This document shows, piece after piece, positions 1 through 64,000 of a stretch of 64,000 bases of DNA. Positions within the stretch are counted from its first letter, which is position 1, and each line of letters starts with the position of its first letter. The position numbers and the translations under genes were made by a program. Source of the stretch: Metabacillus sp. FJAT-52054 (GTDB lineage: Bacteria > Bacillota > Bacilli > Bacillales > Bacillaceae); assembly GCF_037201815.1 (NCBI RefSeq), contig NZ_CP147407.1, positions 2,612,723 through 2,676,722 on the forward strand, read 5' to 3'. Below the pieces are notes generated by a model, which did not search any database, was not told the DNA's origin, and saw only the letters and a list, made by a program, of their open reading frames with translations.

Positions 1-997
1 CCTGATTCAGTGTTTTTGCCGAACGCAGTGTCGCTTCAAGGCCGGCTTTATCTGAATCGTAGCAAATGATAATCTCAGCACTGTTTCTCTTCAGAATCTT
101 TGCCTGCTCCTCAGTCAGTGCAGTGCCCATTGCAGCAACAGAGTGTTCAACCCCTGCCTTAGAAGCAGAGATCACGTCTGCAAAGCCTTCTAAAAGAACA
201 GATTGCTGATGCTTCCTGATATGTAGCCTTGCCTTATGAAAGTTATAAAGCACCTTGCTTTTATTAAACAGTTTGGTTTCAGGGCTGTTTAAATATTTGG
301 GCTGTTCATCTGTCAAAACCCGCCCTGAAAAAGCAATGGTGTTTCCGTGATGATCAAGAATTGGAAACATGATCCGGTTTCTGAAACGGTCAAGAAACTC
401 TTTCCCGTCGTTCTTCCTGACCAGCAGACCCGCCTGTTCCATTAGCGGCAGACTGAACCCTCTGGCCGAGAGGAATTTAGATACAAAATTCCAGGAAGGC
501 AGTGCAAAGCCAATTTCAAATTGTTCAATGGATTCTTTTGTAAACCCTCTTAGCAAAAGGTAATCCAATGCGTCCTGGCCCTCTTTTGTATTTACCAGCA
601 AATGGTGGTAAAATTTCTTTAAGAGGTCATGCGCTTTCAGCATAGCAGCAGTATCATCATCCTGCTTTTCATGACTGGAGGAAGAGACCAGCGCGACTTC
701 CTCAGGCAAAGCTATTCCTTCTTTCTCGGAAAGCTGCCGGACAGCCTCTACGAATTCATACCCTTCCATTTGCATTAAGAAAGAAAATACGTTCCCTCCT
801 GCTTTGCAGCCAAAACAATGAAAAATCTGCTTGTCAGGTGAAACAGAAAATGATGGAGTATTTTCTCCATGAAATGGACAAAGCCCAAAATAATTTCGCC
901 CCTGTTTATTTAACTGGACATATTCTCCGATGATATCGACAATGTCCACGGACTGCTGAATCTTATTTACAGCGTCCTCAGGAATTCTCTGAGCCAT
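1..997 (-). CDS. dnaG: DNA primase DnaG (N-terminal part, cut by window edge)
   Basis: Synthesises the RNA primers for lagging-strand replication. The window holds about 332 N-terminal codons. The start is ATG at 997 (MAQRIPED...), with a purine-rich GGGGAT about 8 bases upstream. The zinc-binding domain is clear: CPFH near residue 40 and CFGC near residue 61. The polymerase core follows, with the FEGFADV-type toprim glutamate region and the YDSDKAG acidic motif close to the window edge. The rest, including the helicase-binding domain, lies outside. In B. subtilis the order is yqxD-dnaG-sigA, so sigA is expected just beyond position 1. The gap to yqxD is only 35 bases, so the two are probably cotranscribed. 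Confidence 0.95.
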
Positions 998-1032
998 TCT
1001 AACATCCCCGTGTTTGAAGTATTCGAGACTAA

Positions 1033-1470
1033 CTAATCAATCCCTGCAATATTCGACAAGAACTTTTCCAGAGATTCTTTAAATTGTTTCCGGTCGGCAT
1101 CCAGAAAAGGTTTTGGTCCTTTAGAATGAATGCCCTCTCTTCTTCCCTTCGCAGACAAATACCGGTACTGCAAAGCCGTTTCTATATTATACTCTGTATA
1201 CTGTTTACCCCTAGGCGTTAAAACAATAACGTTCTTTTTCAGGAGTAAGCCTGCCAGCCCAATATCCTGAGTAATCACAATATCCCCGGGATGAATATGG
1301 TTCACAATATAGAGATCTGCCGATTCTTTATCTGTGTCAACATAAACCCACTTTTTCCCCAGCGTTTCGCTTGTCATGTGATTATAGGAGGCGACAAATA
1401 TCGACTCTGTCTCATAAGTGTCAGCTAAATCAGCAATTTCCTTCTTTACTGGGCATGCATCAGCATCCAC
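1033..1470 (-). CDS. yqxD: YqxD, YaiI/YqxD (UPF0178) family protein; 5' end uncertain
   Basis: Conserved protein of unknown biochemical role from the PIN-like UPF0178 family, encoded immediately upstream of dnaG as in B. subtilis. The family signature DADACP and downstream blocks ([28 protein letters not shown]) are intact. The only canonical start in this frame is GTG at 1470, which falls inside the first beta strand (V-DADACP) and lacks a Shine-Dalgarno sequence. An ATG at 1496, preceded by GGAG, opens a frame that would give [16 protein letters not shown] if the run of seven A (minus strand, 1484-1490) had eight. I infer a one-base indel, or sequencing error, at the 5' end. The family assignment is secure and the start is not. 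Confidence 0.85.
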
Positions 1471-1504
1471 TAATATTTTCAGCTTTTTTTCGGCATTTTT
1501 CTCT

Positions 1505-1532
1505 ATTCTCCATCACTCCGTTAAAATCCTTC
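1505..1532 (-). promoter_or_regulatory. Sigma-H-like promoter motif before yqxD
   Basis: The minus strand reads GAAGGATTT (1532-1524), then 12 bases, then GGAGAAT ending at 1505. This fits the sigma-H consensus RnAGGAwWW / RnnGAAT. The B. subtilis sigA operon is known to have a sigma-H promoter, which makes it plausible. It overlaps the candidate yqxD ribosome-binding site, so it could also be coincidental. Confidence 0.3.
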
Positions 1533-1657
1533 TTCCAAAGCAGAATCATTATTCTTACTCACCCTGACTAAGAGGAGTATTAGAATAAAGCGTGATGAAA
1601 TGTCTGAAGGAAGCTGATCTGCTAAAACCATTGTCGAATAATTTTAGCATATTGTTC

Positions 1658-1686
1658 TTGACAGATACTAGTAAATAGTTTATTCT
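1658..1686 (+). promoter_or_regulatory. Sigma-A-like promoter on the plus strand, no annotated gene downstream
   Basis: TTGACA (1658-1663), a 17-base spacer and TATTCT (1681-1686) form a good sigma-A promoter on the strand opposite to yqxD and yqfL. No convincing ORF follows. Two hairpins at 1826-1870, the second followed by TTTT, could end a transcript of about 180 nt. The rest of the 440-base gap 1514-1953 is AT-rich. On the minus strand TATAAT-like elements near 1735 and TAAAAT near 1645 may serve yqxD-dnaG, but their -35 regions are poor. Confidence 0.4.
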
Positions 1687-1825
1687 ATCGCCTTAAAGTC
1701 TAAACCTAAAAAGTGTAATTTTATCACAATTTTTTATTATAATACAAAGCCTTCATTTTTTCTACGTTTTTTACTTGAATTTGAAAAAGAAATTTTCATG
1801 CTCCAGGAGCGCACATCAAATGAAA

Positions 1826-1870
1826 GCCCGGCTGAAAAAATTCAGCTGGGCCAGTCCCGCAGGATGCGGG
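1826..1870. terminator. Hairpin pair between yqfL and yqxD
   Basis: GCCCGGCTGAA/TTCAGCTGGGC (1826-1851) is a long stem with an A-rich loop. On the minus strand it is followed by TTTCATTT, suiting a terminator for yqfL. CCCGCAGGATGCGGG (1856-1870) is a second stem followed on the plus strand by TTTT. Together they may act in both directions. Confidence 0.55.
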
Positions 1871-1953
1871 TTTTATCTGCACTGTAATCGCTCCACTAAC
1901 AAAAAGAAAATATTTTTCACCGTTGCACTCGTTCCTAAAGAAGGAATAATCGC

Positions 1954-2760
1954 TCATTTATTCATAATGGTTTGAATAATATTTGCCGTTTCCTCTACCG
2001 CTTTGTTTGAAACGTCAATTACGTTGCAGCCAATGCGTTCCACCACTTTGTCAAAGTACTCGATTTCTTCATTAATCCGATTGATGTTGGCATAGATTGC
2101 CTGGTCATTTAATCCAAGTGATTTGAGGCGCTCGCGTCTGATGTTATTGAGCTTTTCTGCACTGATTCTAAGACCGATGCACTTTTTGGCAGGGATCTTG
2201 AAAAGTTCTTCGGGCGGCTCCACTTCCGGTACAATCGGAACATTGGCCACCTTAAAACGTTTATGTGCAAGGTATTGGGATAAAGGTGTTTTGGATGTTC
2301 TGGAAACTCCGATCAGGATAATATCGGCTTTCAGCAGACCCCTTGGATCTCGGCCATCATCATATTTAACAGCAAATTCAATGGCCTCAACCTTTTTGAA
2401 ATAGTCTTCATCCAGCTTGCGCACTCTGCCAGGTTCATATTTCGCCTGGATGCCATAGGATGTTTCCATTTTATCAATTAAAGGACCGATAATGTCATGA
2501 ATTGGCACATTCCTGACAGCTGCCAGCTGAATCAGGTAGTTCCTCAATTCCGGTACCACAAGAGTAAAGCAAATAATTGCTCCGTCCATTTGTGCGTAGG
2601 ATACGACTTCCTCCAGAGTGGTTTTGTCTTCAACGTAAGGAATCCGCTTGATCATCGTGTTTGCCGCGGTTCCATTGAACTGGCTGATTGCTGCTTTAAC
2701 AACCAGTTCGGCCGTCTCCCCTACTGAATCTGATACTACATAAATGACCCGGTTATTCAT
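1954..2760 (-). CDS. yqfL: Pyruvate, phosphate dikinase regulatory protein (DUF299)
   Basis: Bifunctional ADP-dependent serine/threonine kinase and Pi-dependent pyrophosphorylase family that switches pyruvate, phosphate dikinase (or PEP synthase in proteobacteria) off and on. The 268 residues match the usual family length. The conserved N-terminal VSDSVGET is at residues 8-15 and the P-loop GVSRTSKT at 151-158. The start is ATG at 2760. It lies 21 bases after ccpN. In B. subtilis YqfL modulates CcpN-dependent gluconeogenic repression, so the pairing with ccpN is meaningful. Whether this organism has PPDK cannot be seen here. Confidence 0.95.
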
Positions 2761-2781
2761 CCCGTTCCCCGCTTCCCTATG

Positions 2782-3420
2782 TTAAATGATATCGTTATCT
2801 GCAAGTCTCATTAGAATTTTGGTCATATTGGTTTTAGTAATTCTCCCAATGACTTCAAACCCTTTTTCTGTATCTCTAATAATTGGAAGTGCATCGATTT
2901 GCTTCTCAATCAGCGATTTTGCCACATCCATTATAAAATCCTCGTTTTTACAAACTGTAATATTCGGCATTCGTGTCATAATGATGTTAACCGGGATGGA
3001 AGCTAATTCTTGTTTGCCGATGCTAGCCCGCAGCAAATCTTTTCTGGAGAGCACACCAACGAGCAGGGAGTCCTTATCCACAACAAATAATGTACCTACG
3101 TCCTCGAGGAACATCGTGACGATTGCATCATAGACCGACACATTCTCGCTAACGACTACGGGAATGGATTGAAAATCCTTCACCTGAAGTTTTTTCAGCT
3201 TATCGCTTAATAGCTGATTGCCTGTCTTTCCAGTATAAAAATAGCCGACCCTCGGTCTTGCTTCCAAATATCCGGACATCGTCAAAATAGCAAGGTCCGG
3301 TCTTAGAGTAGCCCTTGTCAAATTTAATTGATCTGCTATATGTTCACCTGTTATAGGCCCATTTTCCTTCACGATTTGAAGGATTATTTCCTGCCGCTTG
3401 TTCAGTTCGATTATACTCAC
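2782..3420 (-). CDS. ccpN: CcpN, repressor of gluconeogenic genes (HTH plus two CBS domains)
   Basis: Transcriptional repressor of gapB and pckA during growth on glucose in B. subtilis. The N-terminal winged helix covers about residues 1-65 (ELNKRQEIILQIVKENG, then GEHIADQLNLTRATLRPDL), followed by two CBS domains at about 80-135 and 145-200 that probably sense nucleotides. I chose GTG at 3420 (MSIIELNKRQ), giving 212 residues like the B. subtilis protein. The frame is open upstream to 3480, but that extension (HNPLRKRKNSRR) is not family-like. A TATAAT at 3504-3509 (minus strand) and a TGTAA-N5-TTACA palindrome at 3470-3484 precede it. Confidence 0.93.
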   Translation of the reverse strand: MSIIELNKRQEIILQIVKENGPITGEHIADQLNLTRATLRPDLAILTMSGYLEARPRVGYFYTGKTGNQLLSDKLKKLQVKDFQSIPVVVSENVSVYDAIVTMFLEDVGTLFVVDKDSLLVGVLSRKDLLRASIGKQELASIPVNIIMTRMPNITVCKNEDFIMDVAKSLIEKQIDALPIIRDTEKGFEVIGRITKTNMTKILMRLADNDII

Positions 3421-3469
3421 CACCAGTTCCGGCATTCTGCGGCTATTTTTTCTCTTCCGCAAAGGATTA

Positions 3470-3509
3470 TGTAAATGCATTACATTACGCTTGTTCTATC
3501 AACATTATA
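3470..3509 (-). promoter_or_regulatory. Putative ccpN promoter -10 element and palindrome
   Basis: On the minus strand TATAAT occupies 3509-3504, with only a weak T-rich -35 region upstream. An inverted repeat TGTAA-N5-TTACA lies at 3470-3484, between this -10 and the chosen ccpN start. Its position suits an operator, possibly autoregulatory, but I cannot assign a protein to it. Confidence 0.35.
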
Positions 3510-3615
3510 TATGAAACAGGCAGGAAAAAAAGTCATGTTATGAAAGCTTTTTTATGCAAAACTGCCATCAGAGAAGGCTTTCTTCATTTATAGCGGCGTA
3601 TTTACGGCATAAAGC

Positions 3616-3643
3616 TTTGGATCCTGAAAAAACAGGATCCAAA
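3616..3643 (-). terminator. Perfect hairpin just after glyS
   Basis: TTTGGATCCTG and CAGGATCCAAA form an 11-bp perfect stem around a six-base A/T loop, five bases after the glyS stop. There is no long U-tract after it, so termination is likely but may be incomplete. Confidence 0.5.
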
Positions 3644-3647
3644 GAAC

Positions 3648-5717
3648 TTATTTAACGATAATAGAATTGGTTTCAGCGAAAGAACGAATTACATCAGCCA
3701 GCTGCTTCATTTGAGCGAGGCGGTTCACTTTCACTTTTTCATCCTCTGCCATAATCATAGTGTGATCAAAGTATGACGTAATTTCTGGCGTCATCGTTTT
3801 CAGTGCAGCAAACGCTTGAACGAAATCCGAGGAGGCTGAAGCCTTATAATACTCGGAAATGGCTTCTTCCGCTTTGCTGTGCAGAGCCTTTTCGTATTCA
3901 TTTTCAAAAAGCGCTGGATCTACAGCTGTGTTATCGCCTGCCTTACTCGCTATGTTTAGTACACGTGAGAAGGCTTCAATGGTTTCTTTGAAGGTTTCGG
4001 TACCGGACTCAGATGCCAGTACATCCGCCCGTTTGATCATGGACGTTACCTCTGCTTCAGAGGATTGCAGAATTGCCTCAACCAAATCGTAGCGAATATT
4101 TCTTTCATCCATAACATACTTCGCTCTCATTTTGAAAAATCCTGTTAATTCATCGATCAGTTTTTCCGGTTCTTCTGCTTCTAGAGAGGACAAGGAAAGC
4201 TGAAATAGCTCCCGAAGCGAAATCTTCCAATTATAGCCTATAAGGATTTGAACAATTCCGCTTGCCTGCCTTCTGAGTGCATATGGATCTTGTGATCCGG
4301 TTGGGAGCATTCCAATAGAGAAGAAAGCAGTAATTGTATCAAGCTTGTCGGCAATCGCTACGACCGCACCTGCCTCGGAAGCAGGGATCGAATCCTCGGA
4401 ATGCCGTGGACTATAGTGCTCATTGATTGCCGCCGCAACCGTTTCTTTCTCCCCTAAAAGCCTGGCATACTTTTCACCCATTACACCTTGCAGTTCAGGA
4501 AATTCGTAAACCATGTGGGAAACGAGATCAAATTTGCTGATTTGAGCTGTCCGTTTTGCATCTTCACGGACTTCTTCATTCAGCTCAAGATGTTTTGCCA
4601 ACATATCTGACAGTGCGGTAACTCTTCTTACTTTGTCCCCTAGTGAACCGAGTTCTTCATGGAATACAATTTTTTCAAGTTTTTCTACAGCCTCGCCGAT
4701 TTTCAGCTTATGGTCTTCATTATAAAAGAATGCAGCATCAGAAAGGCGGGCTCTTAATACCTTCTCATTTCCACGGGCAACTTGTTCAAGATGCACATCG
4801 TTTCCGTTGCGGACCGTTACAAAGTAAGGAAGAAGGACGCCTTTTTCATCTTTAACCGGGAAGTAGCGCTGATGTTCCTTCATCGTCGTTACAAGGACTT
4901 CTTCAGGCAAGGTTAAATAATCGGCTTCAAATTTCCCATATAGGGCAGTCGGGTATTCCACCAGATTGTTTACTTCCTCAAGTAAATCCTCATCAACCGG
5001 AATAACCCAATGATTTTCCTGTGCCATCTCCTCGAGCTGATGTCTGATCAGCTGCTTGCGTTCAGCCGGATTTGCAACAACATATTGTTCATTTAACTCG
5101 TTTTCATAGCTGGCTGGTTCTGTTATGGAGACAGAAGATTCTCCAAGGAAGCGGTGCCCGCTTGTTACAATACCCGTTTGGATGCCTGCCAGCGTAAACG
5201 GTATAACCTCATTGCCGAATAACGCTATGATCGATTTAATAGGGCGGGCATAGCGCATGTCCTGACTTCCCCATTTCATATTTTTAGGGAAGGTAAGACT
5301 CGAGAGTACTTTATCCAGGTTTTTCAAAAGTTCCGCAGTGAACTGCCCCTTTACATGCTTTTGAACATGGACATACTCTACATCGTTAATTTCTTTAAAA
5401 TATATATCCTCTACTGAAGCACCCTGTCCTCTGCAGAATCCCATTGCAGCCTTGCTCCAATTGCCTTCTGCATCGAGAGCAATTTTTTTTGCCGGCCCTT
5501 TCGCTTCTTCTGTTACATCTTCCTGTTTCTCAGCTAAACCAGAAACCAAAACAGCAAGACGGCGAGGGGTTGAATACAGCTTCATTTCTCCAAATGGAAC
5601 CGCATGGTCAGTAAGCCATTTCTGCACTTTTTCTCCAAGCTGATTCATTGAATCTGTAACAAACCTTGCCGGAAGCTCTTCTAGTCTGATTTCTATCAGC
5701 AGGTCATGTTTATTCAT
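3648..5717 (-). CDS. glyS: Glycine-tRNA ligase beta subunit
   Basis: The beta subunit of the alpha2beta2 bacterial glycyl-tRNA synthetase, needed for tRNA binding and activity. The 689 residues are family length, starting [19 protein letters not shown], the conserved N-terminal block. An HD-like domain (around the KHLELN...[23 protein letters not shown] segment) and a C-terminal anticodon-binding region follow. It overlaps the glyQ stop by 8 bases, indicating translational coupling. Expression should follow the glycyl T-box upstream of glyQ. Confidence 0.97.
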
Positions 5718-6600
5718 GATTTTCCGCCTCCTGTTCCTTTACCATTGGAAAGCCTAACTTTTCTCTTTCATCATAGAACGTTTTAGCCACTTTTCTTGCA
5801 AGATTCCTTACTCGGCCAATATATCCTGTTCGTTCAGTGACTGAAATGGCCCCTCTCGCATCTAAAAGGTTGAAGGTATGAGAACACTTCAATACATAAT
5901 CATACGCTGGATGCACCAGCCCCTGATCCATTTGGCGATGTGCTTCTTTTTCATAAACCGTAAACAGATGGAAGAGCATCTCTGCATCCGATGTCTCGAA
6001 CGTGTATTTAGAATGTTCATATTCCGGCATTCCGAATATATCCCGTACAGTAAATCCATCCGTCCATTCTAAGTCAAAAACGTTTTCCTTATCTTGAATA
6101 TAGGACGCAAGACGTTCAATTCCATATGTAATTTCAACTGAAACAGGCTTGCACTCTAATCCGCCTACCTGCTGAAAATACGTAAATTGGGTGATTTCCA
6201 TTCCATCAAGCCATACTTCCCATCCAAGACCGGCGCAGCCAAGAGAAGGATTTTCCCAATTATCCTCTACAAAACGGATATCATGTTCAAGCGGATTTAT
6301 TCCAAGTGCTTTTAAGGAGTCTAGATACAGCTCCTGAATATTATCAGGGGATGGTTTCATAATTACTTGAAATTGATGATGCTGATACAGACGGTTAGGG
6401 TTCTCTCCATAACGGCCATCAGCAGGCCGGCGAGACGGTTCTACATACGCAACGTTCCAGGGCTCAGGTCCAATTGCTCTTAAAAATGTGTAAGGGCTCA
6501 TTGTTCCTGCACCTTTTTCGGTATCGTAAGCCTGCATTAAAATACAGCCCTGTTCTGACCAGTGCTTTTGCAATGTTAAGATCATGTTTTGAATATTCAT
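5710..6600 (-). CDS. glyQ: Glycine-tRNA ligase alpha subunit
   Basis: Catalytic class II subunit of glycyl-tRNA synthetase that activates glycine. I placed the start at ATG 6600 ([19 protein letters not shown]), giving 296 residues. The frame is open upstream to 6855, but that region is the T-box leader RNA, not protein. Conserved blocks include [35 protein letters not shown] and [29 protein letters not shown] lies a few bases upstream as ribosome-binding site. Confidence 0.97.
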
Positions 6601-6639
6601 ATAGATCCCTCCAAAAGGATGATAATTTCGGCAGAAAAC

Positions 6640-6879
6640 GTAAAAAACTCCCGTCTCTATGCCATTACAGAATGACATAGGGACGAGAGTTACCCGCGGT
6701 TCCACCCTACTTGGGAATTCAGAAGACTGCTTCGTCGTTCCCCTCTTTTCAAAAACATGCTCCGGAATGCCTTTCGCAGCTGCTTCGTATCCGGCTTTCA
6801 CCGCCCCGGACTCGCTAAAACAAAAGCACATGCTGGTACTTCTTTCCTTCTTCACATGGTTAAAATTCGATTAAATTAT
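6640..6879 (-). promoter_or_regulatory. Glycyl T-box riboswitch leader of glyQS
   Basis: The 14-base T-box AGGGTGGAACCGCG is exact at 6708-6695 (minus strand). Stem I carries AGTA (loop E type) and GAAAGGCATTC, with the specifier GGC at 6771-6769, the same setting as in B. subtilis glyQS. A terminator hairpin follows at 6691-6642, ending in TTTTTT. Uncharged tRNA-Gly (anticodon GCC) would pair with GGC and the T-box to favour antitermination. This class is well established; the specifier is read directly from sequence. Confidence 0.95.
6642..6691 (-). terminator. T-box regulated intrinsic terminator
   Basis: AACTCTCGTCCCTATGTCATT pairs with AATGGCATAGAGACGGGAGTT, followed by a T-run on the minus strand. 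The 5' arm overlaps the antiterminator partner of the T-box. Confidence 0.93.
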
Positions 6880-6885
6880 ATACGA

Positions 6886-6914
6886 ATCATAATGAAATTT
6901 ATCATGATTGTCAA
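6886..6914 (-). promoter_or_regulatory. Sigma-A promoter of glyQS
   Basis: TTGACA (6914-6909), a 17-base spacer and TATGAT (6891-6886) on the minus strand. Transcription would start near 6879, just before the T-box stem I. The -35 lies just beyond the recO stop at 6919. Confidence 0.8.
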
Positions 6915-6918
6915 CCTG

Positions 6919-7671
6919 CTACAGCTGATCCCGTAAATTTTCAATCTGATCCAAAAATCGTTTTGATTTTAAGTACAGGCCAGAATATTCCTGATAATAG
7001 CTGTTTAAAACGAGCTTAAGTTCATTTTTCGTCTCGGTTTTGACAGAAATTTGGCCAAGCCTGTTTAAATCAAAGAAATACAGGAGACGCAAGAGTCTGA
7101 CTGTTCCCTGTGAAACAACGAGTCTGTAAGGATCTTTTTCAAAACAGCGGTGGCACAGAAAACCCGCTTCTCTAATTGAAAAATGAAAGGTTCCATCCGT
7201 ACTTCCGCAATTGACACAGCCATTCAGATGCGGAGTAACTCCAAGAACCGGGAGCATTTTCAGTTCAAACATTCTAAGCAGAATATCTGGATCCTGCCCC
7301 TCGTCAAGGTGCTGGAACATTTGCAGAAAGAGTTCAAAAAGAAAAGGGTTCCTTTCCAGGCTGTCTGTCCCCTTGTCCAGCAGTTCTGCCATATAGGAAG
7401 CGTAAGCCGTCATAAATAAATCTTCTCTAATGGAACGCATTGAAGAGAGGGTTTCGGCCTGCTGCAAACTTCCAAGGCCTGATGATTTTTGAAATAAAAA
7501 AGTGCCATAAGTAAAAAGCTGAGTCATCGCTGCAAGACGGCTGTTTGGTTTTTTTGCTCCCCTAGCCATCACTCCAACTTTACCCAGCTCTCTTGTATAA
7601 ATCGTGACTATTTTATTGTTCTCTCCATAGTTGGATGAACGAATAATGATTCCTTCGCATTTTTGGAGCAC
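6919..7671 (-). CDS. recO: DNA repair protein RecO
   Basis: Recombination mediator that, with RecF and RecR, loads RecA on SSB-coated single strands and anneals complementary DNA. An N-terminal OB-fold ([24 protein letters not shown]) is followed by a helical region with a four-cysteine zinc motif (CVNC near 145, CHRC near 166). I chose GTG at 7671, since GGAGAGG lies 5 bases before it, giving 250 residues. An ATG at 7686 is in frame but would contain that ribosome-binding site. The C-terminal [13 protein letters not shown] block is typical of Bacillus RecO. Confidence 0.94.
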
Positions 7672-7701
7672 CTTTTTCCTCTCCATCCGGAAGGGCCAGA
7701 A

Positions 7702-7845
7702 TCAAATCAGCGGAAAATCTGGACTAATCAGCTCATCCTCTTGTGTATCGGGTCCATCTGCATGCTCCTTTTCCATTTCCTTAAAAAGAAGATACGTGTC
7801 AATATTACCTGTCTGATAAAAAACCTTCCAGGTAAAATCCTTCAT
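7702..7845 (-). CDS. yqzL: YqzL family small protein
   Basis: A 47-residue protein (MKDFTWKVFYQTGN...DFPLI) encoded between era and recO, the same place as yqzL in B. subtilis. The DFTWK start and DFPL end match my recollection of the family. Its function is unknown. GGTGGGGG lies directly upstream of ATG 7845. The stop is 30 bases before the recO start, so it is probably read with recO. No signal peptide or membrane segment is visible. Confidence 0.88.
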   Translation of the reverse strand: MKDFTWKVFYQTGNIDTYLLFKEMEKEHADGPDTQEDELISPDFPLI

Positions 7846-7974
7846 GTTACCCCCACCTTTCGTCAATAAGACCAGAAAAGCTTAATCCAATTTTCTTACT
7901 GATAGGATGACCCTGACTCCCTCTAATCATGTTAAACAATATTTGCTAAATTGTGCTAGCCAATTTTTAATTTT

Positions 7975-8043
7975 TGGCTCTGTTAAAATTGGGTGTTGAT
8001 TGCAGCCAGCAGGTCTCAAAAAACATCATGCTTTAACATGCTG
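7975..8043 (+). repeat. MITE-like dispersed repeat, short copy A
   Basis: Begins GGCTCTGTTAAAATTGGGTGTTGATT and ends with an element related to the right end of the longer copies (AAACATCATGCTTTAACATG). It matches the ends of the copies at 18776-18961, 28470-28568 and 49801-49988 but lacks the central part. It lies in the era-yqzL gap, otherwise AT-rich and featureless. Confidence 0.7.
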
Positions 8044-8048
8044 ATTTT

Positions 8049-8050
<2 letters not shown>
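8018..8050 (-). terminator. Hairpin after era
   Basis: On the minus strand AAAAAATCAGCATG pairs with CATGATGTTTTTT around a six-base loop, overlapping the era stop and ending in a T-run. The right end of repeat copy A forms this hairpin, so the repeat appears to supply the terminator. Confidence 0.65.
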
Positions 8051-9384
<1,334 letters not shown>

Positions 9385-9392
9385 CTATTTCT

Positions 9393-9421
9393 ATTCTACC
9401 CGAAAACATCATCTTTTTCAC
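9393..9421 (-). promoter_or_regulatory. Weak sigma-A-like promoter before cdd
   Basis: GTGAAA (9421-9416), a 17-base spacer and TAGAAT (9398-9393) on the minus strand. Both hexamers deviate from consensus. A small TTTCACG/CGTGAAA hairpin lies at its upstream edge. Confidence 0.35.
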
Positions 9422-9464
9422 GTTTTCTCGTGAAATAAAGAATAAATAATTAGAATATTCTCAA

Positions 9465-9851
9465 TTATAAAAATTCAATTATTTTTGGAGTAAATATTAG
9501 CACTCCAATAAAGAAAGCTGCAATGGCCGCCACGAACACTGAGCCCGCAGCAGCATCTTTGGCAGCCTTTGCCAACGGACGCATTTCATCCGTTACAAGA
9601 TCTACTGTCCGTTCAATTGCTGTATTCATAAGCTCAAGTGACAGCACTGCCGCAATTGACCCAATAACCATGTACCATTCCATAAAACTGATTTCCAGAA
9701 TGAAACCTGCAGCAATGGCCAGTACCATCAATATACAATGGATCTGAAAATTTCTTTCATGCCGGAACACATTCATGAGTCCGGACGAGGCGAATGCAAA
9801 ACTTTTCAACAGACGTTTAATTTCAGATGTTTTCTGATCTTGTAAGCCCAT
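9465..9851 (-). CDS. dgkA: Undecaprenol kinase / diacylglycerol kinase-like DgkA
   Basis: Small integral membrane kinase. In Gram-positives this family phosphorylates undecaprenol to recycle the cell-wall lipid carrier. The 128 residues hold three hydrophobic helices and the catalytic signature [15 protein letters not shown] near residues 75-90, with [13 protein letters not shown] after it. Its start overlaps ybeY by 29 bases, and no better downstream start fits the family. It is part of the phoH-pgpH-ybeY-dgkA-cdd-era cluster. Confidence 0.94.
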
Positions 9852-10311
9852 AGGAATCTAAAATCCCCTTCTGCTTAGTAAACATTTCCTTTTCGTCTTC
9901 CTCTGTCAAATGATCATACCCCAGCAAATGCAAAAAACCGTGAACGGCTAAAAATCCGAGCTCTCTTTTAAAGCTGTGACCATAGTCAGCAGCCTGCTCT
10001 CTTGTTCTTTCTACAGAGATAATAATATCACCCAGTACCGGAGGCATGTCCGCCCCGATAATCTCGATCTCATCTTCACCCTGCTCTTCCATGGCAAAGG
10101 AGATCACATCCGTTGGCTGATCCTTATCCCTGTATTCACGGTTAATTTCCTGAATCCTGCTGTTATCCGTAAACGTGACCGAAACCTCGGCCCCGTCTTT
10201 TGTCTGCTCTGCTTCTGCAGCAAATTGGAGAAGAGCTTCTACAATATTGATTTCTTCAGATGACAGCTCACCTGTTTCATCGCATAGATCAATCATTAAT
10301 CTTTTATTCAT
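9823..10311 (-). CDS. ybeY: Endoribonuclease YbeY
   Basis: Zinc-dependent endoribonuclease family implicated in 16S rRNA 3' maturation and 70S quality control. The [11 protein letters not shown] signature gives zinc ligands H124, H128 and H134. The length of 162 is normal. The start overlaps the pgpH stop by 4 bases (ATGA). The neighbouring era works on the same end of 16S rRNA, consistent with a shared role in ribosome maturation. Confidence 0.96.
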
Positions 10312-12491
10312 GCCTGTTTCACCTTCTGTTTCGTTACTTCCGGATATTCAATGCGGGAGTGAAAAATTCCTTTAAGGGATTCACAAAAAGACTTCGCCAC
10401 AATATCCAGTTCTTTTAATGTTAAATCACATTCATTAAGCTGTCCATCCTGGAGGCGGTCAGCAATGATTCCTCTAACCAGCTTTTGGATGCGCTCAGGT
10501 GTTGGGCTGGACATGGAGCGTACCGCTGCCTCAACGCTATCAGCAATCGATATTACAGCGATTTCTTTGGTTTGCGGCTTAGGTCCGGGATAACGGAACT
10601 CTTCCTCCAGAATTTCATCCCCGCGTTCCTTCGCTTTGTAGTAAAAGTATTTCAAAAGGCTCGTGCCGTGATGCTGCTCGGCTATATCAACAAATTCTTT
10701 CGGCATCTTGTGTTTTCTCAGCATCTCAGCACCATCCGATGCATGGGCAATGATTACATTTTTACTTAGCTGAGGGGAAAGCTTATCATGAGGATTGTCC
10801 ATCTTCATTTGATTTTCAATAAAGTATTGGGGACGTTTTGTTTTTCCTATGTCGTGATAATATGCTCCTACCCTCGCAAGCAATCCATTTGCTCCGATTG
10901 CTTCACAGGCAGACTCAGACAGGTTCGCTACCATCACACTGTGATGATACGTACCAGGCGTTTCTGTGAGAATTTTCCGCAGCAGCGGATGATTCGGATT
11001 TGACAGCTCAATAAGGCGCATAGTTGAAAGCAAGCCGAAGCCTGTTTCAAAAAATGGCTGAAATCCCATTGCAAGAACAGATGCTGCGATACCGGAAATC
11101 GCCGCCATGATAAAATAGCTTCCGATTTCTAAATTTGAATAGTTTCCATTTTGTATCAAAGTCAGTGCTGTAATCATCATAATATTAACCAATGCAACAA
11201 AAAGGCCCGCCTGCAATATTCTTGATCGTAAGTTATGCTTATTGAGGAACAGTACACCAGCAAGGCAGCCGGCTAGGTAATAGATTCCCATATTAAAATT
11301 AAATGTACCTGTAATTCCTTCGTTAAAAATGATGCTGCCGCAAACAGACAGAATAATGCTTGAAAGAATGGCCTGTCTCTCGCTGATTAGCAATTTAACG
11401 AGCATCGGTCCCATTGCAGCAGGCACAATAAGCCCTATGTATGTAATATCCAGCTGCTGGAAAATACTAATCGCTTTCATAAACAGCAAAGAGATGAAAA
11501 AAACGAGAAAGAAGAGAAGCAGGGAAAGATTCTTTTTTTCTGCTGTTTTCTGCTGGCTTTCAAAATAATAAATCAGGATCGAAACCGCCAGCAACACAAA
11601 AATCAGCAAGCCCAAAAATGGTTTAAAGGATTGCTTATTATTAATCAGGCCGGCAATATCCAGCTTATGATAGATTTCAGGAGTAATGGTTTGTCCCTCT
11701 GAAACAATAATCTGACCTTGTTTAATGACACTTTCCTTCACTTTGTCTGCAGCCTGCTGCCGTTTTTCCTTTGTAGCTTTATCGTCATAAATATAATTCG
11801 GAATAACTGCATACTGGCCAATTTCGATGGAGGACTGAAGCATTTCAGATGTCAGCGGCGTATATTGAAGTTCCTTCTCCACCTGTTGTTTCTTCTCCTC
11901 AAGTTTATCAGTGGAAATTTCCTCGCGCATCACCTTATTAACGGTCGTCACAACCGATTCCTTGGCCACCGTCAGTTCCTCTGTCGAAGCTCCAATTAGA
12001 GGAAAGAGGGTATCCTTTGGTATTTTCCGCTTGAAACCGTCTGCCAGTTTTTTTTCAAGAAGAGCATACTTCTCTTCTGCAGTAAGCGGTTTCAATTGTT
12101 TTTCCTTTACCGGATCTTCGTTTTTTGCGGCGTCGTTTTTCACTTCGTTTAATGCCTCAGTGTTCACTTCTATTGCAGAGTTGTAAATAAAGTTGACAAG
12201 CTGGACTCTGCTGTCCGAGTACTCTTCAACAAGCCTGTATTGATCTTCTATTTGCTGATAAGCCTCGTTCTTTTTTCTTTCCGTCTCTTCCCTGTCTACT
12301 ACATTGATCGGGGAGTACAGCGTTTGCTTTGAAATATCAAGCAGTTTAATATCGAGGTTCTGAGGCTTAACGTTTCCATACAGACTAGCGAATAAAATAA
12401 TTCCAAACAGCACATACAGAATATAGTGAAGAAATCGGTTTTGATTTATGAGGTCAATTTGTTTTTTAAAGCCTGTCTGCTTTTTTTTCAT
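10308..12491 (-). CDS. pgpH: Cyclic-di-AMP phosphodiesterase PgpH (7TM-HD)
   Basis: Membrane HD-domain hydrolase that degrades c-di-AMP to pApA. From ATG 12491 (GGGAGGTG upstream) it has 727 residues: one N-terminal membrane helix, a large extracellular 7TMR-HDED domain (about 55-310), seven helices (about 315-510), and a cytoplasmic HD domain with H in [10 protein letters not shown], the HD pair in YYHDIGK, and [12 protein letters not shown] and EQHHG downstream. The frame is open to 12575, but the extra 28 codons precede the ribosome-binding site. The HD metal ligands look complete, so it should be active. Confidence 0.96.
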
Positions 12492-12574
12492 GTAAAGGCA
12501 CCTCCCGCCGCTGTGAAGTAAGATCAAATGAGTGGTGATACATAGACAGATGACCCAGTGAGGGTCATCTGCCA

Positions 12575-13537
12575 TCAGTTCTCATTTTTTTGATACGCTT
12601 CAATGATTTTCCCAACAAGAGGATGTCGGACTACATCTGCCTGCTCTAATTCAACAAATGAGATCCCCGGCACGTTCTCAAGCATGCTGCGGGTAATGGC
12701 AAGACCGGATTTAACTCCTTTTGGCAAGTCGACTTGAGTGATATCACCCGTTACCACCATTTTTGAACCGAATCCCAACCGGGTTAAGAACATTTTCATT
12801 TGGGCATGAGTCGTATTCTGGGATTCATCTAAAATAACAAATGCGTCATCCAGGGTACGGCCTCTCATGTAGGCTAACGGGGCAATTTCAATGGTTCCGC
12901 GTTCCATTAGACGTTCCGTATGTTCCAGGCCAAGCACATCATGCAGAGCGTCATAGAGCGGCCTTAAATAAGGATCTACCTTTTCTTTTAAATCACCAGG
13001 TAAAAATCCGAGGCTCTCTCCCGCTTCAACAGCAGGCCGCGTAAGCACGATTCTTTTAACTGAGCCGCTTTTGAGCGCATTGACAGCCATTACGACGGCA
13101 AGATACGTTTTCCCTGTACCAGCCGGACCAATTCCGAATACAAGGTCTGATTGCCTGATGGCAGATATATAATGCCTCTGCCCCAATGTTTTAATGCGGA
13201 TTGGTTTTCCTTTTGCACTTTTCGTAATTTCTTCGTTAAATAAGGACTGAAATTCATCGAGTTTTTGTTTTTTTGCCATGCTGACTGCATAGATTACATC
13301 TCTTTCGGATATAACAATTCCTTTGCGTATGACGCCTAGCAGCGCCTGCAATATGTCATCAGTCAGCTGAACATTTATAGAGTCCCCAGAAACATATACT
13401 GCTTCACCGCGGGTCACAATGGTGACATGGAGCTCTTCCTCGAGCCTTTTAAGATGAATATCCTGATTACCGAAGAGCATGATGGCTTCATTCGGATTTT
13501 CTAGCTTCTGATTCATTGACACTAAGTCTTCTGGCAT
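12575..13537 (-). CDS. phoH: PhoH family ATPase
   Basis: Cytosolic P-loop ATPase of the PhoH family, probably RNA-related (RNase/helicase-like), with uncertain cell role. Walker A GPAGTGKT is at residues 137-144 and Walker B VILDESQN near 235. An N-terminal KH-like region precedes them. The 320-residue length matches B. subtilis PhoH. It begins 3 bases after yqfD and is followed by pgpH, so it links the sporulation genes yqfC-yqfD to the housekeeping cluster. Confidence 0.95.
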   Translation of the reverse strand: MPEDLVSMNQKLENPNEAIMLFGNQDIHLKRLEEELHVTIVTRGEAVYVSGDSINVQLTDDILQALLGVIRKGIVISERDVIYAVSMAKKQKLDEFQSLFNEEITKSAKGKPIRIKTLGQRHYISAIRQSDLVFGIGPAGTGKTYLAVVMAVNALKSGSVKRIVLTRPAVEAGESLGFLPGDLKEKVDPYLRPLYDALHDVLGLEHTERLMERGTIEIAPLAYMRGRTLDDAFVILDESQNTTHAQMKMFLTRLGFGSKMVVTGDITQVDLPKGVKSGLAITRSMLENVPGISFVELEQADVVRHPLVGKIIEAYQKNEN

Positions 13538-13540
13538 TCT

Positions 13541-14716
13541 TTAGTCTCCCTGAACTATTGGTGTGGTTTTCACGATATCTTCAATTACCTGGTAAAGTAT
13601 TTTCAATTTTACTTTACCATTCTCATTCCTTTGGTGCAAAACTTTTTCGCCCTTGATACGGCCGCTTTCTCCAATTTTTTGCATTAAATCCTCTTTTCCC
13701 ATTTCGACTCCGGCTCTTACCGCTTCCTTTACGGTATAACTCCTGGTTACTACTTCCTTTTCCCTTTTTATTTCTTTTATATACGAAAACGGGGTCTTCC
13801 ACCCTAGAAATTGCAAATCTCTTTTGTCCTGCTCTTTTACATAAACAGACGGATCTTTCTGTCTGTAACCCCAAATCTGCAGATTCCATCCGTTAATTGA
13901 GACGTATTGTTTTTCTGATAAATTTCCGTTATAAACGCTAAAATCGGTTTTAAGAGGCACTTCGACTTCTGTTTCATACCATGTCTCGCCAAAAATCTTC
14001 GCCTTAGCCGGTATGAATTTTCCTCCTACCATCCCCGATACAAGAAGCTGGCCCTGCTGCACGTGATCATGAACCATTGCAAGCGGCTTCCCCTGCTCAA
14101 CATAAATTCTTGTGATAACGGCTTTCTTCTTTGCCACGATATTGCGGGGACTTGAATACTCCTCCTGCTCCGGCATATTTTTTTCTACCACCTTTAAATG
14201 ATAGGATGTCCCCTTTAATTCCACCCCGACCCAGGTTAAAGCAGGAATACGGCTTGTTAAGATTTTCTGAATGTCATCTGAATCATAGGTCAAGAATTGA
14301 ACGGCCCCTGGTTTCACTCCCATTCTATCCAGTTCCTTTACAATTAAATGCTCAGTTTCAGGCTTGGCTCCGTGGACTTCAATTGCCCAGATCATATTGG
14401 ACAGCATGAACAGCACACCTAAAAACAGAAGCATTCCGAGTACAAATCCACTGTTTTTGTATGATCTTTTCACAATAAAGGGGAAGCCTTTTTTCTTTGG
14501 AAAGCTGCATTTGCAATCCTGTTTTCTTCTTACGGTCCGGAAAGCATGTACATCTTTTAGCGGAATAAAAAAGGAAATCGATTGATCCCCTTCACGCTTT
14601 ACTCTCCATACGGATATGCCGCTGCGGAGACATTCATTTATCATCCGCTCCAGTCCGGTACCTTCTGCTTTAATCTGAACATAGCCAATCCAAAAGTTTG
14701 TCCAGCTGTTTTTCAC
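13541..14716 (-). CDS. yqfD: Sporulation protein YqfD
   Basis: Mother-cell sporulation membrane protein of unknown mechanism (YqfD family; sigma-E regulon in B. subtilis). I chose GTG at 14716 (MKNSWTNFWIGYVQIKAEG), with GGAGGAG upstream, giving 391 residues. The open frame to 14740 would include that ribosome-binding site. There is one membrane helix near residues 87-110 (SGFVLGMLLFLGVLFML), then a long extracytoplasmic part. It sits between yqfC and phoH as in other Bacilli. Confidence 0.9.
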   Translation of the reverse strand: MKNSWTNFWIGYVQIKAEGTGLERMINECLRSGISVWRVKREGDQSISFFIPLKDVHAFRTVRRKQDCKCSFPKKKGFPFIVKRSYKNSGFVLGMLLFLGVLFMLSNMIWAIEVHGAKPETEHLIVKELDRMGVKPGAVQFLTYDSDDIQKILTSRIPALTWVGVELKGTSYHLKVVEKNMPEQEEYSSPRNIVAKKKAVITRIYVEQGKPLAMVHDHVQQGQLLVSGMVGGKFIPAKAKIFGETWYETEVEVPLKTDFSVYNGNLSEKQYVSINGWNLQIWGYRQKDPSVYVKEQDKRDLQFLGWKTPFSYIKEIKREKEVVTRSYTVKEAVRAGVEMGKEDLMQKIGESGRIKGEKVLHQRNENGKVKLKILYQVIEDIVKTTPIVQGD

Positions 14717-14745
14717 ACCGTTTCTCCTCCATTCCTCCATTGCCG

Positions 14746-15030
14746 TTACTGTTCAAGGTAATGAACCTGCTCTATTTTCCCCTCAAGCATAATTTCCTCA
14801 GGCAAAATCGTTCGGATTACAAAGCTTTTTCCTTTAATTAAAAGCTGTCCCTGTTTAAGCAGAAGCCTAATTTCCTGATCGGAGAACTTCAGCAGCCCCC
14901 GGTGATTTTCAATGTATATATGAATTTGGCCCACCATCGTAATCCGCGGTAAGTCCATCATGACATCAGGCGGGAGTTCAATCGTTTTCGTTATCCAATC
15001 TGCTATACGGCTGTTCCATTTTTTTGCCAT
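14746..15030 (-). CDS. yqfC: Sporulation protein YqfC
   Basis: Small protein (94 residues) of the YqfC family, co-expressed with yqfD during sporulation in B. subtilis. The family blocks ELPPDVMMDLPRIT and VGQIHIYIENHRGLLKFS are plain. No signal peptide or membrane helix is seen. ATG 15030 is preceded by GGGGGG. A sigma-E-like promoter lies at 15055-15083. Confidence 0.92.
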   Translation of the reverse strand: MAKKWNSRIADWITKTIELPPDVMMDLPRITMVGQIHIYIENHRGLLKFSDQEIRLLLKQGQLLIKGKSFVIRTILPEEIMLEGKIEQVHYLEQ

Positions 15031-15054
15031 AAAAAAGAACCCCCCTTCATCTCA

Positions 15055-15083
15055 TATGTATGAGAGAAGCAGAGTTCTGATTC
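15055..15083 (-). promoter_or_regulatory. Sigma-E-like promoter of yqfC-yqfD
   Basis: On the minus strand a CATACATA -10 (15062-15055) follows a GAATCAG -35-like element (15083-15077) with a 14-base spacer. CATACA is the core of the sigma-E -10. The known sigma-E dependence of yqfC/yqfD in B. subtilis supports it. Confidence 0.5.
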
Positions 15084-15098
15084 ATGAATCTTATGGTC

Positions 15099-15509
15099 TT
15101 ATTTGCTCCGTCTTGTATGATGTGGATTTAAAGAACGCGGTTTCCCTATGATTTCGGCCCATATGATCCCCTGAGCAGCAGGGTTTTGCAGAGCCGCTTT
15201 TTTTTGATGATTTGAAGCCCTGTTTAGCTTCACTACACTTAGTTCCTTCTCATAACCGCGGTTATTCTTTATTTTTTCCTTATTAATCTCCCTTTGCACC
15301 CTTTCGTAAACGGTTTGCACAGACTCTTGAAGCTGCTTTTCCTGAACCTTAAAAGACTCTGGCCTTTCCTTTGGCTTTTTCTGATTTTCAGTTTTTTTAT
15401 CGCCGCTTCTAAAGGTTCTGGAAAAGATGGCACCAACCACCCATATGAGAGCGGCTGATACAATCGGATTATCTGCAATTGCATTAATGATCGATTCAAT
15501 TCCATTCAT
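15099..15509 (-). CDS. yqfB: YqfB-like small membrane protein
   Basis: A 136-residue protein in the position of B. subtilis yqfB (between yqfA and yqfC). It has an N-terminal membrane segment (residues about 14-33, NPIVSAALIWVVGAIFSRTF), a long charged, helical middle (QEKQLQESVQTVYERVQREINKEK), and a C-terminal motif GIIWAEIIGKPRSLNPHH that resembles other YqfB proteins as I recall them. Function is unknown. The assignment rests mainly on synteny. Confidence 0.65.
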   Translation of the reverse strand: MNGIESIINAIADNPIVSAALIWVVGAIFSRTFRSGDKKTENQKKPKERPESFKVQEKQLQESVQTVYERVQREINKEKIKNNRGYEKELSVVKLNRASNHQKKAALQNPAAQGIIWAEIIGKPRSLNPHHTRRSK

Positions 15510-15527
15510 GAAAGCCTGCCTCCTATA

Positions 15528-16514
15528 CTATTTAGAATCATCCTCCTGCCCGTTCATTTTTCCGATGGATCCTCTCATATCCGTATCAGCTGACAGGTTT
15601 TGGATATTCAAGTAATCCATTACACCCATATTGCCGCTTTTGAGAGCATCTGCCATCGCAAGAGGAACAGCAGCTTCTGCTTCTACTACCTTAGCACGCA
15701 TTTCTTCAACCTTCGCTCTCATTTCCTGTTCAGATGCAACAGCCATTGCTCTGCGCTCCTCAGCTTTAGCCTGGGCAATTTTCTTGTCTGCCTCAGCCTG
15801 GTCTGTTTGAAGGATGGCTCCGATATTTTTACCAATATCCACATCTGCAATGTCAATTGAAAGAATCTCAAATGCGGTACCGGAATCCAGCCCTTTATTT
15901 AAAACGGTCTGTGAAATCATGTCTGGATTTTCAAGGACTTTTTTATGATTATCCGAACTCCCTATCGTACTAACGATCCCTTCTCCTACCCTTGCAATAA
16001 TCGTTTCTTCACCAGCACCGCCTACTAAACGCTCAATGTTCGCTCTGACTGTGATCCTTGCTTTCGCCTTCATTTCAATTCCATCCATCGCCACTCCTGC
16101 AATAAATGGAGTTTCGATTACTTTAGGGTTTACGCTCATTTGTACCGCTTCTAAAACGTCCCGCCCGGCAAGATCGATAGCCGCGCATCTTTCAAACGTT
16201 AATTCAATATTTGCCCTTTCAGCAGCAATCAGGGCGTTGACTACCCGGTCGACGTTGCCTCCTGCAAGGTAATGACTTTCCAGCTGATTAGTGGTTACTC
16301 CGATACCTGCTTTATGTGCTTTAATAAGGGGATTAATAACCCTGCTTGGTGTAACACGGCGCAGCCTCATTCCGATAAGTGTAAAAATACTGACCCCAAC
16401 TCCAGCAGCAAGTGCGGAAATCCAGAGCATAACCGGTACAAACGTAAAGAATATACCCAGTAAAATAACTGCTGCAGCAACTAAACCTATTGTTAATAAG
16501 GTAGATGGATCCAT
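15528..16514 (-). CDS. floA: Flotillin-like protein FloA
   Basis: Membrane scaffold of bacterial functional membrane microdomains. The N-terminal hydrophobic hairpin (residues about 4-48) is followed by an SPFH/band-7-like domain and a coiled-coil region rich in EA repeats ([29 protein letters not shown]). The length of 328 is close to B. subtilis FloA (331). It lies 20 bases after nfeD, the usual NfeD-flotillin partnership. Confidence 0.96.
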
Positions 16515-16533
16515 AATTATCCTCCAGTCAAAG

Positions 16534-17820
16534 TTAAGACTCTATTTCTCTTACGACAACACGTATTCCTTCTGTTTTAACAACCTTTACTCGTCTTCCT
16601 TTTTCGGTAAATGTTCCTTCTGATACGGCATCTACCCGCTCTCCGTCAATTTCTACAGTACCTGTAGGACGAAGTGCAGTTAGACATATACCGGTTTTAC
16701 CTATTAGCTCCACCCGGGAACGATTAGAGATATAGCCGCTTTTCGTATCCACAGCATCATTTAAAATAAATTTTTTAAAAAATTTCATTTTTTTACCAAA
16801 CACCTTTGTAAGTAGGATGGAAGCAATGATACAAACTGCAGCTGCTATTCCAATTGAGACACCCATCCAGACTGGATTATCCGCTGAAATGATCAAACTG
16901 TAGCCAATAGCAGCCGCCCCTGCAAGGCCAATAATTCCCCCTGGCAAAAAGAGCTCTGCAATCAGCAGGATAATCCCTATTATAAAGAAAAGTACAGCAT
17001 CCAGTCCGGCCAGGCCTGCAGCCAAGTGTCCAAAGAAAAATAAAAAGAGAGCTGATAATCCAAGAAAACCGAATACTCCAAATCCCGGAGTATACAATTC
17101 AAGAAGCAGTCCTAAAAAGGCAATGGTCAGAAGTATGGGAATAATCGCAGGATTTGTCAAAAATCGTGCTGCATGGTCTGCAAAGCTCATATTAGCTGTT
17201 TCCACATGGGCTTTGGAAAGATTCAGTGCTGCGAAAACTTCATCCAGCGAATCTGCCTCCCCTTCTGCATAATTTACTTCCAGAGCTTGATTACCGGTCA
17301 GAGTAAGCAGTTTGCCCTTTCCGGCATTGTATTTGGGAAGATCAATGGATGAATCCGCCATAGCAAGAGCATATACCGGATCCCGCCCGCTGCTCTCGGC
17401 TGTTTCTTTCAGCTCTGCAAGCCAAAAGGACTGTGTCTTTTTATCAGCATCTCCTCCATTTCCTTTTATAACGGCAGCGGCACCCATTTTTGATTGCTTG
17501 CGAATGTAAATGGAGTCTGTACTTAATGCGATATAAGCACCAGCTGAAAGAGCTCTCGTATTAATATAGGATGCAGTGGGAATTTTTGTTTTTCTGAGCT
17601 GCTCTGAAATGTTCATTGCAGCTTGCAGTGATCCTCCAGGCGTGTTTATATCCAGCACAATCTGACTTACACGTTCTTTTTCCGCACGGTGAATACTTCG
17701 TTCAATGAACGCGGCGAGAACGGAATCCACCTCGTTTTCAACCGGAATTATCAGCACTTTTTGATTTTCTGAGCCTACTGCTGAATTTTTCGGACCAGGC
17801 ACCATACAAATTGTTAACAA
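16534..17820 (-). CDS. nfeD: NfeD family membrane protein with ClpP-like protease domain (YqeZ); start uncertain
   Basis: Long-form NfeD protein: an extracytoplasmic ClpP-class serine protease domain (DINTPGGS; Ser in LSAGAY and Lys in SKMGAA as the catalytic dyad), four to five membrane helices, and a C-terminal NfeD beta-barrel ([31 protein letters not shown]). It partners FloA. The first canonical start is TTG at 17820, but the frame is open to 17859 and encodes the rest of a signal peptide ([20 protein letters not shown]). No ATG, GTG or TTG is in frame there. AGGGGGG sits 7 bases before an in-frame ATC (17856). See findings. Confidence 0.88.
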
Positions 17821-17954
17821 GATAATTAAAACGCTTGCATATTTCGTCAGGCTGATTGGTCATCCCCCCTTTCAGTTCCCCTCAATGGATATACGTATTA
17901 AAATTGGAAAAGATTCAGGTTTATTGGAAAAATACAAGAAAATCCAAATAACTA

Positions 17955-17984
17955 AAAACACCTCGCCGAATGGCAAGGTGTTTT
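17955..17984 (-). terminator. Terminator of rpsU-yqeY
   Basis: On the minus strand AAAACACCTTGCC pairs with GGCGAGGTGTTTT around ATTC, ending in T-rich sequence, 9 bases after the yqeY stop. Confidence 0.85.
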
Positions 17985-17992
17985 GCTAATTA

Positions 17993-18439
17993 TTATGATA
18001 GCTGCTGCTGTACGAGCTTATTGACAAGGGAACCATCTGCTTTGCCTTTTACTTTAGGCATAATCGCAGCCATTACCTTGCCCATATCAGCTTTGGAAGA
18101 TGCGCCAGTTTCTTCAATCGCATGATTGATGATGGCCAGCAATTCTTCATCTGAAAGCTGTTCAGGCATGTACTCATTGACGATCACAATTTCAGCTTGA
18201 AGTTTATCTACCAAATCAGAACGATCAGCGTTTTTGAATTCCTGGAGGGAGTCCTTACGTTGTTTAAGTTCGCGAGAGAGGATGGTTAATTCCTCTTCTT
18301 CAGACAACTCGGATTTGTTAAGCTTGATCGCTTCATTTTGCATGGAAGCCTTGACCATTCGTATAACAGTGAGTCTGTCTTTGTCTTTATTTCTCATCGC
18401 TTGCTTCATGTCCTGATTTAAACGATCAAGAAGACTCAT
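17993..18439 (-). CDS. yqeY: YqeY, GatB/YqeY domain protein
   Basis: Cytosolic protein of 148 residues resembling the tail domain of GatB (tRNA-dependent amidotransferase). Its function is unknown but probably tRNA-linked. I chose ATG 18439 ([20 protein letters not shown]), with GAGGGTG upstream, over the open frame at 18448. The C-terminal [16 protein letters not shown] helix is typical. It forms an operon with rpsU, 15 bases apart. Confidence 0.93.
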
Positions 18440-18454
18440 GCAATACACCCTCTT

Positions 18455-18628
18455 TTAGAATTTGCGCTTTCTAGCCGCCTCTGATTTCTTTTTGCGTTTT
18501 ACGCTAGGTTTTTCATAAAATTCACGCTTTCTTGCTTCTTGCAACGTGCCTGTTTTTGAAACGGAACGTTTAAAGCGGCGAAGAGCATCTTCAAGCGATT
18601 CATTTTTCTTAACTACTGTTTTAGACAT
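18455..18628 (-). CDS. rpsU: Small ribosomal subunit protein bS21
   Basis: 57 residues, starting [20 protein letters not shown] and ending in a basic SEAARKRKF tail, the standard bS21 layout. It binds near the 3' end of 16S rRNA in the 30S subunit. GGAGGG precedes ATG 18628. It is driven by a strong promoter at 18707-18735 and followed by yqeY. Confidence 0.97.
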
Positions 18629-18706
18629 GCTATTTCCCTCCCTCCGAATACACCAATCGACGAATGCTTCAAAGTTGTCATGCTTATTTTAAACATGTAC
18701 TTTGCC

Positions 18707-18735
18707 ATTATAATATAATAGGAGGAAATGGTCAA
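18707..18735 (-). promoter_or_regulatory. Sigma-A promoter of rpsU-yqeY
   Basis: TTGACC (18735-18730), 17 bases, TATAAT (18712-18707) on the minus strand. This is near consensus, as expected for a ribosomal protein gene. Confidence 0.85.
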
Positions 18736-18775
18736 CCAAAATTCGCTTTAAAGCTTGAGTTATCGCTTTTTAATT

Positions 18776-18961
18776 AGCTTTGTTAAACTTGGCTGTTGAT
18801 TGCAGTTAGCAGGCGTTCGCTTATCCTTGGGCGGGCGGTGAGCCTCCTCGCCGCTTCGCGCCTGCGGGGTCTCACCTGTCCCGCTGCTCTTAGCACGGAG
18901 TCTCGCGCCTTCCACTCCAATCAACAAGGGCTTAAAATCAACACCAGGCTTTAACAGAGCC
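18776..18961 (+). repeat. MITE-like dispersed repeat, full copy B
   Basis: About 186 bases, GC-rich inside. The left end is AGCTTTGTTAAACTTGGCTGTTGATT; the right end, reverse complemented, reads GGCTCTGTTAAAGCCTGGTGTTGATT, giving imperfect terminal inverted repeats. The interior (GGGCGGTGAGC, TCTCACCTGTCCCGCTGCTC) matches copy D at 49801-49988 in the opposite orientation. It fills most of the gap between rpsU and deoC and encodes no protein. Confidence 0.8.
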
Positions 18962-18967
18962 TTTTAA

Positions 18968-19639
18968 TTAATAATCAGACTGAGAGCTTCCTCCACTGAC
19001 AATGCTGATCCCGGCGCTTGCTCCAATTCGGGTTGCCCCTGCCTCAATCATAAGGTCTGCTCCAGCACGGTCACGCACTCCGCCAGATGCTTTAACTCCC
19101 AGATCAGGACCTACTGTTTTTCTCATCAGACGGATGTCTTCAACCGTTGCTCCTCCTGTGGAGAAACCAGTAGAGGTTTTGACAAAGTCGGCACCGGCTT
19201 TAACGGAAAGCTCGCAAGCAAGTGTTTTTTCTTCATCTGTTAAAAGACATGTTTCAATGATTACTTTTGTTAAGGCTTTACCTTTAGCTGCTTCTGTTAC
19301 CGCACGGATATCCTTTTCTACCAGTTCTGCATCTCCATCTTTGAGAGCACCGATATTAATAACCATATCTACTTCTGCCGCACCCTTTTCAATCGCATCC
19401 TTCGTTTCGAATGCTTTTGTTTCAGGTGTGGAAGCTCCTAGAGGAAAACCGATAACGGTACATACTTTGACATCTGTACCTTCTAAAAGACGGGCGCATG
19501 TTTCAACCCATGTTGGATTTACACAGACAGAAGCGAATTGATATTCTTTTGCTTCCTCACAAAGTTTTTCAATCTGAGCCTTTGTTGTGTCCGGTTTTAG
19601 TGCTGTGTGATCTATCATTTTTGCCATATTTTCAGTCAT
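18968..19639 (-). CDS. deoC: Deoxyribose-phosphate aldolase
   Basis: Class I aldolase that cleaves 2-deoxyribose 5-phosphate to glyceraldehyde 3-phosphate and acetaldehyde in deoxynucleoside catabolism. The Schiff-base lysine is K154 (DFVKTSTGF), with K183 (GVKASGG) and D91 as the other active-site residues. The 223-residue length is normal. GAGAGGGG lies upstream of ATG 19639. In B. subtilis this gene is elsewhere (dra-nupC-pdp), so its site between rpsU and mtaB is a lineage difference. A cre-like palindrome lies at 19725-19736. Confidence 0.96.
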
Positions 19640-19684
19640 ATTTTAAACCCCTCTCAACTAGTTGTCTGACTTCCTACCTCCTCT

Positions 19685-19736
19685 ATTATACATAGACAGG
19701 ACGCTGAAGTCATTACCTTAAAATCAAAGCGCTTTG
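19685..19736 (-). promoter_or_regulatory. deoC promoter with cre-like operator
   Basis: On the minus strand ATGACT (19713-19708), 17 bases and TATAAT (19690-19685) form a sigma-A promoter. The perfect palindrome CAAAGCGCTTTG at 19725-19736, centred about 50 bases before the predicted start, matches the core of CcpA cre sites. Confidence 0.55.
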
Positions 19737-19785
19737 CAAGGCATCGGGCTTTGAAATTGCGAGCAGATGCCCTTACAGATTGCCT

Positions 19786-19814
19786 AAAAAAAAGAAATCC
19801 GAAAACCGGATTTC
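19786..19814 (-). terminator. Terminator of mtaB
   Basis: GAAATCCGG and CCGGATTTC-type arms around TTTT, followed by eight T on the minus strand, 10 bases after the mtaB stop. This is a clear intrinsic terminator, ending the heat-shock/prmA/rsmE/mtaB series. Confidence 0.92.
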
Positions 19815-19823
19815 CTGCATCTT

Positions 19824-21176
19824 TTAAGAGCTTAGGCGAATGGTATCCTTTGGCTCTTCCACAACTCTGACGAATTGGCCTTCACTATAAGGATAACCAG
19901 CCTTTTCGATTTTTACGCGGACAATTTGCCCAACCATTTCTTCTGAAGCCTGAAAAACAACTTTTAAATAGTTATCGGTATAACCCACATATAAGCCGCT
20001 TCCAGGTGCATCTTTGTACTCTTCTTCAGGAATCACCTCTAAAACTTCTCCTTCGTAAGATGACGCATATTCTTTCGCAAGCTGATCGGATAATTCAATT
20101 AGACGGTGAACCCGCTCATTTTTCACTTCTTCATCCACTTGATCTTCCATTCTTGCCGCTGGAGTGCCTGTCCGCTTCGAATAAGGGAATACATGCAGTT
20201 CTGAGAATTTATGCTCATTAATAAAATTGTATGTTTCCATGAATTCTTCTTCTGTTTCACCAGGGAATCCAACAATGACATCGGAAGTGACTGCTAATCC
20301 AGGAAGTGCCTTTTTCAGCCGGACAAGTCTTTCTGCAAAAAATTCCATCGTATATTTTCTTCTCATTCTTTTCAGAACGGTATTTGAAGCAGATTGAATA
20401 GGAATATGCAAATGGCGGACGATTTTATCTGATTGATCCAATACCTCAATAACTTCATCGGTAATTTGACTTGCTTCAATCGAAGAAATCCGGATTCTTT
20501 TCAGACCCTCTACCCGCTCATCCAGTGCACGCAAAAGGGCAGCAAAATTGTAATCCTTCATGTCTTCCCCATAACCGCCGGTATGAATTCCAGTCAAAAC
20601 AATTTCCTTGTAGCCTGAATCCACAAGCTGCTGAGCTTGTTTAATCACTTCTTCAGGATCTCTGGAGCGCATTAGTCCCCGGGCCCATGGAATGATGCAA
20701 AACGTGCAAAAGTTGTTGCAGCCTTCCTGGATTTTTAATGAAGCTCTTGTGCGATCGGTAAATGCCGGTACATCGAGTTCTTCATAGGTTCTTGCTTTCA
20801 TAATATTGCTTACACCATTAATCGGCTGTCTTTCTTCGCGATACTGGGAAATGTAATCAAGCATTTTCACCCGATCCTGTGTACCGACAACGATGTCCAC
20901 ACCAGGGATGGCCATAATTTCTGCCGGTGATGTCTGAGCATAGCACCCTGTAACACAAATAACACCGTCTGGATTTTTTCGAATCGCCCGGCGAATGACC
21001 TGGCGGCTCTTTTTATCCCCTGTATTTGTAACCGTGCATGTATTAATGACATAAACGTCTGCTGAACTTTCAAATTCTTTCCTCTCATAGCCAGCTTCTT
21101 TAAAAAGCTGCCAAATGGCTTCGGTTTCATAATGGTTCACTTTACAGCCTAATGTATGAAACGCAACGGATGCCAT
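19824..21176 (-). CDS. mtaB: tRNA N6-threonylcarbamoyladenosine-37 methylthiotransferase MtaB
   Basis: Radical-SAM enzyme converting t6A37 to ms2t6A37 in tRNAs that read ANN codons. The N-terminal iron-sulfur cysteines are C11, C47 and C78; the radical-SAM CxxxCxxC is C153, C157, C160. A C-terminal TRAM domain is present (YEGEVLEVIPEE...). The length of 450 is normal. It starts 7 bases after rsmE. Confidence 0.96.
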   Translation of the reverse strand: MASVAFHTLGCKVNHYETEAIWQLFKEAGYERKEFESSADVYVINTCTVTNTGDKKSRQVIRRAIRKNPDGVICVTGCYAQTSPAEIMAIPGVDIVVGTQDRVKMLDYISQYREERQPINGVSNIMKARTYEELDVPAFTDRTRASLKIQEGCNNFCTFCIIPWARGLMRSRDPEEVIKQAQQLVDSGYKEIVLTGIHTGGYGEDMKDYNFAALLRALDERVEGLKRIRISSIEASQITDEVIEVLDQSDKIVRHLHIPIQSASNTVLKRMRRKYTMEFFAERLVRLKKALPGLAVTSDVIVGFPGETEEEFMETYNFINEHKFSELHVFPYSKRTGTPAARMEDQVDEEVKNERVHRLIELSDQLAKEYASSYEGEVLEVIPEEEYKDAPGSGLYVGYTDNYLKVVFQASEEMVGQIVRVKIEKAGYPYSEGQFVRVVEEPKDTIRLSS

Positions 21177-21182
21177 ATATCT

Positions 21183-21941
21183 TCACCTCATCAATTCAAA
21201 ATGGTAGGAAACCGCTGCAAGTGCATAGAGCGGAGCGGTTTCAGTCCTTAAAATCCTCGGTCCAAAGCCTGCTGTTATGAAGCCCTGCTCCTGAAGAAAG
21301 TCAATTTCTTCAAGCGTAAATCCGCCTTCAGGTCCTGTTGCAACAAGCAGTGACTGCCCCGCGGACAGCTGTTCAAGAGCTTTTGAGAAACTGCTCTTTT
21401 CCCCTTTTTTTGCTGATTCTTCATATGCTGCAATTTTCACATCATACTCTTTTGATATCTGAACAAGTTCTTTTAGAGAAACCGGATTTTTTACGGATGG
21501 AATACGATTTCGATAGGACTGTTCGGCTGCTTCCTTTGCTATCTTCTGCCAGCGTTCGGCTTTCTTCTTGGATTTTTTGTCATCCAATTTTACTACAGAA
21601 CGAGCCGCATTAAAAGGGATAAACATCCGAGCACCGAGCTCTGTCCCTTTCTGGATAATTAAATCCAGTTTATCCCCTTTAGGCAGCCCGCATGCAATTG
21701 TAACGTGTACCGGCAGTTCTTTATTCTCTGTCACCCATTCTGACACATGGCAATCTGCATCATGTTGACCCGGTTCTGCCAGAGTGCATAATGCTTCCTC
21801 TCCATCCGAAGTCACCCAGATGATCGAATCTCCCTCTCTCATCCGCATAACCTTGATCATATGATGAAAATCGTCGCCTGCCGCTTTTATAGAGGATCCA
21901 ATTTCACTTCTTGGTGTATCGATAAAATAACGCTGCATCAT
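21183..21941 (-). CDS. rsmE: 16S rRNA m3U1498 methyltransferase RsmE
   Basis: SPOUT-family methyltransferase for U1498 of 16S rRNA. It begins MMQRYFIDTPRSEIGSS, with a PUA-like N-terminal region. The SPOUT knot motifs are VTIACGLPKGDKLDLIIQKGTELG and LLVATGPEGGFTLEEI, followed by LGPRILRTETA-type FGPRILRTETAPL. 252 residues (or 251 from the second ATG). It lies between prmA and mtaB in the usual Bacillus order. Confidence 0.96.
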   Translation of the reverse strand: MMQRYFIDTPRSEIGSSIKAAGDDFHHMIKVMRMREGDSIIWVTSDGEEALCTLAEPGQHDADCHVSEWVTENKELPVHVTIACGLPKGDKLDLIIQKGTELGARMFIPFNAARSVVKLDDKKSKKKAERWQKIAKEAAEQSYRNRIPSVKNPVSLKELVQISKEYDVKIAAYEESAKKGEKSSFSKALEQLSAGQSLLVATGPEGGFTLEEIDFLQEQGFITAGFGPRILRTETAPLYALAAVSYHFELMR

Positions 21942-22012
21942 AATCCCTCCACCCGCAGGTACTGAAAATTGAAAGGGGCGACTAAAAGAGCCGGCCCCGT
22001 TAACTGTAAAAA

Positions 22013-22966
22013 TCAGATGGCACTTTGTTCGCTTTTTCTTGCTATAAAAGCAACCCAGTCTTCCATGACAACCGTTTCCGAAATCTCAAACCCCGCCTTA
22101 ATAAGCGCGTCTCTCACATCATTTTTCTTATTAAGAATGATGCCGGAAGTAATGAACCATCCGCCCTCTTTTACGAGGTTGTAAGCTTCATCTGTAAACT
22201 TCAAGATAACCTCGGCCAATATATTCGCTACGATGACATCTGCTTGTTCGGAAATTCCGGAAAGCAAGTCGTTTTGAAAAACTTCAACCTTTCCATTCAC
22301 TTTGTTAAGGACTGTATTTTGCCTAGCACTTTCAACTGCCACTGGATCTAAATCCATCGCACGAACAGCTTCAGCGCCCAACAATGCAGAAGCGATACTG
22401 AGTACACCTGAGCCAGTTCCAATATCAATTACCTTGTCACCTTTTTTGACCGTACGCTCTAAGGCCTGAATGCATAGAACGGTTGTCGGATGCGTACCCG
22501 TTCCAAAAGCCATACCAGGATCAAGTTCAATAATGAGTTCATCGGAATGAACAGGCTCATACTCTTCCCAGGTAGGAACGATGGTGAATTTTTCTGATAT
22601 TTTTACAGGGTGGTAATATTTTTTCCATGCAGTAGCCCAGTCTTCTTCGTTCACTTCGTTCGTCTTGAGCTGCTTTGATCCCAGATTAATCCCATACTGA
22701 GATAATCCCTCAATAGAGTTTGTAATTCCTTCAACCGTTTCGGCTAAAAAGCTGTTCATTGGCAGATAGGCCTTAATGATGACCCCCTCAGCAGGGTAGT
22801 CAAGAGGATCGAGATGGTAGATTTCTCCATACACACTTTCTCTTTCCTTTAGCAGGTCCATTTGATCTTCGATTACGACACCGCTCGCTCCAGCTTCGTG
22901 TAGTATGTTAGAGATTGGTTCTACTGCTTCTTGTGTTGTATGGATACTGATTTCTGACCATTTCAT
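22013..22966 (-). CDS. prmA: Ribosomal protein L11 methyltransferase PrmA
   Basis: SAM-dependent methyltransferase that trimethylates ribosomal protein L11. The N-terminal substrate-recognition domain starts [18 protein letters not shown]. The methyltransferase core has [28 protein letters not shown] near residue 178 and VANILAEVI. The length of 317 is normal. It starts 22 bases after dnaJ, as in B. subtilis. Confidence 0.97.
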
Positions 22967-22988
22967 CCTCTGCCAACTCCTTCATATA

Positions 22989-24122
22989 TTAATCGCCTTT
23001 AATTGCTCGTTTTACTTTATCGAAGAAACTTTCTTCATTCTCATCAGGCAGGTTGCCGGTTATTTCAGCAAATTCTCTAATCAGTTCTTTTTGCTTTTCA
23101 GTGAGGTTTGTAGGTGTAACAACCCGCACAACAATATGCTGGTCCCCTTGTCCGTATCCTCTGACGTTCGGTATTCCTTTTCCTTTCAGACGGAATTTAG
23201 TACCAGCTTGTGTTCCAGCAGGAACCTTCAGCTTCACTTTCCCCTGAAGAGTTGGAACTTCAATTTCATCCCCTAATGCTGCTTGGGCAAACGTTAGAGG
23301 CATTTCACAATATACATCGTCTCCATCACGCTCAAAGAAATCATGCTCCTGTATTTGGAATACGACATATAAATCTCCTGCCGGCCCGCCATTGATTCCC
23401 GGTTCGCCTTGCCCTGAAACGCGAAGCTGCTGCCCGTCATCCACGCCTGCCGGAATGTTTACTTTGATTTTTCTGCGTTTCTTCACTGTTCCATTGCCGC
23501 CGCATGTGGAGCATTTATGCTTAATCATTTTTCCAGTACCACTGCAATAATGACAGACTCTGCGGTTAACGATACGGCCAAATGGTGTATTCTGCTCAAC
23601 ATTCAGCTGACCTGAACCTCCGCAGTGTGAACAGGTTTCCGGAGATGTTCCGGGTTTAGCACCTGAGCCGTGACAAGTATCACACGCTTCATCTCTAGGA
23701 ATTTCAATTTCCTTTTCCAATCCAAATGCCGCTTCTTCAAACTTCAATGACATGGTGTATTGCAGATCAGCTCCCTGACGCGGGGCATTCGGATCTCTTC
23801 TCCGGCCTCCGCCTCCGCCAAAAATAGAACTGAAAATATCATCAAAGCCAAATCCGCCGCCAAAGTCTCCGCCTTGTCCGCCGAATCCGCCAAATCCCTG
23901 ATTCGGATCCGTATGGCCGAATTGATCATAATGGCCGCGCTTCTGATCATCGCTTAAGATTTCATATGCTTCTTTTATCTCTTTAAATTTTTGATCGGCA
24001 TCTGCCTCTTTATTAATGTCCGGATGGTATTGTTTCGAAAGCTTACGGTAGGCGCGCTTGACCTCCTCTTTCGAAGCATCCTTGCCGACGCCAAGTACAT
24101 CATAGTAGTCTCGCTTACTCAT
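22989..24122 (-). CDS. dnaJ: Chaperone DnaJ
   Basis: Hsp40 co-chaperone that stimulates DnaK ATPase and delivers substrates. The J domain (residues 1-70) has the HPD motif in [10 protein letters not shown] Gly/Phe-rich linker and four CxxCxGxG zinc motifs ([32 protein letters not shown]) follow, then the C-terminal substrate-binding domains. The length of 377 is normal. It is separated from dnaK by 579 bases of tandem repeats and a terminator, which is unusual. Confidence 0.97.
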
Positions 24123-24184
24123 AATCCTCTCACTCCCGAATTCTCACATAAAGTAAATTGTATCATTTTAAAGCACATTGTAGC

Positions 24185-24570
24185 AATAAAGAAAAGCGGA
24201 GGCGGCTCGTTCAGGCCCGACAGACGGTGGAGCTGGAACTGACAAAGTCGCTTTTTGACTTTGACAGGGCCAGCGAAGCGTCCGAGGGACTAGCCGCCGC
24301 AGCTAGACAATAAAGAAAAGCGGAGGCGGCTTGTTCATGCCAGAATGTAAGTTCTGCTAAAGGCGCGACGTCCTGTCGCAACGCTGAACGAGCCTTCATC
24401 CTGAAGGCCCTCGACCGAGAAAGCGAAATGACCCTGCGGCACAGCGCCCGCAGCTAGACAATAAAGAAAAGCGGAGGCGGCTTGTTCAGGCCAGAATAGA
24501 AGTTCTGCTAAAGGCGCGGCGTCCTGTCACAGCGCAGAGCTGACCTGCGTCGTGCAGACCTCCAACAGAC
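24185..24570 (+). repeat. Three tandem GC-rich repeat units between dnaK and dnaJ
   Basis: The motif AATAAAGAAAAGCGGAGGCGG recurs at 24185, 24309 and 24460. Units of about 124, 151 and 110 bases run to CAGCTAGACA, except the third, which decays near 24570. Units 2 and 3 share AGTTCTGCTAAAGGCGC; unit 1 has a different centre with an AAGTC/GACTT hairpin. GGCGGCT near the start and AGCCGCC near the end make unit 1 foldable. Similar GAAAAGCGGAGGCG repeats occur widely in Bacillaceae as I recall. No ORF is supported. Confidence 0.85.
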
Positions 24571-24645
24571 CGTTTTTTGATGTCCGCCCATTCCTTGTTT
24601 TTGCATCTTATTAAAGTACCGCTTTTTCCGTTCTTTTCTGTTCGT

Positions 24646-24687
24646 AAAAAAAGTCAAAGTCAAGGCAAGCCTGACTTTGACTTTTCT
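24646..24687 (-). terminator. Terminator after dnaK
   Basis: On the minus strand AAAAGTCAAAGTCA pairs with TTGACTTTGACTTTT around GGCTTGCC, followed by TTTTTTT, 15 bases past the dnaK stop. It would stop or thin hrcA-grpE-dnaK transcripts before the repeats and dnaJ. Confidence 0.9.
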
Positions 24688-24701
24688 GGGTCGAAAACAG
24701 T

Positions 24702-26540
<1,839 letters not shown>

Positions 26541-26555
26541 TCAAGTTATGTACGC

Positions 26556-27143
26556 TTATTGACTTACTTTTACCATGGACGGTCGAATAACCCGGTCTTT
26601 CAATTTATAGCCCTTTTGAAACTCTTCAATGACCGTATTTGGTTCAAATCCCTCTTCTTCACCCTGCATAACAGCCTGATGCAAATGAGGATCGAATGTT
26701 TTTCCTACAGTCTCGATTTCCTCTACACCTTCACTTTTCAGAGCTTGGACGAGCTGACGGTGAACCATTTCCATTCCTTGAAGAATAGATTTAGTTTGTT
26801 CATCAGAAGCTTCTACCTTAAGAGCTCTATCAAAGTTATCCAATGCCGGAAGAATTTCAGAAATCAGATTTTGCGCGCGGTATTTTTGGGCGGATTCAGC
26901 ATCCATTCTTGCTCTGCGCTTATAGTTCTCAAAATCTGCCTGTACGCGGAGCAGCTTGCTTTCAGATTCCTCAACTTGTGATTCAAGGGAAGCAATCTTC
27001 TCTCTCGCTTCGCTTAGCTCGTCCGTTTCAGGCTCAGCTTCTGCTGTTTCTTCCTGAGAAAGAATCTCCTCTTCTGAAAGAGCGGATTTTTCTTCTGCTT
27101 CTTTTGCTAAATCACGTTCATTTAGATCTTTTTCATTTTCCAC
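26556..27143 (-). CDS. grpE: Nucleotide exchange factor GrpE
   Basis: Exchanges ADP for ATP on DnaK. There is an acidic, disordered N-terminus, then a long coiled coil (residues about 45-110) and the C-terminal beta domain with [14 protein letters not shown] and [17 protein letters not shown]. The length of 195 is normal. The 186-base gap to hrcA holds a GGATGGG/CCCATCC hairpin at about 27176-27203 with a T-run only on the plus strand, so it should not stop this operon. Confidence 0.97.
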
Positions 27144-27329
27144 AATCTTTCACCTCCCTTAAATGCATGAGAAAGGGGATGGGTTTTGCCAGTCCCCATC
27201 CTTCTTTTTTCAGGCCGATTTCGCAAATTCTGATGTCAGGAAACTGCATAGGGTGCGGATAGAATAAACGGCCTGCACATAAGCAGCATACGTTTAATAA
27301 AAAGCTGAGTTAAAAAAGCAAACTCATCT

Positions 27330-28361
27330 TCAGCTGTAATACTGATCGGACATGGCTTTTGAAAGTCCGCCTGCAACTTTTTGGAGCAAACTGACAACTC
27401 TTGAATATTCCATCCTGGTAGGACCCAGTATGGCAATTGTCCCGATTTTCTTTTCATCAATTGAATAATCAGCAGTAATCAGACTGCAGTATTCCATCGC
27501 AGTAATCTGATTCTCTTTCCCAATTGAAATAGATAGTCCGGAATCTTTGCTGCTCAGTAATTTATAAAACAGCCGTTCCTCATCAATCATCCTTAAAAGA
27601 GTTTTCACCTTTTCAAGGTCACTGAATTCCGGCTGATTCAGCATATTGGTTTTTCCGCCGAAAAACAGCTTTTCCTGGTGATTCTTCGGCAGCAGACTGT
27701 CCTCAAAGCTTTGAAGGAACATTCCATAATTCTCAATATGCGTTTTTAATAGACTGGCTACTTCCTTGTACATTTTATCCTTAAGTTCAGAAAGTGAAAC
27801 CCCTGATAGTCGTTCATTAAGGATATTGACGACTTTTTCCAAATCGCCTGGACGTATGCCTTCAGGAAGGGAAATCGGTCTGCTTTCAACATGTCCCGTA
27901 TTCGTCACCATTATAGCAACCGCAGCATTTTCGCTGATTGGGATGATTTGCAAGTGTTTAAGCTGATTTTCATTCACTTTTGGCCCAAGCACAATGGTCG
28001 TGTAGCTGGTCATATCAGAAAGAATCTGAGCAGACTTCTGGACCATTTTCTCCAGTTCAAAGATCTTTTCCTCAAAAAGAGATTTGATCATTCGAACCTC
28101 ATTGCTTGCCAGTCTTTTAGGAGACAGCAGATGATCAACGTAATACCTGTAGCCTTTCTCTGAAGGTATACGTCCTGAAGAAGTGTGCGGTTTTTCAATA
28201 AAGCCCAATTCTTCGAGATCTGCCATTTCATTCCGAATGGTAGCTGAGCTAAAAGATATCTCTTCTTTCTTGGACAGGGTTCTGGAACCGACAGGCTGAG
28301 CTGACTGGATGAAGTCATCAACAATTACCTGCAAAATCAGCAATTGACGATTAGTTAGCAT
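27330..28361 (-). CDS. hrcA: Heat-inducible transcription repressor HrcA
   Basis: Represses class I heat-shock genes by binding CIRCE. An N-terminal winged helix ([33 protein letters not shown]) is followed by a GAF-like domain. The length of 343 is normal. It is first in the operon hrcA-grpE-dnaK(-dnaJ-prmA-rsmE-mtaB). The CIRCE element 16 bases upstream of its start shows autoregulation. Confidence 0.97.
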
Positions 28362-28376
28362 CTGTCATCACCTCTG

Positions 28377-28403
28377 TTAGCACTCGTAGTCGCTGAGTGC
28401 TAA
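28377..28403 (-). promoter_or_regulatory. CIRCE operator
   Basis: TTAGCACTC-N9-GAGTGCTAA, an exact match to the consensus. It lies between the hrcA promoter and its start codon, so HrcA binding would block the operon. Confidence 0.98.
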
Positions 28404-28413
28404 TACTATTTAC

Positions 28414-28442
28414 AAATTATCAAAACAGAAAAGAAAAGTCAA
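28414..28442 (-). promoter_or_regulatory. Sigma-A promoter of the hrcA operon
   Basis: TTGACT (28442-28437), 17 bases, TAATTT (28419-28414) on the minus strand, immediately upstream of CIRCE. Confidence 0.8.
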
Positions 28443-28469
28443 TTCAAAAGTCTTCTTTTTTTATGGTTT

Positions 28470-28568
28470 AGCTCTGTTACACTTGACTGTTGATTTCTTC
28501 AGAAGGCGTTCCCTTTCCGCTCCAATAAACAGGTCTTTTTAAAACAGCACATGGCTTTACCATGCCTG
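28470..28568 (+). repeat. MITE-like dispersed repeat, short copy C
   Basis: The left end GCTCTGTTACACTTGACTGTTGATT and right end AAAACAGCACATGGCTTTACCATG match the termini of copies A, B and D. The GC-rich middle is largely missing, leaving an AAGGCGTTCCCTTTCCGCTCCAATAAACA segment like the one next to the right end of copy B. It lies between hemW and the hrcA promoter and overlaps the end of hemW by a few bases at most. Confidence 0.7.
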
Positions 28569-28571
28569 CGG

Positions 28572-29714
28572 TTAAGAAAGCCCTATAAATGACTGGAACA
28601 CCTCATTGCCGAGAAGCCTGCCCTGAACGGAAAGAAAGATGCTTGACTCATCTTCTTCAAGGAGTCCTTTTTGCTTTTGCTCGTTTATTGGGCTTTTAAA
28701 AACATCCGTCAGTTCCTGACCGAATTTTTGTTTAAATACTTGCTTGCTGACACCTGCAGTTTTACGAAGACCGAGGAATAGCTCTTCTTCCATTCGTTCA
28801 GCTTCCGTTACTTTATGCCTTGTCGTAATAGGGGAACCCGACTCATCAATCAATGCCATGTACTTCTTCAAAGGACCGGCATTTACTTCCCTCATCCCAT
28901 TTACGTACCCGTGAGCTCCTGCGCCAAAACCAAAATATTCTTCATTATTCCAGTATGTCAGGTTGTGCAGGCTTTCCATAAAGGGCAGGGAAAAGTTGCT
29001 GATTTCATATTGATTAAAGCCGGCTTGCTCCATTCTGGACATTAAAAGCTCATACATGCGAGCTTCTTCTTCCTGAGGGGGCAGAGGAAGCCTGCCTTTT
29101 TGCACAAGATTATAAAATACGGTTTTTGGTTCAATAATCAGCGAATAGGCGGAAAAATGCTGAACATCAAGAGCCAATGCCAAATCCAGCGTTCGTTCAA
29201 AATCTTCTGCAGTCTGTCCTGGAAGACCAAACATCAAATCAATGCTCAAATTATCAAATCCGGCTTTTTTCGCATCCTCGACTGTTCTAAGCACGTCGTT
29301 CTTACGGTGCACTCTGCCAATTTTCTCGAGCAGACGGTCTTCAAAACTCTGGACCCCTATACTGAACCGATTGACTCCAAAGCTTTTAAGAAGTCTCATT
29401 TTCTCGTAGGAGAGATCCCCCGGGTTTGCCTCAACCGTAAACTCAATGTTCTTATTTGAAGGAAGAAGGTGACGGCTGATTGTAGTCATAAGCTGTGTAA
29501 GCTGTGCCTCATTCAACGCTGTCGGAGTTCCTCCGCCGATAAAAATGGTATCAAGCTCCTGTTTATCGTGTGTTTGCATTACCCGGACAATTTCCGTTTG
29601 CAAATAGTCAAGATACAATTCCACCGGCTGGTTTTGGATGAAGATCTTATTAAAATCGCAGTAATGGCAGATGTATTCACAGAATGGGATATGGACATAG
29701 GCTGCTTTCACCAT
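28572..29714 (-). CDS. hemW: Heme chaperone HemW (radical SAM)
   Basis: HemN-like radical-SAM protein now regarded as a heme chaperone rather than coproporphyrinogen dehydrogenase. The start is ATG 29714 (MVKAAYVHIPFCEYICHYC), with CxxxCxxC at C12, C16, C19; GGAGAG precedes it. The frame is open upstream to 29837, but that crosses a hairpin and the lepA end. 380 residues. GGGTPT and FSIGVQSF motifs are present. It is followed by the HemN C-terminal domain. Confidence 0.95.
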   Translation of the reverse strand: MVKAAYVHIPFCEYICHYCDFNKIFIQNQPVELYLDYLQTEIVRVMQTHDKQELDTIFIGGGTPTALNEAQLTQLMTTISRHLLPSNKNIEFTVEANPGDLSYEKMRLLKSFGVNRFSIGVQSFEDRLLEKIGRVHRKNDVLRTVEDAKKAGFDNLSIDLMFGLPGQTAEDFERTLDLALALDVQHFSAYSLIIEPKTVFYNLVQKGRLPLPPQEEEARMYELLMSRMEQAGFNQYEISNFSLPFMESLHNLTYWNNEEYFGFGAGAHGYVNGMREVNAGPLKKYMALIDESGSPITTRHKVTEAERMEEELFLGLRKTAGVSKQVFKQKFGQELTDVFKSPINEQKQKGLLEEDESSIFLSVQGRLLGNEVFQSFIGLS

Positions 29715-29739
29715 GATGGACTCTCCTTTTTTAATGGAA

Positions 29740-29764
29740 GATGCCGCAGAAATTCTGCGGCATC
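29740..29764. terminator. Perfect hairpin between lepA and hemW
   Basis: GATGCCGCAGAA and TTCTGCGGCATC form a perfect 12-bp stem closely after the lepA stop. T-rich sequence follows only loosely on either strand, so it may be a partial terminator or an mRNA-processing stem. Confidence 0.5.
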
Positions 29765-29775
29765 CCTTATCATTT

Positions 29776-31605
29776 TTAGTTATCATCCATTTTAAGAACG
29801 GCCATAAACGCTTCCTGCGGTACCTCAACAGAACCAACCATTTTCATGCGCTTTTTACCTTCTTTTTGTTTTTCAAGAAGTTTTCTTTTACGGGAAATGT
29901 CTCCGCCGTAACATTTAGCCAGAACGTTCTTTCTCATAGCTTTAATGGTAGAACGAGCCACAATTTTCTGACCGATCGCTGCTTGAATAGGCACCTCGAA
30001 CTGCTGGCGCGGGATGAGATCTTTTAATTTTTCTACAATCACTTTTCCTCTGTCATATGCACTGTCGCGGTGAACGATAAAGGATAAAGCATCAATTGTT
30101 TCGTTATTAAGCAGGATATCCATTTTAACGAGCTTGGATTCCTTATATCCAATTAGTTCATAATCGAATGAAGCATATCCTTTTGTACTGGACTTCAGCT
30201 GATCAAAGAAATCGTACACAATTTCTGATAGCGGGATTTCATATACGATGCTCACTCGGATTTCATCCAGGTACTGCATGTCAATAAAAATTCCGCGTTT
30301 GCCCTGGCAAAGCTCCATAACGGCTCCAACATAATCATTTGGAACCATAACGGTTGCTTTTACATATGGCTCTTCTACACGGGCAATTTTCTGAGGATCA
30401 GGCATATTGGACGGATTATCAATTCTAAGCTCTTCTCCATCTGTCAAAAACACGGTGTAAATAACACTTGGTGCTGTGGTAATTAAATCGATATTGAATT
30501 CACGTTCAATACGCTCCTGGATGATTTCCATATGAAGAAGTCCAAGGAATCCGCAGCGGAAACCAAAGCCAAGTGCCTGTGACGTTTCCGGCTCATATTG
30601 AAGTGCGGAATCATTCAATTCCAATTTTTCAAGCGCTTCCCGTAAATCATTGTACTTGGCTGTGTCAATCGGATAAAGACCGCAATAAACCATCGGATTT
30701 AGTCTGCGGTAGCCTGGAAGCGGCTCGGCAGCACCATTTTTCGCACTGGTAATGGTATCACCCACACGGGTATCCCCGACGTTTTTGATGGCTGCTGTAA
30801 GGAATCCAACATCCCCTACCGTAAGCTCGTCCTTCATGACCGCTTTTGGCGTGAACACACCAAGCTCAAGCACTTCAAATTCTTTACCGGTAGCCATCAT
30901 TTTAATTTTCTGTCCGACTTTTACGGTACCTTCCATAATCCTGATGTAAGCAACGACGCCGCGATATGAATCATACAAAGAATCAAAAATCATTGCTTGA
31001 AGTGGACCCTCAGGATCTCCTGTAGGAGCCGGAACCTTTTCTACAACCTGCTCCAGAATCTCTTCAATGCCGATCCCTGCTTTTGCGGATGCGAGAACCG
31101 CTTCTGATGCATCAAGACCTATAACATCCTCAATTTCCTTGCGAACACGTTCAGGCTCTGCGCTTGGCAAGTCGATTTTGTTGATGACTGGAAGTATTTC
31201 AAGGTTATTGTCGAGCGCCAAATACACGTTGGCAAGAGTCTGAGCTTCAATTCCCTGTGCTGCATCGACAACGAGCACGGCACCTTCGCATGCTGCAAGG
31301 CTTCGGGATACTTCATAAGTGAAATCGACATGGCCAGGGGTGTCAATCAAGTGGAAAATATATTCTTCGCCATCCTTAGCTTTATATGTAAGCTGAACGG
31401 CATTCAATTTAATCGTTATTCCACGTTCCCGTTCAAGATCCATTGAATCCAAAAGCTGTGCTTTCATTTCCCGTTGAGTGATGGCCGAAGTCTTCTCAAG
31501 GATCCTGTCTGCTAAAGTGGATTTTCCGTGATCAATATGGGCAATTATTGAGAAATTACGAATTTTAGACTGTCTTTTAAATTTATCCGGATTATTCATG
31601 ATCAT
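29776..31605 (-). CDS. lepA: Elongation factor 4 (LepA)
   Basis: Translational GTPase involved in ribosome assembly or back-translocation. The P-loop AHIDHGKS is at residues 22-29, DTPGHVDF near 88 and NKID near 142. EF-G-like domains and the LepA-specific C-terminal domain follow. 609 residues from the first ATG; a second ATG two codons on is equally possible. GGAG precedes it, and a sigma-A promoter lies at 31644-31672. Confidence 0.97.
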
Positions 31606-31643
31606 CTATCACTCCTACAAAACTGCGCAGTGCGCTAGCATTG

Positions 31644-31672
31644 ATTATATCAATTGGAAATTCAACATTCAA
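31644..31672 (-). promoter_or_regulatory. Sigma-A promoter of lepA
   Basis: TTGAAT (31672-31667), 17 bases, TATAAT (31649-31644) on the minus strand, about 40 bases before the lepA start. Confidence 0.8.
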
Positions 31673-31680
31673 CTAATGTT

Positions 31681-31796
31681 TTGAAAGGAGCAGATTTGCT
31701 GCAAATAAAAAGGGTTGGTCTAAAAGGACCGGCTGAGAGGAAATGCATTGAAATTTAAACCCCCGGGACGCTGTCAGCACATTCCGGGGGTTGGGT
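31681..31796. terminator. Strong hairpin in the yqxA-lepA gap, with possible small plus-strand transcript
   Basis: AACCCCCGG (31758-31766) pairs with CCGGGGGTT (31784-31792), followed on the plus strand by GGGTTTTATATAGG and on the minus strand by TAAATTT. It probably ends the gpr-spoIIP-yqxA transcript. On the plus strand a weak TTGAAA-17-AATAAA promoter (31681-31709) and a GGTC/GACC stem lie before it. The rest of this 316-base gap (to 31921) shows nothing I can name. Confidence 0.5.
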
Positions 31797-31921
31797 TTTA
31801 TATAGGTATTTTAAACAACTATGGATTGACTGATTAGAGCGGAAGATGCGCGGCTTCCCAAACCAGCCTGCTTTTAAGCAAAAGAAGCAACTTTGAAACT
31901 GCTTTCCAGACAATCCCATGC

Positions 31922-32269
31922 TTACTCTTTATCCTTTTCCCCCTTCACGGCGGAAATCAGTTTGCCAAAAAGGTTTTCAATACCAGAGGAAATTCCTTTA
32001 GCTGCCTCCGACAAGGGATTGAAGGCTTCCATGCTTTCGAGCTGCTTTCTTTTCGTTTCCAGGTCATGACTTGTAATGGATTGGCCGAGAACGGAGGCCT
32101 CTATGTCCTGATTTTGTCCGCCATTTTTAACAGTAAAAGCACTTTTCATATCAGGATTATCATATCCCTGAAGATTTTTCATCCCGTTCCCGGCAAGCTG
32201 CATACCCATTAAGACACCAATGAAAAGAAGGGCTGCAGTAAGGATGGATTTCACCATAAATTTTCCCAT
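31922..32269 (-). CDS. yqxA: YqxA, DUF3679 family protein
   Basis: 115-residue protein encoded after spoIIP, as in B. subtilis yqxA. An N-terminal signal-like membrane segment (MVKSILTAALLFIGVLMGMQLAG) is followed by a polar region with the GMKNLQGY motif and a C-terminal amphipathic helix. It is probably exported or membrane-tethered. Function is unknown. It lies 21 bases after spoIIP, so it is likely expressed during sporulation. Confidence 0.85.
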   Translation of the reverse strand: MGKFMVKSILTAALLFIGVLMGMQLAGNGMKNLQGYDNPDMKSAFTVKNGGQNQDIEASVLGQSITSHDLETKRKQLESMEAFNPLSEAAKGISSGIENLFGKLISAVKGEKDKE

Positions 32270-32290
32270 TTTGAATCCCTCGCCGTCTTA

Positions 32291-33487
32291 TTATTTCTTC
32301 TCCGTTTTGACGTCAGCCTGAACTTTTTCTGCCTGCCAGTAAAATTCGCTGAAAACATCAGCAACGGCCTTAGTCGTATTTCTCAACTCTTCCATATTAT
32401 TATCCACTCCCCCAAATTCCATAAGAAGTGAATTACCGGATAAATCCTGATTGAAAAGCCCGTTCGAATTTTTTATCTTCAATGTTACCCCTTTACTGAG
32501 CCCGGGGTATTTTTCAGAAAGTTTAGTATGAAGGCTTTTAGCCAATTCTATGTTTTTTTCACGATTCGTATTTTTCCCTCCGACTACAAATACAAGCTGA
32601 GCATAGGGTTTTCCCTTTATCGATACCGTCGTCTGAGCATGAGGTCGGGAATCACGGTGAATATCAATCAGGTACGCAAGATCTTTTCCGGAAGTCATCG
32701 CTTCCTGTACGACAGGTCTTGCTGCTGTATAGGACTGGCTATATTTCATTTTCCTGTCCTTTAAAATTTTCTGGATATCCTTTTGCTCAAAACGCGTCCC
32801 GACTCCTTGAGCCTCCAGTTCATCGGCAAGCATCTTCCCAACAAGAGTGACGTTCGCACTTTTGTGGAAGGCATCGTCAGGGTCCTTGGATGGATTTTTA
32901 AACAGAGGCAGGTAGGATTCCGTATTGTGTGTGCTGTAGATATAAACCACTTTCTTTTCTCCAGTACTATGGACGGGAGGCTTAACCGTACCCTCTGACT
33001 TTGCCGAAGCCTTGCGGAGCTCCTCAATTGATGCTTCCCGTTCCTGAAGCTGCACTTCTTCGGGAGGTGCGGATTCAAAAGGAATAATCGTACTATAATT
33101 GCCGCCTTCACCCGCAACAATGATTTCACTGTCATATAAAGAAAACCCGGGAAGCTCCCTTCCAAGCAAACTCCGCGGATCATTCAGATTTATACTTGCA
33201 GCGAGCTTCAAAAACATGGATGACCAATCAGCGGGCTTGCTTTCCTCCGGCAGCACTTGTGTAAAGTAATGATTCTCAGTTCCCAGTAAATAAACGAATG
33301 CTTCGCCCGCAATACCGTCTGCGAGGCTGTGAATGGAAGTTGAAGCTGGTCGGTATTGGGGCTTTAATGAAGTAAGGACGCCCGACAAAACAAAAATAAA
33401 TACAAGGCCCAAAAAGGCCGATATAAACAATTTTTTAATGCTTGTCCCGTTAATTGCCATGATAGGGGCTGTGCTTGTCCGTTTCAT
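32291..33487 (-). CDS. spoIIP: Stage II sporulation protein P (SpoIIP)
   Basis: Peptidoglycan amidase/endopeptidase of the SpoIID-SpoIIM-SpoIIP engulfment machine. 398 residues. An N-terminal membrane anchor (about 17-40) and a linker are followed by the catalytic domain: STHNTESY near 190, DIHRDSRPH near 268 and LLMEFGGVDNN near 362, which supply the zinc and catalytic His/Glu residues. It follows gpr by 69 bases, the usual gpr-spoIIP pairing. Confidence 0.95.
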   Translation of the reverse strand: MKRTSTAPIMAINGTSIKKLFISAFLGLVFIFVLSGVLTSLKPQYRPASTSIHSLADGIAGEAFVYLLGTENHYFTQVLPEESKPADWSSMFLKLAASINLNDPRSLLGRELPGFSLYDSEIIVAGEGGNYSTIIPFESAPPEEVQLQEREASIEELRKASAKSEGTVKPPVHSTGEKKVVYIYSTHNTESYLPLFKNPSKDPDDAFHKSANVTLVGKMLADELEAQGVGTRFEQKDIQKILKDRKMKYSQSYTAARPVVQEAMTSGKDLAYLIDIHRDSRPHAQTTVSIKGKPYAQLVFVVGGKNTNREKNIELAKSLHTKLSEKYPGLSKGVTLKIKNSNGLFNQDLSGNSLLMEFGGVDNNMEELRNTTKAVADVFSEFYWQAEKVQADVKTEKK

Positions 33488-33556
33488 GCATATCCGTCCT
33501 CTCGCAGAATGTCTTATACATTCTATGGACCATTTGCGAGAGTTAGAACCAAATTG

Positions 33557-34687
33557 CTAGTGTGTGTAGGTGCCTCTATTATCATGTCCAATTTGGCCAT
33601 GGAGAGCAGAATTTAAGCCGCTCGCAATGACATTGGCCATATCACTGATAAATACGTCCACTTCCTTTGGTGTAACCATCAGATTATGACCAAGAGGATT
33701 TAACACTTCCTGAATGAGTGCCCGCTTTTCTTCCTCAGGGAGCGTTCCGATAATCCCTAAATAAGTTTGGCGATGTTCCTCTCCGGGAAGATCTTCTTCA
33801 TTTAATTTTTTGCGCTCGCCAAAAGACATTCCCGCTGGAACGAGCGACCTGGATGGACGGTCTCCCTGTGTCATCTCTCTGCCAAAATGCTTCAGTATAT
33901 AATCGATGGTATCGCTCGCAATGGTGACTGCGTCCACCACGGTCGGTATACCAATTGCAATCACTGGAATTCCAAGTGTTTCCACGCTTAATTCTTTTCG
34001 TTTGTTTCCTACGCCCGATCCCGGGTGGATCCCTGTATCCGAGATTTGAATCGTCGCGTTTACCCGCTCAATTGATCTTGCCGCAAGCGCATCAATTGCA
34101 ATAATAAAATCAGGCTTAATCCGATTGACAACCCCTAAAATAATGTCGCTCGTTTCAATTCCCGTAAGTCCCATTACTCCAGGAGAGATGACGCTGACTG
34201 GACGGTAGCCCTCTTGGACATTTTCAGGCTGAAGCTCAAATAAATGCCTCGTCACAAGAAGATTTTCTGCTGCAATCGGTCCAAGTGCGTCGGGTGTAAC
34301 ATTCCAGTTCCCTAAACCCGCAATCAGGCATGAGGCCTCTTTCTTAATTCCGAGGTTTTCAATAAATTTGCTGAATTCCCTTGCAAATACTTCGATTACC
34401 TCCTGCTGGAGATCTGTATCCTTTTGTCTGATTCCGTCTGCCTGAATGGTTAAATAATTGCCGGCCTTTTTACCTGTAGCCTCTTCACCTTCTTTATTTA
34501 TTTCTACAGAAGTAAGCTTAATTTCCCCCTCTGTACGCTCCTTAACCACGATCCCCTTCACTTCGCCCTGATTTGAAGGATTAGGCTGAGCCTGGCTTTT
34601 TTCCTGCTGTTCAAGGGCAAGGTCCCTTGCTTCAATTGCAAGATCTGTACGGACCGTATACTTTCCTAAATCAATCGAATCACTCAT
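33557..34687 (-). CDS. gpr: Germination protease GPR
   Basis: Starts degradation of small acid-soluble proteins at germination. I chose ATG 34687 ([26 protein letters not shown] upstream), 376 residues; the open frame to 34729 would include the ribosome-binding site. The zymogen cleavage motif VRTD|LAIEA puts the cut after D15, the expected position for autoprocessing. It is made in the forespore in B. subtilis. I could not identify a clear sigma-F/G promoter. Confidence 0.96.
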
Positions 34688-34786
34688 TATTTTCCCTCCT
34701 GATGATTGTCCTGGTTTTATTTTTTCCAATTAGGAGGGCAGCCATTCTGAAAGTAAGCTATCAACGAAAATTCCTTGTCAGAGGTA

Positions 34787-34815
34787 TTGCATAACCGTGC
34801 GGGGTCTGATAAAAT
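34787..34815 (+). promoter_or_regulatory. Sigma-A promoter of rpsT
   Basis: TTGCAT (34787-34792), 17 bases, TAAAAT (34810-34815), about 75 bases before rpsT. Confidence 0.7.
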
Positions 34816-34890
34816 ATCTCTTGTTCTCTATGTTGGAAATAATATCGAGTTAAATAGATCTCGATTGCTTTTTTTTAGGAGGTGAATCGG

Positions 34891-35157
34891 ATGCCAAATA
34901 TTAAATCTGCTATTAAACGTGTAAAAACAAATGATCAGCGCCGCGCTCATAACGCAACACTTAAGTCTTCTATGCGTACTGCAATCAAAAGAGTTGAGTC
35001 ACTAGTTGTTAACAACGATGCTGACAATGCAAAAACTGCTCTTCAAGAAGCTGCTAAAAGAATTGACAAAGCTGCTCAAAGCGGAATCATCCACAAAAAC
35101 ACTGCTTCTCGCTACAAATCCCGTTTGACTAAACAAGTTAACGGATTGTCCGCGTAA
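34891..35157 (+). CDS. rpsT: Small ribosomal subunit protein bS20
   Basis: 88 residues from ATG 34891 ([21 protein letters not shown]), with a perfect AGGAGGTGA upstream; the in-frame ATG at 34882 lies inside the ribosome-binding site. The basic helical protein binds 16S rRNA early in 30S assembly. It stands alone on the plus strand between gpr and holA, as in B. subtilis, and ends at a strong terminator. Confidence 0.97.
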
Positions 35158-35168
35158 GCAAAGAACAA

Positions 35169-35200
35169 AGAGGGCCGGCATATCGCCGGCCCTCTTTTCT
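35169..35200 (+). terminator. Terminator of rpsT
   Basis: AGAGGGCCGGC and GCCGGCCCTCT form an 11-bp GC-rich stem followed by TTTTCTTT. The 180 bases between it and the end of holA hold nothing recognisable. Confidence 0.93.
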
Positions 35201-35384
35201 TTGTGCTTTTCACAGCCTATGCTGGGATACAGCTGTATTCTACATGGAGGATTCGCGTTCACCCCCGCAGCAAATCGCCTGCACTGCTTACCTGCATGCC
35301 CGCTCCTGCCTCACTTTTCTTCGCTTCAATAAGCATAAGCAACAGGCATTCCCTTAATACCCAGGCTAAAGGAAATTTAATCGA

Positions 35385-36407
35385 TTATTTTCGCGGCTTT
35401 GCAAGCTGTATTAAGAACAGCTCCAAAATTAATACCTTTTCCATCCCGCCTGTTTTCATCCCGTAATCTGCATCGGCAAGACGCTTCATCAACTGCTTTA
35501 GTTCTTCTTCAGAAAACGACGATGCCTGCTGTGCAGCGAGCTTTATTCTAAAAGGATGCACCTTTAACGTACTGGCAATCTGCGGCTGGCCATAACCTCC
35601 TGCACTCAGCTGCTTCACTTGGAGAATCAGACGGAATTGCGAGGAAATAAGGGAAAGAATTTTTATCGGTTCTTCATTTGCCTTCAATAAATCGTGGAGG
35701 ACTTGAAGAGCGAGGTCTGCTTTTCTAGCAGTCACATGATTAATCAATTCAAAAATATTTTGTTCAAGAGTTCTCGCAGTCAGCTCGTCCACAAGTGATT
35801 TGGTAATGACCCCTCCTGGTCCGGTATAAGCAGAAAGCTTGTGAATCTCCTGATCCATCATCATCAGACTTCCGCTCGTTAAGGAAACGAGGTGTTCTGC
35901 TGCATCAGATTCCAGCTCTGTTTCCTCTGCCGCAGCCAGGGTATGCGTCCATTGGATGAGCTCTTGTTCCGATAAAGATTTAGCCTCACCGATCACAGCA
36001 TTCTTCTTTAAGGCCTTTGAAATCTTTTTGCGCTCGTCTAATTTTTCATATGGAGCTTGTACGATTAAAACAGTATAGGGGGCGGGTTCTTTAAGGTATT
36101 GCTCAAATCTCTCTGTATTGTGCTCTATTTTTTCTTTTTTCTTTTCTCCCGTTAGAAATGACGGATTCTTAAGGAGAACCACCCGTTTTTCTCCCATAAA
36201 AGGAAGAGTTTCGGCATCTTCAATAGCCGTTTCGACAGCTGTTTCTTCCATATCATAAATAGAGAAATTAAAATCCTTCTCATCTTCTTGGAGAGCAGCG
36301 GCTATCAATTTTTTCACCGATTGTTCCATAAGATATGTTTCTGTCCCGATCAGTAAATAAACCGGAGACAGTTTTTTAGTATTGATCCGTTTCCAAAACT
36401 GCAGCAC
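35385..36407 (-). CDS. holA: DNA polymerase III delta subunit HolA
   Basis: Clamp-loader delta subunit that opens the beta clamp. I chose GTG 36407 (MLQFWKRINTKKLSPVYLLIG), with AGGAG upstream, giving 340 residues. The frame is open to 36572, but the extra 55 codons lack family character. Conserved blocks: ETLPFMGEKRVVLLKNPSFLTGEKK, APYEKLDERKKISKALKK, LEQNIFELIN and LKVHPFRIKLAAQQA. Confidence 0.93.
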   Translation of the reverse strand: MLQFWKRINTKKLSPVYLLIGTETYLMEQSVKKLIAAALQEDEKDFNFSIYDMEETAVETAIEDAETLPFMGEKRVVLLKNPSFLTGEKKKEKIEHNTERFEQYLKEPAPYTVLIVQAPYEKLDERKKISKALKKNAVIGEAKSLSEQELIQWTHTLAAAEETELESDAAEHLVSLTSGSLMMMDQEIHKLSAYTGPGGVITKSLVDELTARTLEQNIFELINHVTARKADLALQVLHDLLKANEEPIKILSLISSQFRLILQVKQLSAGGYGQPQIASTLKVHPFRIKLAAQQASSFSEEELKQLMKRLADADYGMKTGGMEKVLILELFLIQLAKPRK

Positions 36408-36724
36408 AATGATCCAGCTCCTATGTAAAAAAACTCTACACTCATCGTAAAGAGTTTCTCTCTGTTTGGCAAGATGAAGAACGCCAAATCTTCTATGAAA
36501 CGGAGGAGGGATGAAACCCCTCCATCCATATATGATAAACGTTCTTCTGCAGGTCCCGGGTTCATTCTGCAAAAAAACGATGCCGCATCTACTTCTTCTA
36601 TTTTGTGTTTAAAGCAGCAGAGTATCGCTGTTAAGATCTTCTAATCAGCAGATCTTTTTACATGCGCAGGATGGATTTTTTTTCTAGTTTCCCTTATACT
36701 AATGTGGAAACAGGAGGGGTAAAT
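36408..36724. other. Gap between holA and yqzM with a plus-strand terminator-like hairpin
   Basis: This 317-base divergent gap holds GGAGGG/CCCTCC near 36513 and, at 36633-36659, AAGATCT-N10-AGATCTT followed by TTTT on the plus strand. No plus-strand gene precedes it. TATACT at about 36697 may be the -10 of yqzM, with a poor -35. Confidence 0.4.
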
Positions 36725-36859
36725 GTGAATGAATTTGAGAAAAATGTGCAGAGTAAACGAAATGATGCTGTAGATTCAGGAGTTGGATTTGCTGTTTCCT
36801 TCGGATTTTTTGCAACCCTTTTCATTATTGCAACAGTCATTAAGCTTGTTGCATCCTGA
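36725..36859 (+). CDS. yqzM: YqzM family small membrane protein
   Basis: 44 residues from GTG 36725 (MNEFEKNVQSKRNDAVDSGV), with AGGAGGGG upstream. It is almost the same as B. subtilis YqzM as I recall it. One membrane helix covers residues about 22-40 (FAVSFGFFATLFIIATVIK). Function is unknown. It sits between comEC and holA on the opposite strand, as in B. subtilis. The 41-base gap to the end of comEC is too short for another gene. Confidence 0.92.
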   Translation: MNEFEKNVQSKRNDAVDSGVGFAVSFGFFATLFIIATVIKLVAS

Positions 36860-36899
36860 TTTTAAAAGAGGAATGAATGGTGATGGGAGAGACTGGCAT

Positions 36900-39233
36900 T
36901 CAGTCTCTATTTTTTTTGCTGCCCGGGTTTACTACATCGTATGGAGGATGGTTGATAAAGGTTCCTGTTTTTCCGTTAAAAAGGAATTGGATGGTCCCCC
37001 CAGTATCCGTTCGGAGTGTCTTGATTCCATCTTGTTTTAGCCTTTTCAGAACTTCGAGATGGGGATGTCCATACCGGTTTTTCCTTCCTGCAGATATAAT
37101 CGCAGCGGAAGGCTGAATCCTCTCCAGCATGTCAGCAGAGGTTGAAAACTTACTGCCATGGTGGCCGGCTTTTAAAACATCAATATTCATTTGCTGATCT
37201 GTTTTTAGCATGAAAGCCTCACCTTCCTTCTCCAAATCCCCTGTTAGAAGCCACCGCTTCCCCCCAAGACTAAATCGCAGGACGAGTGAATCTTCATTTT
37301 TGCTATCACTCCACTTAAGCGGCCAAAGGACCTGAAAATCGATTCCTGCTTTTTTAATGACCTGCTGCCCTCTGGCAGTTTTCACTGCTATTCCTTTTTG
37401 AACGGTTTTTTCAATAAGAATTCGGTCGGTTTGATCGCGGACAAACCCTTCCGGTACGATAAGCTCCCCTATGGTGATATTGTTCAGTATGTTTAAGTAT
37501 TCGCCTGTATGGTCCTGGTCTGCATGACTAAGGAAAACTGTATCTATCCTTGAAATTCCTTTAGATGATAAATAGGGAAGCAGTGTATAATCTGAAAGCC
37601 GTTTTTTCTCCCTCTGATGCCTCCACTCCGCATTCTCTTCTTGAAATACGATTTTCCCTCCGGTATCAATTAAAAACGTTCCCTTATTATAAGGCAGTTC
37701 AATGACCACGCAATCCCCTTGTCCAACATCCAAAAATGTTACCGATCCATTCGGATCTATATATGGAAGGATGAAATCTATGATCAGCAGCCCGGCTAAA
37801 AGGGAAATGGCCCCGATCGTTTTTTTTATCCCTTTTTCCATTGACCAAAAACAATAGATGACCCCTGCCGTATAACATAGTATGAGAAAGCTTGAGGGTT
37901 TTCCCATATTGAGAAGAAAGGGATCGGCAGCAGCAATAAATTCGGTTATCCTGTTTGTCCAATCAATCACCAAGTCTGCGATACGGATCCCGCCCTGCCA
38001 AAACGGAATTTTCATGCAAGCCATAAAAAAAGAAATAAGAGACAGTGGCATTAAGATGAATGAATAGTATGGAACATAGAAGAAATTGACGATTAAGCTG
38101 AGGAGGGACATTTCCCAAAAAGAAGATAAGATGAGGGGCATTGTGGAAATCATGGATAAGAAGGTGAGAAACAAATTCTGAACATGAATTCTTCCGCTGA
38201 ACGTATTAAATATTGCAGCAGACAGCAATATACAAAAACTAATAATGAATGTGAGCTGAAATCCAGCTAAAAATAAGTTCAAGGGACTGGAAGCGAGCCA
38301 TAAAAGAAATAGTAATGACAGCAGCTTTAGAGGATGAATCGGCCATTTTAAAAGAAGAAACAGAAAATAGAGCTCTGCTGCCAAGACGGCTCTTACTACT
38401 GATGGCGATCCGCCTGCCAAAATCAAATAGGAAGGAAGCAGAATAAAGAGCAGGAGGGCAGAAGTTTCTCTGCTTAACCCCATTCTCATTAGGAAATACC
38501 TGCCCGCTGCGGCAATTAAAGCAACCTGCATGCCTGAGATAGCCAGCAAATGAGTGAGGCCGATTCTTTGATAAGCCTTTTCTGTTTCCTGGCTGATCCA
38601 TTCCCGCTCTCCAAATATAAGAGCCTGAACGATTCCTGCGGATTCTGGCGAAAAATACCGTAGAATGAGTATCAGCCCCTCAGATCTCCAATTAAGCAAG
38701 GCAGCTTCGGGAGAGGAACCAGTCATGCAGTTACTTATACTGGATGACGATAATATCCAGTGAATCGATTGCGCCTCCAAGTACTCCTTATAATTAAAGC
38801 CGTTTGGAATGGTTGAATTTAGAGGAGGCTCAAGCATCCCCTTCACCTGACAGCTCATCCCCCCCTTTATTGTCTGGAGTTTTTGCTTCATGGCTTCATT
38901 AGGAATTAGCAACCGCAAGGCGACCGTTTCATGGTTATCAAGCCTAATTCTAGCGCTGAAACGATCTCCATCTGTAACAGGATGAACGGTCATCATTCCT
39001 CTTCCTGTAAAGGCTCCCTCACGGAGACTGCTTTGGCTATGATGGCTGTGGTACGAGGATAAACACAGAAAGAATAAAAACATTGCAGCAGCCAGGACAC
39101 TTCCGATCACCCTCTTTTTCGATACATGGAGCAGGCATCCTCCCAATAAGAGGAGGAAACCTGTCCATTCCATATGGTATCGGACTGAGATAACGGCAAT
39201 GACAGAGGCAGCTGCACATAATACGTAATTCAC
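36900..39233 (-). CDS. comEC: Competence channel protein ComEC/Rec2
   Basis: Polytopic membrane protein that forms the DNA uptake channel. 777 residues from GTG 39233 (AGGAGGCG upstream). A DUF4131-type extracellular OB-fold near 50-170 is followed by the competence domain helices (about 210-480) and a C-terminal metallo-beta-lactamase-like domain with DVGQGDCVVIELP and HADQDHTGEY near 555, probably the nuclease that degrades the non-transported strand. It is intact, so DNA uptake potential appears preserved. Confidence 0.95.
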   Translation of the reverse strand: MNYVLCAAASVIAVISVRYHMEWTGFLLLLGGCLLHVSKKRVIGSVLAAAMFLFFLCLSSYHSHHSQSSLREGAFTGRGMMTVHPVTDGDRFSARIRLDNHETVALRLLIPNEAMKQKLQTIKGGMSCQVKGMLEPPLNSTIPNGFNYKEYLEAQSIHWILSSSSISNCMTGSSPEAALLNWRSEGLILILRYFSPESAGIVQALIFGEREWISQETEKAYQRIGLTHLLAISGMQVALIAAAGRYFLMRMGLSRETSALLLFILLPSYLILAGGSPSVVRAVLAAELYFLFLLLKWPIHPLKLLSLLFLLWLASSPLNLFLAGFQLTFIISFCILLSAAIFNTFSGRIHVQNLFLTFLSMISTMPLILSSFWEMSLLSLIVNFFYVPYYSFILMPLSLISFFMACMKIPFWQGGIRIADLVIDWTNRITEFIAAADPFLLNMGKPSSFLILCYTAGVIYCFWSMEKGIKKTIGAISLLAGLLIIDFILPYIDPNGSVTFLDVGQGDCVVIELPYNKGTFLIDTGGKIVFQEENAEWRHQREKKRLSDYTLLPYLSSKGISRIDTVFLSHADQDHTGEYLNILNNITIGELIVPEGFVRDQTDRILIEKTVQKGIAVKTARGQQVIKKAGIDFQVLWPLKWSDSKNEDSLVLRFSLGGKRWLLTGDLEKEGEAFMLKTDQQMNIDVLKAGHHGSKFSTSADMLERIQPSAAIISAGRKNRYGHPHLEVLKRLKQDGIKTLRTDTGGTIQFLFNGKTGTFINHPPYDVVNPGSKKNRD

Positions 39234-39257
39234 ACAGGCGCCTCCTAAAAATATAAC

Positions 39258-39824
39258 TCAGGACCCTGACATAATCCGGTCAGCCCTTCTTTTCAATTCG
39301 TCCATTTCCGACTCATCTTCCACAAGCTCTTTTAACCGGCTGAGCAAATCCGTCAGCAGCTCGTCCTTTTCTGTGCCTTTCATGCTTTCCAGCTGTCTGT
39401 GCTCAACCTGCTTAACTTTTACACCTGCCTGCTGGAAAAGCTCAATGGCATACGGATGATTCTTGTAATCTGCAGAGTAAAAAACCGATTGTATACCAGC
39501 TTGAATTATTGCTTTGCAGCACTGCAGGCAAGGAAAATGGGTCACATAGATTTCTGCATCCTTTGTCGGCACGCCAAATTTTGCACATTGTAATATGGCA
39601 TTCATTTCGGCGTGAATAGTTCTCACACAATGGCCGTCTATACAATAGCATCCTGAATCAATACAATGATCTCCACCAGCAATGGACCCATTGTACCCTC
39701 CTGCTATCATTCTTTTTTCACGTACGATGGTCGCCCCGACCGCGAGCCTGGTGCATGTACTTCTAAGTGCCAGCAAATGGCTTTGCGCCATAAAATATTG
39801 ATCCCATGAAATGCGATTCATCAT
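39258..39824 (-). CDS. comEB: dCMP/cytidine deaminase-like ComEB
   Basis: Deoxycytidylate deaminase family (dCMP to dUMP); in B. subtilis ComEB is dispensable for transformation itself. Zinc motif HAEMN near 71 and PCLQC near 99, plus the additional Cys/His cluster DHCIDSGCYCIDGHC typical of dCMP deaminases. 188 residues from TTG/ATG at 39824; a second ATG one codon later fits MNRISWDQYF. It starts 61 bases after comEA. Confidence 0.94.
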   Translation of the reverse strand: MMNRISWDQYFMAQSHLLALRSTCTRLAVGATIVREKRMIAGGYNGSIAGGDHCIDSGCYCIDGHCVRTIHAEMNAILQCAKFGVPTKDAEIYVTHFPCLQCCKAIIQAGIQSVFYSADYKNHPYAIELFQQAGVKVKQVEHRQLESMKGTEKDELLTDLLSRLKELVEDESEMDELKRRADRIMSGS

Positions 39825-39885
39825 TTATCCCTCCGCTTTTTTACCTTCCTTTATTTTAGCGGTGCAGGAAATCCTCCGTCAAAGG

Positions 39886-40536
39886 TTAATTGACCTGTAT
39901 CAAATCTTTTAGCTTTTCATACGTCTTATCTCCGATTCCTGAAACCTCTTTTAATTCATCTTCCGATTTAAACTTCCCATTTTCATCCCTGTATGCTAAA
40001 ATAGCTTCCGCTTTAGACGGGCCAATCCCCGGAAGTGTCTGCAGATCTTCCAAAGCGGCAGTGTTCAGATTAACCTTTTTTGAATCTGGTGAAGCATTGC
40101 CGTGCGCAGTGCCGATTCCCTGAGACGGCTCTGCTTCAGCTGTTTCTCCCTTTGCCGGTATATAAATGGCTGTACCATCCTCTAAAACCGCAGCTAAATT
40201 AATTAGCTTTCCATCTGCAGATTCCAATAATCCTCCTGCATGCTCAACCGCATCCTTCACCCTGGAGCCTTCCCATAATTCATAAACTCCCGGCCGCTGG
40301 ACAGATCCTTTTACATCCACCATAAAACCTTCCTTTTTAGCGCTCGTTTTCTTTTGAGCTTCTGGCTCATTGAAGACTTCCGCTTCACTGGCAGCCTGAA
40401 TTTCAGCTTCTGCAGGAATCTCCTGAGCTTTTTCAGCCTTATCCGGCAGTTCTCTTGAAAACATAAAAAATACCCCGGCCAGCAGAATGAGAGACCCTGC
40501 AATCAAAAGCACCTTATACTTCTGAATAAAATCCAT
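39886..40536 (-). CDS. comEA: Competence DNA receptor ComEA
   Basis: Membrane-anchored double-strand DNA receptor for transformation. An N-terminal helix (about 9-26) and a flexible Glu/Ala-rich linker are followed by an SLBB domain (DVKGSVQRPGVYEL...) and two helix-hairpin-helix motifs at the C-terminus (LQTLPGIGPSKAEAILAYR and LKEVSGIGDKTYEKLKDLI). The length of 216 is normal. It is first in comEA-comEB-comEC and divergent from comER. Confidence 0.95.
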   Translation of the reverse strand: MDFIQKYKVLLIAGSLILLAGVFFMFSRELPDKAEKAQEIPAEAEIQAASEAEVFNEPEAQKKTSAKKEGFMVDVKGSVQRPGVYELWEGSRVKDAVEHAGGLLESADGKLINLAAVLEDGTAIYIPAKGETAEAEPSQGIGTAHGNASPDSKKVNLNTAALEDLQTLPGIGPSKAEAILAYRDENGKFKSEDELKEVSGIGDKTYEKLKDLIQVN

Positions 40537-40626
40537 TCCATCACCTCTAATGATTATATTTGGTATAAGTAAAATAGGAGCTGCATAATGTGTAGGAGAA
40601 TAGGCAAGTGAAGGAGGGGAAAGCCA

Positions 40627-41454
40627 TTGAACATCGGTTTTATTGGAACGGGAAATATGGGAAGGATTCTTATCGAGGCTTTCGTTGAATCAGCGGCGGT
40701 AAAACCCCGGGAGATCCATATTACGAATCGGACTTTAGAAAAAGCTCATCATATACAATCGCAGTTTCCAGGAATACATGTAAGCGAAAACAGCGAAGAA
40801 ATCGCGAGAACATGCTCTTTGATCTTCCTTTGCGTGAAGCCGCTTGATCTGCATCCTTTAGTGACGCGCCTTTCGCCTCAGCTTACAAAAGATCAATGTT
40901 TAATCTCAATAACGAGTCCGGTTTCAGCAAATCTTCTTGAATCCATTTCTCCCTGTCAGACGGCCAGAGTGATACCAAGTATTACAAACCGTGCACTAAG
41001 CGGAATATCGCTCATTACTTTTGGAAAAACATGCTCAGAGGAGAACCGGGCTAAAATTCTTCAGTTATGCGCGCAAATATCAGAACCTGTACTAATAGAA
41101 GAGGATGTAACCAGAGTTGCATCTGATATCGTGAGCTGCGGGCCTGCATTCTTCAGCTACCTCCTTCAGCGTTTTACTGATGCGGCCGTTCAGGAAACAC
41201 AAATCAGCAGGGAAATGGCGGAACAGCTTGCAGCAGGAATGATAACGGGAATGGGGAAATTGATTGAAACCGGGCATTACACGCTGCCTGGTCTGCAGAA
41301 AAAGGTTTGTGTAAAAGGCGGAGTCACCGGAGAAGGAATCGGCATTCTTGAAAAGGAGCTTGGGAACGTATTTGAGCACTTATTCAGGAAGACACATGAG
41401 AAGTTTGATGAAGATCTTTCGCTTGTCGGGGATCAATTCAGGAGCCATCACTAA
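40627..41454 (+). CDS. comER: ComER, pyrroline-5-carboxylate reductase-like protein
   Basis: Divergent gene of the comE locus. The protein resembles pyrroline-5-carboxylate reductase: NADP-binding GFIGTGNMGR at 4-13 and the C-terminal VCVKGGVTGEGIGILEKE, similar to the ProC signature. The start is TTG 40627 with AGGAGGGG upstream. 275 residues. In B. subtilis comER is not needed for competence, and in B. cereus it has been linked to sporulation and biofilm. Its enzymatic role is unproven. Confidence 0.93.
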   Translation: MNIGFIGTGNMGRILIEAFVESAAVKPREIHITNRTLEKAHHIQSQFPGIHVSENSEEIARTCSLIFLCVKPLDLHPLVTRLSPQLTKDQCLISITSPVSANLLESISPCQTARVIPSITNRALSGISLITFGKTCSEENRAKILQLCAQISEPVLIEEDVTRVASDIVSCGPAFFSYLLQRFTDAAVQETQISREMAEQLAAGMITGMGKLIETGHYTLPGLQKKVCVKGGVTGEGIGILEKELGNVFEHLFRKTHEKFDEDLSLVGDQFRSHH

Positions 41455-41504
41455 TTCAAATTCGTCATCGTTCTGTATAATCCTTCTATAAATTTTTAAA
41501 AAAG

Positions 41505-41534
41505 AAAAAAGGACGCAACTACGCGTCCTTTTTT
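41505..41534. terminator. Bidirectional terminator between comER and yqeM
   Basis: AAAAAAGGACGC and GCGTCCTTTTTT form a stem with T-runs on both strands. It serves the convergent comER (+) and yqeM (-), overlapping the yqeM stop. Confidence 0.9.
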
Positions 41535-42285
41535 AGTTCCTGGTTTTTTTGGCAGCAAAAAATATGCGCTCTGCCTCTTCACTTATCTCACCGGGCTTAA
41601 AATCACCAAACGACTCCAGCACTTCAAAGCCCGCATGATTGAGCCAAAGAATAAGTTTTTCAATTTCATATGTCCGCTGCTGATGAAATTCATCAATTCG
41701 CCTGTAGCACTCATCATCCTCTTTGACGAAAAAGGTAAGCTCATGCTCAACTGAATGCTCTTTTTCCCCTTCAAAGCACTGCCAAATCAAACTCACATCA
41801 TCACCGGCATCAGCAAATGTTGACCCCGTAAATATGTGTTTCATTTTATATATGGAGTGAATGTCAAAAAGGAAAAGCCCATCATCATTCAGCATTTTGG
41901 CTGCCGCTCTGAAGGTGCTTTGCACATCTTGTTCTTCAAGCAAATAGTTTAGTGAATCGCAGGTAATGATAACAGCATCATAGGCAAGATCATGGCCCTC
42001 CATCTCTCTCATGTCCTGCTGAAAGAAACGAATGGGCATCTTCTTTTCTTCAGCTTTTTGGATGGCGAGAGCGAGCATGTCCTCACTTAAGTCTGCACCT
42101 GTCATCTTATAGCCTTTTTCATGAAGCAGCAAAGTGATTTCCCCAGTCCCGCAAGCAAGATCCATTACTTTTCTGCCTTTATTTCCGTACTTTATTATTA
42201 AGGAATCAAGCAAGTCTGCCCAATCCTGATAAGGAACATCCTCCATCAGATGATCATAGACACCCGCAAAGCCCTGATACATCAT
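41533..42285 (-). CDS. yqeM: YqeM, class I SAM-dependent methyltransferase
   Basis: Methyltransferase of unknown substrate. Motif I VMDLACGTGEITLLL is near residue 40, with ADLSEDMLALA and DAVIITCDSLNYLLE downstream. The length of 250 is normal for YqeM. It overlaps the rsfS stop by 4 bases (ATGA), ending the yqeG-to-yqeM operon, most of which concerns ribosome assembly or NAD synthesis. Confidence 0.93.
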   Translation of the reverse strand: MMYQGFAGVYDHLMEDVPYQDWADLLDSLIIKYGNKGRKVMDLACGTGEITLLLHEKGYKMTGADLSEDMLALAIQKAEEKKMPIRFFQQDMREMEGHDLAYDAVIITCDSLNYLLEEQDVQSTFRAAAKMLNDDGLFLFDIHSIYKMKHIFTGSTFADAGDDVSLIWQCFEGEKEHSVEHELTFFVKEDDECYRRIDEFHQQRTYEIEKLILWLNHAGFEVLESFGDFKPGEISEEAERIFFAAKKTRN

Positions 42286-42638
42286 GCTTCAAGCAGCTTG
42301 GCCACATCTTCAGACGGGGCGTCTCCCCAAAGTTTTTCAAGATTGTAATAAAGGCGTTCATCGCGGTGAAAAACATGCGCTATTACATCGCCAAGGTCCA
42401 CGAGAATCCAGCGTGCTTCATCGAATCCTTCCATTTTTTTAACCTGAATTCCATGCTCGTCCGCTTTATCTTTAATTTCACGGGCAATCGCCTGAACTTG
42501 TTTATCTGAATTACCATGGCAAATTAAAAAATAATCCGCAATGAGTGATAATCCTTTCATTCGCAATGCGACCATATCTTCTGCTCTTTTATCATCTGCA
42601 GCAGCTGCAGCCAGTTTTAAAATGTCTTTTTCATTCAT
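42282..42638 (-). CDS. rsfS: Ribosomal silencing factor RsfS
   Basis: Binds L14 of the 50S subunit to block subunit joining. 118 residues with the family motifs HGNSDKQVQAIAREI and EGFDEARWILVDLGDVIAHVFH...YYNLEKLW. Starts overlap both neighbours by 4 bases, so it is translationally coupled to yqeK and yqeM. Confidence 0.97.
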   Translation of the reverse strand: MNEKDILKLAAAAADDKRAEDMVALRMKGLSLIADYFLICHGNSDKQVQAIAREIKDKADEHGIQVKKMEGFDEARWILVDLGDVIAHVFHRDERLYYNLEKLWGDAPSEDVAKLLEA

Positions 42639-43216
42639 TCTGAATTCAAATCCTCCCGTTTTGCTAAGATCAAATCGTTATAAGCTTCAATTGTCATTGG
42701 ATAAACAGCCTGATTTTTCTTAAGCAAAAACATAATTGTGTTTTGCAATGATAGAATCATCGCTTCATTCAAGTCCCTTTTAGCAGCTTCTCTTGCCTCT
42801 TCTGCACCCGGAAACCTTCTTCCGGGTTCAATATAATCCGCAACATATATGACCTTTTCAAGCACGCTCATACCAGCCTTGCCTGATGTATGGCAGCGGA
42901 TTGCGTCAAGTACTTCCAGATCTTCTATACCCGCTTCTTTTTGGACAAGGTAAGCGCCTGCGGGTGCGTGCCATAATTCTTCGTTATGGATAAGCAGGTC
43001 TCTTCTCATGTTCTGATCGAGAATAATCTGCCTCATTTCTTCCTTTTGCCTGAACTTTGCATAGTCGTGGAAAATAGCAGCCATTTCTGCCTTCCTAACG
43101 TCCGCGCCATATTTTCCCGCAAGTTCAATAGCCGTTTCCATAACACCAAGGGTGTGCTGATAGCGATGGTCTGTCAGCTGTTCCTTTACAATAGCTAAAG
43201 CTTGCTTACGTTCCAT
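42635..43216 (-). CDS. yqeK: YqeK, HD-domain Ap4A hydrolase family
   Basis: HD-fold protein of the YqeK family, members of which hydrolyse diadenosine tetraphosphate symmetrically to ADP. Metal ligands: H in YQHTLGV, HD in AAIFHDYAK, H in LIHNEELWHAPAGA, and D in VIYVADYIEPGRRF. 193 residues. It overlaps nadD by 11 bases. ATG 43216 is the only sensible start. Confidence 0.95.
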   Translation of the reverse strand: MERKQALAIVKEQLTDHRYQHTLGVMETAIELAGKYGADVRKAEMAAIFHDYAKFRQKEEMRQIILDQNMRRDLLIHNEELWHAPAGAYLVQKEAGIEDLEVLDAIRCHTSGKAGMSVLEKVIYVADYIEPGRRFPGAEEAREAAKRDLNEAMILSLQNTIMFLLKKNQAVYPMTIEAYNDLILAKREDLNSE

Positions 43217-43774
43217 ACAGCCCCTTCTCCTTAATAAAGTCCATTATTTTATCCTGCATCAGATAACTCGTTGTTATGCCTTGTTCAATCCGGTTCCTGA
43301 TCATCGATGATGATACGTCAAATTGAGGAACGTCGACCATAGTCAAATTGTAGTTTGTAGCCGGAGAATAGCCTGGCCTGCCGACACCCACAAACCGAAC
43401 CATAGATAAAAGCTGATCGACCCGGTTCCATTTTGGCAAATACTCAATCATATCTGCTCCTATAATAAAAGAAAAATGATAGTCCGGGTATTTTTCCTTT
43501 AACAGCACAATCGTATCATATGTATAGGAAGGACCGGTCCTTTCAAGTTCAATGGGTTCCACCAGGAATCCTTCTTTTCCGCTGACAGCAAGCTTGAGCA
43601 TTTCGCACCGGTCGATAGGACTTGAATGCTCTTCATCCTGTTTATGAGGAGGAAGGCTGTTTGGCAAAAACCATATTTCATCCAATGACAGGGCAGCCTT
43701 TACTTCGCTGGCCATAAGCAGGTGACCGTAATGGGGCGGATCAAAAGTTCCGCCAAAACGCCAATTTCCTTCAT
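43206..43774 (-). pseudogene. nadD: Nicotinate-nucleotide adenylyltransferase NadD, frameshifted near the 5' end
   Basis: Essential NAD synthesis enzyme (NaMN to deamido-NAD). The downstream frame (43206 to 43767 region) reads GGTFDPPHYGH, ASEVKAALSLDEIWFLPNSLPPHK, SYTYDTIVLLKEKYP, FIIGADMIEYLPKWN and DVSSSMIRNRI, all typical. The proper start ATG 43774 (MKEIGV, GGGGA upstream) is in another frame. Inserting one T in the run of four T at 43758-43755 joins them as MKEIGVFGGTFDPPHYGH. The first in-frame ATG otherwise (43715) would delete the nucleotide-binding HxGH. A sequencing or assembly error is more likely than true loss. Confidence 0.9.
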
Positions 43775-43790
43775 CCTTAAATCCCCTTCG

Positions 43791-44084
43791 TCAGTTAGGA
43801 AGCTTAATCTGCTTATTCTCCCGTGATTCTTTATAAAGGACAATCGTATTACCAATAACTTGAACTAGCTCCGCTCTTGCTCCTCTGGATAGTCTGTCGG
43901 CAACTTCATCTTTATCTTCATCACAGTTTTGAAGAATGCTTACCTTAAGAAGTTCTCTTCCCTCTAAAGCTTCTTCAATTTGCTTAATCATATTATCATT
44001 GACGCCGCCCTTTCCTACTTGAAAAATAGGGTTAAGATGGTGTGCTTCCGCACGTAAAAAACGTTTTTGTTTACCTGTAAGCAT
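43791..44084 (-). CDS. yqeI: YqeI, YhbY/CRS1-YhbY (CRM) RNA-binding protein
   Basis: 97-residue CRM-domain protein: MLTGKQKRFLRAEAHHLNPIFQVGKGGVNDN, then a GRELLKVSILQNC segment and LVQVIGNTIVLYK. The family binds pre-50S particles and helps ribosome assembly. It lies 1 base after aroE and 16 before nadD. Confidence 0.95.
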   Translation of the reverse strand: MLTGKQKRFLRAEAHHLNPIFQVGKGGVNDNMIKQIEEALEGRELLKVSILQNCDEDKDEVADRLSRGARAELVQVIGNTIVLYKESRENKQIKLPN

Positions 44085-44085
44085 G

Positions 44086-44922
44086 TTAATTACCTCCTAA
44101 TTTTTCCATAACCACTGATTCCATAATTTGAATGTCGGGCATTATACCTGTCCAGTAACGGAAGGAAAGCGCAGCCTGATAAATAAACATCCCAACCCCC
44201 GTAACAGTGCGGCAGCCACGCTGCTCCGCATCCTTCATAAAAGCTGTTTTTACCGGGTTGTATATAATATCACTTACGAGCGTTCCTTCTGTAATATTTT
44301 CCAGGGAAATCGGCTGATCATTCAATTTCGGTGCCATTCCAATAGAGGTTGTCTGAATGACAAGCTGGTATTCACCAAGATGGTACTCAGCTTCCTCCAA
44401 ACTTAATGGCCGGCCAGGAACAGACGAATCACATTCCCGGATGATCGCCTCCGCTTTTTCTTTTGTTCTGTTCGCCAGATCTATTCTTCCCGTTTGAGCG
44501 TGTGCCAGTGCCGTATAGATCCCTCTTGCAGCTCCGCCTGCTCCAATAATTAAGCAATTCATTTCAGACAGCGGGGATGCTAAATATGGTTTGATGGACT
44601 CCAAATACCCGGGTCCATCTGTATTATATCCGGTCAAAACTCCGTTGCGGTTTACGATGGTGTTGACCGCTCCCATTTCTGCAGCGGTTTTATCCACATG
44701 ATCTAAATAGGCGAGTACGTTCTCTTTATGGGGAATGGTTACGTTCACTCCCTGTATGCCAAGAGCCCTCATTCCGTTTATTGCTGCACCAAGCTGGTCT
44801 TTTTCAACATGAAACCTGTGATAGACTGCATCCAATTTCTGGTCCGAAAAGGAACGGTTATGGATTTCAGGTGACATGGAATGGCCAACGGGACATCCGA
44901 TTATACCATATAAATCTGACAT
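44086..44922 (-). CDS. aroE: Shikimate dehydrogenase (NADP+)
   Basis: Reduces 3-dehydroshikimate in aromatic amino-acid synthesis. The N-terminal shikimate-binding SMSPEIHNRSF is near 15-25, with the catalytic lysine in NVTIPHKE near 65. The NADP-binding GAGGAARG is near 129, followed by LANRTKEKAE. The length of 278 is normal. It is embedded in the yqeG-yqeH-aroE-yqeI-nadD operon as in B. subtilis. Confidence 0.96.
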   Translation of the reverse strand: MSDLYGIIGCPVGHSMSPEIHNRSFSDQKLDAVYHRFHVEKDQLGAAINGMRALGIQGVNVTIPHKENVLAYLDHVDKTAAEMGAVNTIVNRNGVLTGYNTDGPGYLESIKPYLASPLSEMNCLIIGAGGAARGIYTALAHAQTGRIDLANRTKEKAEAIIRECDSSVPGRPLSLEEAEYHLGEYQLVIQTTSIGMAPKLNDQPISLENITEGTLVSDIIYNPVKTAFMKDAEQRGCRTVTGVGMFIYQAALSFRYWTGIMPDIQIMESVVMEKLGGN

Positions 44923-44948
44923 TTAAGCTCCCCCTTTAAAGAAGTGCT

Positions 44949-46052
44949 TCAGATAAGCGAAGTTCTTAAGCCTACATACACACCTTTTGGTGCATAGGCA
45001 ACAATTTTCTTATTGGGTTCGTTCACTGTAACCCAGCCTAAGCCTGAAAATACAATGTCCGTTTTTTCGTTCTTTATTGTAAACGTATGCGGAACAAGCT
45101 CTGGAAACTCTTCAAGCTGATCAGGTCTTGGCGGAGATAAAAGTTCTCCTCGATGGGTCTCATATAGAGTATCCGCCTGCTCGAGCTTAGTACGGTGAAT
45201 ATAGAGCTCATTCGGGATGTAGCAGGTGAAAGTACTCCTTCCTCCCTTAATAAAATCGAACCTTGCCAGGCCTCCAAAGAACAAAGTCTGTTCTTCATTC
45301 AGCTGGAATACTTTGGGCTTGATTTCTTTTTTGGGGGATAGGAGCTTCAAATCGTCCTGATTCACAAAATGAGCCATCTGATGATGATTAATAATCCCAG
45401 GAGTGTCATAAAGTGCAGATCCGTCATCTAGAGGAATTTCTATTAAATCAAGGGTCGTTCCAGGGTAGTGAGAGGTTGTAATCAGATCCTGCTCTCCAGC
45501 CACTTCTTTAATGATGCGGTTAATAAATGTAGATTTCCCTACATTCGTACAGCCAACCACATAGACATCTTTTCCATCACGATAATGTTCAATCGCTTCG
45601 GCCACTTCTTTAACGCCCTGCCCTCTCGATGAACTCACTAAGAAAATATCGATTGGTTTCAGCCCGTTTTCTTTCGCTTCCCGCTGCATCCATTGAATCA
45701 GCTTTTGTTTCTTGACTGATTTAGGCAGAATGTCAGCCTTATTAGCTACCAGCAAAATGGGATTGTTTCCTGCAAAACGCTGTATCCCGCTAATCCAGCT
45801 CCCGTTAAAATCAAAGATATCGACAATCTTAACGATCAGTGAGTCTGTTTCTCCAACTCCATGAAGAATTTTTAAAAAATCAGCATCAGTCAGAGCCACG
45901 TCCTGAATTTCATTATAATTTTTTAGCCTGAAGCAACGCTGGCATATAACTGGTTCTCTCAGCAGTGCGCTTGGAGGGGTATATCCAACTCCTTCAGGAT
46001 TCTCTGTTTGAATAACGGCTCCGCAGCCAACACAGGTAATTTCTTCTCTCAC
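44949..46052 (-). CDS. yqeH: YqeH, circularly permuted ribosome-assembly GTPase
   Basis: GTPase required for 30S assembly and 16S rRNA stability. An N-terminal zinc finger (CVGCG and CQRCF) is followed by permuted motifs in the order G4 NKAD, G5 SS, G1 GCTNVGKST and G3 DTPG. A C-terminal RNA-binding domain follows. I chose GTG 46052 (MREEITCVGCG), which overlaps the yqeG stop as GTGA, with GGGAGG upstream; the ATG at 46067 would include that site. 367 residues. Confidence 0.95.
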   Translation of the reverse strand: MREEITCVGCGAVIQTENPEGVGYTPPSALLREPVICQRCFRLKNYNEIQDVALTDADFLKILHGVGETDSLIVKIVDIFDFNGSWISGIQRFAGNNPILLVANKADILPKSVKKQKLIQWMQREAKENGLKPIDIFLVSSSRGQGVKEVAEAIEHYRDGKDVYVVGCTNVGKSTFINRIIKEVAGEQDLITTSHYPGTTLDLIEIPLDDGSALYDTPGIINHHQMAHFVNQDDLKLLSPKKEIKPKVFQLNEEQTLFFGGLARFDFIKGGRSTFTCYIPNELYIHRTKLEQADTLYETHRGELLSPPRPDQLEEFPELVPHTFTIKNEKTDIVFSGLGWVTVNEPNKKIVAYAPKGVYVGLRTSLI

Positions 46053-46570
46053 TTCTTTTCCTCCCATTGAATCATGCCTTTTTTCTTTAAAGTATCCATG
46101 ATTCGGCGCTCAATTTTACGGTTGAATTTCGTCATGGCTCCATCTGTAGAAGCTACAGGAACTACAAGAATTGTATGGAATCCGTTCCGGTTTCCTCCAA
46201 GTACATCCGTAAGGAGCTGATCTCCGATCACAACTACTTCCTCTTTTTTTAGCTGCATATCATTAATGGCTTTCCTGAATGCACGGCCCATCGGCTTCCT
46301 GGCTTTATAGATGAACGGAATACGCAGAGGATCTGAAAAATCCTTCACCCGTTTTTCCACGTTATTTGATACAATGGTAACTTTAATTCCGCTGTCGTTC
46401 ATCTCTTTGAACCACTCGATCAATTTGGGCGTTGCACTGGGCCTGTCCCATTCAACAAGTGTGTTATCCAAGTCCGTGATAATGCCTTTTATATTGCGTT
46501 CCTTAAGCTTGTAAGGGTTAATCTCAAAAATACTCTTAACAAATTCGCCTGGTAAAAACATTTTTAACAA
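46049..46570 (-). CDS. yqeG: YqeG, HAD-IIIA family phosphatase
   Basis: HAD-superfamily phosphatase resembling mitochondrial PGP phosphatase GEP4. Motif I TDLDNTLVEWD (nucleophile D and acid/base D), motif II VTIVSNN, and KARKPMGRAF and VIGDQLLTDVLGGNR as motifs III/IV. I chose TTG 46570 (MLKMFLPGEFV), with AGAGGTG upstream, giving 173 residues as in B. subtilis. ATG 46603 (MAKYELRG) is an alternative. It is first in its operon. Confidence 0.9.
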   Translation of the reverse strand: MLKMFLPGEFVKSIFEINPYKLKERNIKGIITDLDNTLVEWDRPSATPKLIEWFKEMNDSGIKVTIVSNNVEKRVKDFSDPLRIPFIYKARKPMGRAFRKAINDMQLKKEEVVVIGDQLLTDVLGGNRNGFHTILVVPVASTDGAMTKFNRKIERRIMDTLKKKGMIQWEEKK

Positions 46571-46712
46571 GGGGCTCACACCTCTAAGTTCATATTTAGC
46601 CATTCTCCATCTTACCCAATTTCGACAAATCTTTCAAAAAAATCTTCAAAAATCGCGGATTAATGGTAATATAAAGAAAATTTTTCGACAGATACCGGCT
46701 CTTCCCTACACC

Positions 46713-46811
46713 TGTGGATAACTATATACACATTATCCACCCTTTTATTTCAAAATTTTCCAGGTTTATAAACAACCTACTAACAGGTTATCCACTTTTA
46801 CTTGTGGATAA
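46713..46811. promoter_or_regulatory. Cluster of four DnaA boxes upstream of sda
   Basis: Two perfect boxes read TGTGGATAA (minus orientation) at 46713-46721 and 46803-46811, and two 8/9 matches TTATCCACC at 46733-46741 and TTATCCACT at 46788-46796. In B. subtilis DnaA controls sda through boxes in its promoter region. The remainder of the 46604-46946 gap is AT-rich with no other gene. Confidence 0.9.
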
Positions 46812-46819
46812 CAGAACGA

Positions 46820-46848
46820 TTGTTCCTCTACCTTAAACATGTTAGATT
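46820..46848 (+). promoter_or_regulatory. Weak sigma-A-like promoter of sda
   Basis: TTGTTC (46820-46825), 17 bases, TAGATT (46843-46848). It begins 9 bases after the last DnaA box, so bound DnaA would touch RNA polymerase. Hexamers are imperfect. Confidence 0.4.
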
Positions 46849-46946
46849 TAAGTCAGTCATAAAGAACCTACTATCCTATGCACAGGGACAAGCATTTAGT
46901 CCATTTTTTCCAGGGAGGTGACCTGCCAATCATTTGGCCAGCCAGT

Positions 46947-47084
46947 ATGCGTAAATTATCCGATGAGCTGTTGATTGAATCTTATTATAAAGCAACAGAA
47001 TTAAAACTCAGCCACGATTTTATCGAGTTAATCGAATCTGAAATAAAGCGCCGCTCTCTTGCCCACATGCTGAGAAACTCATGA
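46947..47084 (+). CDS. sda: Sporulation inhibitor Sda
   Basis: Checkpoint protein that binds KinA and blocks the sporulation phosphorelay when replication initiation or fork progress is disturbed. From ATG 46947 ([20 protein letters not shown]) it has 45 residues forming the known helical hairpin; [13 protein letters not shown] is the second helix. The frame is open upstream. The strong AGGGAGGTGA at 46912-46921 lies about 25 bases before this ATG, so translation may begin earlier at a non-ATG codon (CTG 46923, ATC or ATT just after). Confidence 0.92.
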
Positions 47085-47216
47085 GGCAGGGGGTTGAGCG
47101 CTTTTCTTTTATTAAGCCATACCCTATATCACAGAGCTCAAAATCATGAATGCATGCTATTATAACATGCCTGAACCCCTAACCTCCACCCGGCCTGCAA
47201 GAAGACCTGAAGCAGA

Positions 47217-47236
47217 CACCTCAAGTAAATGAGGTG
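47217..47236. terminator. Small hairpin between sda and a convergent ORF
   Basis: CACCTCA-N6-TGAGGTG, directly after the stop of the minus-strand ORF at 47239. There is no clear T-run. It may end either convergent gene. Confidence 0.4.
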
Positions 47237-47238
47237 CC

Positions 47239-47412
47239 TTATCTGCAAGCTCCGCCATAGAACCAGTAATAGCCTCCAAAGATCAGCAGCAATATGAAGG
47301 CGATAATGAGGACAGCATACCAGAATCCGTACGAAGCATTAGGGGGAATGTACGGGTATGGATAGGGCAGCGGACCACAGCCGGGACTGCACGGGTAAAA
47401 TCCAACGGACAT
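47239..47412 (-). CDS. Small Pro/Tyr-rich membrane protein, 57 residues
   Basis: Starts ATG 47412 with AGGAGG 8 bases upstream. An N-terminal Cys/Gly/Pro/Tyr-rich head (FYPCSPGCGPLPYPYPYIPP) is followed by one membrane helix (FWYAVLIIAFILLLIFG) and the tail GYYWFYGGACR. I do not recognise the family with certainty. The layout (Gly/Tyr/Pro head, single C-terminal helix) resembles small YjcZ-type sporulation proteins of Bacillus, and neighbours sda and sigK suit that, but this is inference. Codon use and ribosome-binding site support a real gene. Confidence 0.7.
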   Translation of the reverse strand: MSVGFYPCSPGCGPLPYPYPYIPPNASYGFWYAVLIIAFILLLIFGGYYWFYGGACR

Positions 47413-47508
47413 AAAATAGACCTCCTACTGCGCGTTCTCCTTAGCATTGTATGTATGTACCTATGCCAAGGTATAGGCTCCTGTCCGGAAGTCTAATCAA
47501 ATCGTCTA

Positions 47509-48240
47509 TTATTTCAATAAGCCGCTATCAAGAATTGCCTGATATAGAATCCTTGCGCCCTTTGGTGTCATATGATTGCCAGATGGGTCAATTAATCCCG
47601 ATGCAATTAAATCTGAATCTGTGTCTCCTCCCGCTGCCCTCACCATATTCCTCCAATGGTCAATAAGCGGGAGCTGTTCCCTCTTCGCAATCTCTCTTAC
47701 AATATCGTTATAGGAATTATGCCAATTCCTTGCGCCTTTTCCTGCGTCATAATAGATTTTTTCATATCTGGAATAGTAAAGCTTGTCTTTCCCGTTTCCT
47801 TCAACAATTGGCAGGCATGTGATCAGAACTGGATGGCCGCCGTTTTTTCTTATTTCATCTATAAAATAAAGGAGATTCGCTTCAAACCGTTTTTTTTCAA
47901 CCCTCGGCTCTCCGCTTTGCAAAACCACCGCATCATTCGTACCGAACATGATAAAGACAGTTTCAGGATGACGATTTAATACATCCTTTTCCAATCGCTT
48001 TCTCGCATCCTCAGTTGTTTCTCCGCCTATACCCGCATTGTAAATAGTAACTTTCCCCTGCTGTGATAAATTGAGCAAGTTCACCCACTTTTCATTTTCA
48101 GGATAATCTCTTATGGGGTAATTCGCTCCCCTTGTATTACTGTCTCCAAACGCCACCGCATTGTATTCGTTATTTCCTGCACCGCACCCGGCAGCGAGTA
48201 AGAGACATATGATAACAAAAAGCTTTTTCAACTCCTGCAC
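47509..48240 (-). CDS. yqeF: YqeF, SGNH/GDSL-type lipoprotein
   Basis: Probable surface lipoprotein hydrolase. The signal peptide MQELKKLFVIICLLLAAGCG has a lipobox LAAGC with the lipidated cysteine at 19. The SGNH fold is shown by block I AFGDSNTRG (Ser), GIGGET (Gly block II), FIMFGTNDAV (Asn block III) and a C-terminal DPSGNHMTPKG (Asp/His block V). Substrate is unknown. 243 residues. It lies next to sda and yqeG as B. subtilis yqeF does. Confidence 0.9.
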   Translation of the reverse strand: MQELKKLFVIICLLLAAGCGAGNNEYNAVAFGDSNTRGANYPIRDYPENEKWVNLLNLSQQGKVTIYNAGIGGETTEDARKRLEKDVLNRHPETVFIMFGTNDAVVLQSGEPRVEKKRFEANLLYFIDEIRKNGGHPVLITCLPIVEGNGKDKLYYSRYEKIYYDAGKGARNWHNSYNDIVREIAKREQLPLIDHWRNMVRAAGGDTDSDLIASGLIDPSGNHMTPKGARILYQAILDSGLLK

Positions 48241-48423
48241 CTCCGTAAGCTATAAAACACTATAATATAGAACTGACTGTGTTTCAACCAGCTAAAGCAT
48301 GTCCAGCTTGCCGGTTTCACTATTCTCAACTTTATGATGGTAAACAGACACGGGCAGGCCCTCTCTTACATACACATAATTAAATAGGCGATTGCCTACA
48401 TAACGACCCTTGGAGGTGCTTAT

Positions 48424-49149
48424 TTGTCCGGATTATTCACAGCGCTGGCCTATGTCATGAGGGAAATGGTCTTTCTTGTGAGCTATGTAAAGAACAATGC
48501 CTTTCCACAGCCGCTTTCATCAAATGATGAAAAGAAATACCTTCAGCTGATGGCAGAAGGCGATGAACATGCCAGAAATCTTCTGATTGAGCATAATCTA
48601 AGGCTTGTCGCGCATATTGTCAAGAAATTTGAAAACACAGGAGAGGATGCCGAGGACCTGATTTCAATCGGAACAATCGGATTGATCAAGGCGATTGAGA
48701 GCTATTCGCAGGGAAAAGGCACGAAACTCGCAACGTATGCCGCAAGATGTATTGAAAACGAAATCCTGATGCATTTAAGAGCCTTAAAAAAGACCAAGAA
48801 AGATGTGTCCCTTCATGATCCAATTGGACAGGATAAAGAAGGAAATGAAATATCGCTTATTGACGTCCTAAAATCCGAAAGCGAAGACGTTATTGATACC
48901 ATTCAGCTGAATATGGAGCTAGAGAAGGTCAAAAAATTTATCGATGTTTTAGATGAGCGGGAAAAAGAGGTCATTGTCGGCCGTTTTGGACTCGACTTGC
49001 AGAAAGAAAAAACGCAAAGGGAAATCGCAAAAGAACTGGGCATTTCAAGGAGCTATGTTTCCCGCATTGAGAAAAGAGCGCTCATGAAAATGTTCCACGA
49101 ATTTTATCGTGCTGAAAAAGAGAAAAACAGCAAAAAAAAGAAAAGATAA
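48424..49149 (+). CDS. sigK: RNA polymerase sporulation sigma factor SigK (pro-form, uninterrupted)
   Basis: Late mother-cell sigma factor. TTG 48424 follows GGAGGTG. The hydrophobic pro-sequence ([32 protein letters not shown]) is normally removed by SpoIVFB. Region 2 contains [17 protein letters not shown] and [19 protein letters not shown]; region 4 ends [23 protein letters not shown]. 241 residues in one frame, so there is no skin element splitting it into spoIVCB and spoIIIC. A terminator follows. Confidence 0.97.
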
Positions 49150-49188
49150 GGAAAAAGGGTATCTTCCCCTATCCTTATCTTTTTTCTT
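49142..49188 (+). terminator. Terminator of sigK
   Basis: AAAGATAAGGA and TCCTTATCTTT pair around a GGG...CCC inner stem, followed by TTTTTCTTT. It overlaps the sigK stop. Confidence 0.88.
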
Positions 49189-49191
49189 TAA

Positions 49192-49245
49192 CTAACCGCT
49201 ATCCTTCTCCACAGTGAGGTAGTTCATTATTTCGCTTTTCATCAT
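49192..49245 (-). CDS. Possible 17-residue peptide
   Basis: ATG 49245 (MMKSEIMNYLTVEKDSG) with GGGAG 9 bases upstream. It is third in a series of tiny minus-strand ORFs ending at the sigK terminator. Too short for statistical support; recorded because the ribosome-binding site is good. Confidence 0.25.
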   Translation of the reverse strand: MMKSEIMNYLTVEKDSG

Positions 49246-49281
49246 AATTATCGCTCCCTTCATGATATTCAATGAGCTTTC

Positions 49282-49410
49282 TTACAGCATAAGCTGGCGG
49301 TTCTGCACTTTCTCCATCAAATTTCTGACACGTTTGTCGTCATTCATTTCTTCTTTTGTTTTCATGTTCCTTTTAAAAGTTACCGTTACAAATAGTAAAT
49401 GGATGGTCAT
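49282..49410 (-). CDS. YrzI-like small protein, 42 residues
   Basis: ATG 49410 (MTIHLLFVTVTFKRN...) lies after AAGGAGGTGATACC, a near-perfect ribosome-binding site. A short hydrophobic N-terminus is followed by a charged helix MKTKEEMNDDKRVRNLMEKVQNRQLM. The MTxxxLFxTVxxxKR start and charged tail resemble the Bacillus YrzI small-protein family, which is consistent but not proven. Function is unknown. Confidence 0.6.
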   Translation of the reverse strand: MTIHLLFVTVTFKRNMKTKEEMNDDKRVRNLMEKVQNRQLML

Positions 49411-49507
49411 GGTATCACCTCCTTAAAGGGCGAGGCGCCCTGGGTTCTCTACGCAAAAAAACACCGCAGGAAATACCCCGGGCGTCTGTCTTGTTTTAAA
49501 TAGTAAA

Positions 49508-49542
49508 CGCCGCAGAGTAAGCAAATCGCTTAGCCTGCGGCG
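49508..49542 (-). terminator. Strong hairpin between two tiny ORFs
   Basis: CGCCGCAG and CTGCGGCG enclose a second stem TAAGC/GCTTA. On the minus strand TTTACTATTTTAAAA-like sequence follows. It probably ends the transcript carrying the 25-residue ORF. Confidence 0.6.
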
Positions 49543-49576
49543 TATAATCCAATCATTATTGAAAAAAGAACATACG

Positions 49577-49654
49577 TTAGCTGTAAACCGGCCAATGAGA
49601 TTTGATTACTTTATTCAATTGTTTTAGCTGATCCGCTTTAACAGTCATCGTCAT
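49577..49654 (-). CDS. Possible 25-residue peptide
   Basis: ATG 49654 follows AAGGAGGCCGGTTAAA. The peptide MTMTVKADQLKQLNKVIKSH ends WPVYS. A second ATG two codons on is also usable. The strong ribosome-binding site and the hairpin after the stop suggest a real short gene. No family recognised; it could be a second YrzI-type remnant, since it shares the MTxxVK-like start. Confidence 0.4.
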   Translation of the reverse strand: MTMTVKADQLKQLNKVIKSHWPVYS

Positions 49655-49800
49655 TTTAACCGGCCTCCTTAGAAATAATTTTAATTACATGGTAATTATA
49701 TCCACAACACACATGAAAGTAAACCAATTTTTTAACTTTTTTGAAAAATAAGCCAAATGCCTATAAAAAAAACGAATCGATTATACTGGACTTTTTAAAA

Positions 49801-49988
49801 CTTAGGCTCGCTTAAAGTCTGGTGCTGATTTTTAACGTCTATGATTGAAGCGGAAGGCGCTAGACTTCTGCTTAGAGCAGCGGGACAGGTGAGAGCCCGC
49901 AGTGGTGTAGCGAGGGGCATGCTCACCGCCCGACTAAGAATTAGCGAGCGCCTGCTAGCTGCAATCAACAACTACGTTTAACAGAGCT
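49801..49988 (-). repeat. MITE-like dispersed repeat, full copy D (inverted relative to B)
   Basis: Read on the minus strand it begins AGCTCTGTTAAACGTAGTTGTTGATTG, continues GGGCGGTGAGC and CTCTCACCTGTCCCGCTGCTC, and ends CAGCACCAGACTTTAAGCGAGCC, colinear with copy B over its full length. The copies differ at many positions, so neither insertion is recent. It lies next to the yrhC terminator. Confidence 0.8.
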
Positions 49989-49994
49989 AAAAAT

Positions 49995-50026
49995 TAAAAA
50001 ACAACCTGCAGAATCATCTGCAGGTT
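49995..50026 (-). terminator. Terminator of the yrrT-mtnN-mccA-mccB-yrhC operon
   Basis: AACCTGCAG-N6-CTGCAGGTT followed by GTTTTTTAATTTTT on the minus strand, overlapping the yrhC stop. Confidence 0.9.
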
Positions 50027-50246
50027 ATTCGGCTTCTTTTTGAAGTTTTTTATGAAAGGTAAGAGAAATGTTAAAACAAATAAGTGCGCCGGCCAGCATA
50101 AAGGCTGAGGCCCCCATCATGGTAGATTGCTCTGATACCTTGCCGGATTCAACAAATACTCCTATATAGAAAAATGTCCCTAACGCTAACAGGACGAACG
50201 CATAATTTTTGAAATCAAGAACTAAATCCTGCAACTGTTTCTTCAA
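50025..50246 (-). CDS. yrhC: YrhC family membrane protein
   Basis: 73 residues with two membrane helices (NYAFVLLALGTFFYIGVFV and MMGASAFMLAGALICFNISL), matching the B. subtilis YrhC layout and its position after mccB. Function is unknown; the operon suggests a link with sulfur metabolism. It ends at a strong terminator. Confidence 0.85.
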   Translation of the reverse strand: MKKQLQDLVLDFKNYAFVLLALGTFFYIGVFVESGKVSEQSTMMGASAFMLAGALICFNISLTFHKKLQKEAE

Positions 50247-50329
50247 GCTATATCACCTGCCAGAAAATGTTTTGACAATTACTAGGTTAACATAGTCTGG
50301 CAGGCTATCTCACTTGTAATATCAGGAAA

Positions 50330-52389
<2,060 letters not shown>

Positions 52390-52408
52390 CCAAACACCTT
52401 CTTTATGA

Positions 52409-52438
52409 CGCAGCAGGATGAAATCATTCTGCTGTGCG
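52409..52438 (-). other. Intercistronic hairpin between mtnN and mccA
   Basis: CGCACAGCAGAATGA and TCATCCTGCTGCG arms form an imperfect stem on the minus strand, five bases past the mtnN stop. No U-tract follows, so it is more likely a processing or stability stem than a terminator. Confidence 0.45.
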
Positions 52439-52443
52439 TTTAA

Positions 52444-53139
52444 TTATTTTAAGTTGCGGACAATGCGAAGAACATGCTCTGCTGAATGAAGACCCGCTTT
52501 TTCAAGGAATTGATCAAACGATAGATCTGATTCCTTGCCTGCAATATCCGATAGTGCACGGATGATGACAAACGGCACCTTGAATTGGTGGCAAACTTGA
52601 GCAATAGCTGCTGCTTCCATTTCTACGGCATACAGGTTATCAAATTTAGTGCGGATGTATTCAACCCGTTCAGGATCGTTCATAAAAGAATCACCTGTCG
52701 CAATCATTCCTGTAACCACTTGGATTCCTTCAATATTTTTGGCCTGTGCTTCCGCAATTTCCAAAAGCTTTGGATCTGGTAAATAAGCCGGAGGAAGTCC
52801 AGGCACCTGACCGTATTCGTATCCAAACGCTGTCACGTCCACATCGTGATGGCGAACCTCTGTCGAAACCACAACATCGCCAACATTTAACGATTGATGA
52901 AATCCGCCGGCAGATCCCGTATTGATTACATAATCAGGCTTATAGCGGTCAAGCAGAAGTGCTGTGCTTAAAGCAGCATTCACTTTTCCGATTCCTGATT
53001 TTAGAAGGACGATTTCTTTTCCTTCGAACATTCCTTCAGTAAATTCACTGCCTGCAATCAGCTCGCTGTTTTGACCTTCAAGCTTTTCTCTTAATATATT
53101 TACTTCTTCTTCCATTGCTCCAATAATAGCTATTTTCAT
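52444..53139 (-). CDS. mtnN: 5'-methylthioadenosine/S-adenosylhomocysteine nucleosidase
   Basis: Hydrolyses S-adenosylhomocysteine and methylthioadenosine to adenine plus the ribosyl thioether, feeding homocysteine formation. Catalytic glutamates in IGAMEEEV (near 12) and [12 protein letters not shown] (near 173), and aspartate in IRALSDIAG (near 197). The length of 231 is normal. It sits between the methyltransferase yrrT and mccA. Confidence 0.96.
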
Positions 53140-53164
53140 TGTGACAACCCTCTTTACTCTAAAA

Positions 53165-53806
53165 TTACTGTTTTACTGCTTCCATAATCCATACGAATGG
53201 ATTCATTTGTGTAAAGGTTACATGGAATCCATGCTTTTCGTATATTGACTTCATCACAACATGGGTTGTGTAATATTCTGTCTCAAGATCCAGAGCGAGG
53301 CTTAAATACTGCCTTCTTCTCGATTCTTCAATCTTCTTTATATACGCATCCCGGTCAGTGAAAACAGTATCAGCAAAGATTATTTTACCACCTTTGGCAA
53401 GCATGCTTCCATAAATCCCGACGGCTTTATCTTTTTCTTCATCCGTAAGGTGATGAAAAGCATAAGTACTTACTATTGAATCAATCTGCTCTGCAGGCTT
53501 TGGGAAATCAAGAAAGTCTCCATCTGAAATGAAAATGTCTGCAGGCAGCTTTTCAATTGCCTTTTCTCTCATAGCATTCGAGGGTTCAATGCCATATACC
53601 TTTTTGCCCGCAGCGTGCAGAAGAGCTGTCAGGTTCCCGGTACCCAGTCCGAATTCCAATACGGAGGATCCCGATCTTTTTGTAACTTCTTCAAGAATAC
53701 CGCTGTAGTTTTGAAATACTTCTTTATATTCAACGTCATGTCCGCTGACGGTTGTATCATAATCAGAGGCCCATCCTTCAAACAACTCCAAAAATTCTCT
53801 GCCCAT
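53165..53806 (-). CDS. yrrT: YrrT, SAM-dependent methyltransferase
   Basis: Class I methyltransferase of unknown substrate, first in the yrrT-mtnN-mccA-mccB-yrhC operon. Motif [16 protein letters not shown] is near residue 47, [12 protein letters not shown] follows, and the [15 protein letters not shown] block is typical of the family. 213 residues. GGGAGCG precedes ATG 53806. Its product S-adenosylhomocysteine would be the substrate of the next gene. Confidence 0.92.
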
Positions 53807-53824
53807 GACGACACGCTCCCTTTG

Positions 53825-53880
53825 AAAACTTAATAATTCCTATGAGTATAGTATGAATTAAAATAAATAACTGTTCAAAG
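53825..53880 (-). promoter_or_regulatory. Promoter region of yrrT operon with CymR-like half-site
   Basis: On the minus strand TTGAAC, AT-rich sequence with CATACT/TATACT, then ATAGGAATTATTAAG. The GGAATTATTAAG part resembles sequences bound by CymR, the cysteine-metabolism repressor that controls this operon in B. subtilis. Promoter spacing is ambiguous. Confidence 0.35.
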
Positions 53881-53985
53881 ATTATCATATTCCTGCAGTA
53901 ACCTCAACCTAAAAGTTTTTGCCTATGCCGCTGCAGCAGTGTTTTTGGTAAACTGAGAGAGGAGAACAGAGGAGGCAGACATGGA

Positions 53986-54192
53986 ATGAATTTTCAGCTT
54001 GATTATCTTAAAGATAAAGTAGAATTTTTTGAAGCTTCGAGCATAAAAGATCTGGAAACAAAAATTGCCGAGCAGATTGACCATAATAAAGCCATTATGA
54101 TGGAGGTTCACTCGGTTACCCATCAAATGCATGTCCTTGAAGACGGGCGGAGATTTTACAGTGCCGTCGTTCATTTTAAAACGAACATGTAA
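53986..54192 (+). CDS. yrzA: YrzA, DUF2536 family protein
   Basis: 68-residue protein (MNFQLDYLKDKVEFFEASSI) of the DUF2536 type, with IDHNKAIMMEVHSVTHQMHV and a YSAVVHFKTNM end. GGAGG lies 10 bases upstream. It is soluble and of unknown function. It is encoded between yrrT and yrrS on the opposite strand as B. subtilis yrzA is, and shares a bidirectional terminator with yrrS. Confidence 0.88.
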   Translation: MNFQLDYLKDKVEFFEASSIKDLETKIAEQIDHNKAIMMEVHSVTHQMHVLEDGRRFYSAVVHFKTNM

Positions 54193-54204
54193 TTTCGCTT
54201 CCTG

Positions 54205-54244
54205 CAAAAAAGAACGCTGCCGTGAATCGGCAGCGTTCTTATCA
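54205..54244. terminator. Bidirectional terminator of yrzA and yrrS
   Basis: AAGAACGCTGCCG and CGGCAGCGTTCTT form a 13-bp perfect stem, with a T-run on the minus strand and T-rich sequence on the plus strand. Confidence 0.92.
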
Positions 54245-54859
54245 TTATTTCGGTTCAACTGTAAGGGGTTTCCATCCTTCATTTTCTATAAACTGAAGGG
54301 TTACTTCATATTTCTCATCCGAGTTCTTAGCAGAAACGGTTCCTTTTGCATCGTTCGGAGAACCATTATTTCCAATGAACCAGATCGTCATATTATCTTC
54401 CGGGATTCCAGTTGCTACACTCATCGCCTTGGTCATTTCCTGCCAATCCGCTGAGCCTTTATCATAAACTGTGGTATGTTCCCCTTTTTGTGAGGTACCG
54501 ACAGGCTCCCATTCGGAGCTTTTTGTTTCCTTGTCCGCTTCTGCTGCTTTGTCTTCCTCGCTCTGCTTATTGTCATCAGCAGGTTTGGCTTCTTCCTTAG
54601 ATGCCTCATCACCGGATGTATTTTGTGATTCTGTATCTTCTTTGTCTGTTTGCTCAGACGCAGTTTCTTCGCTTGTCTCTTCGCTTTGTGACTGCTGGTC
54701 AGAGATTTTGCTGCTGGAAGTCTGCTTCTTTTCGCCTCCAGTAATAAGCTGGTAGCCGACGGCCGCAATGAGAATGAGCACGACAGCGATCATGACATTC
54801 AATACGACATTAGTTTTTCTGCGCTTATCGCGGTTGCCATAGCGGGTTCTATTCATCAT
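54245..54859 (-). CDS. yrrS: YrrS, DUF1510 family membrane protein
   Basis: Start ATG 54859 (MMNRTRYGNRDKRRK; GAGGAG upstream). One membrane helix (about 20-38, VVLNVMIAVVLILIAAVGYQL) is followed by a low-complexity Ser/Glu/Asp/Lys-rich stretch of about 85 residues and a C-terminal domain (WQEMTKAMSVATGIPEDNMTIWFIGNNG) of the DUF1510 type. It is predicted extracytoplasmic. Encoded after pbpI as in B. subtilis, it may work with that penicillin-binding protein, though this is inference. Confidence 0.9.
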   Translation of the reverse strand: MMNRTRYGNRDKRRKTNVVLNVMIAVVLILIAAVGYQLITGGEKKQTSSSKISDQQSQSEETSEETASEQTDKEDTESQNTSGDEASKEEAKPADDNKQSEEDKAAEADKETKSSEWEPVGTSQKGEHTTVYDKGSADWQEMTKAMSVATGIPEDNMTIWFIGNNGSPNDAKGTVSAKNSDEKYEVTLQFIENEGWKPLTVEPK

Positions 54860-54937
54860 CTTCACTCCTCTTCCCACTTTCTTTCTGTACTATTCTATCA
54901 AAGGAGTATGAATCTAGCCAGTTTTGATTCAATAGAA

Positions 54938-56680
54938 TCATTTCAGGCCGGCCGCTATATCATAAAACACCTGATTTGCAGCAGCTTTGCTGGCAATTGT
55001 ATCAGCATCAACAACCACTAGAGCATACCTCGGGCTGTCTGATGGAAAATACCCGGCAAACCATTTATTGATCAGATTATGTCCTTCTGCGTCCTTTCTT
55101 CCTGTTTCTGCCGTACCTGATTTCCCGGACACTTCAAACGGCAGCGTCCTGAATCTAACTCCTGTGCCTTTTTCGTCAGATACCACCAGGCGGAGAAGCT
55201 TCTGGAGCTTTTGGACCGTATAATGATCAATGGATACGTTCGCAAGCTCTGAATTCGGAAAACGGTACATGGATATTCCATTTTTATACAAAATTTCCTC
55301 AGCCGTTTTCACTTCCATCCCTTTACCTCCTCTTGCAATCGTCGCCATCATATTCGCAATTGAAAGCGGAGTAACCTGGACATCTTTTTGACCAATGGCG
55401 GTTTGGGCAACGGCTTTAGGGGAGCCTTTGTCTCTGTTATCAGACCAGACAGTTCCCTGTTTTTCTTCTGGAAACTGCTTGAAGCCGCTGTAATGGAACA
55501 CTGTGCCCTGCCATCCCACAGGGTGGACTAACCCCATTTTTTCAGCAGTCGTTTCCATATAATCCGGCACCTTTTTTATAAGCTGATTGGAAAGGACGTT
55601 AAAGGTATAATTGCAGCTTCTTGAAAAACTTTGATCAAAGCTCAGAGAACCCAGCTGGCGGTCTTCTTCAGCGCCGCCGTATGGATTCAGATTGCAATTA
55701 TATCTGGCGGAGGGATGATCAAGCCCGTTCTCTATCGCTGCCGCAGCAGTCACAATTTTAAATATTGAGCCTGGCTTCATGCTCTCAAGCATATAGTTGC
55801 TTAAGCTTGAAGAGGACCCGTTCACATTGAGATCCGGCTTGCTCGCCATTGCCAGAAGGGAACTGGACTGGATATCTATTAGGACGGCTCCTCCTTTTTT
55901 GATGCCAGCCTGTGTAAGAGCTTTTTCCGTAAGCTGCTGCATGTCTGAATCGAGAGTAGTTTTAATTTTCACCGGATAGTGTGCGCTGGAATCGGCGATG
56001 TATTTGACGTTCACGCCAAAAAGAGGATTGTTATTCGCATCAACATGATACAGCAGCTTTGTCTCTGATTCCGGCAGCAAAAACGCATCAAAGGCCTTTT
56101 GCAGCCCCGCTGCGCCTATTTTCATAGTGAGCGGAAGCTTTTTATCAGGGTACCGCTTTTTCGCCGTCACAGGCATTTCAGCTGTATATCCAATGATGTG
56201 GGACGCTGATAATTCACTTGGCTTCTCTTGCACCATTACCCCATAAACACCAGGAAACTTAAATTCATTAATTTTTGTTAAATCAGATTGGGTAAGCTCC
56301 GCGCCATCCTTTTTTGACAAGATAACCGGTTTTTTTGCTCTGGAAACAAGGGAGTGAATAATTCCCTCTGACATCCCGGTTATGGAGGCAACTTTTTCGC
56401 TCGGCCAATTTAAGCTCTTAATAAACGGAAACAGCACAACGGATGGCTCAACCCCTGCAGAAAGCGGTTCACCCCTCCGATCGACAATGCTCCCCCTGCC
56501 ATCATCAATTAATACGGATTGCGTTCGCTGTTTCACGCTCTCTTCAATCAAATTGATATGATGGCTTCCGAACGATTCAGTCCGAAAAAGCTGGAGTTCA
56601 GCAAGTCTTGCTGTCAAAATCAGCAGAAAAATGGTGATTACCACGCAAACAGATACGATTCTTTTTTTAATTGCACGCAT
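54938..56680 (-). CDS. pbpI: Penicillin-binding protein PbpI (PBP4b, class B)
   Basis: Transpeptidase of class B. An N-terminal anchor (about 9-27) and a dimerisation/linker region are followed by the transpeptidase domain: SxxK in MKPGSIFKI, SxN in SCNYTFN and KTG in VSGKSGTAETG. In B. subtilis pbpI is sigma-F dependent and dispensable. 580 residues. ATG 56680 directly follows the T-run of the greA terminator, and its ribosome-binding site GAGGTGG lies within that terminator stem. Confidence 0.94.
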   Translation of the reverse strand: MRAIKKRIVSVCVVITIFLLILTARLAELQLFRTESFGSHHINLIEESVKQRTQSVLIDDGRGSIVDRRGEPLSAGVEPSVVLFPFIKSLNWPSEKVASITGMSEGIIHSLVSRAKKPVILSKKDGAELTQSDLTKINEFKFPGVYGVMVQEKPSELSASHIIGYTAEMPVTAKKRYPDKKLPLTMKIGAAGLQKAFDAFLLPESETKLLYHVDANNNPLFGVNVKYIADSSAHYPVKIKTTLDSDMQQLTEKALTQAGIKKGGAVLIDIQSSSLLAMASKPDLNVNGSSSSLSNYMLESMKPGSIFKIVTAAAAIENGLDHPSARYNCNLNPYGGAEEDRQLGSLSFDQSFSRSCNYTFNVLSNQLIKKVPDYMETTAEKMGLVHPVGWQGTVFHYSGFKQFPEEKQGTVWSDNRDKGSPKAVAQTAIGQKDVQVTPLSIANMMATIARGGKGMEVKTAEEILYKNGISMYRFPNSELANVSIDHYTVQKLQKLLRLVVSDEKGTGVRFRTLPFEVSGKSGTAETGRKDAEGHNLINKWFAGYFPSDSPRYALVVVDADTIASKAAANQVFYDIAAGLK

Positions 56681-56716
56681 AAAAAAACCACCTCGTCACC
56701 ATTGTCGACGAGGCGG
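56681..56716 (-). terminator. Terminator after greA that overlaps the pbpI ribosome-binding site
   Basis: CCGCCTCGTC and GACGAGGTGG pair around a nine-base loop, followed by TTTTTTT, whose last T touches the pbpI ATG. Confidence 0.88.
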
Positions 56717-56734
56717 TCATTCTTTAATCGGATC

Positions 56735-57211
56735 TTACTTAATTTTTACAATTTTAACCTGCATTTCACCGCCAGGCGTTTGCACAGTTACTTCATCGCC
56801 CACTTGTTTGCCAAGAAGACTTTTAGCGATTGGTGAGTCATTGGAAATCTTTCCTTCAAAAGGATCTGCTTCCGCACTTCCCACAATTGTGTAAGATTCT
56901 TCTTCCCCATTTGGAAGTTCCTGGAACGTAACGGTTTTGCCAAGCGCTACTGAATTTGAATTCGATGTATCCTCGACAATGATTTTCGCATTGCGGATCA
57001 TGTTTTCAAGCGTTGTAATTCTTCCTTCAACAAACGCCTGCTCTTCTTTAGCGGAATCATACTCGGAGTTTTCAGAAAGATCACCGAAACTGCGCGCAAT
57101 TTTAATCCGCTCGACTACTTCTTTACGACGTACAGTTTTCATGTACTCCAATTCTTGTTCGAGCTTTTCTTTTCCTTCTTTCGTCATCGGAAATTCTTTC
57201 TCTACTGCCAT
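56735..57211 (-). CDS. greA: Transcription elongation factor GreA
   Basis: Rescues backtracked RNA polymerase by stimulating transcript cleavage. An N-terminal coiled coil with the acidic tip [15 protein letters not shown] (near 50) and a C-terminal FKBP-like domain with [27 protein letters not shown]. The length of 158 is normal. GGAGTGAG precedes ATG 57211. It lies after udk and that gene's terminator. Confidence 0.97.
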
Positions 57212-57271
57212 CGATACTCACTCCTTCTGAAACAGCTGTCCCCCGAAATTTGGTATGTAAGACCTGTTAAT

Positions 57272-57306
57272 AATACAAGAGCGAGGGCAATCATGCCCTC
57301 ACACTC
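57272..57306 (-). terminator. Terminator of udk
   Basis: GAGTGTGAGGGCA and TGCCCTCGCTC pair around TGAT, followed by TTGTATTATT on the minus strand. It lies about 110 bases past the udk stop. Confidence 0.7.
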
Positions 57307-57417
57307 TTCTTTCATATCGAGAATTGGCGTTCAATCTGCCTGAGCGCGTCTTTTACATGAAACGTTTAACAATCTATACATAATATGGGCACAGTGCTCT
57401 ATATCTATGCTATGTTA

Positions 57418-58053
57418 TTACAAAATAGCGTTTTGTTCAAGAATTGTTTGAATTTTTGTTACCATTAAATCGATAGCCACGTGATTTTGGCCGCCTTCAG
57501 GGATGATAATATCTGCATAGCGCTTTGTAGGCTCGATGAACTGGTTATGCATCGGTCTTACAACGGACACATATTGTTCGATTACTGAGTCAATGGAACG
57601 TCCGCGTTCCTTGATGTCGCGGAGGATGCGCCGAATAATTCGAATGTCTGCGTCTGTATCCACATACATTTTAATATCCATAAGATCTCTCAGGCGTTCA
57701 TCTTCCAAAATGAGAATTCCTTCAAGAATGATGACATCCTTCGGTTCGACCTCGATGATTTCCTCAGATCTTGTATGAATTTTATAATCATACACCGGTT
57801 TTTCGATCTTTTCATAATGGAGAAGCTTCTTCAAATGTTCAATCAGCAAATTGTTATCAAATGCCAAAGGATGATCATAGTTGGTGTTGAGGCGCTCTTC
57901 ATAAGGAAGATGACTTTGATCCTTGTAATAATAATCCTGTTCAAGCATCATAATGGAATGTCCTTTAAAATGCTCGTAAATCGCTTTCGTTACACTAGTT
58001 TTTCCTGATCCGGATCCTCCGGCAACCCCGATTACAATAGGTTTTTTTACCAT
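57418..58053 (-). CDS. udk: Uridine kinase
   Basis: Phosphorylates uridine and cytidine to UMP and CMP in salvage. The P-loop GGSGSGKT is at 12-19, with the YDHPLAFD nucleoside region and [15 protein letters not shown] (Walker B). 211 residues. It follows trhP2 by 5 bases and is the last gene of the trmR-trhP1-trhP2-udk series. Confidence 0.97.
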
Positions 58054-58058
58054 TTATC

Positions 58059-59327
58059 CTAGAACCCCTTTCTCATCATGTTGTAAGGATAAACAGGCCG
58101 GTCCAATGTAAATGTCACCGTTTGAAGAGGATGGCGTGCAGCATCCAGTTCATTGCCTTTTTCATCGTATACCGCTTCAATCACAGTACGGAAATTCTCA
58201 AGCTCCGGTCCGAAAAATTCAACTTCATCTCCCGGCTTAAAATAGTTCCGCTGCTGGAGTGTTACCTTCTTGGTTTCAGGATCATAATCCAGCACCATTC
58301 CGACAAAATCGTATGCCGTCTTTTTCCCATGTATGCCAAACATTTGCTCTTTGTGACCCGGCACTCCTTCAAAAAATGCCGTTGCCGTATCTCGGTTCGC
58401 ACATTTATCAAGCTCTTCCAGCCATTCCTGCTGAATGACAAAATTGTCCGGATCTGCGCAATAGGCATCAATTACTTTGCGATACACGCTGACCACCGTT
58501 GCGATATAGTGAATGGATTTCATGCGGCCTTCAATTTTCAGGCTGTCAATGCCCATTTCAATCATTTTAGGGATAGACTCCACTAGTTTAAGATCTTTTG
58601 GACTCATGGCAAATGGAGAATCGCCATCCCCAAACAATGGAGTTTCCCGACCATCTTCCTGTTTGTAAAGATCATAATCCCAGCGGCAGGACTGGCAGCA
58701 GCCGCCGCGGTTTGAATCGCGGGCTGTCATATGATTTGAAAGAGTACAGCGTCCGGAGTAAGCGATGCACATCGCCCCGTGAATAAATGTTTCGATTTCA
58801 ATATCCACTTTTTCCTTCATTTCGCGGATTTCATCTCCGCTTGTTTCACGTGCCAAAACAACCCGTTCAAGACCTTCTTCCTTCCAAAACTGAACAGCCT
58901 TCCAGTTGGATAAGGATTGCTGGGTGCTCAGGTGAATTTCAAGCTTTGGCGCAGCTGTTTTACATGTCTCTATAATGAGCGGGTCAGCTACGATAATTCC
59001 TGTAACCCCTGCTTCTTCAAGTCCTTTTAGATAATCGGCAAGTCCGTCCATATTTTCATTGTGAGCAAAAATATTCGTTGTCACATAAATTTTGGCATTG
59101 TACTGATTGGCAAACTGTACGCCTTCTGCCATTTCTTCCTGTGAGAAATTATCGGCATTTGAACGAAGTCCATATTCGCGTCCGCCGATAAAAACGGCAT
59201 CTGCTCCATAACGGACAGCAATTTTTAATTTTTCCAGGTTTCCGGCCGGTGCCAGAAGCTCAGGCTTTTTAATTATGACCCGTTTTCCATCAACGATCTT
59301 GGAAATTGAATCTTTTAAGGCGTCCAT
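58059..59327 (-). CDS. trhP2: tRNA hydroxylation protein P2 (U32 peptidase family)
   Basis: U32 family protein (YrrO). With TrhP1 it hydroxylates wobble uridine 34 to 5-hydroxyuridine using a prephenate-dependent route. Start ATG 59327; 422 residues. The family signature IETFIHGAMCIAYSGRC and cysteines in RGGCCQSCRWDY (probable iron-sulfur ligands) are present. A C-terminal beta domain is visible (YFKPGDEVEFFGPE). Confidence 0.92.
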   Translation of the reverse strand: MDALKDSISKIVDGKRVIIKKPELLAPAGNLEKLKIAVRYGADAVFIGGREYGLRSNADNFSQEEMAEGVQFANQYNAKIYVTTNIFAHNENMDGLADYLKGLEEAGVTGIIVADPLIIETCKTAAPKLEIHLSTQQSLSNWKAVQFWKEEGLERVVLARETSGDEIREMKEKVDIEIETFIHGAMCIAYSGRCTLSNHMTARDSNRGGCCQSCRWDYDLYKQEDGRETPLFGDGDSPFAMSPKDLKLVESIPKMIEMGIDSLKIEGRMKSIHYIATVVSVYRKVIDAYCADPDNFVIQQEWLEELDKCANRDTATAFFEGVPGHKEQMFGIHGKKTAYDFVGMVLDYDPETKKVTLQQRNYFKPGDEVEFFGPELENFRTVIEAVYDEKGNELDAARHPLQTVTFTLDRPVYPYNMMRKGF

Positions 59328-59371
59328 CTGCGTGCCTCCCTATTTATTTTCATAGCTGAAAACGAGGTTTC

Positions 59372-60304
59372 TTAATAGACGGTTTCTTTAAAGAAGAATC
59401 CAGTATCCAGCGGACGGTGTACAGGCTGAATCTGCTTGATTTCTTCAAGAAGGGCGTCCCTCACCTCTTCATATTGGTCCCTTGCTTCGATGCAAAGGTC
59501 GATGGCTTTTCGATATTTTTTAGTTACTTCAATTATATAGTCACTCTTCTGGAGTATCCCGTCAATCTTGAAGGAATCCACTCCTGCATCGATGAGCTCC
59601 GGCAATTCATCAATGATGCACATATCATTTGGACTCATAATATGTGTGCCATTCTCATCTTCAAAAACAGGATATTTATTTTCCCGTTCTTTATCATGCA
59701 GCAACAGGCCGGTATCGACTTTGCTTTTATTCACAACTTCCATTTCTTTTCCCTGATACAAATAGTAGTTGCCTATAAGTGAGCGTTTGGATTGAAACAT
59801 GCACGTCATGCCGTGAACCTGAATTTCAATTTCAACCTCTGCATTTTCCTTTGTTTCCACTATTGCATCCATATTCAGCTCTCTTGCAAGCACGGCTCTT
59901 TTTGCACCTTTCCGGCCCCAGTAATTGCAAGTATACCAGTTCGTTGCTGTTGTTTCTGTATTCCAGTGAAGCTTCATTTCCGGTACCGTTTCACGTGCAA
60001 TCATTAAAACAGCCGGATCGCCAAATACAATCGCGTCAGCACCTGCATCTTGAAGAAACAGCATATAATCAGCTAATTCATCAATTTTGTCATTATGGAA
60101 AATGGCGTTCATAGCAGCGTATACTTTTACCCCTTTTTCATGGGCGATTCTGACCGCTTTTTTAAAATCTTCGCCTTTAAATTCACCTGCGAGACGAAGT
60201 CCGAATTTCTGTTCCCCAATAATAAATGCAGTTGCTCCCGCCTCAGCGAGCGGCTCCAAATCGTAAAGGCTTGAAGGCGTAACCAGCAATTCCGGTTTTT
60301 TCAT
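59372..60304 (-). CDS. trhP1: tRNA hydroxylation protein P1 (U32 peptidase family)
   Basis: U32 family protein (YrrN), partner of TrhP2, 310 residues. It starts MKKPELLVTPSSLYDLEPLAEAG and has the motif EIQVHGMTCMFQSKRSLIGNYY, but with fewer cysteines than TrhP2. Its start overlaps the trmR stop by 4 bases. The pairing with trhP2 and trmR is the basis for the function. Confidence 0.92.
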   Translation of the reverse strand: MKKPELLVTPSSLYDLEPLAEAGATAFIIGEQKFGLRLAGEFKGEDFKKAVRIAHEKGVKVYAAMNAIFHNDKIDELADYMLFLQDAGADAIVFGDPAVLMIARETVPEMKLHWNTETTATNWYTCNYWGRKGAKRAVLARELNMDAIVETKENAEVEIEIQVHGMTCMFQSKRSLIGNYYLYQGKEMEVVNKSKVDTGLLLHDKERENKYPVFEDENGTHIMSPNDMCIIDELPELIDAGVDSFKIDGILQKSDYIIEVTKKYRKAIDLCIEARDQYEEVRDALLEEIKQIQPVHRPLDTGFFFKETVY

Positions 60305-60957
60305 TTTAGTTCACCTCTTTTAATGCTCACGGCAATGCCATCGCCGACTGGTATGATACACGTTTCATAAGAAGGATGGGACATAAGCCAAGTGTTGTAG
60401 CCCGCTATCTTTTTAACGAGGCTCCGTATCCGTCTATTATCAATCTGGTCCTGTTCTTCTGCTACAAGACCTTTAAATAAAATATTGTCGGTAATAATCA
60501 TACCGCCTTCAGTCAGCATCGGCTCATACAGTTCAAAAAAGCGCTGATATTGGCCTTTCGCCGCATCAATAAAAAGTGCGTCATAAGGTCCTTCGCTTTC
60601 TATTGCATCAGAAAGTTCAAGGGCATCGCCAAAATGAACTCGGATTCTGCTGCTTAGACCCATTTGTTCGATTCGTAAAAGTGCCTGATCATATCTCTCC
60701 TGATCTCTTTCTATACTGACAATAGAGGCTTTTGGAACAGCAGATGCCATGCGGATGGCTGAATAGCCAATGGCAGTTCCAATTTCAAGTATATGATGGG
60801 GAGAATGAATCCGAAGAAATTGAAGCAATACTTCCATTCCCGCCGCTTCCATAATCGGAACTCCATGCTCGCTTGCATAGGCTTCCATTTCCTGAATAGC
60901 TGGTGGGCGATCGGGTATCATGCTTTCCATGTAGGTTTGAAGCTTTTGGTCAAGCAC
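60301..60957 (-). CDS. trmR: tRNA 5-hydroxyuridine methyltransferase TrmR
   Basis: O-methyltransferase fold (YrrM) that converts 5-hydroxyuridine 34 to 5-methoxyuridine. I chose GTG 60957 (MLDQKLQTYMESM), with AAGGAGG 8 bases upstream, giving 218 residues; ATG 60978 would include that site. Motif I ILEIGTAIGYSAIRMA, FIDAAKGQYQRFFEL and ITDNILFKG give the SAM and metal sites. It is first in the wobble-modification operon and is preceded by a hairpin plus U-tract. Confidence 0.93.
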   Translation of the reverse strand: MLDQKLQTYMESMIPDRPPAIQEMEAYASEHGVPIMEAAGMEVLLQFLRIHSPHHILEIGTAIGYSAIRMASAVPKASIVSIERDQERYDQALLRIEQMGLSSRIRVHFGDALELSDAIESEGPYDALFIDAAKGQYQRFFELYEPMLTEGGMIITDNILFKGLVAEEQDQIDNRRIRSLVKKIAGYNTWLMSHPSYETCIIPVGDGIAVSIKRGELK

Positions 60958-60974
60958 TAATTTTGCCTCCTTGC

Positions 60975-61005
60975 GCAAAAAGAAGAGTTCCTGTTAAGAA
61001 CTCTT
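60975..61005 (-). terminator. Terminator-like hairpin in the trmR leader
   Basis: AAGAGTTC-N7-GAACTCTT followed by CTTTTTG, ending just before the trmR ribosome-binding site. It could be an attenuator. A TAAAAT at about 61050 on the minus strand may be a -10 for this leader. Confidence 0.5.
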
Positions 61006-61060
61006 GCCTTTATTTAACACCATAGTCCTGTTCTTCATATAACCTGATATATTTTAGCAT

Positions 61061-61100
61061 AAAAAAACGGGGAATGAAAATAAAATTCACTCCCCGTTTT
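61061..61100 (-). terminator. Terminator of mltG
   Basis: ACGGGGAGTGAA and TTCATTCCCCGT pair on the minus strand and are followed by TTTTTTT, just past the mltG stop. Confidence 0.92.
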
Positions 61101-61103
61101 CAC

Positions 61104-62240
61104 TTATGATCCTTTTCTCGGACCGGTTATATGCTTTTCCTTCAGCTGGTTATGCTCTTTCAGCGTTCTGGAATAATAAACGGTTCCATCCGGTGCTGCG
61201 AGGAAATATAGATAGTCGGTGTTATCCGGCTTCAGTGCCGCTTCCATGGACATATTCCCGCTGTTTGAAATAGGTCCTGGCGGAAGGCCTTTGATTACAT
61301 ACGTATTATATGGAGAGGAGACCTTCAAATCTTTATAAGTAACCCGGTCTTTGTGCTCTCCGAGTGCATACAGTACCGTTGGATCTGTCTGCAAAGGCAT
61401 GCCTGACTTTAAGCGATTAAAGAAAACACTCGCAATCTTTTTTCTGTCTACCTTTCCTGTTGCCTCCTCTTCGATAATCGAGGACATGGTCAGGAAATAA
61501 TGAACACTCCATTTTTTCTCTTTCATTTGTGGCAGATAAGGCTTTATCCTCTCATCTGTCTCGCTGATCATCTTTTCAAGAATGGTGTCCAGAGATGTTT
61601 TTGGGTCCGCAAATGGATAAGTTGCTGGATATAAATAACCCTCAAGCTTATATTTTGCTGTTTTTTTATCAATTTCATTGGTTACGGTATTGGGGTATTT
61701 CTTTTTCATTGCTGCAATGAATGCTGGATCCTGGATCTTCTTTAAAACATCCTCTTTTGAGTATTCACTGTTATTTTCAATGATTGCTGCGATTTGCTTC
61801 ATTTGATGGCCTTCAGGAATGGTAAACTGCATGGCAATGTTTTCTGCCATTTTTCCTGTTTTAAGGAGCTGAATCATGTCATCCATCGTCATAGATTTAC
61901 TTAGCAAATAATCTCCGGCCTGAAAATTGGTTTCATTTTTAAATTTCACATAATATTTAAACACCCTGGCATCTTTAATGATTCCTTCTTCTTTAAGCTC
62001 AGCAGCTATCCCTGAAACAGATGATCCGAGAGGAATGGATACTTTTACTTGTTTTTTATCAGAAGGGTCCACTGGACTCAATGCGTTCTGAATATATATG
62101 ATGCCTGCAAGAGCGATCGCAGCAATTGCGATCCCAGCCACAAGGACAATTCGCCATACAATTTTCCGGATTGATTTTGCCTCTTCCTGTTTTTCAAGCA
62201 GTGTTTTATGTATGGATGGTTTGTTTTGTTTTTGCTTCAT
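61104..62240 (-). CDS. mltG: Endolytic murein transglycosylase MltG
   Basis: Membrane lytic transglycosylase that cuts nascent glycan strands. I chose ATG 62240 (MKQKQNKPSIHKTLLEKQ; GGGGG upstream), 378 residues. One membrane helix (about 30-52) is followed by a LysM-like domain and the YceG catalytic domain with SSIIEEEATGKVDR (catalytic Glu), LQTDPTVLYALG and SPYNTYVIKGLPPGPISNSG. It lies after yrzB and its terminator. Confidence 0.95.
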   Translation of the reverse strand: MKQKQNKPSIHKTLLEKQEEAKSIRKIVWRIVLVAGIAIAAIALAGIIYIQNALSPVDPSDKKQVKVSIPLGSSVSGIAAELKEEGIIKDARVFKYYVKFKNETNFQAGDYLLSKSMTMDDMIQLLKTGKMAENIAMQFTIPEGHQMKQIAAIIENNSEYSKEDVLKKIQDPAFIAAMKKKYPNTVTNEIDKKTAKYKLEGYLYPATYPFADPKTSLDTILEKMISETDERIKPYLPQMKEKKWSVHYFLTMSSIIEEEATGKVDRKKIASVFFNRLKSGMPLQTDPTVLYALGEHKDRVTYKDLKVSSPYNTYVIKGLPPGPISNSGNMSMEAALKPDNTDYLYFLAAPDGTVYYSRTLKEHNQLKEKHITGPRKGS

Positions 62241-62305
62241 CCTTTTCCCCCTTTCACTTCCGTATATTATACTACAAAATTCTACCCCATTCGTCACTAT
62301 CTGAA

Positions 62306-62346
62306 CAAAAAAAGAAGCCGGGAATACATCCCCAGGCTCCTTTTTA
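62306..62346 (-). terminator. Terminator of the alaS-ireB-ruvX-yrzB group
   Basis: On the minus strand GGAGCCTGGGG and TCCCGGCTTC arms, followed by TTTTTTTG, just past the yrzB stop. It separates this group from mltG. Confidence 0.85.
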
Positions 62347-62353
62347 TTTGCAT

Positions 62354-62647
62354 TTAGTTTTCTTCTTCTTCCTCGTTATCGAAGAATGTGTTCATCATTT
62401 CTTCAATCATGTCCCACTCTTCTTCTGTTTCAATTGGCTGAAGCTCGCCATCTTCGCCATTTTCGCTTGGCGTGAAGCTTGATGCATGAATTTCTACATC
62501 CTCTTCATCCTGATCTTCACTGCTGATTGGGTAGTAAAGAACGTAGGATTTTTTGAATTCATCTGACTCAAATGTAAAAAGGATCTCGCAAAGCTGTTCG
62601 TTTCCGTTTTCGTCTACTACTGTAATCTGTTTTTCACCATGTTCCAT
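62354..62647 (-). CDS. yrzB: YrzB, DUF1292 family protein
   Basis: 97-residue acidic protein ([20 protein letters not shown]) with the family block [19 protein letters not shown] and an acidic tail [10 protein letters not shown]. Function is unknown. It is almost always encoded with ruvX and ireB in Firmicutes, as here. GAGGTGAATAG precedes ATG 62647. Confidence 0.92.
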
Positions 62648-62675
62648 GTCTATTCACCTCGTTAAGTAATCTCCG

Positions 62676-63092
62676 TTATCGGAGGCTGTCAAGATATCCT
62701 TGAAGGATCATGACAGCTGCCATTTTATCAATGACTTTTTTGCGTTTTTTTCTGCTTACATCCGCTTCAATGAGCATCCGTTCTGCAGCCATTGTCGTTA
62801 ATCTCTCGTCCCAGAGAACAACGGGAAGCGAAAATGTCTCTTCCAGCAGGGAAGCGAATCTTTGACACGCTTCCCCTCTCGGACCAATTGTGTTATTCAT
62901 ATTTTTCGGAAGACCGACGACAATTTTGTCCGCCTCTTCCGTTTTAATGATTTCAGAAAGCCTAGTCAGACCATAGTCTCCGCCTTCTTCATTAATTTTA
63001 ACCGTTTCGAGTCCTTGAGCTGTCCAGCCCATAAGATCACTGACTGCTACTCCGATTGTTTTCGTTCCGTAATCCAAACCTAATACTCGCAT
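62676..63092 (-). CDS. ruvX: Putative pre-16S rRNA nuclease / Holliday junction resolvase YqgF (RuvX)
   Basis: RNase H-fold nuclease implicated in 16S rRNA 5' maturation. N-terminal [19 protein letters not shown] carries the catalytic D7. [11 protein letters not shown] and [16 protein letters not shown] (E and D region) follow, ending [18 protein letters not shown]. 138 residues. It begins 3 bases after ireB. Confidence 0.95.
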
Positions 63093-63095
63093 CTA

Positions 63096-63362
63096 TTACT
63101 CCTCACGATGATTTTGCAGGTACGATTTAACAAGCTCTTCAATCAGCTCGTCTCTCTCAAGCTTGCGGATCAAGCTTCTTGCATCACGGTGACGGGGAAT
63201 ATAAGCCGGATCTCCTGAAAGCAAATAACCGACGATCTGATTGATCGGATTGTATCCTTTTTCCTTGAGTGCATCATGTACCGTAAACAAAACTTCGTTC
63301 ACATCTGTTTGAACGGAATCGTCCGAAACGTTGAATTTCATTGTTTTATCGAATGAGCTCAC
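63096..63362 (-). CDS. ireB: IreB family regulatory protein (UPF0297)
   Basis: Small protein (YrzL in B. subtilis); in Enterococcus IreB is a substrate of the PASTA kinase IreK and affects cephalosporin resistance. I chose GTG 63362 ([16 protein letters not shown]), with GAGGTG upstream, 88 residues. The phosphorylatable N-terminal threonine (T7) is present, and the core [20 protein letters not shown] is fully conserved. It lies between alaS and ruvX. Confidence 0.94.
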
Positions 63363-63449
63363 TGTCTGCACCTCTTTCTCAAGTTCGCGCTCGAGGACTT
63401 GATCCTGCTCGTCCTGACTCTTATCACCATTCTACACTAAGAATGAGAA

Positions 63450-64000
63450 TTATAAAACGGATTTAACCCATTCCTCTGCATAGTTTAAAGCAGATTCGAG
63501 TTTTTCAGGGTCTTTTCCTCCTGCCTGAGCCATATCCGGACGGCCTCCGCCGCCTCCGCCGCAGCGCTCTGCGACTTCTTTTACGAGCTTGCCGGCATGC
63601 AGGCCGCGGTCAATAAGATCCTTCGAAACACCGGCTGCAATATTTACCTTATCACCATTTGCAGCCCCTAAAACGATTACTGCAGATCCAAGCTTTTCCT
63701 TCAAATCATCCAAAATGGCACGAAGACTGTTCATATCCTTTGCGTTCACCTTGCTTGCAAGAAGTTTAACGCCATCGATTTCTTTTACCTGGTCCGTTAA
63801 AGAAGTGGCTTCAAGATTGCCAAGCTTTGAAGTAAGGGACTCGTTTTCGCGCTGAAGATCTTTCAGTTCGCCTGTAAGAGCATCAATACGGGCAGGAACC
63901 TCTTTACTGTTTGTTTTAAGCTTAGCAGCGGCCGCTTCCAGAATGGCAATTTGCTCATTCATCGTTTCATAAGCCGTTTTTCCTGTTACAGCTTCGATCC
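63450..64000 (-). CDS. alaS: Alanine-tRNA ligase, C-terminal part (cut by window edge)
   Basis: The last 183 codons of ala[12 protein letters not shown] from the end of the editing domain region is followed by a coiled coil and the DHHA1 domain ([27 protein letters not shown] and the [15 protein letters not shown] motif), ending EEWVKSVL. Catalytic and editing domains are outside the window. About 90 bases separate it from ireB. Confidence 0.96.

Follow-up and report, generated by a model that had tools for sequence, protein, structure and literature searches.

An intergenic MITE-like repeat family of Metabacillus, its IS1595-type ends and its hairpin core

A 64,000-nucleotide stretch of a Metabacillus genome (hereafter the window; G000:C1:2612723-2676722, where G000 is the 4.13-Mb genome of the window strain) holds four copies, A to D, of a short repeat. 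How did such a sequence come to be inserted here, which enzyme could have moved it, and why has its GC-rich interior been retained? The first-pass annotation of the window, made from the sequence alone, had read these copies as a MITE-like family with imperfect terminal inverted repeats, mobilised in trans by an unknown element and possibly encoding a structured RNA in its core. BLAST searches within the window and a search of the G000 genome confirmed that the repeat is real and genomic.

Copies, ends and insertion sites

Copy B is full length and occupies 18776-18961 on the forward strand (186 bp), running from the left end AGCTTTGTTAAACTTGGCTGTTGATT through the GC-rich hairpin core to the right end AATCAACACCAGGCTTTAACAGAGCC, which reads GGCTCTGTTAAAGCCTGGTGTTGATT in the inward direction. 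Its central hairpin motif, GGTGAGCCTCCTC-N-TGCGGGGTCTCACC, is located at 18837-18876 on the same strand (G000:C1:2631559-2631598). The copy is bracketed by an 8-bp target duplication, TTTTAATT, at 18768-18775 on the left and, in perfect match, at 18962-18969 on the right. The right duplication overlaps the 3' end of a deoC-type ORF (18968-19639, reverse strand), and a YqeY-type ORF lies on the other side. Copy D, also full length, spans 49805-49988 on the reverse strand between sigK and a YrhC-type ORF; it is 80% identical to copy B from end to end, with an E-value of 2e-42 in the window, and its flanks, AAAACTTA and AAAAATTA (row L037), match at 7 of 8 positions.

The two remaining copies, A (about 7976-8041, forward strand) and C (about 28470-28566, forward strand), whose ends were placed by eye, have kept both ends and lost the core. 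The flanks of A, TAATTTTT and TGATTTTT, agree at 7 of 8 positions, and those of C, TATGGTTT and TGCGGTTA, at 5 of 8, which leaves C without a clear target duplication. With copy B as query in the window, these short copies were found mainly via their left ends (BLAST E 4e-7 for A and 5e-6 for C), the right ends alone being weak (E 0.10 and 0.008, respectively, when the final 60 bases of B served as query); their status is settled by the genome-wide copies in G000. Re-reading of the window moved the copy positions of the first-pass annotation by only a few bases, and its description of two full-length copies in opposite orientation and two internally deleted ones is borne out.

That annotation had called for a genome-wide search, holding that a MITE should have further copies with shared ends, and for a look at target duplications. 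At least 42 matches to copy B were found in G000 by BLAST, a lower bound given that 40 of 129 first-look candidates were scored in this genome. Full-length copies measure 176-188 bp, and the family is short, multicopy and non-coding. A search with the end pattern, allowing up to 2 mismatches, returned 26 matches in G000, the left end of copy A among them, and 0 with the reversed pattern as a control. Outside this genome, copy B has BLAST matches widely: 34 of 60 genomes (G000 counted) and 18 of 30 genera gave at least one.

We aligned 40 oriented G000 copies with their flanks, two secondary partial matches being excluded. The alignment shows that the ends are shared, as terminal inverted repeats of the AGCTCTGTTAAACTTGGCTGTTGATT / GGCTCTGTTAAAGCATGGTGTTGATT type. 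Anchoring of both ends succeeded in 32 copies and failed in the other 8. The 8-bp flanks are identical at 7 or more of 8 positions in 21 of the 32 anchorable copies, perfectly so in 11, and 11 copies are without a duplication at this threshold; random re-pairing of the flanks (2000 shuffles) gave means of 1.19 (at least 7/8; maximum 6) and 0.33 (perfect; maximum 3). The duplications are variable in sequence and AT-rich.

For eight copies bracketed by perfect duplications, the flanks were joined and used to seek empty sites in four congeners and in a conspecific genome, G476. An uninterrupted site was recovered in at least one relative for 4 of the 8 junctions. The site of L010 is empty in G001 (78%) and G476 (97%), that of L011 in G476 (93%) with a 131-bp gap in G001 that is not clean, that of L026 in G002 (80%) and G003 (75%), and that of L032 in G002 (69%). 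At the L026 and L032 sites G001 is occupied, with gaps of 185 and 183 bp and a MITE match or end present, and G476 was judged occupied by its gaps of 187 and 170 bp. No empty site was found for L028 and L047, where G476 looks occupied (gaps of 179 and 175 bp), nor for L009, which is split over two contigs; the L015 site is rearranged and has no MITE, other DNA taking up 110 bp in G001 and 1109 bp in G476. This pattern of occupancy implies that some insertions are common to different species and others vary within this one. The ends aligned in 40 copies, the 8-bp duplications and the empty sites uphold the reading of these repeats as a family of MITEs whose terminal inverted repeats are imperfect, and the divergence between copies, taken earlier as a sign of old insertions, is consistent with this evidence.

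IS1595 elements with the same ends

In a genome of another genus, one end-pattern match precedes an IS1595 transposase by about 550 bp. We scanned 17 transposase stretches, corresponding to 16 distinct loci (L084 and L104 overlap), for paired ends with 8-bp duplications. Eleven IS1595 elements have both and 5 distinct loci do not; the duplication is perfect in 10 of the 11 and matches at 7 of 8 positions in L089. Such 8-bp duplications are described as usual in IS1595 members in an excerpt of PMC8101967. These elements fall into two groups by their ends. Group A, with MITE-type ends (GGCTCTGTTAAA...TGTTGA) and perfect 8-bp duplications, consists of L091 (1571 bp, G001, duplication ATTCCATT) and L094 (1975 bp, G004, duplication TACCTATA) in two congeneric genomes, and of L104 (2038 bp) and L108 (1760 bp) in G005, a member of another genus. 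Group B comprises seven elements with GGCTGTTTTCGTA-like ends. Two of them, L092 and L103, are in G000 itself (C1:902255 and 1387807; 1498 bp each). Both have an open frame of 363 codons and a perfect 8-bp duplication, and their ends are of the GGCTGTGTTCGTA type, which places them in the other group than the MITE. All three transposases scanned (L091 and L104 of group A, and L103) pass both PF12762 (DDE_Tnp_IS1595) and NF033547 (IS1595 family). A second long open frame, resembling a passenger gene, lies beside the transposase in L091, L094, L104, L108, L086 and L106.

The MITE and the IS1595 insertion sequences have in common GG-initiated imperfect terminal inverted repeats of about 24 bp, 8-bp AT-rich duplications, and the ends of the elements found in the genus, but the MITE has neither a transposase nor the IS interior. 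When two MITE copies were compared by BLAST with the 11 IS elements, only the terminal 24-35 bp were common, and the MITE interior had no match in these elements apart from chance hits of 13-19 bp. Because the common sequence is confined to the ends, simple internal deletion of an IS does not account for the MITE.

The mobilisation in trans put forward in the first-pass annotation fits with the presence, in congeners, of IS1595 elements carrying the same ends, and these shared ends suggest that an IS1595 transposase would have moved the MITE. That annotation had also proposed looking for a full-length, transposase-bearing element with these ends; such elements were found in relatives, but neither a clearly full-length frame nor an intact G000 copy was among them. 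In all four group-A elements the transposase frame falls short of being clearly full length: that of L091 is open for 316 codons and stops before a C-terminal stretch present in L104, and those of L094, L104 and L108 are interrupted. This does not affect the case for IS1595, which rests on the shared ends and the duplications. A protein search for group-A transposases in six genomes of the genus revealed further fragments in G002, G003 and G476; fragments at 59-92% identity were assigned to group A because group-B proteins score 42-49%. In G000 the sole such match is a remnant of 51 codons at C1:3020282-3020434. It has 69% identity with the frame of L091, and a sequence resembling the TIR, at 4 mismatches, begins 55 bp upstream of it. 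Since the matching transposase is reduced there to this remnant, the MITE family is orphaned in G000.

Plasmids and phages were also considered as carriers. Of 72,556 plasmid records, 13 match the repeat, and no match covers 80% or more of the query in one place. We inspected the core hit H1 and three (H7, H9 and H13) of the left-half hits H7-H13, and no autonomous element was found at the latter three; the H13 locus has IS6 and Tn3-family transposases nearby. In H7 (L074) and H9 (L076), on B. subtilis and Paenibacillus plasmids, a half-copy lies in a formaldehyde-metabolism segment (hxlA/hxlB, zwf, gnd), with a Tn3-family transposase close to it in L076, and H8 and H10-H12 (Peribacillus, Paenibacillus and Priestia plasmids) look like H7 and H9 from their match range alone. 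No phage match was obtained, and the exact consensus core had none in IMG/VR.

The hairpin core and its origin

The core of the repeat is a GC-rich hairpin of about 110 bp, GGTGAG-CCTCCTC-loop-TGCGGGG-TCTCACC, set within longer imperfect arms. Among 150 genomes sampled from the order, 39 contain the exact pattern, representing 27 of 84 genera, and 0 contain its reversed control. In a phylum-wide sample that included only three genomes of the order besides G000, it was found in 1 of 299 genomes, which is G000 itself (reversed control 0). The named genomes contain at least 119 core stretches, 80 of which were taken as loci; the carriers among the listed loci are Bacillaceae- and Planococcaceae-type genera. 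One core copy is on a 14-kb contig assigned to 'Pseudomonas sp. ISL-84' (L195, JAGGRA010000054.1), which is probably a contamination. By eye, and among the loci listed, the closest named group-A copies are L148, L123 and L152 of Metabacillus.

This distribution raises the possibility that the genomes keep the element chiefly for a function as a structured RNA, or as a regulatory or 3'-end hairpin of mRNAs, and that the transposon ends are secondary. Several features speak for this reading. At least 77 named core copies have enough flanking sequence, of which one with Ns was dropped to leave 76; 58 of these entered the structure alignments, the other 18 being set aside because inserts or base changes leave them without GAGTC at the expected distance. 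Inspection by eye of the named copies shows that the outer stems vary between genera but remain complementary. The loop spacers, 70 of which are distinct among 82, pair at 2.9 of 4 positions on average, as compared with 1.66 after shuffling (maximum 2.06). Two motifs outside the search pattern recur with at most 1 mismatch: the left arm has CGCTTTCC in 64 of 76 copies (reversed control 2), and the right arm has AGGAGTC in 60 of 76 (reversed control 1). The covariation expected of a structured RNA is found in the loop spacer and is weak over the consensus fold, where it contributes -0.36 of -17.01 kcal/mol with two-sided changes in 3 of 19 pairs, a low value that is due in part to the inner pairs being fixed by the search pattern.

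If the core acted as RNA, one strand should be favoured, and on this point the tests disagree. With ORFs from a simple longest-ORF caller rather than a gene finder, the reverse complement of the repeat runs in the same direction as the genes in 21 of 25 distinct tandem-gene gaps of G000 (p ~0.0009; one duplicate row removed). For G001, where 30 of the 43 matches were covered, the figure is 13 of 15, but G001 and G000 have insertions in common. The named genomes show no bias (25 of 46 tandem gaps). Wobble asymmetry is likewise inconsistent in direction. The alignment pairs include 115 GT and 57 AC, but 55 of the GT come from one fixed column, leaving about 60 versus 57; the loop spacers have 1 GT and 12 AC, and the outer arms have 201 GT and 131 AC over the 76 copies (87 and 56 over the 29 own copies), so that spacers favour one strand and outer arms the opposite one. 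Furthermore, the region of copy B (18700-19050) has 0 Rfam matches at E<=5, the covariance model of RF01690 included, the core is missing from copies A and C, and the presence of the MITE varies between strains. A primarily RNA element is therefore unlikely. We conclude from these comparisons that the core is a conserved fold whose RNA strand polarity is not demonstrated: of the structured RNA suggested in the first-pass annotation, the conserved hairpin stands, and its action as RNA, on which the strand tests conflict, is hypothetical. Maintenance of the core through hairpin-templated DNA repair is possible.

Could the core instead be an independent, REP-like mobile unit with its own transposase, for example a single-strand one, that landed inside IS1595-type elements? 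Here the sequences around the core copies are informative. Flanks were long enough for this comparison in 74 named core copies. With at most 2 mismatches, paired ends of group A or group B enclose the core in 13 of them (0 in the reversed-pattern control), and 7 of the 13 also show duplications of at least 7/8: L137, L142, L148 and L186 with group-A ends, and L153, L173 and L198 with group-B ends. At up to 3 mismatches, both patterns are found in 18 of the 74, against 5 in the reversed-pattern control; single-end matches are about as frequent as in that control, and the remaining copies have no recognisable paired ends at these 2-3 mismatches. Many core copies thus show no IS1595 ends that can be recognised, as an independent unit would predict, and the outer stems belong to several unrelated sequences. 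In G000 itself, core hairpins at C1:979838 and 3970913 (L323 and L326) carry stems of GGCTGATT/AATCAGCC and lack clear IS1595 ends. Moreover, a Bacillaceae-1 RNA (RF01690) is nested in a core arm of L143 (7572-7639, reverse strand), in 1 of 6 loci scanned, and by eye L140 and L169 resemble this arrangement. Against a separate unit, what was inserted in the window family is the whole 186 bp, as its duplications show, and we consider an independent REP-like element slightly less probable still than the RNA reading.

The RNA nested within the core arm of L143 suggests that repeat families trade hairpin modules with one another. A broader reading, in which the ~110-bp hairpin would be not a MITE of one family but an order-wide mobile module that swaps ends, accepts nested hairpins and is kept for a function of the folded nucleic acid, is tentative, though better placed than either alternative above. 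The window also has a second hairpin repeat at 24180-24570, with the unit GAAAAGCGGAGGCGGCT...GCAGCTAGACAATAAA in about three partial tandem copies, which carries two RF01690 matches (24341-24407 and 24492-24558).

A model for mobilisation and its implications

A last alternative, that the ends belong to another family producing 8-bp duplications and resemble those of IS1595 by convergence, is very improbable: IS6- and ISL3-type ends likewise begin with GG(C/T)TCT and make 8-bp duplications, but four IS1595 elements carry the same 24-bp ends as the MITE, ISL3 (PF01610) has 0 matches in G000 and one among four congeners (in G002), and IS6 (PF13610) has 0 in G000 at E<=0.001 and 0 over the cut-off in five genomes of the genus, both families being set aside on these Pfam matches.

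Based on the above data, the repeat is, with little doubt, a non-autonomous MITE of about 186 bp that was inserted by an IS1595-family transposase, is orphaned in G000 and has an interior of other than IS origin. We propose that an IS1595-family DDE transposase would recognise the imperfect ends of about 25 bp, GGCTCTGTTAAA-N7-TGTTGATT, and that insertion would duplicate 8 AT-rich target bases. In G000 the matching transposase has decayed to the 51-codon remnant beside one recognisable end, and the family is probably immobile there unless a matching transposase enters. The interior is a GC-rich hairpin of non-IS origin that recurs across the order, both with a second group of IS1595 ends and with other outer stems. 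Its persistence would most likely reflect a folded form, either as DNA or as read-through mRNA at gene ends, that is tolerated or useful.

Bacterial MITEs such as RUP, Nezha and Chunjie are short, gene-less elements with terminal inverted repeats and target duplications, present in tens of copies, mostly intergenic, and moved in trans. The family described here resembles them in size, terminal inverted repeats, duplications, copy number and intergenic placement. Unlike bacterial MITEs generally, its interior is not that of a deleted IS but a conserved GC-rich hairpin common to differently ended families. The bcr1 repeats of the B. cereus group, as described in part of PMC6542083, are likewise short interspersed Bacillaceae repeats with mobile-element features and tens of copies; the mobility of bcr repeats is tied there to a TTTAT motif, whereas the MITE has variable 8-bp duplications and IS1595-type terminal inverted repeats in place of a target motif of that type. 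Bacillaceae-1 RNA (RF01690), listed in the portion of PMC2864571 consulted, is also a structured Bacillaceae repeat, but the MITE itself has no match to it. Bhal-1 and Bhal-2 of B. halodurans, stem-loop repeats of 74-76 bp with 36 and 50 copies according to an extract of PMC2267715, are like the core in being stem-loop repeats in Bacillus, a likeness by description only. In open-licence PMC text, the repeat is not described in the titles or abstract starts among the matches listed, and its sequence words gave 0 matches.

A high-copy intergenic repeat of the Bacillaceae thereby gains a likely mechanism, mobilisation by IS1595. Repeats of this kind can be mistaken for genes, as illustrated by the plasmid matches H3 and H5, which lie under annotated hypothetical proteins. 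The family is an example of a MITE left with a decayed transposase, in the host as in its relatives, and it raises the question of why one hairpin has come to lie between different transposon ends in 27 of the 84 sampled genera of the order.
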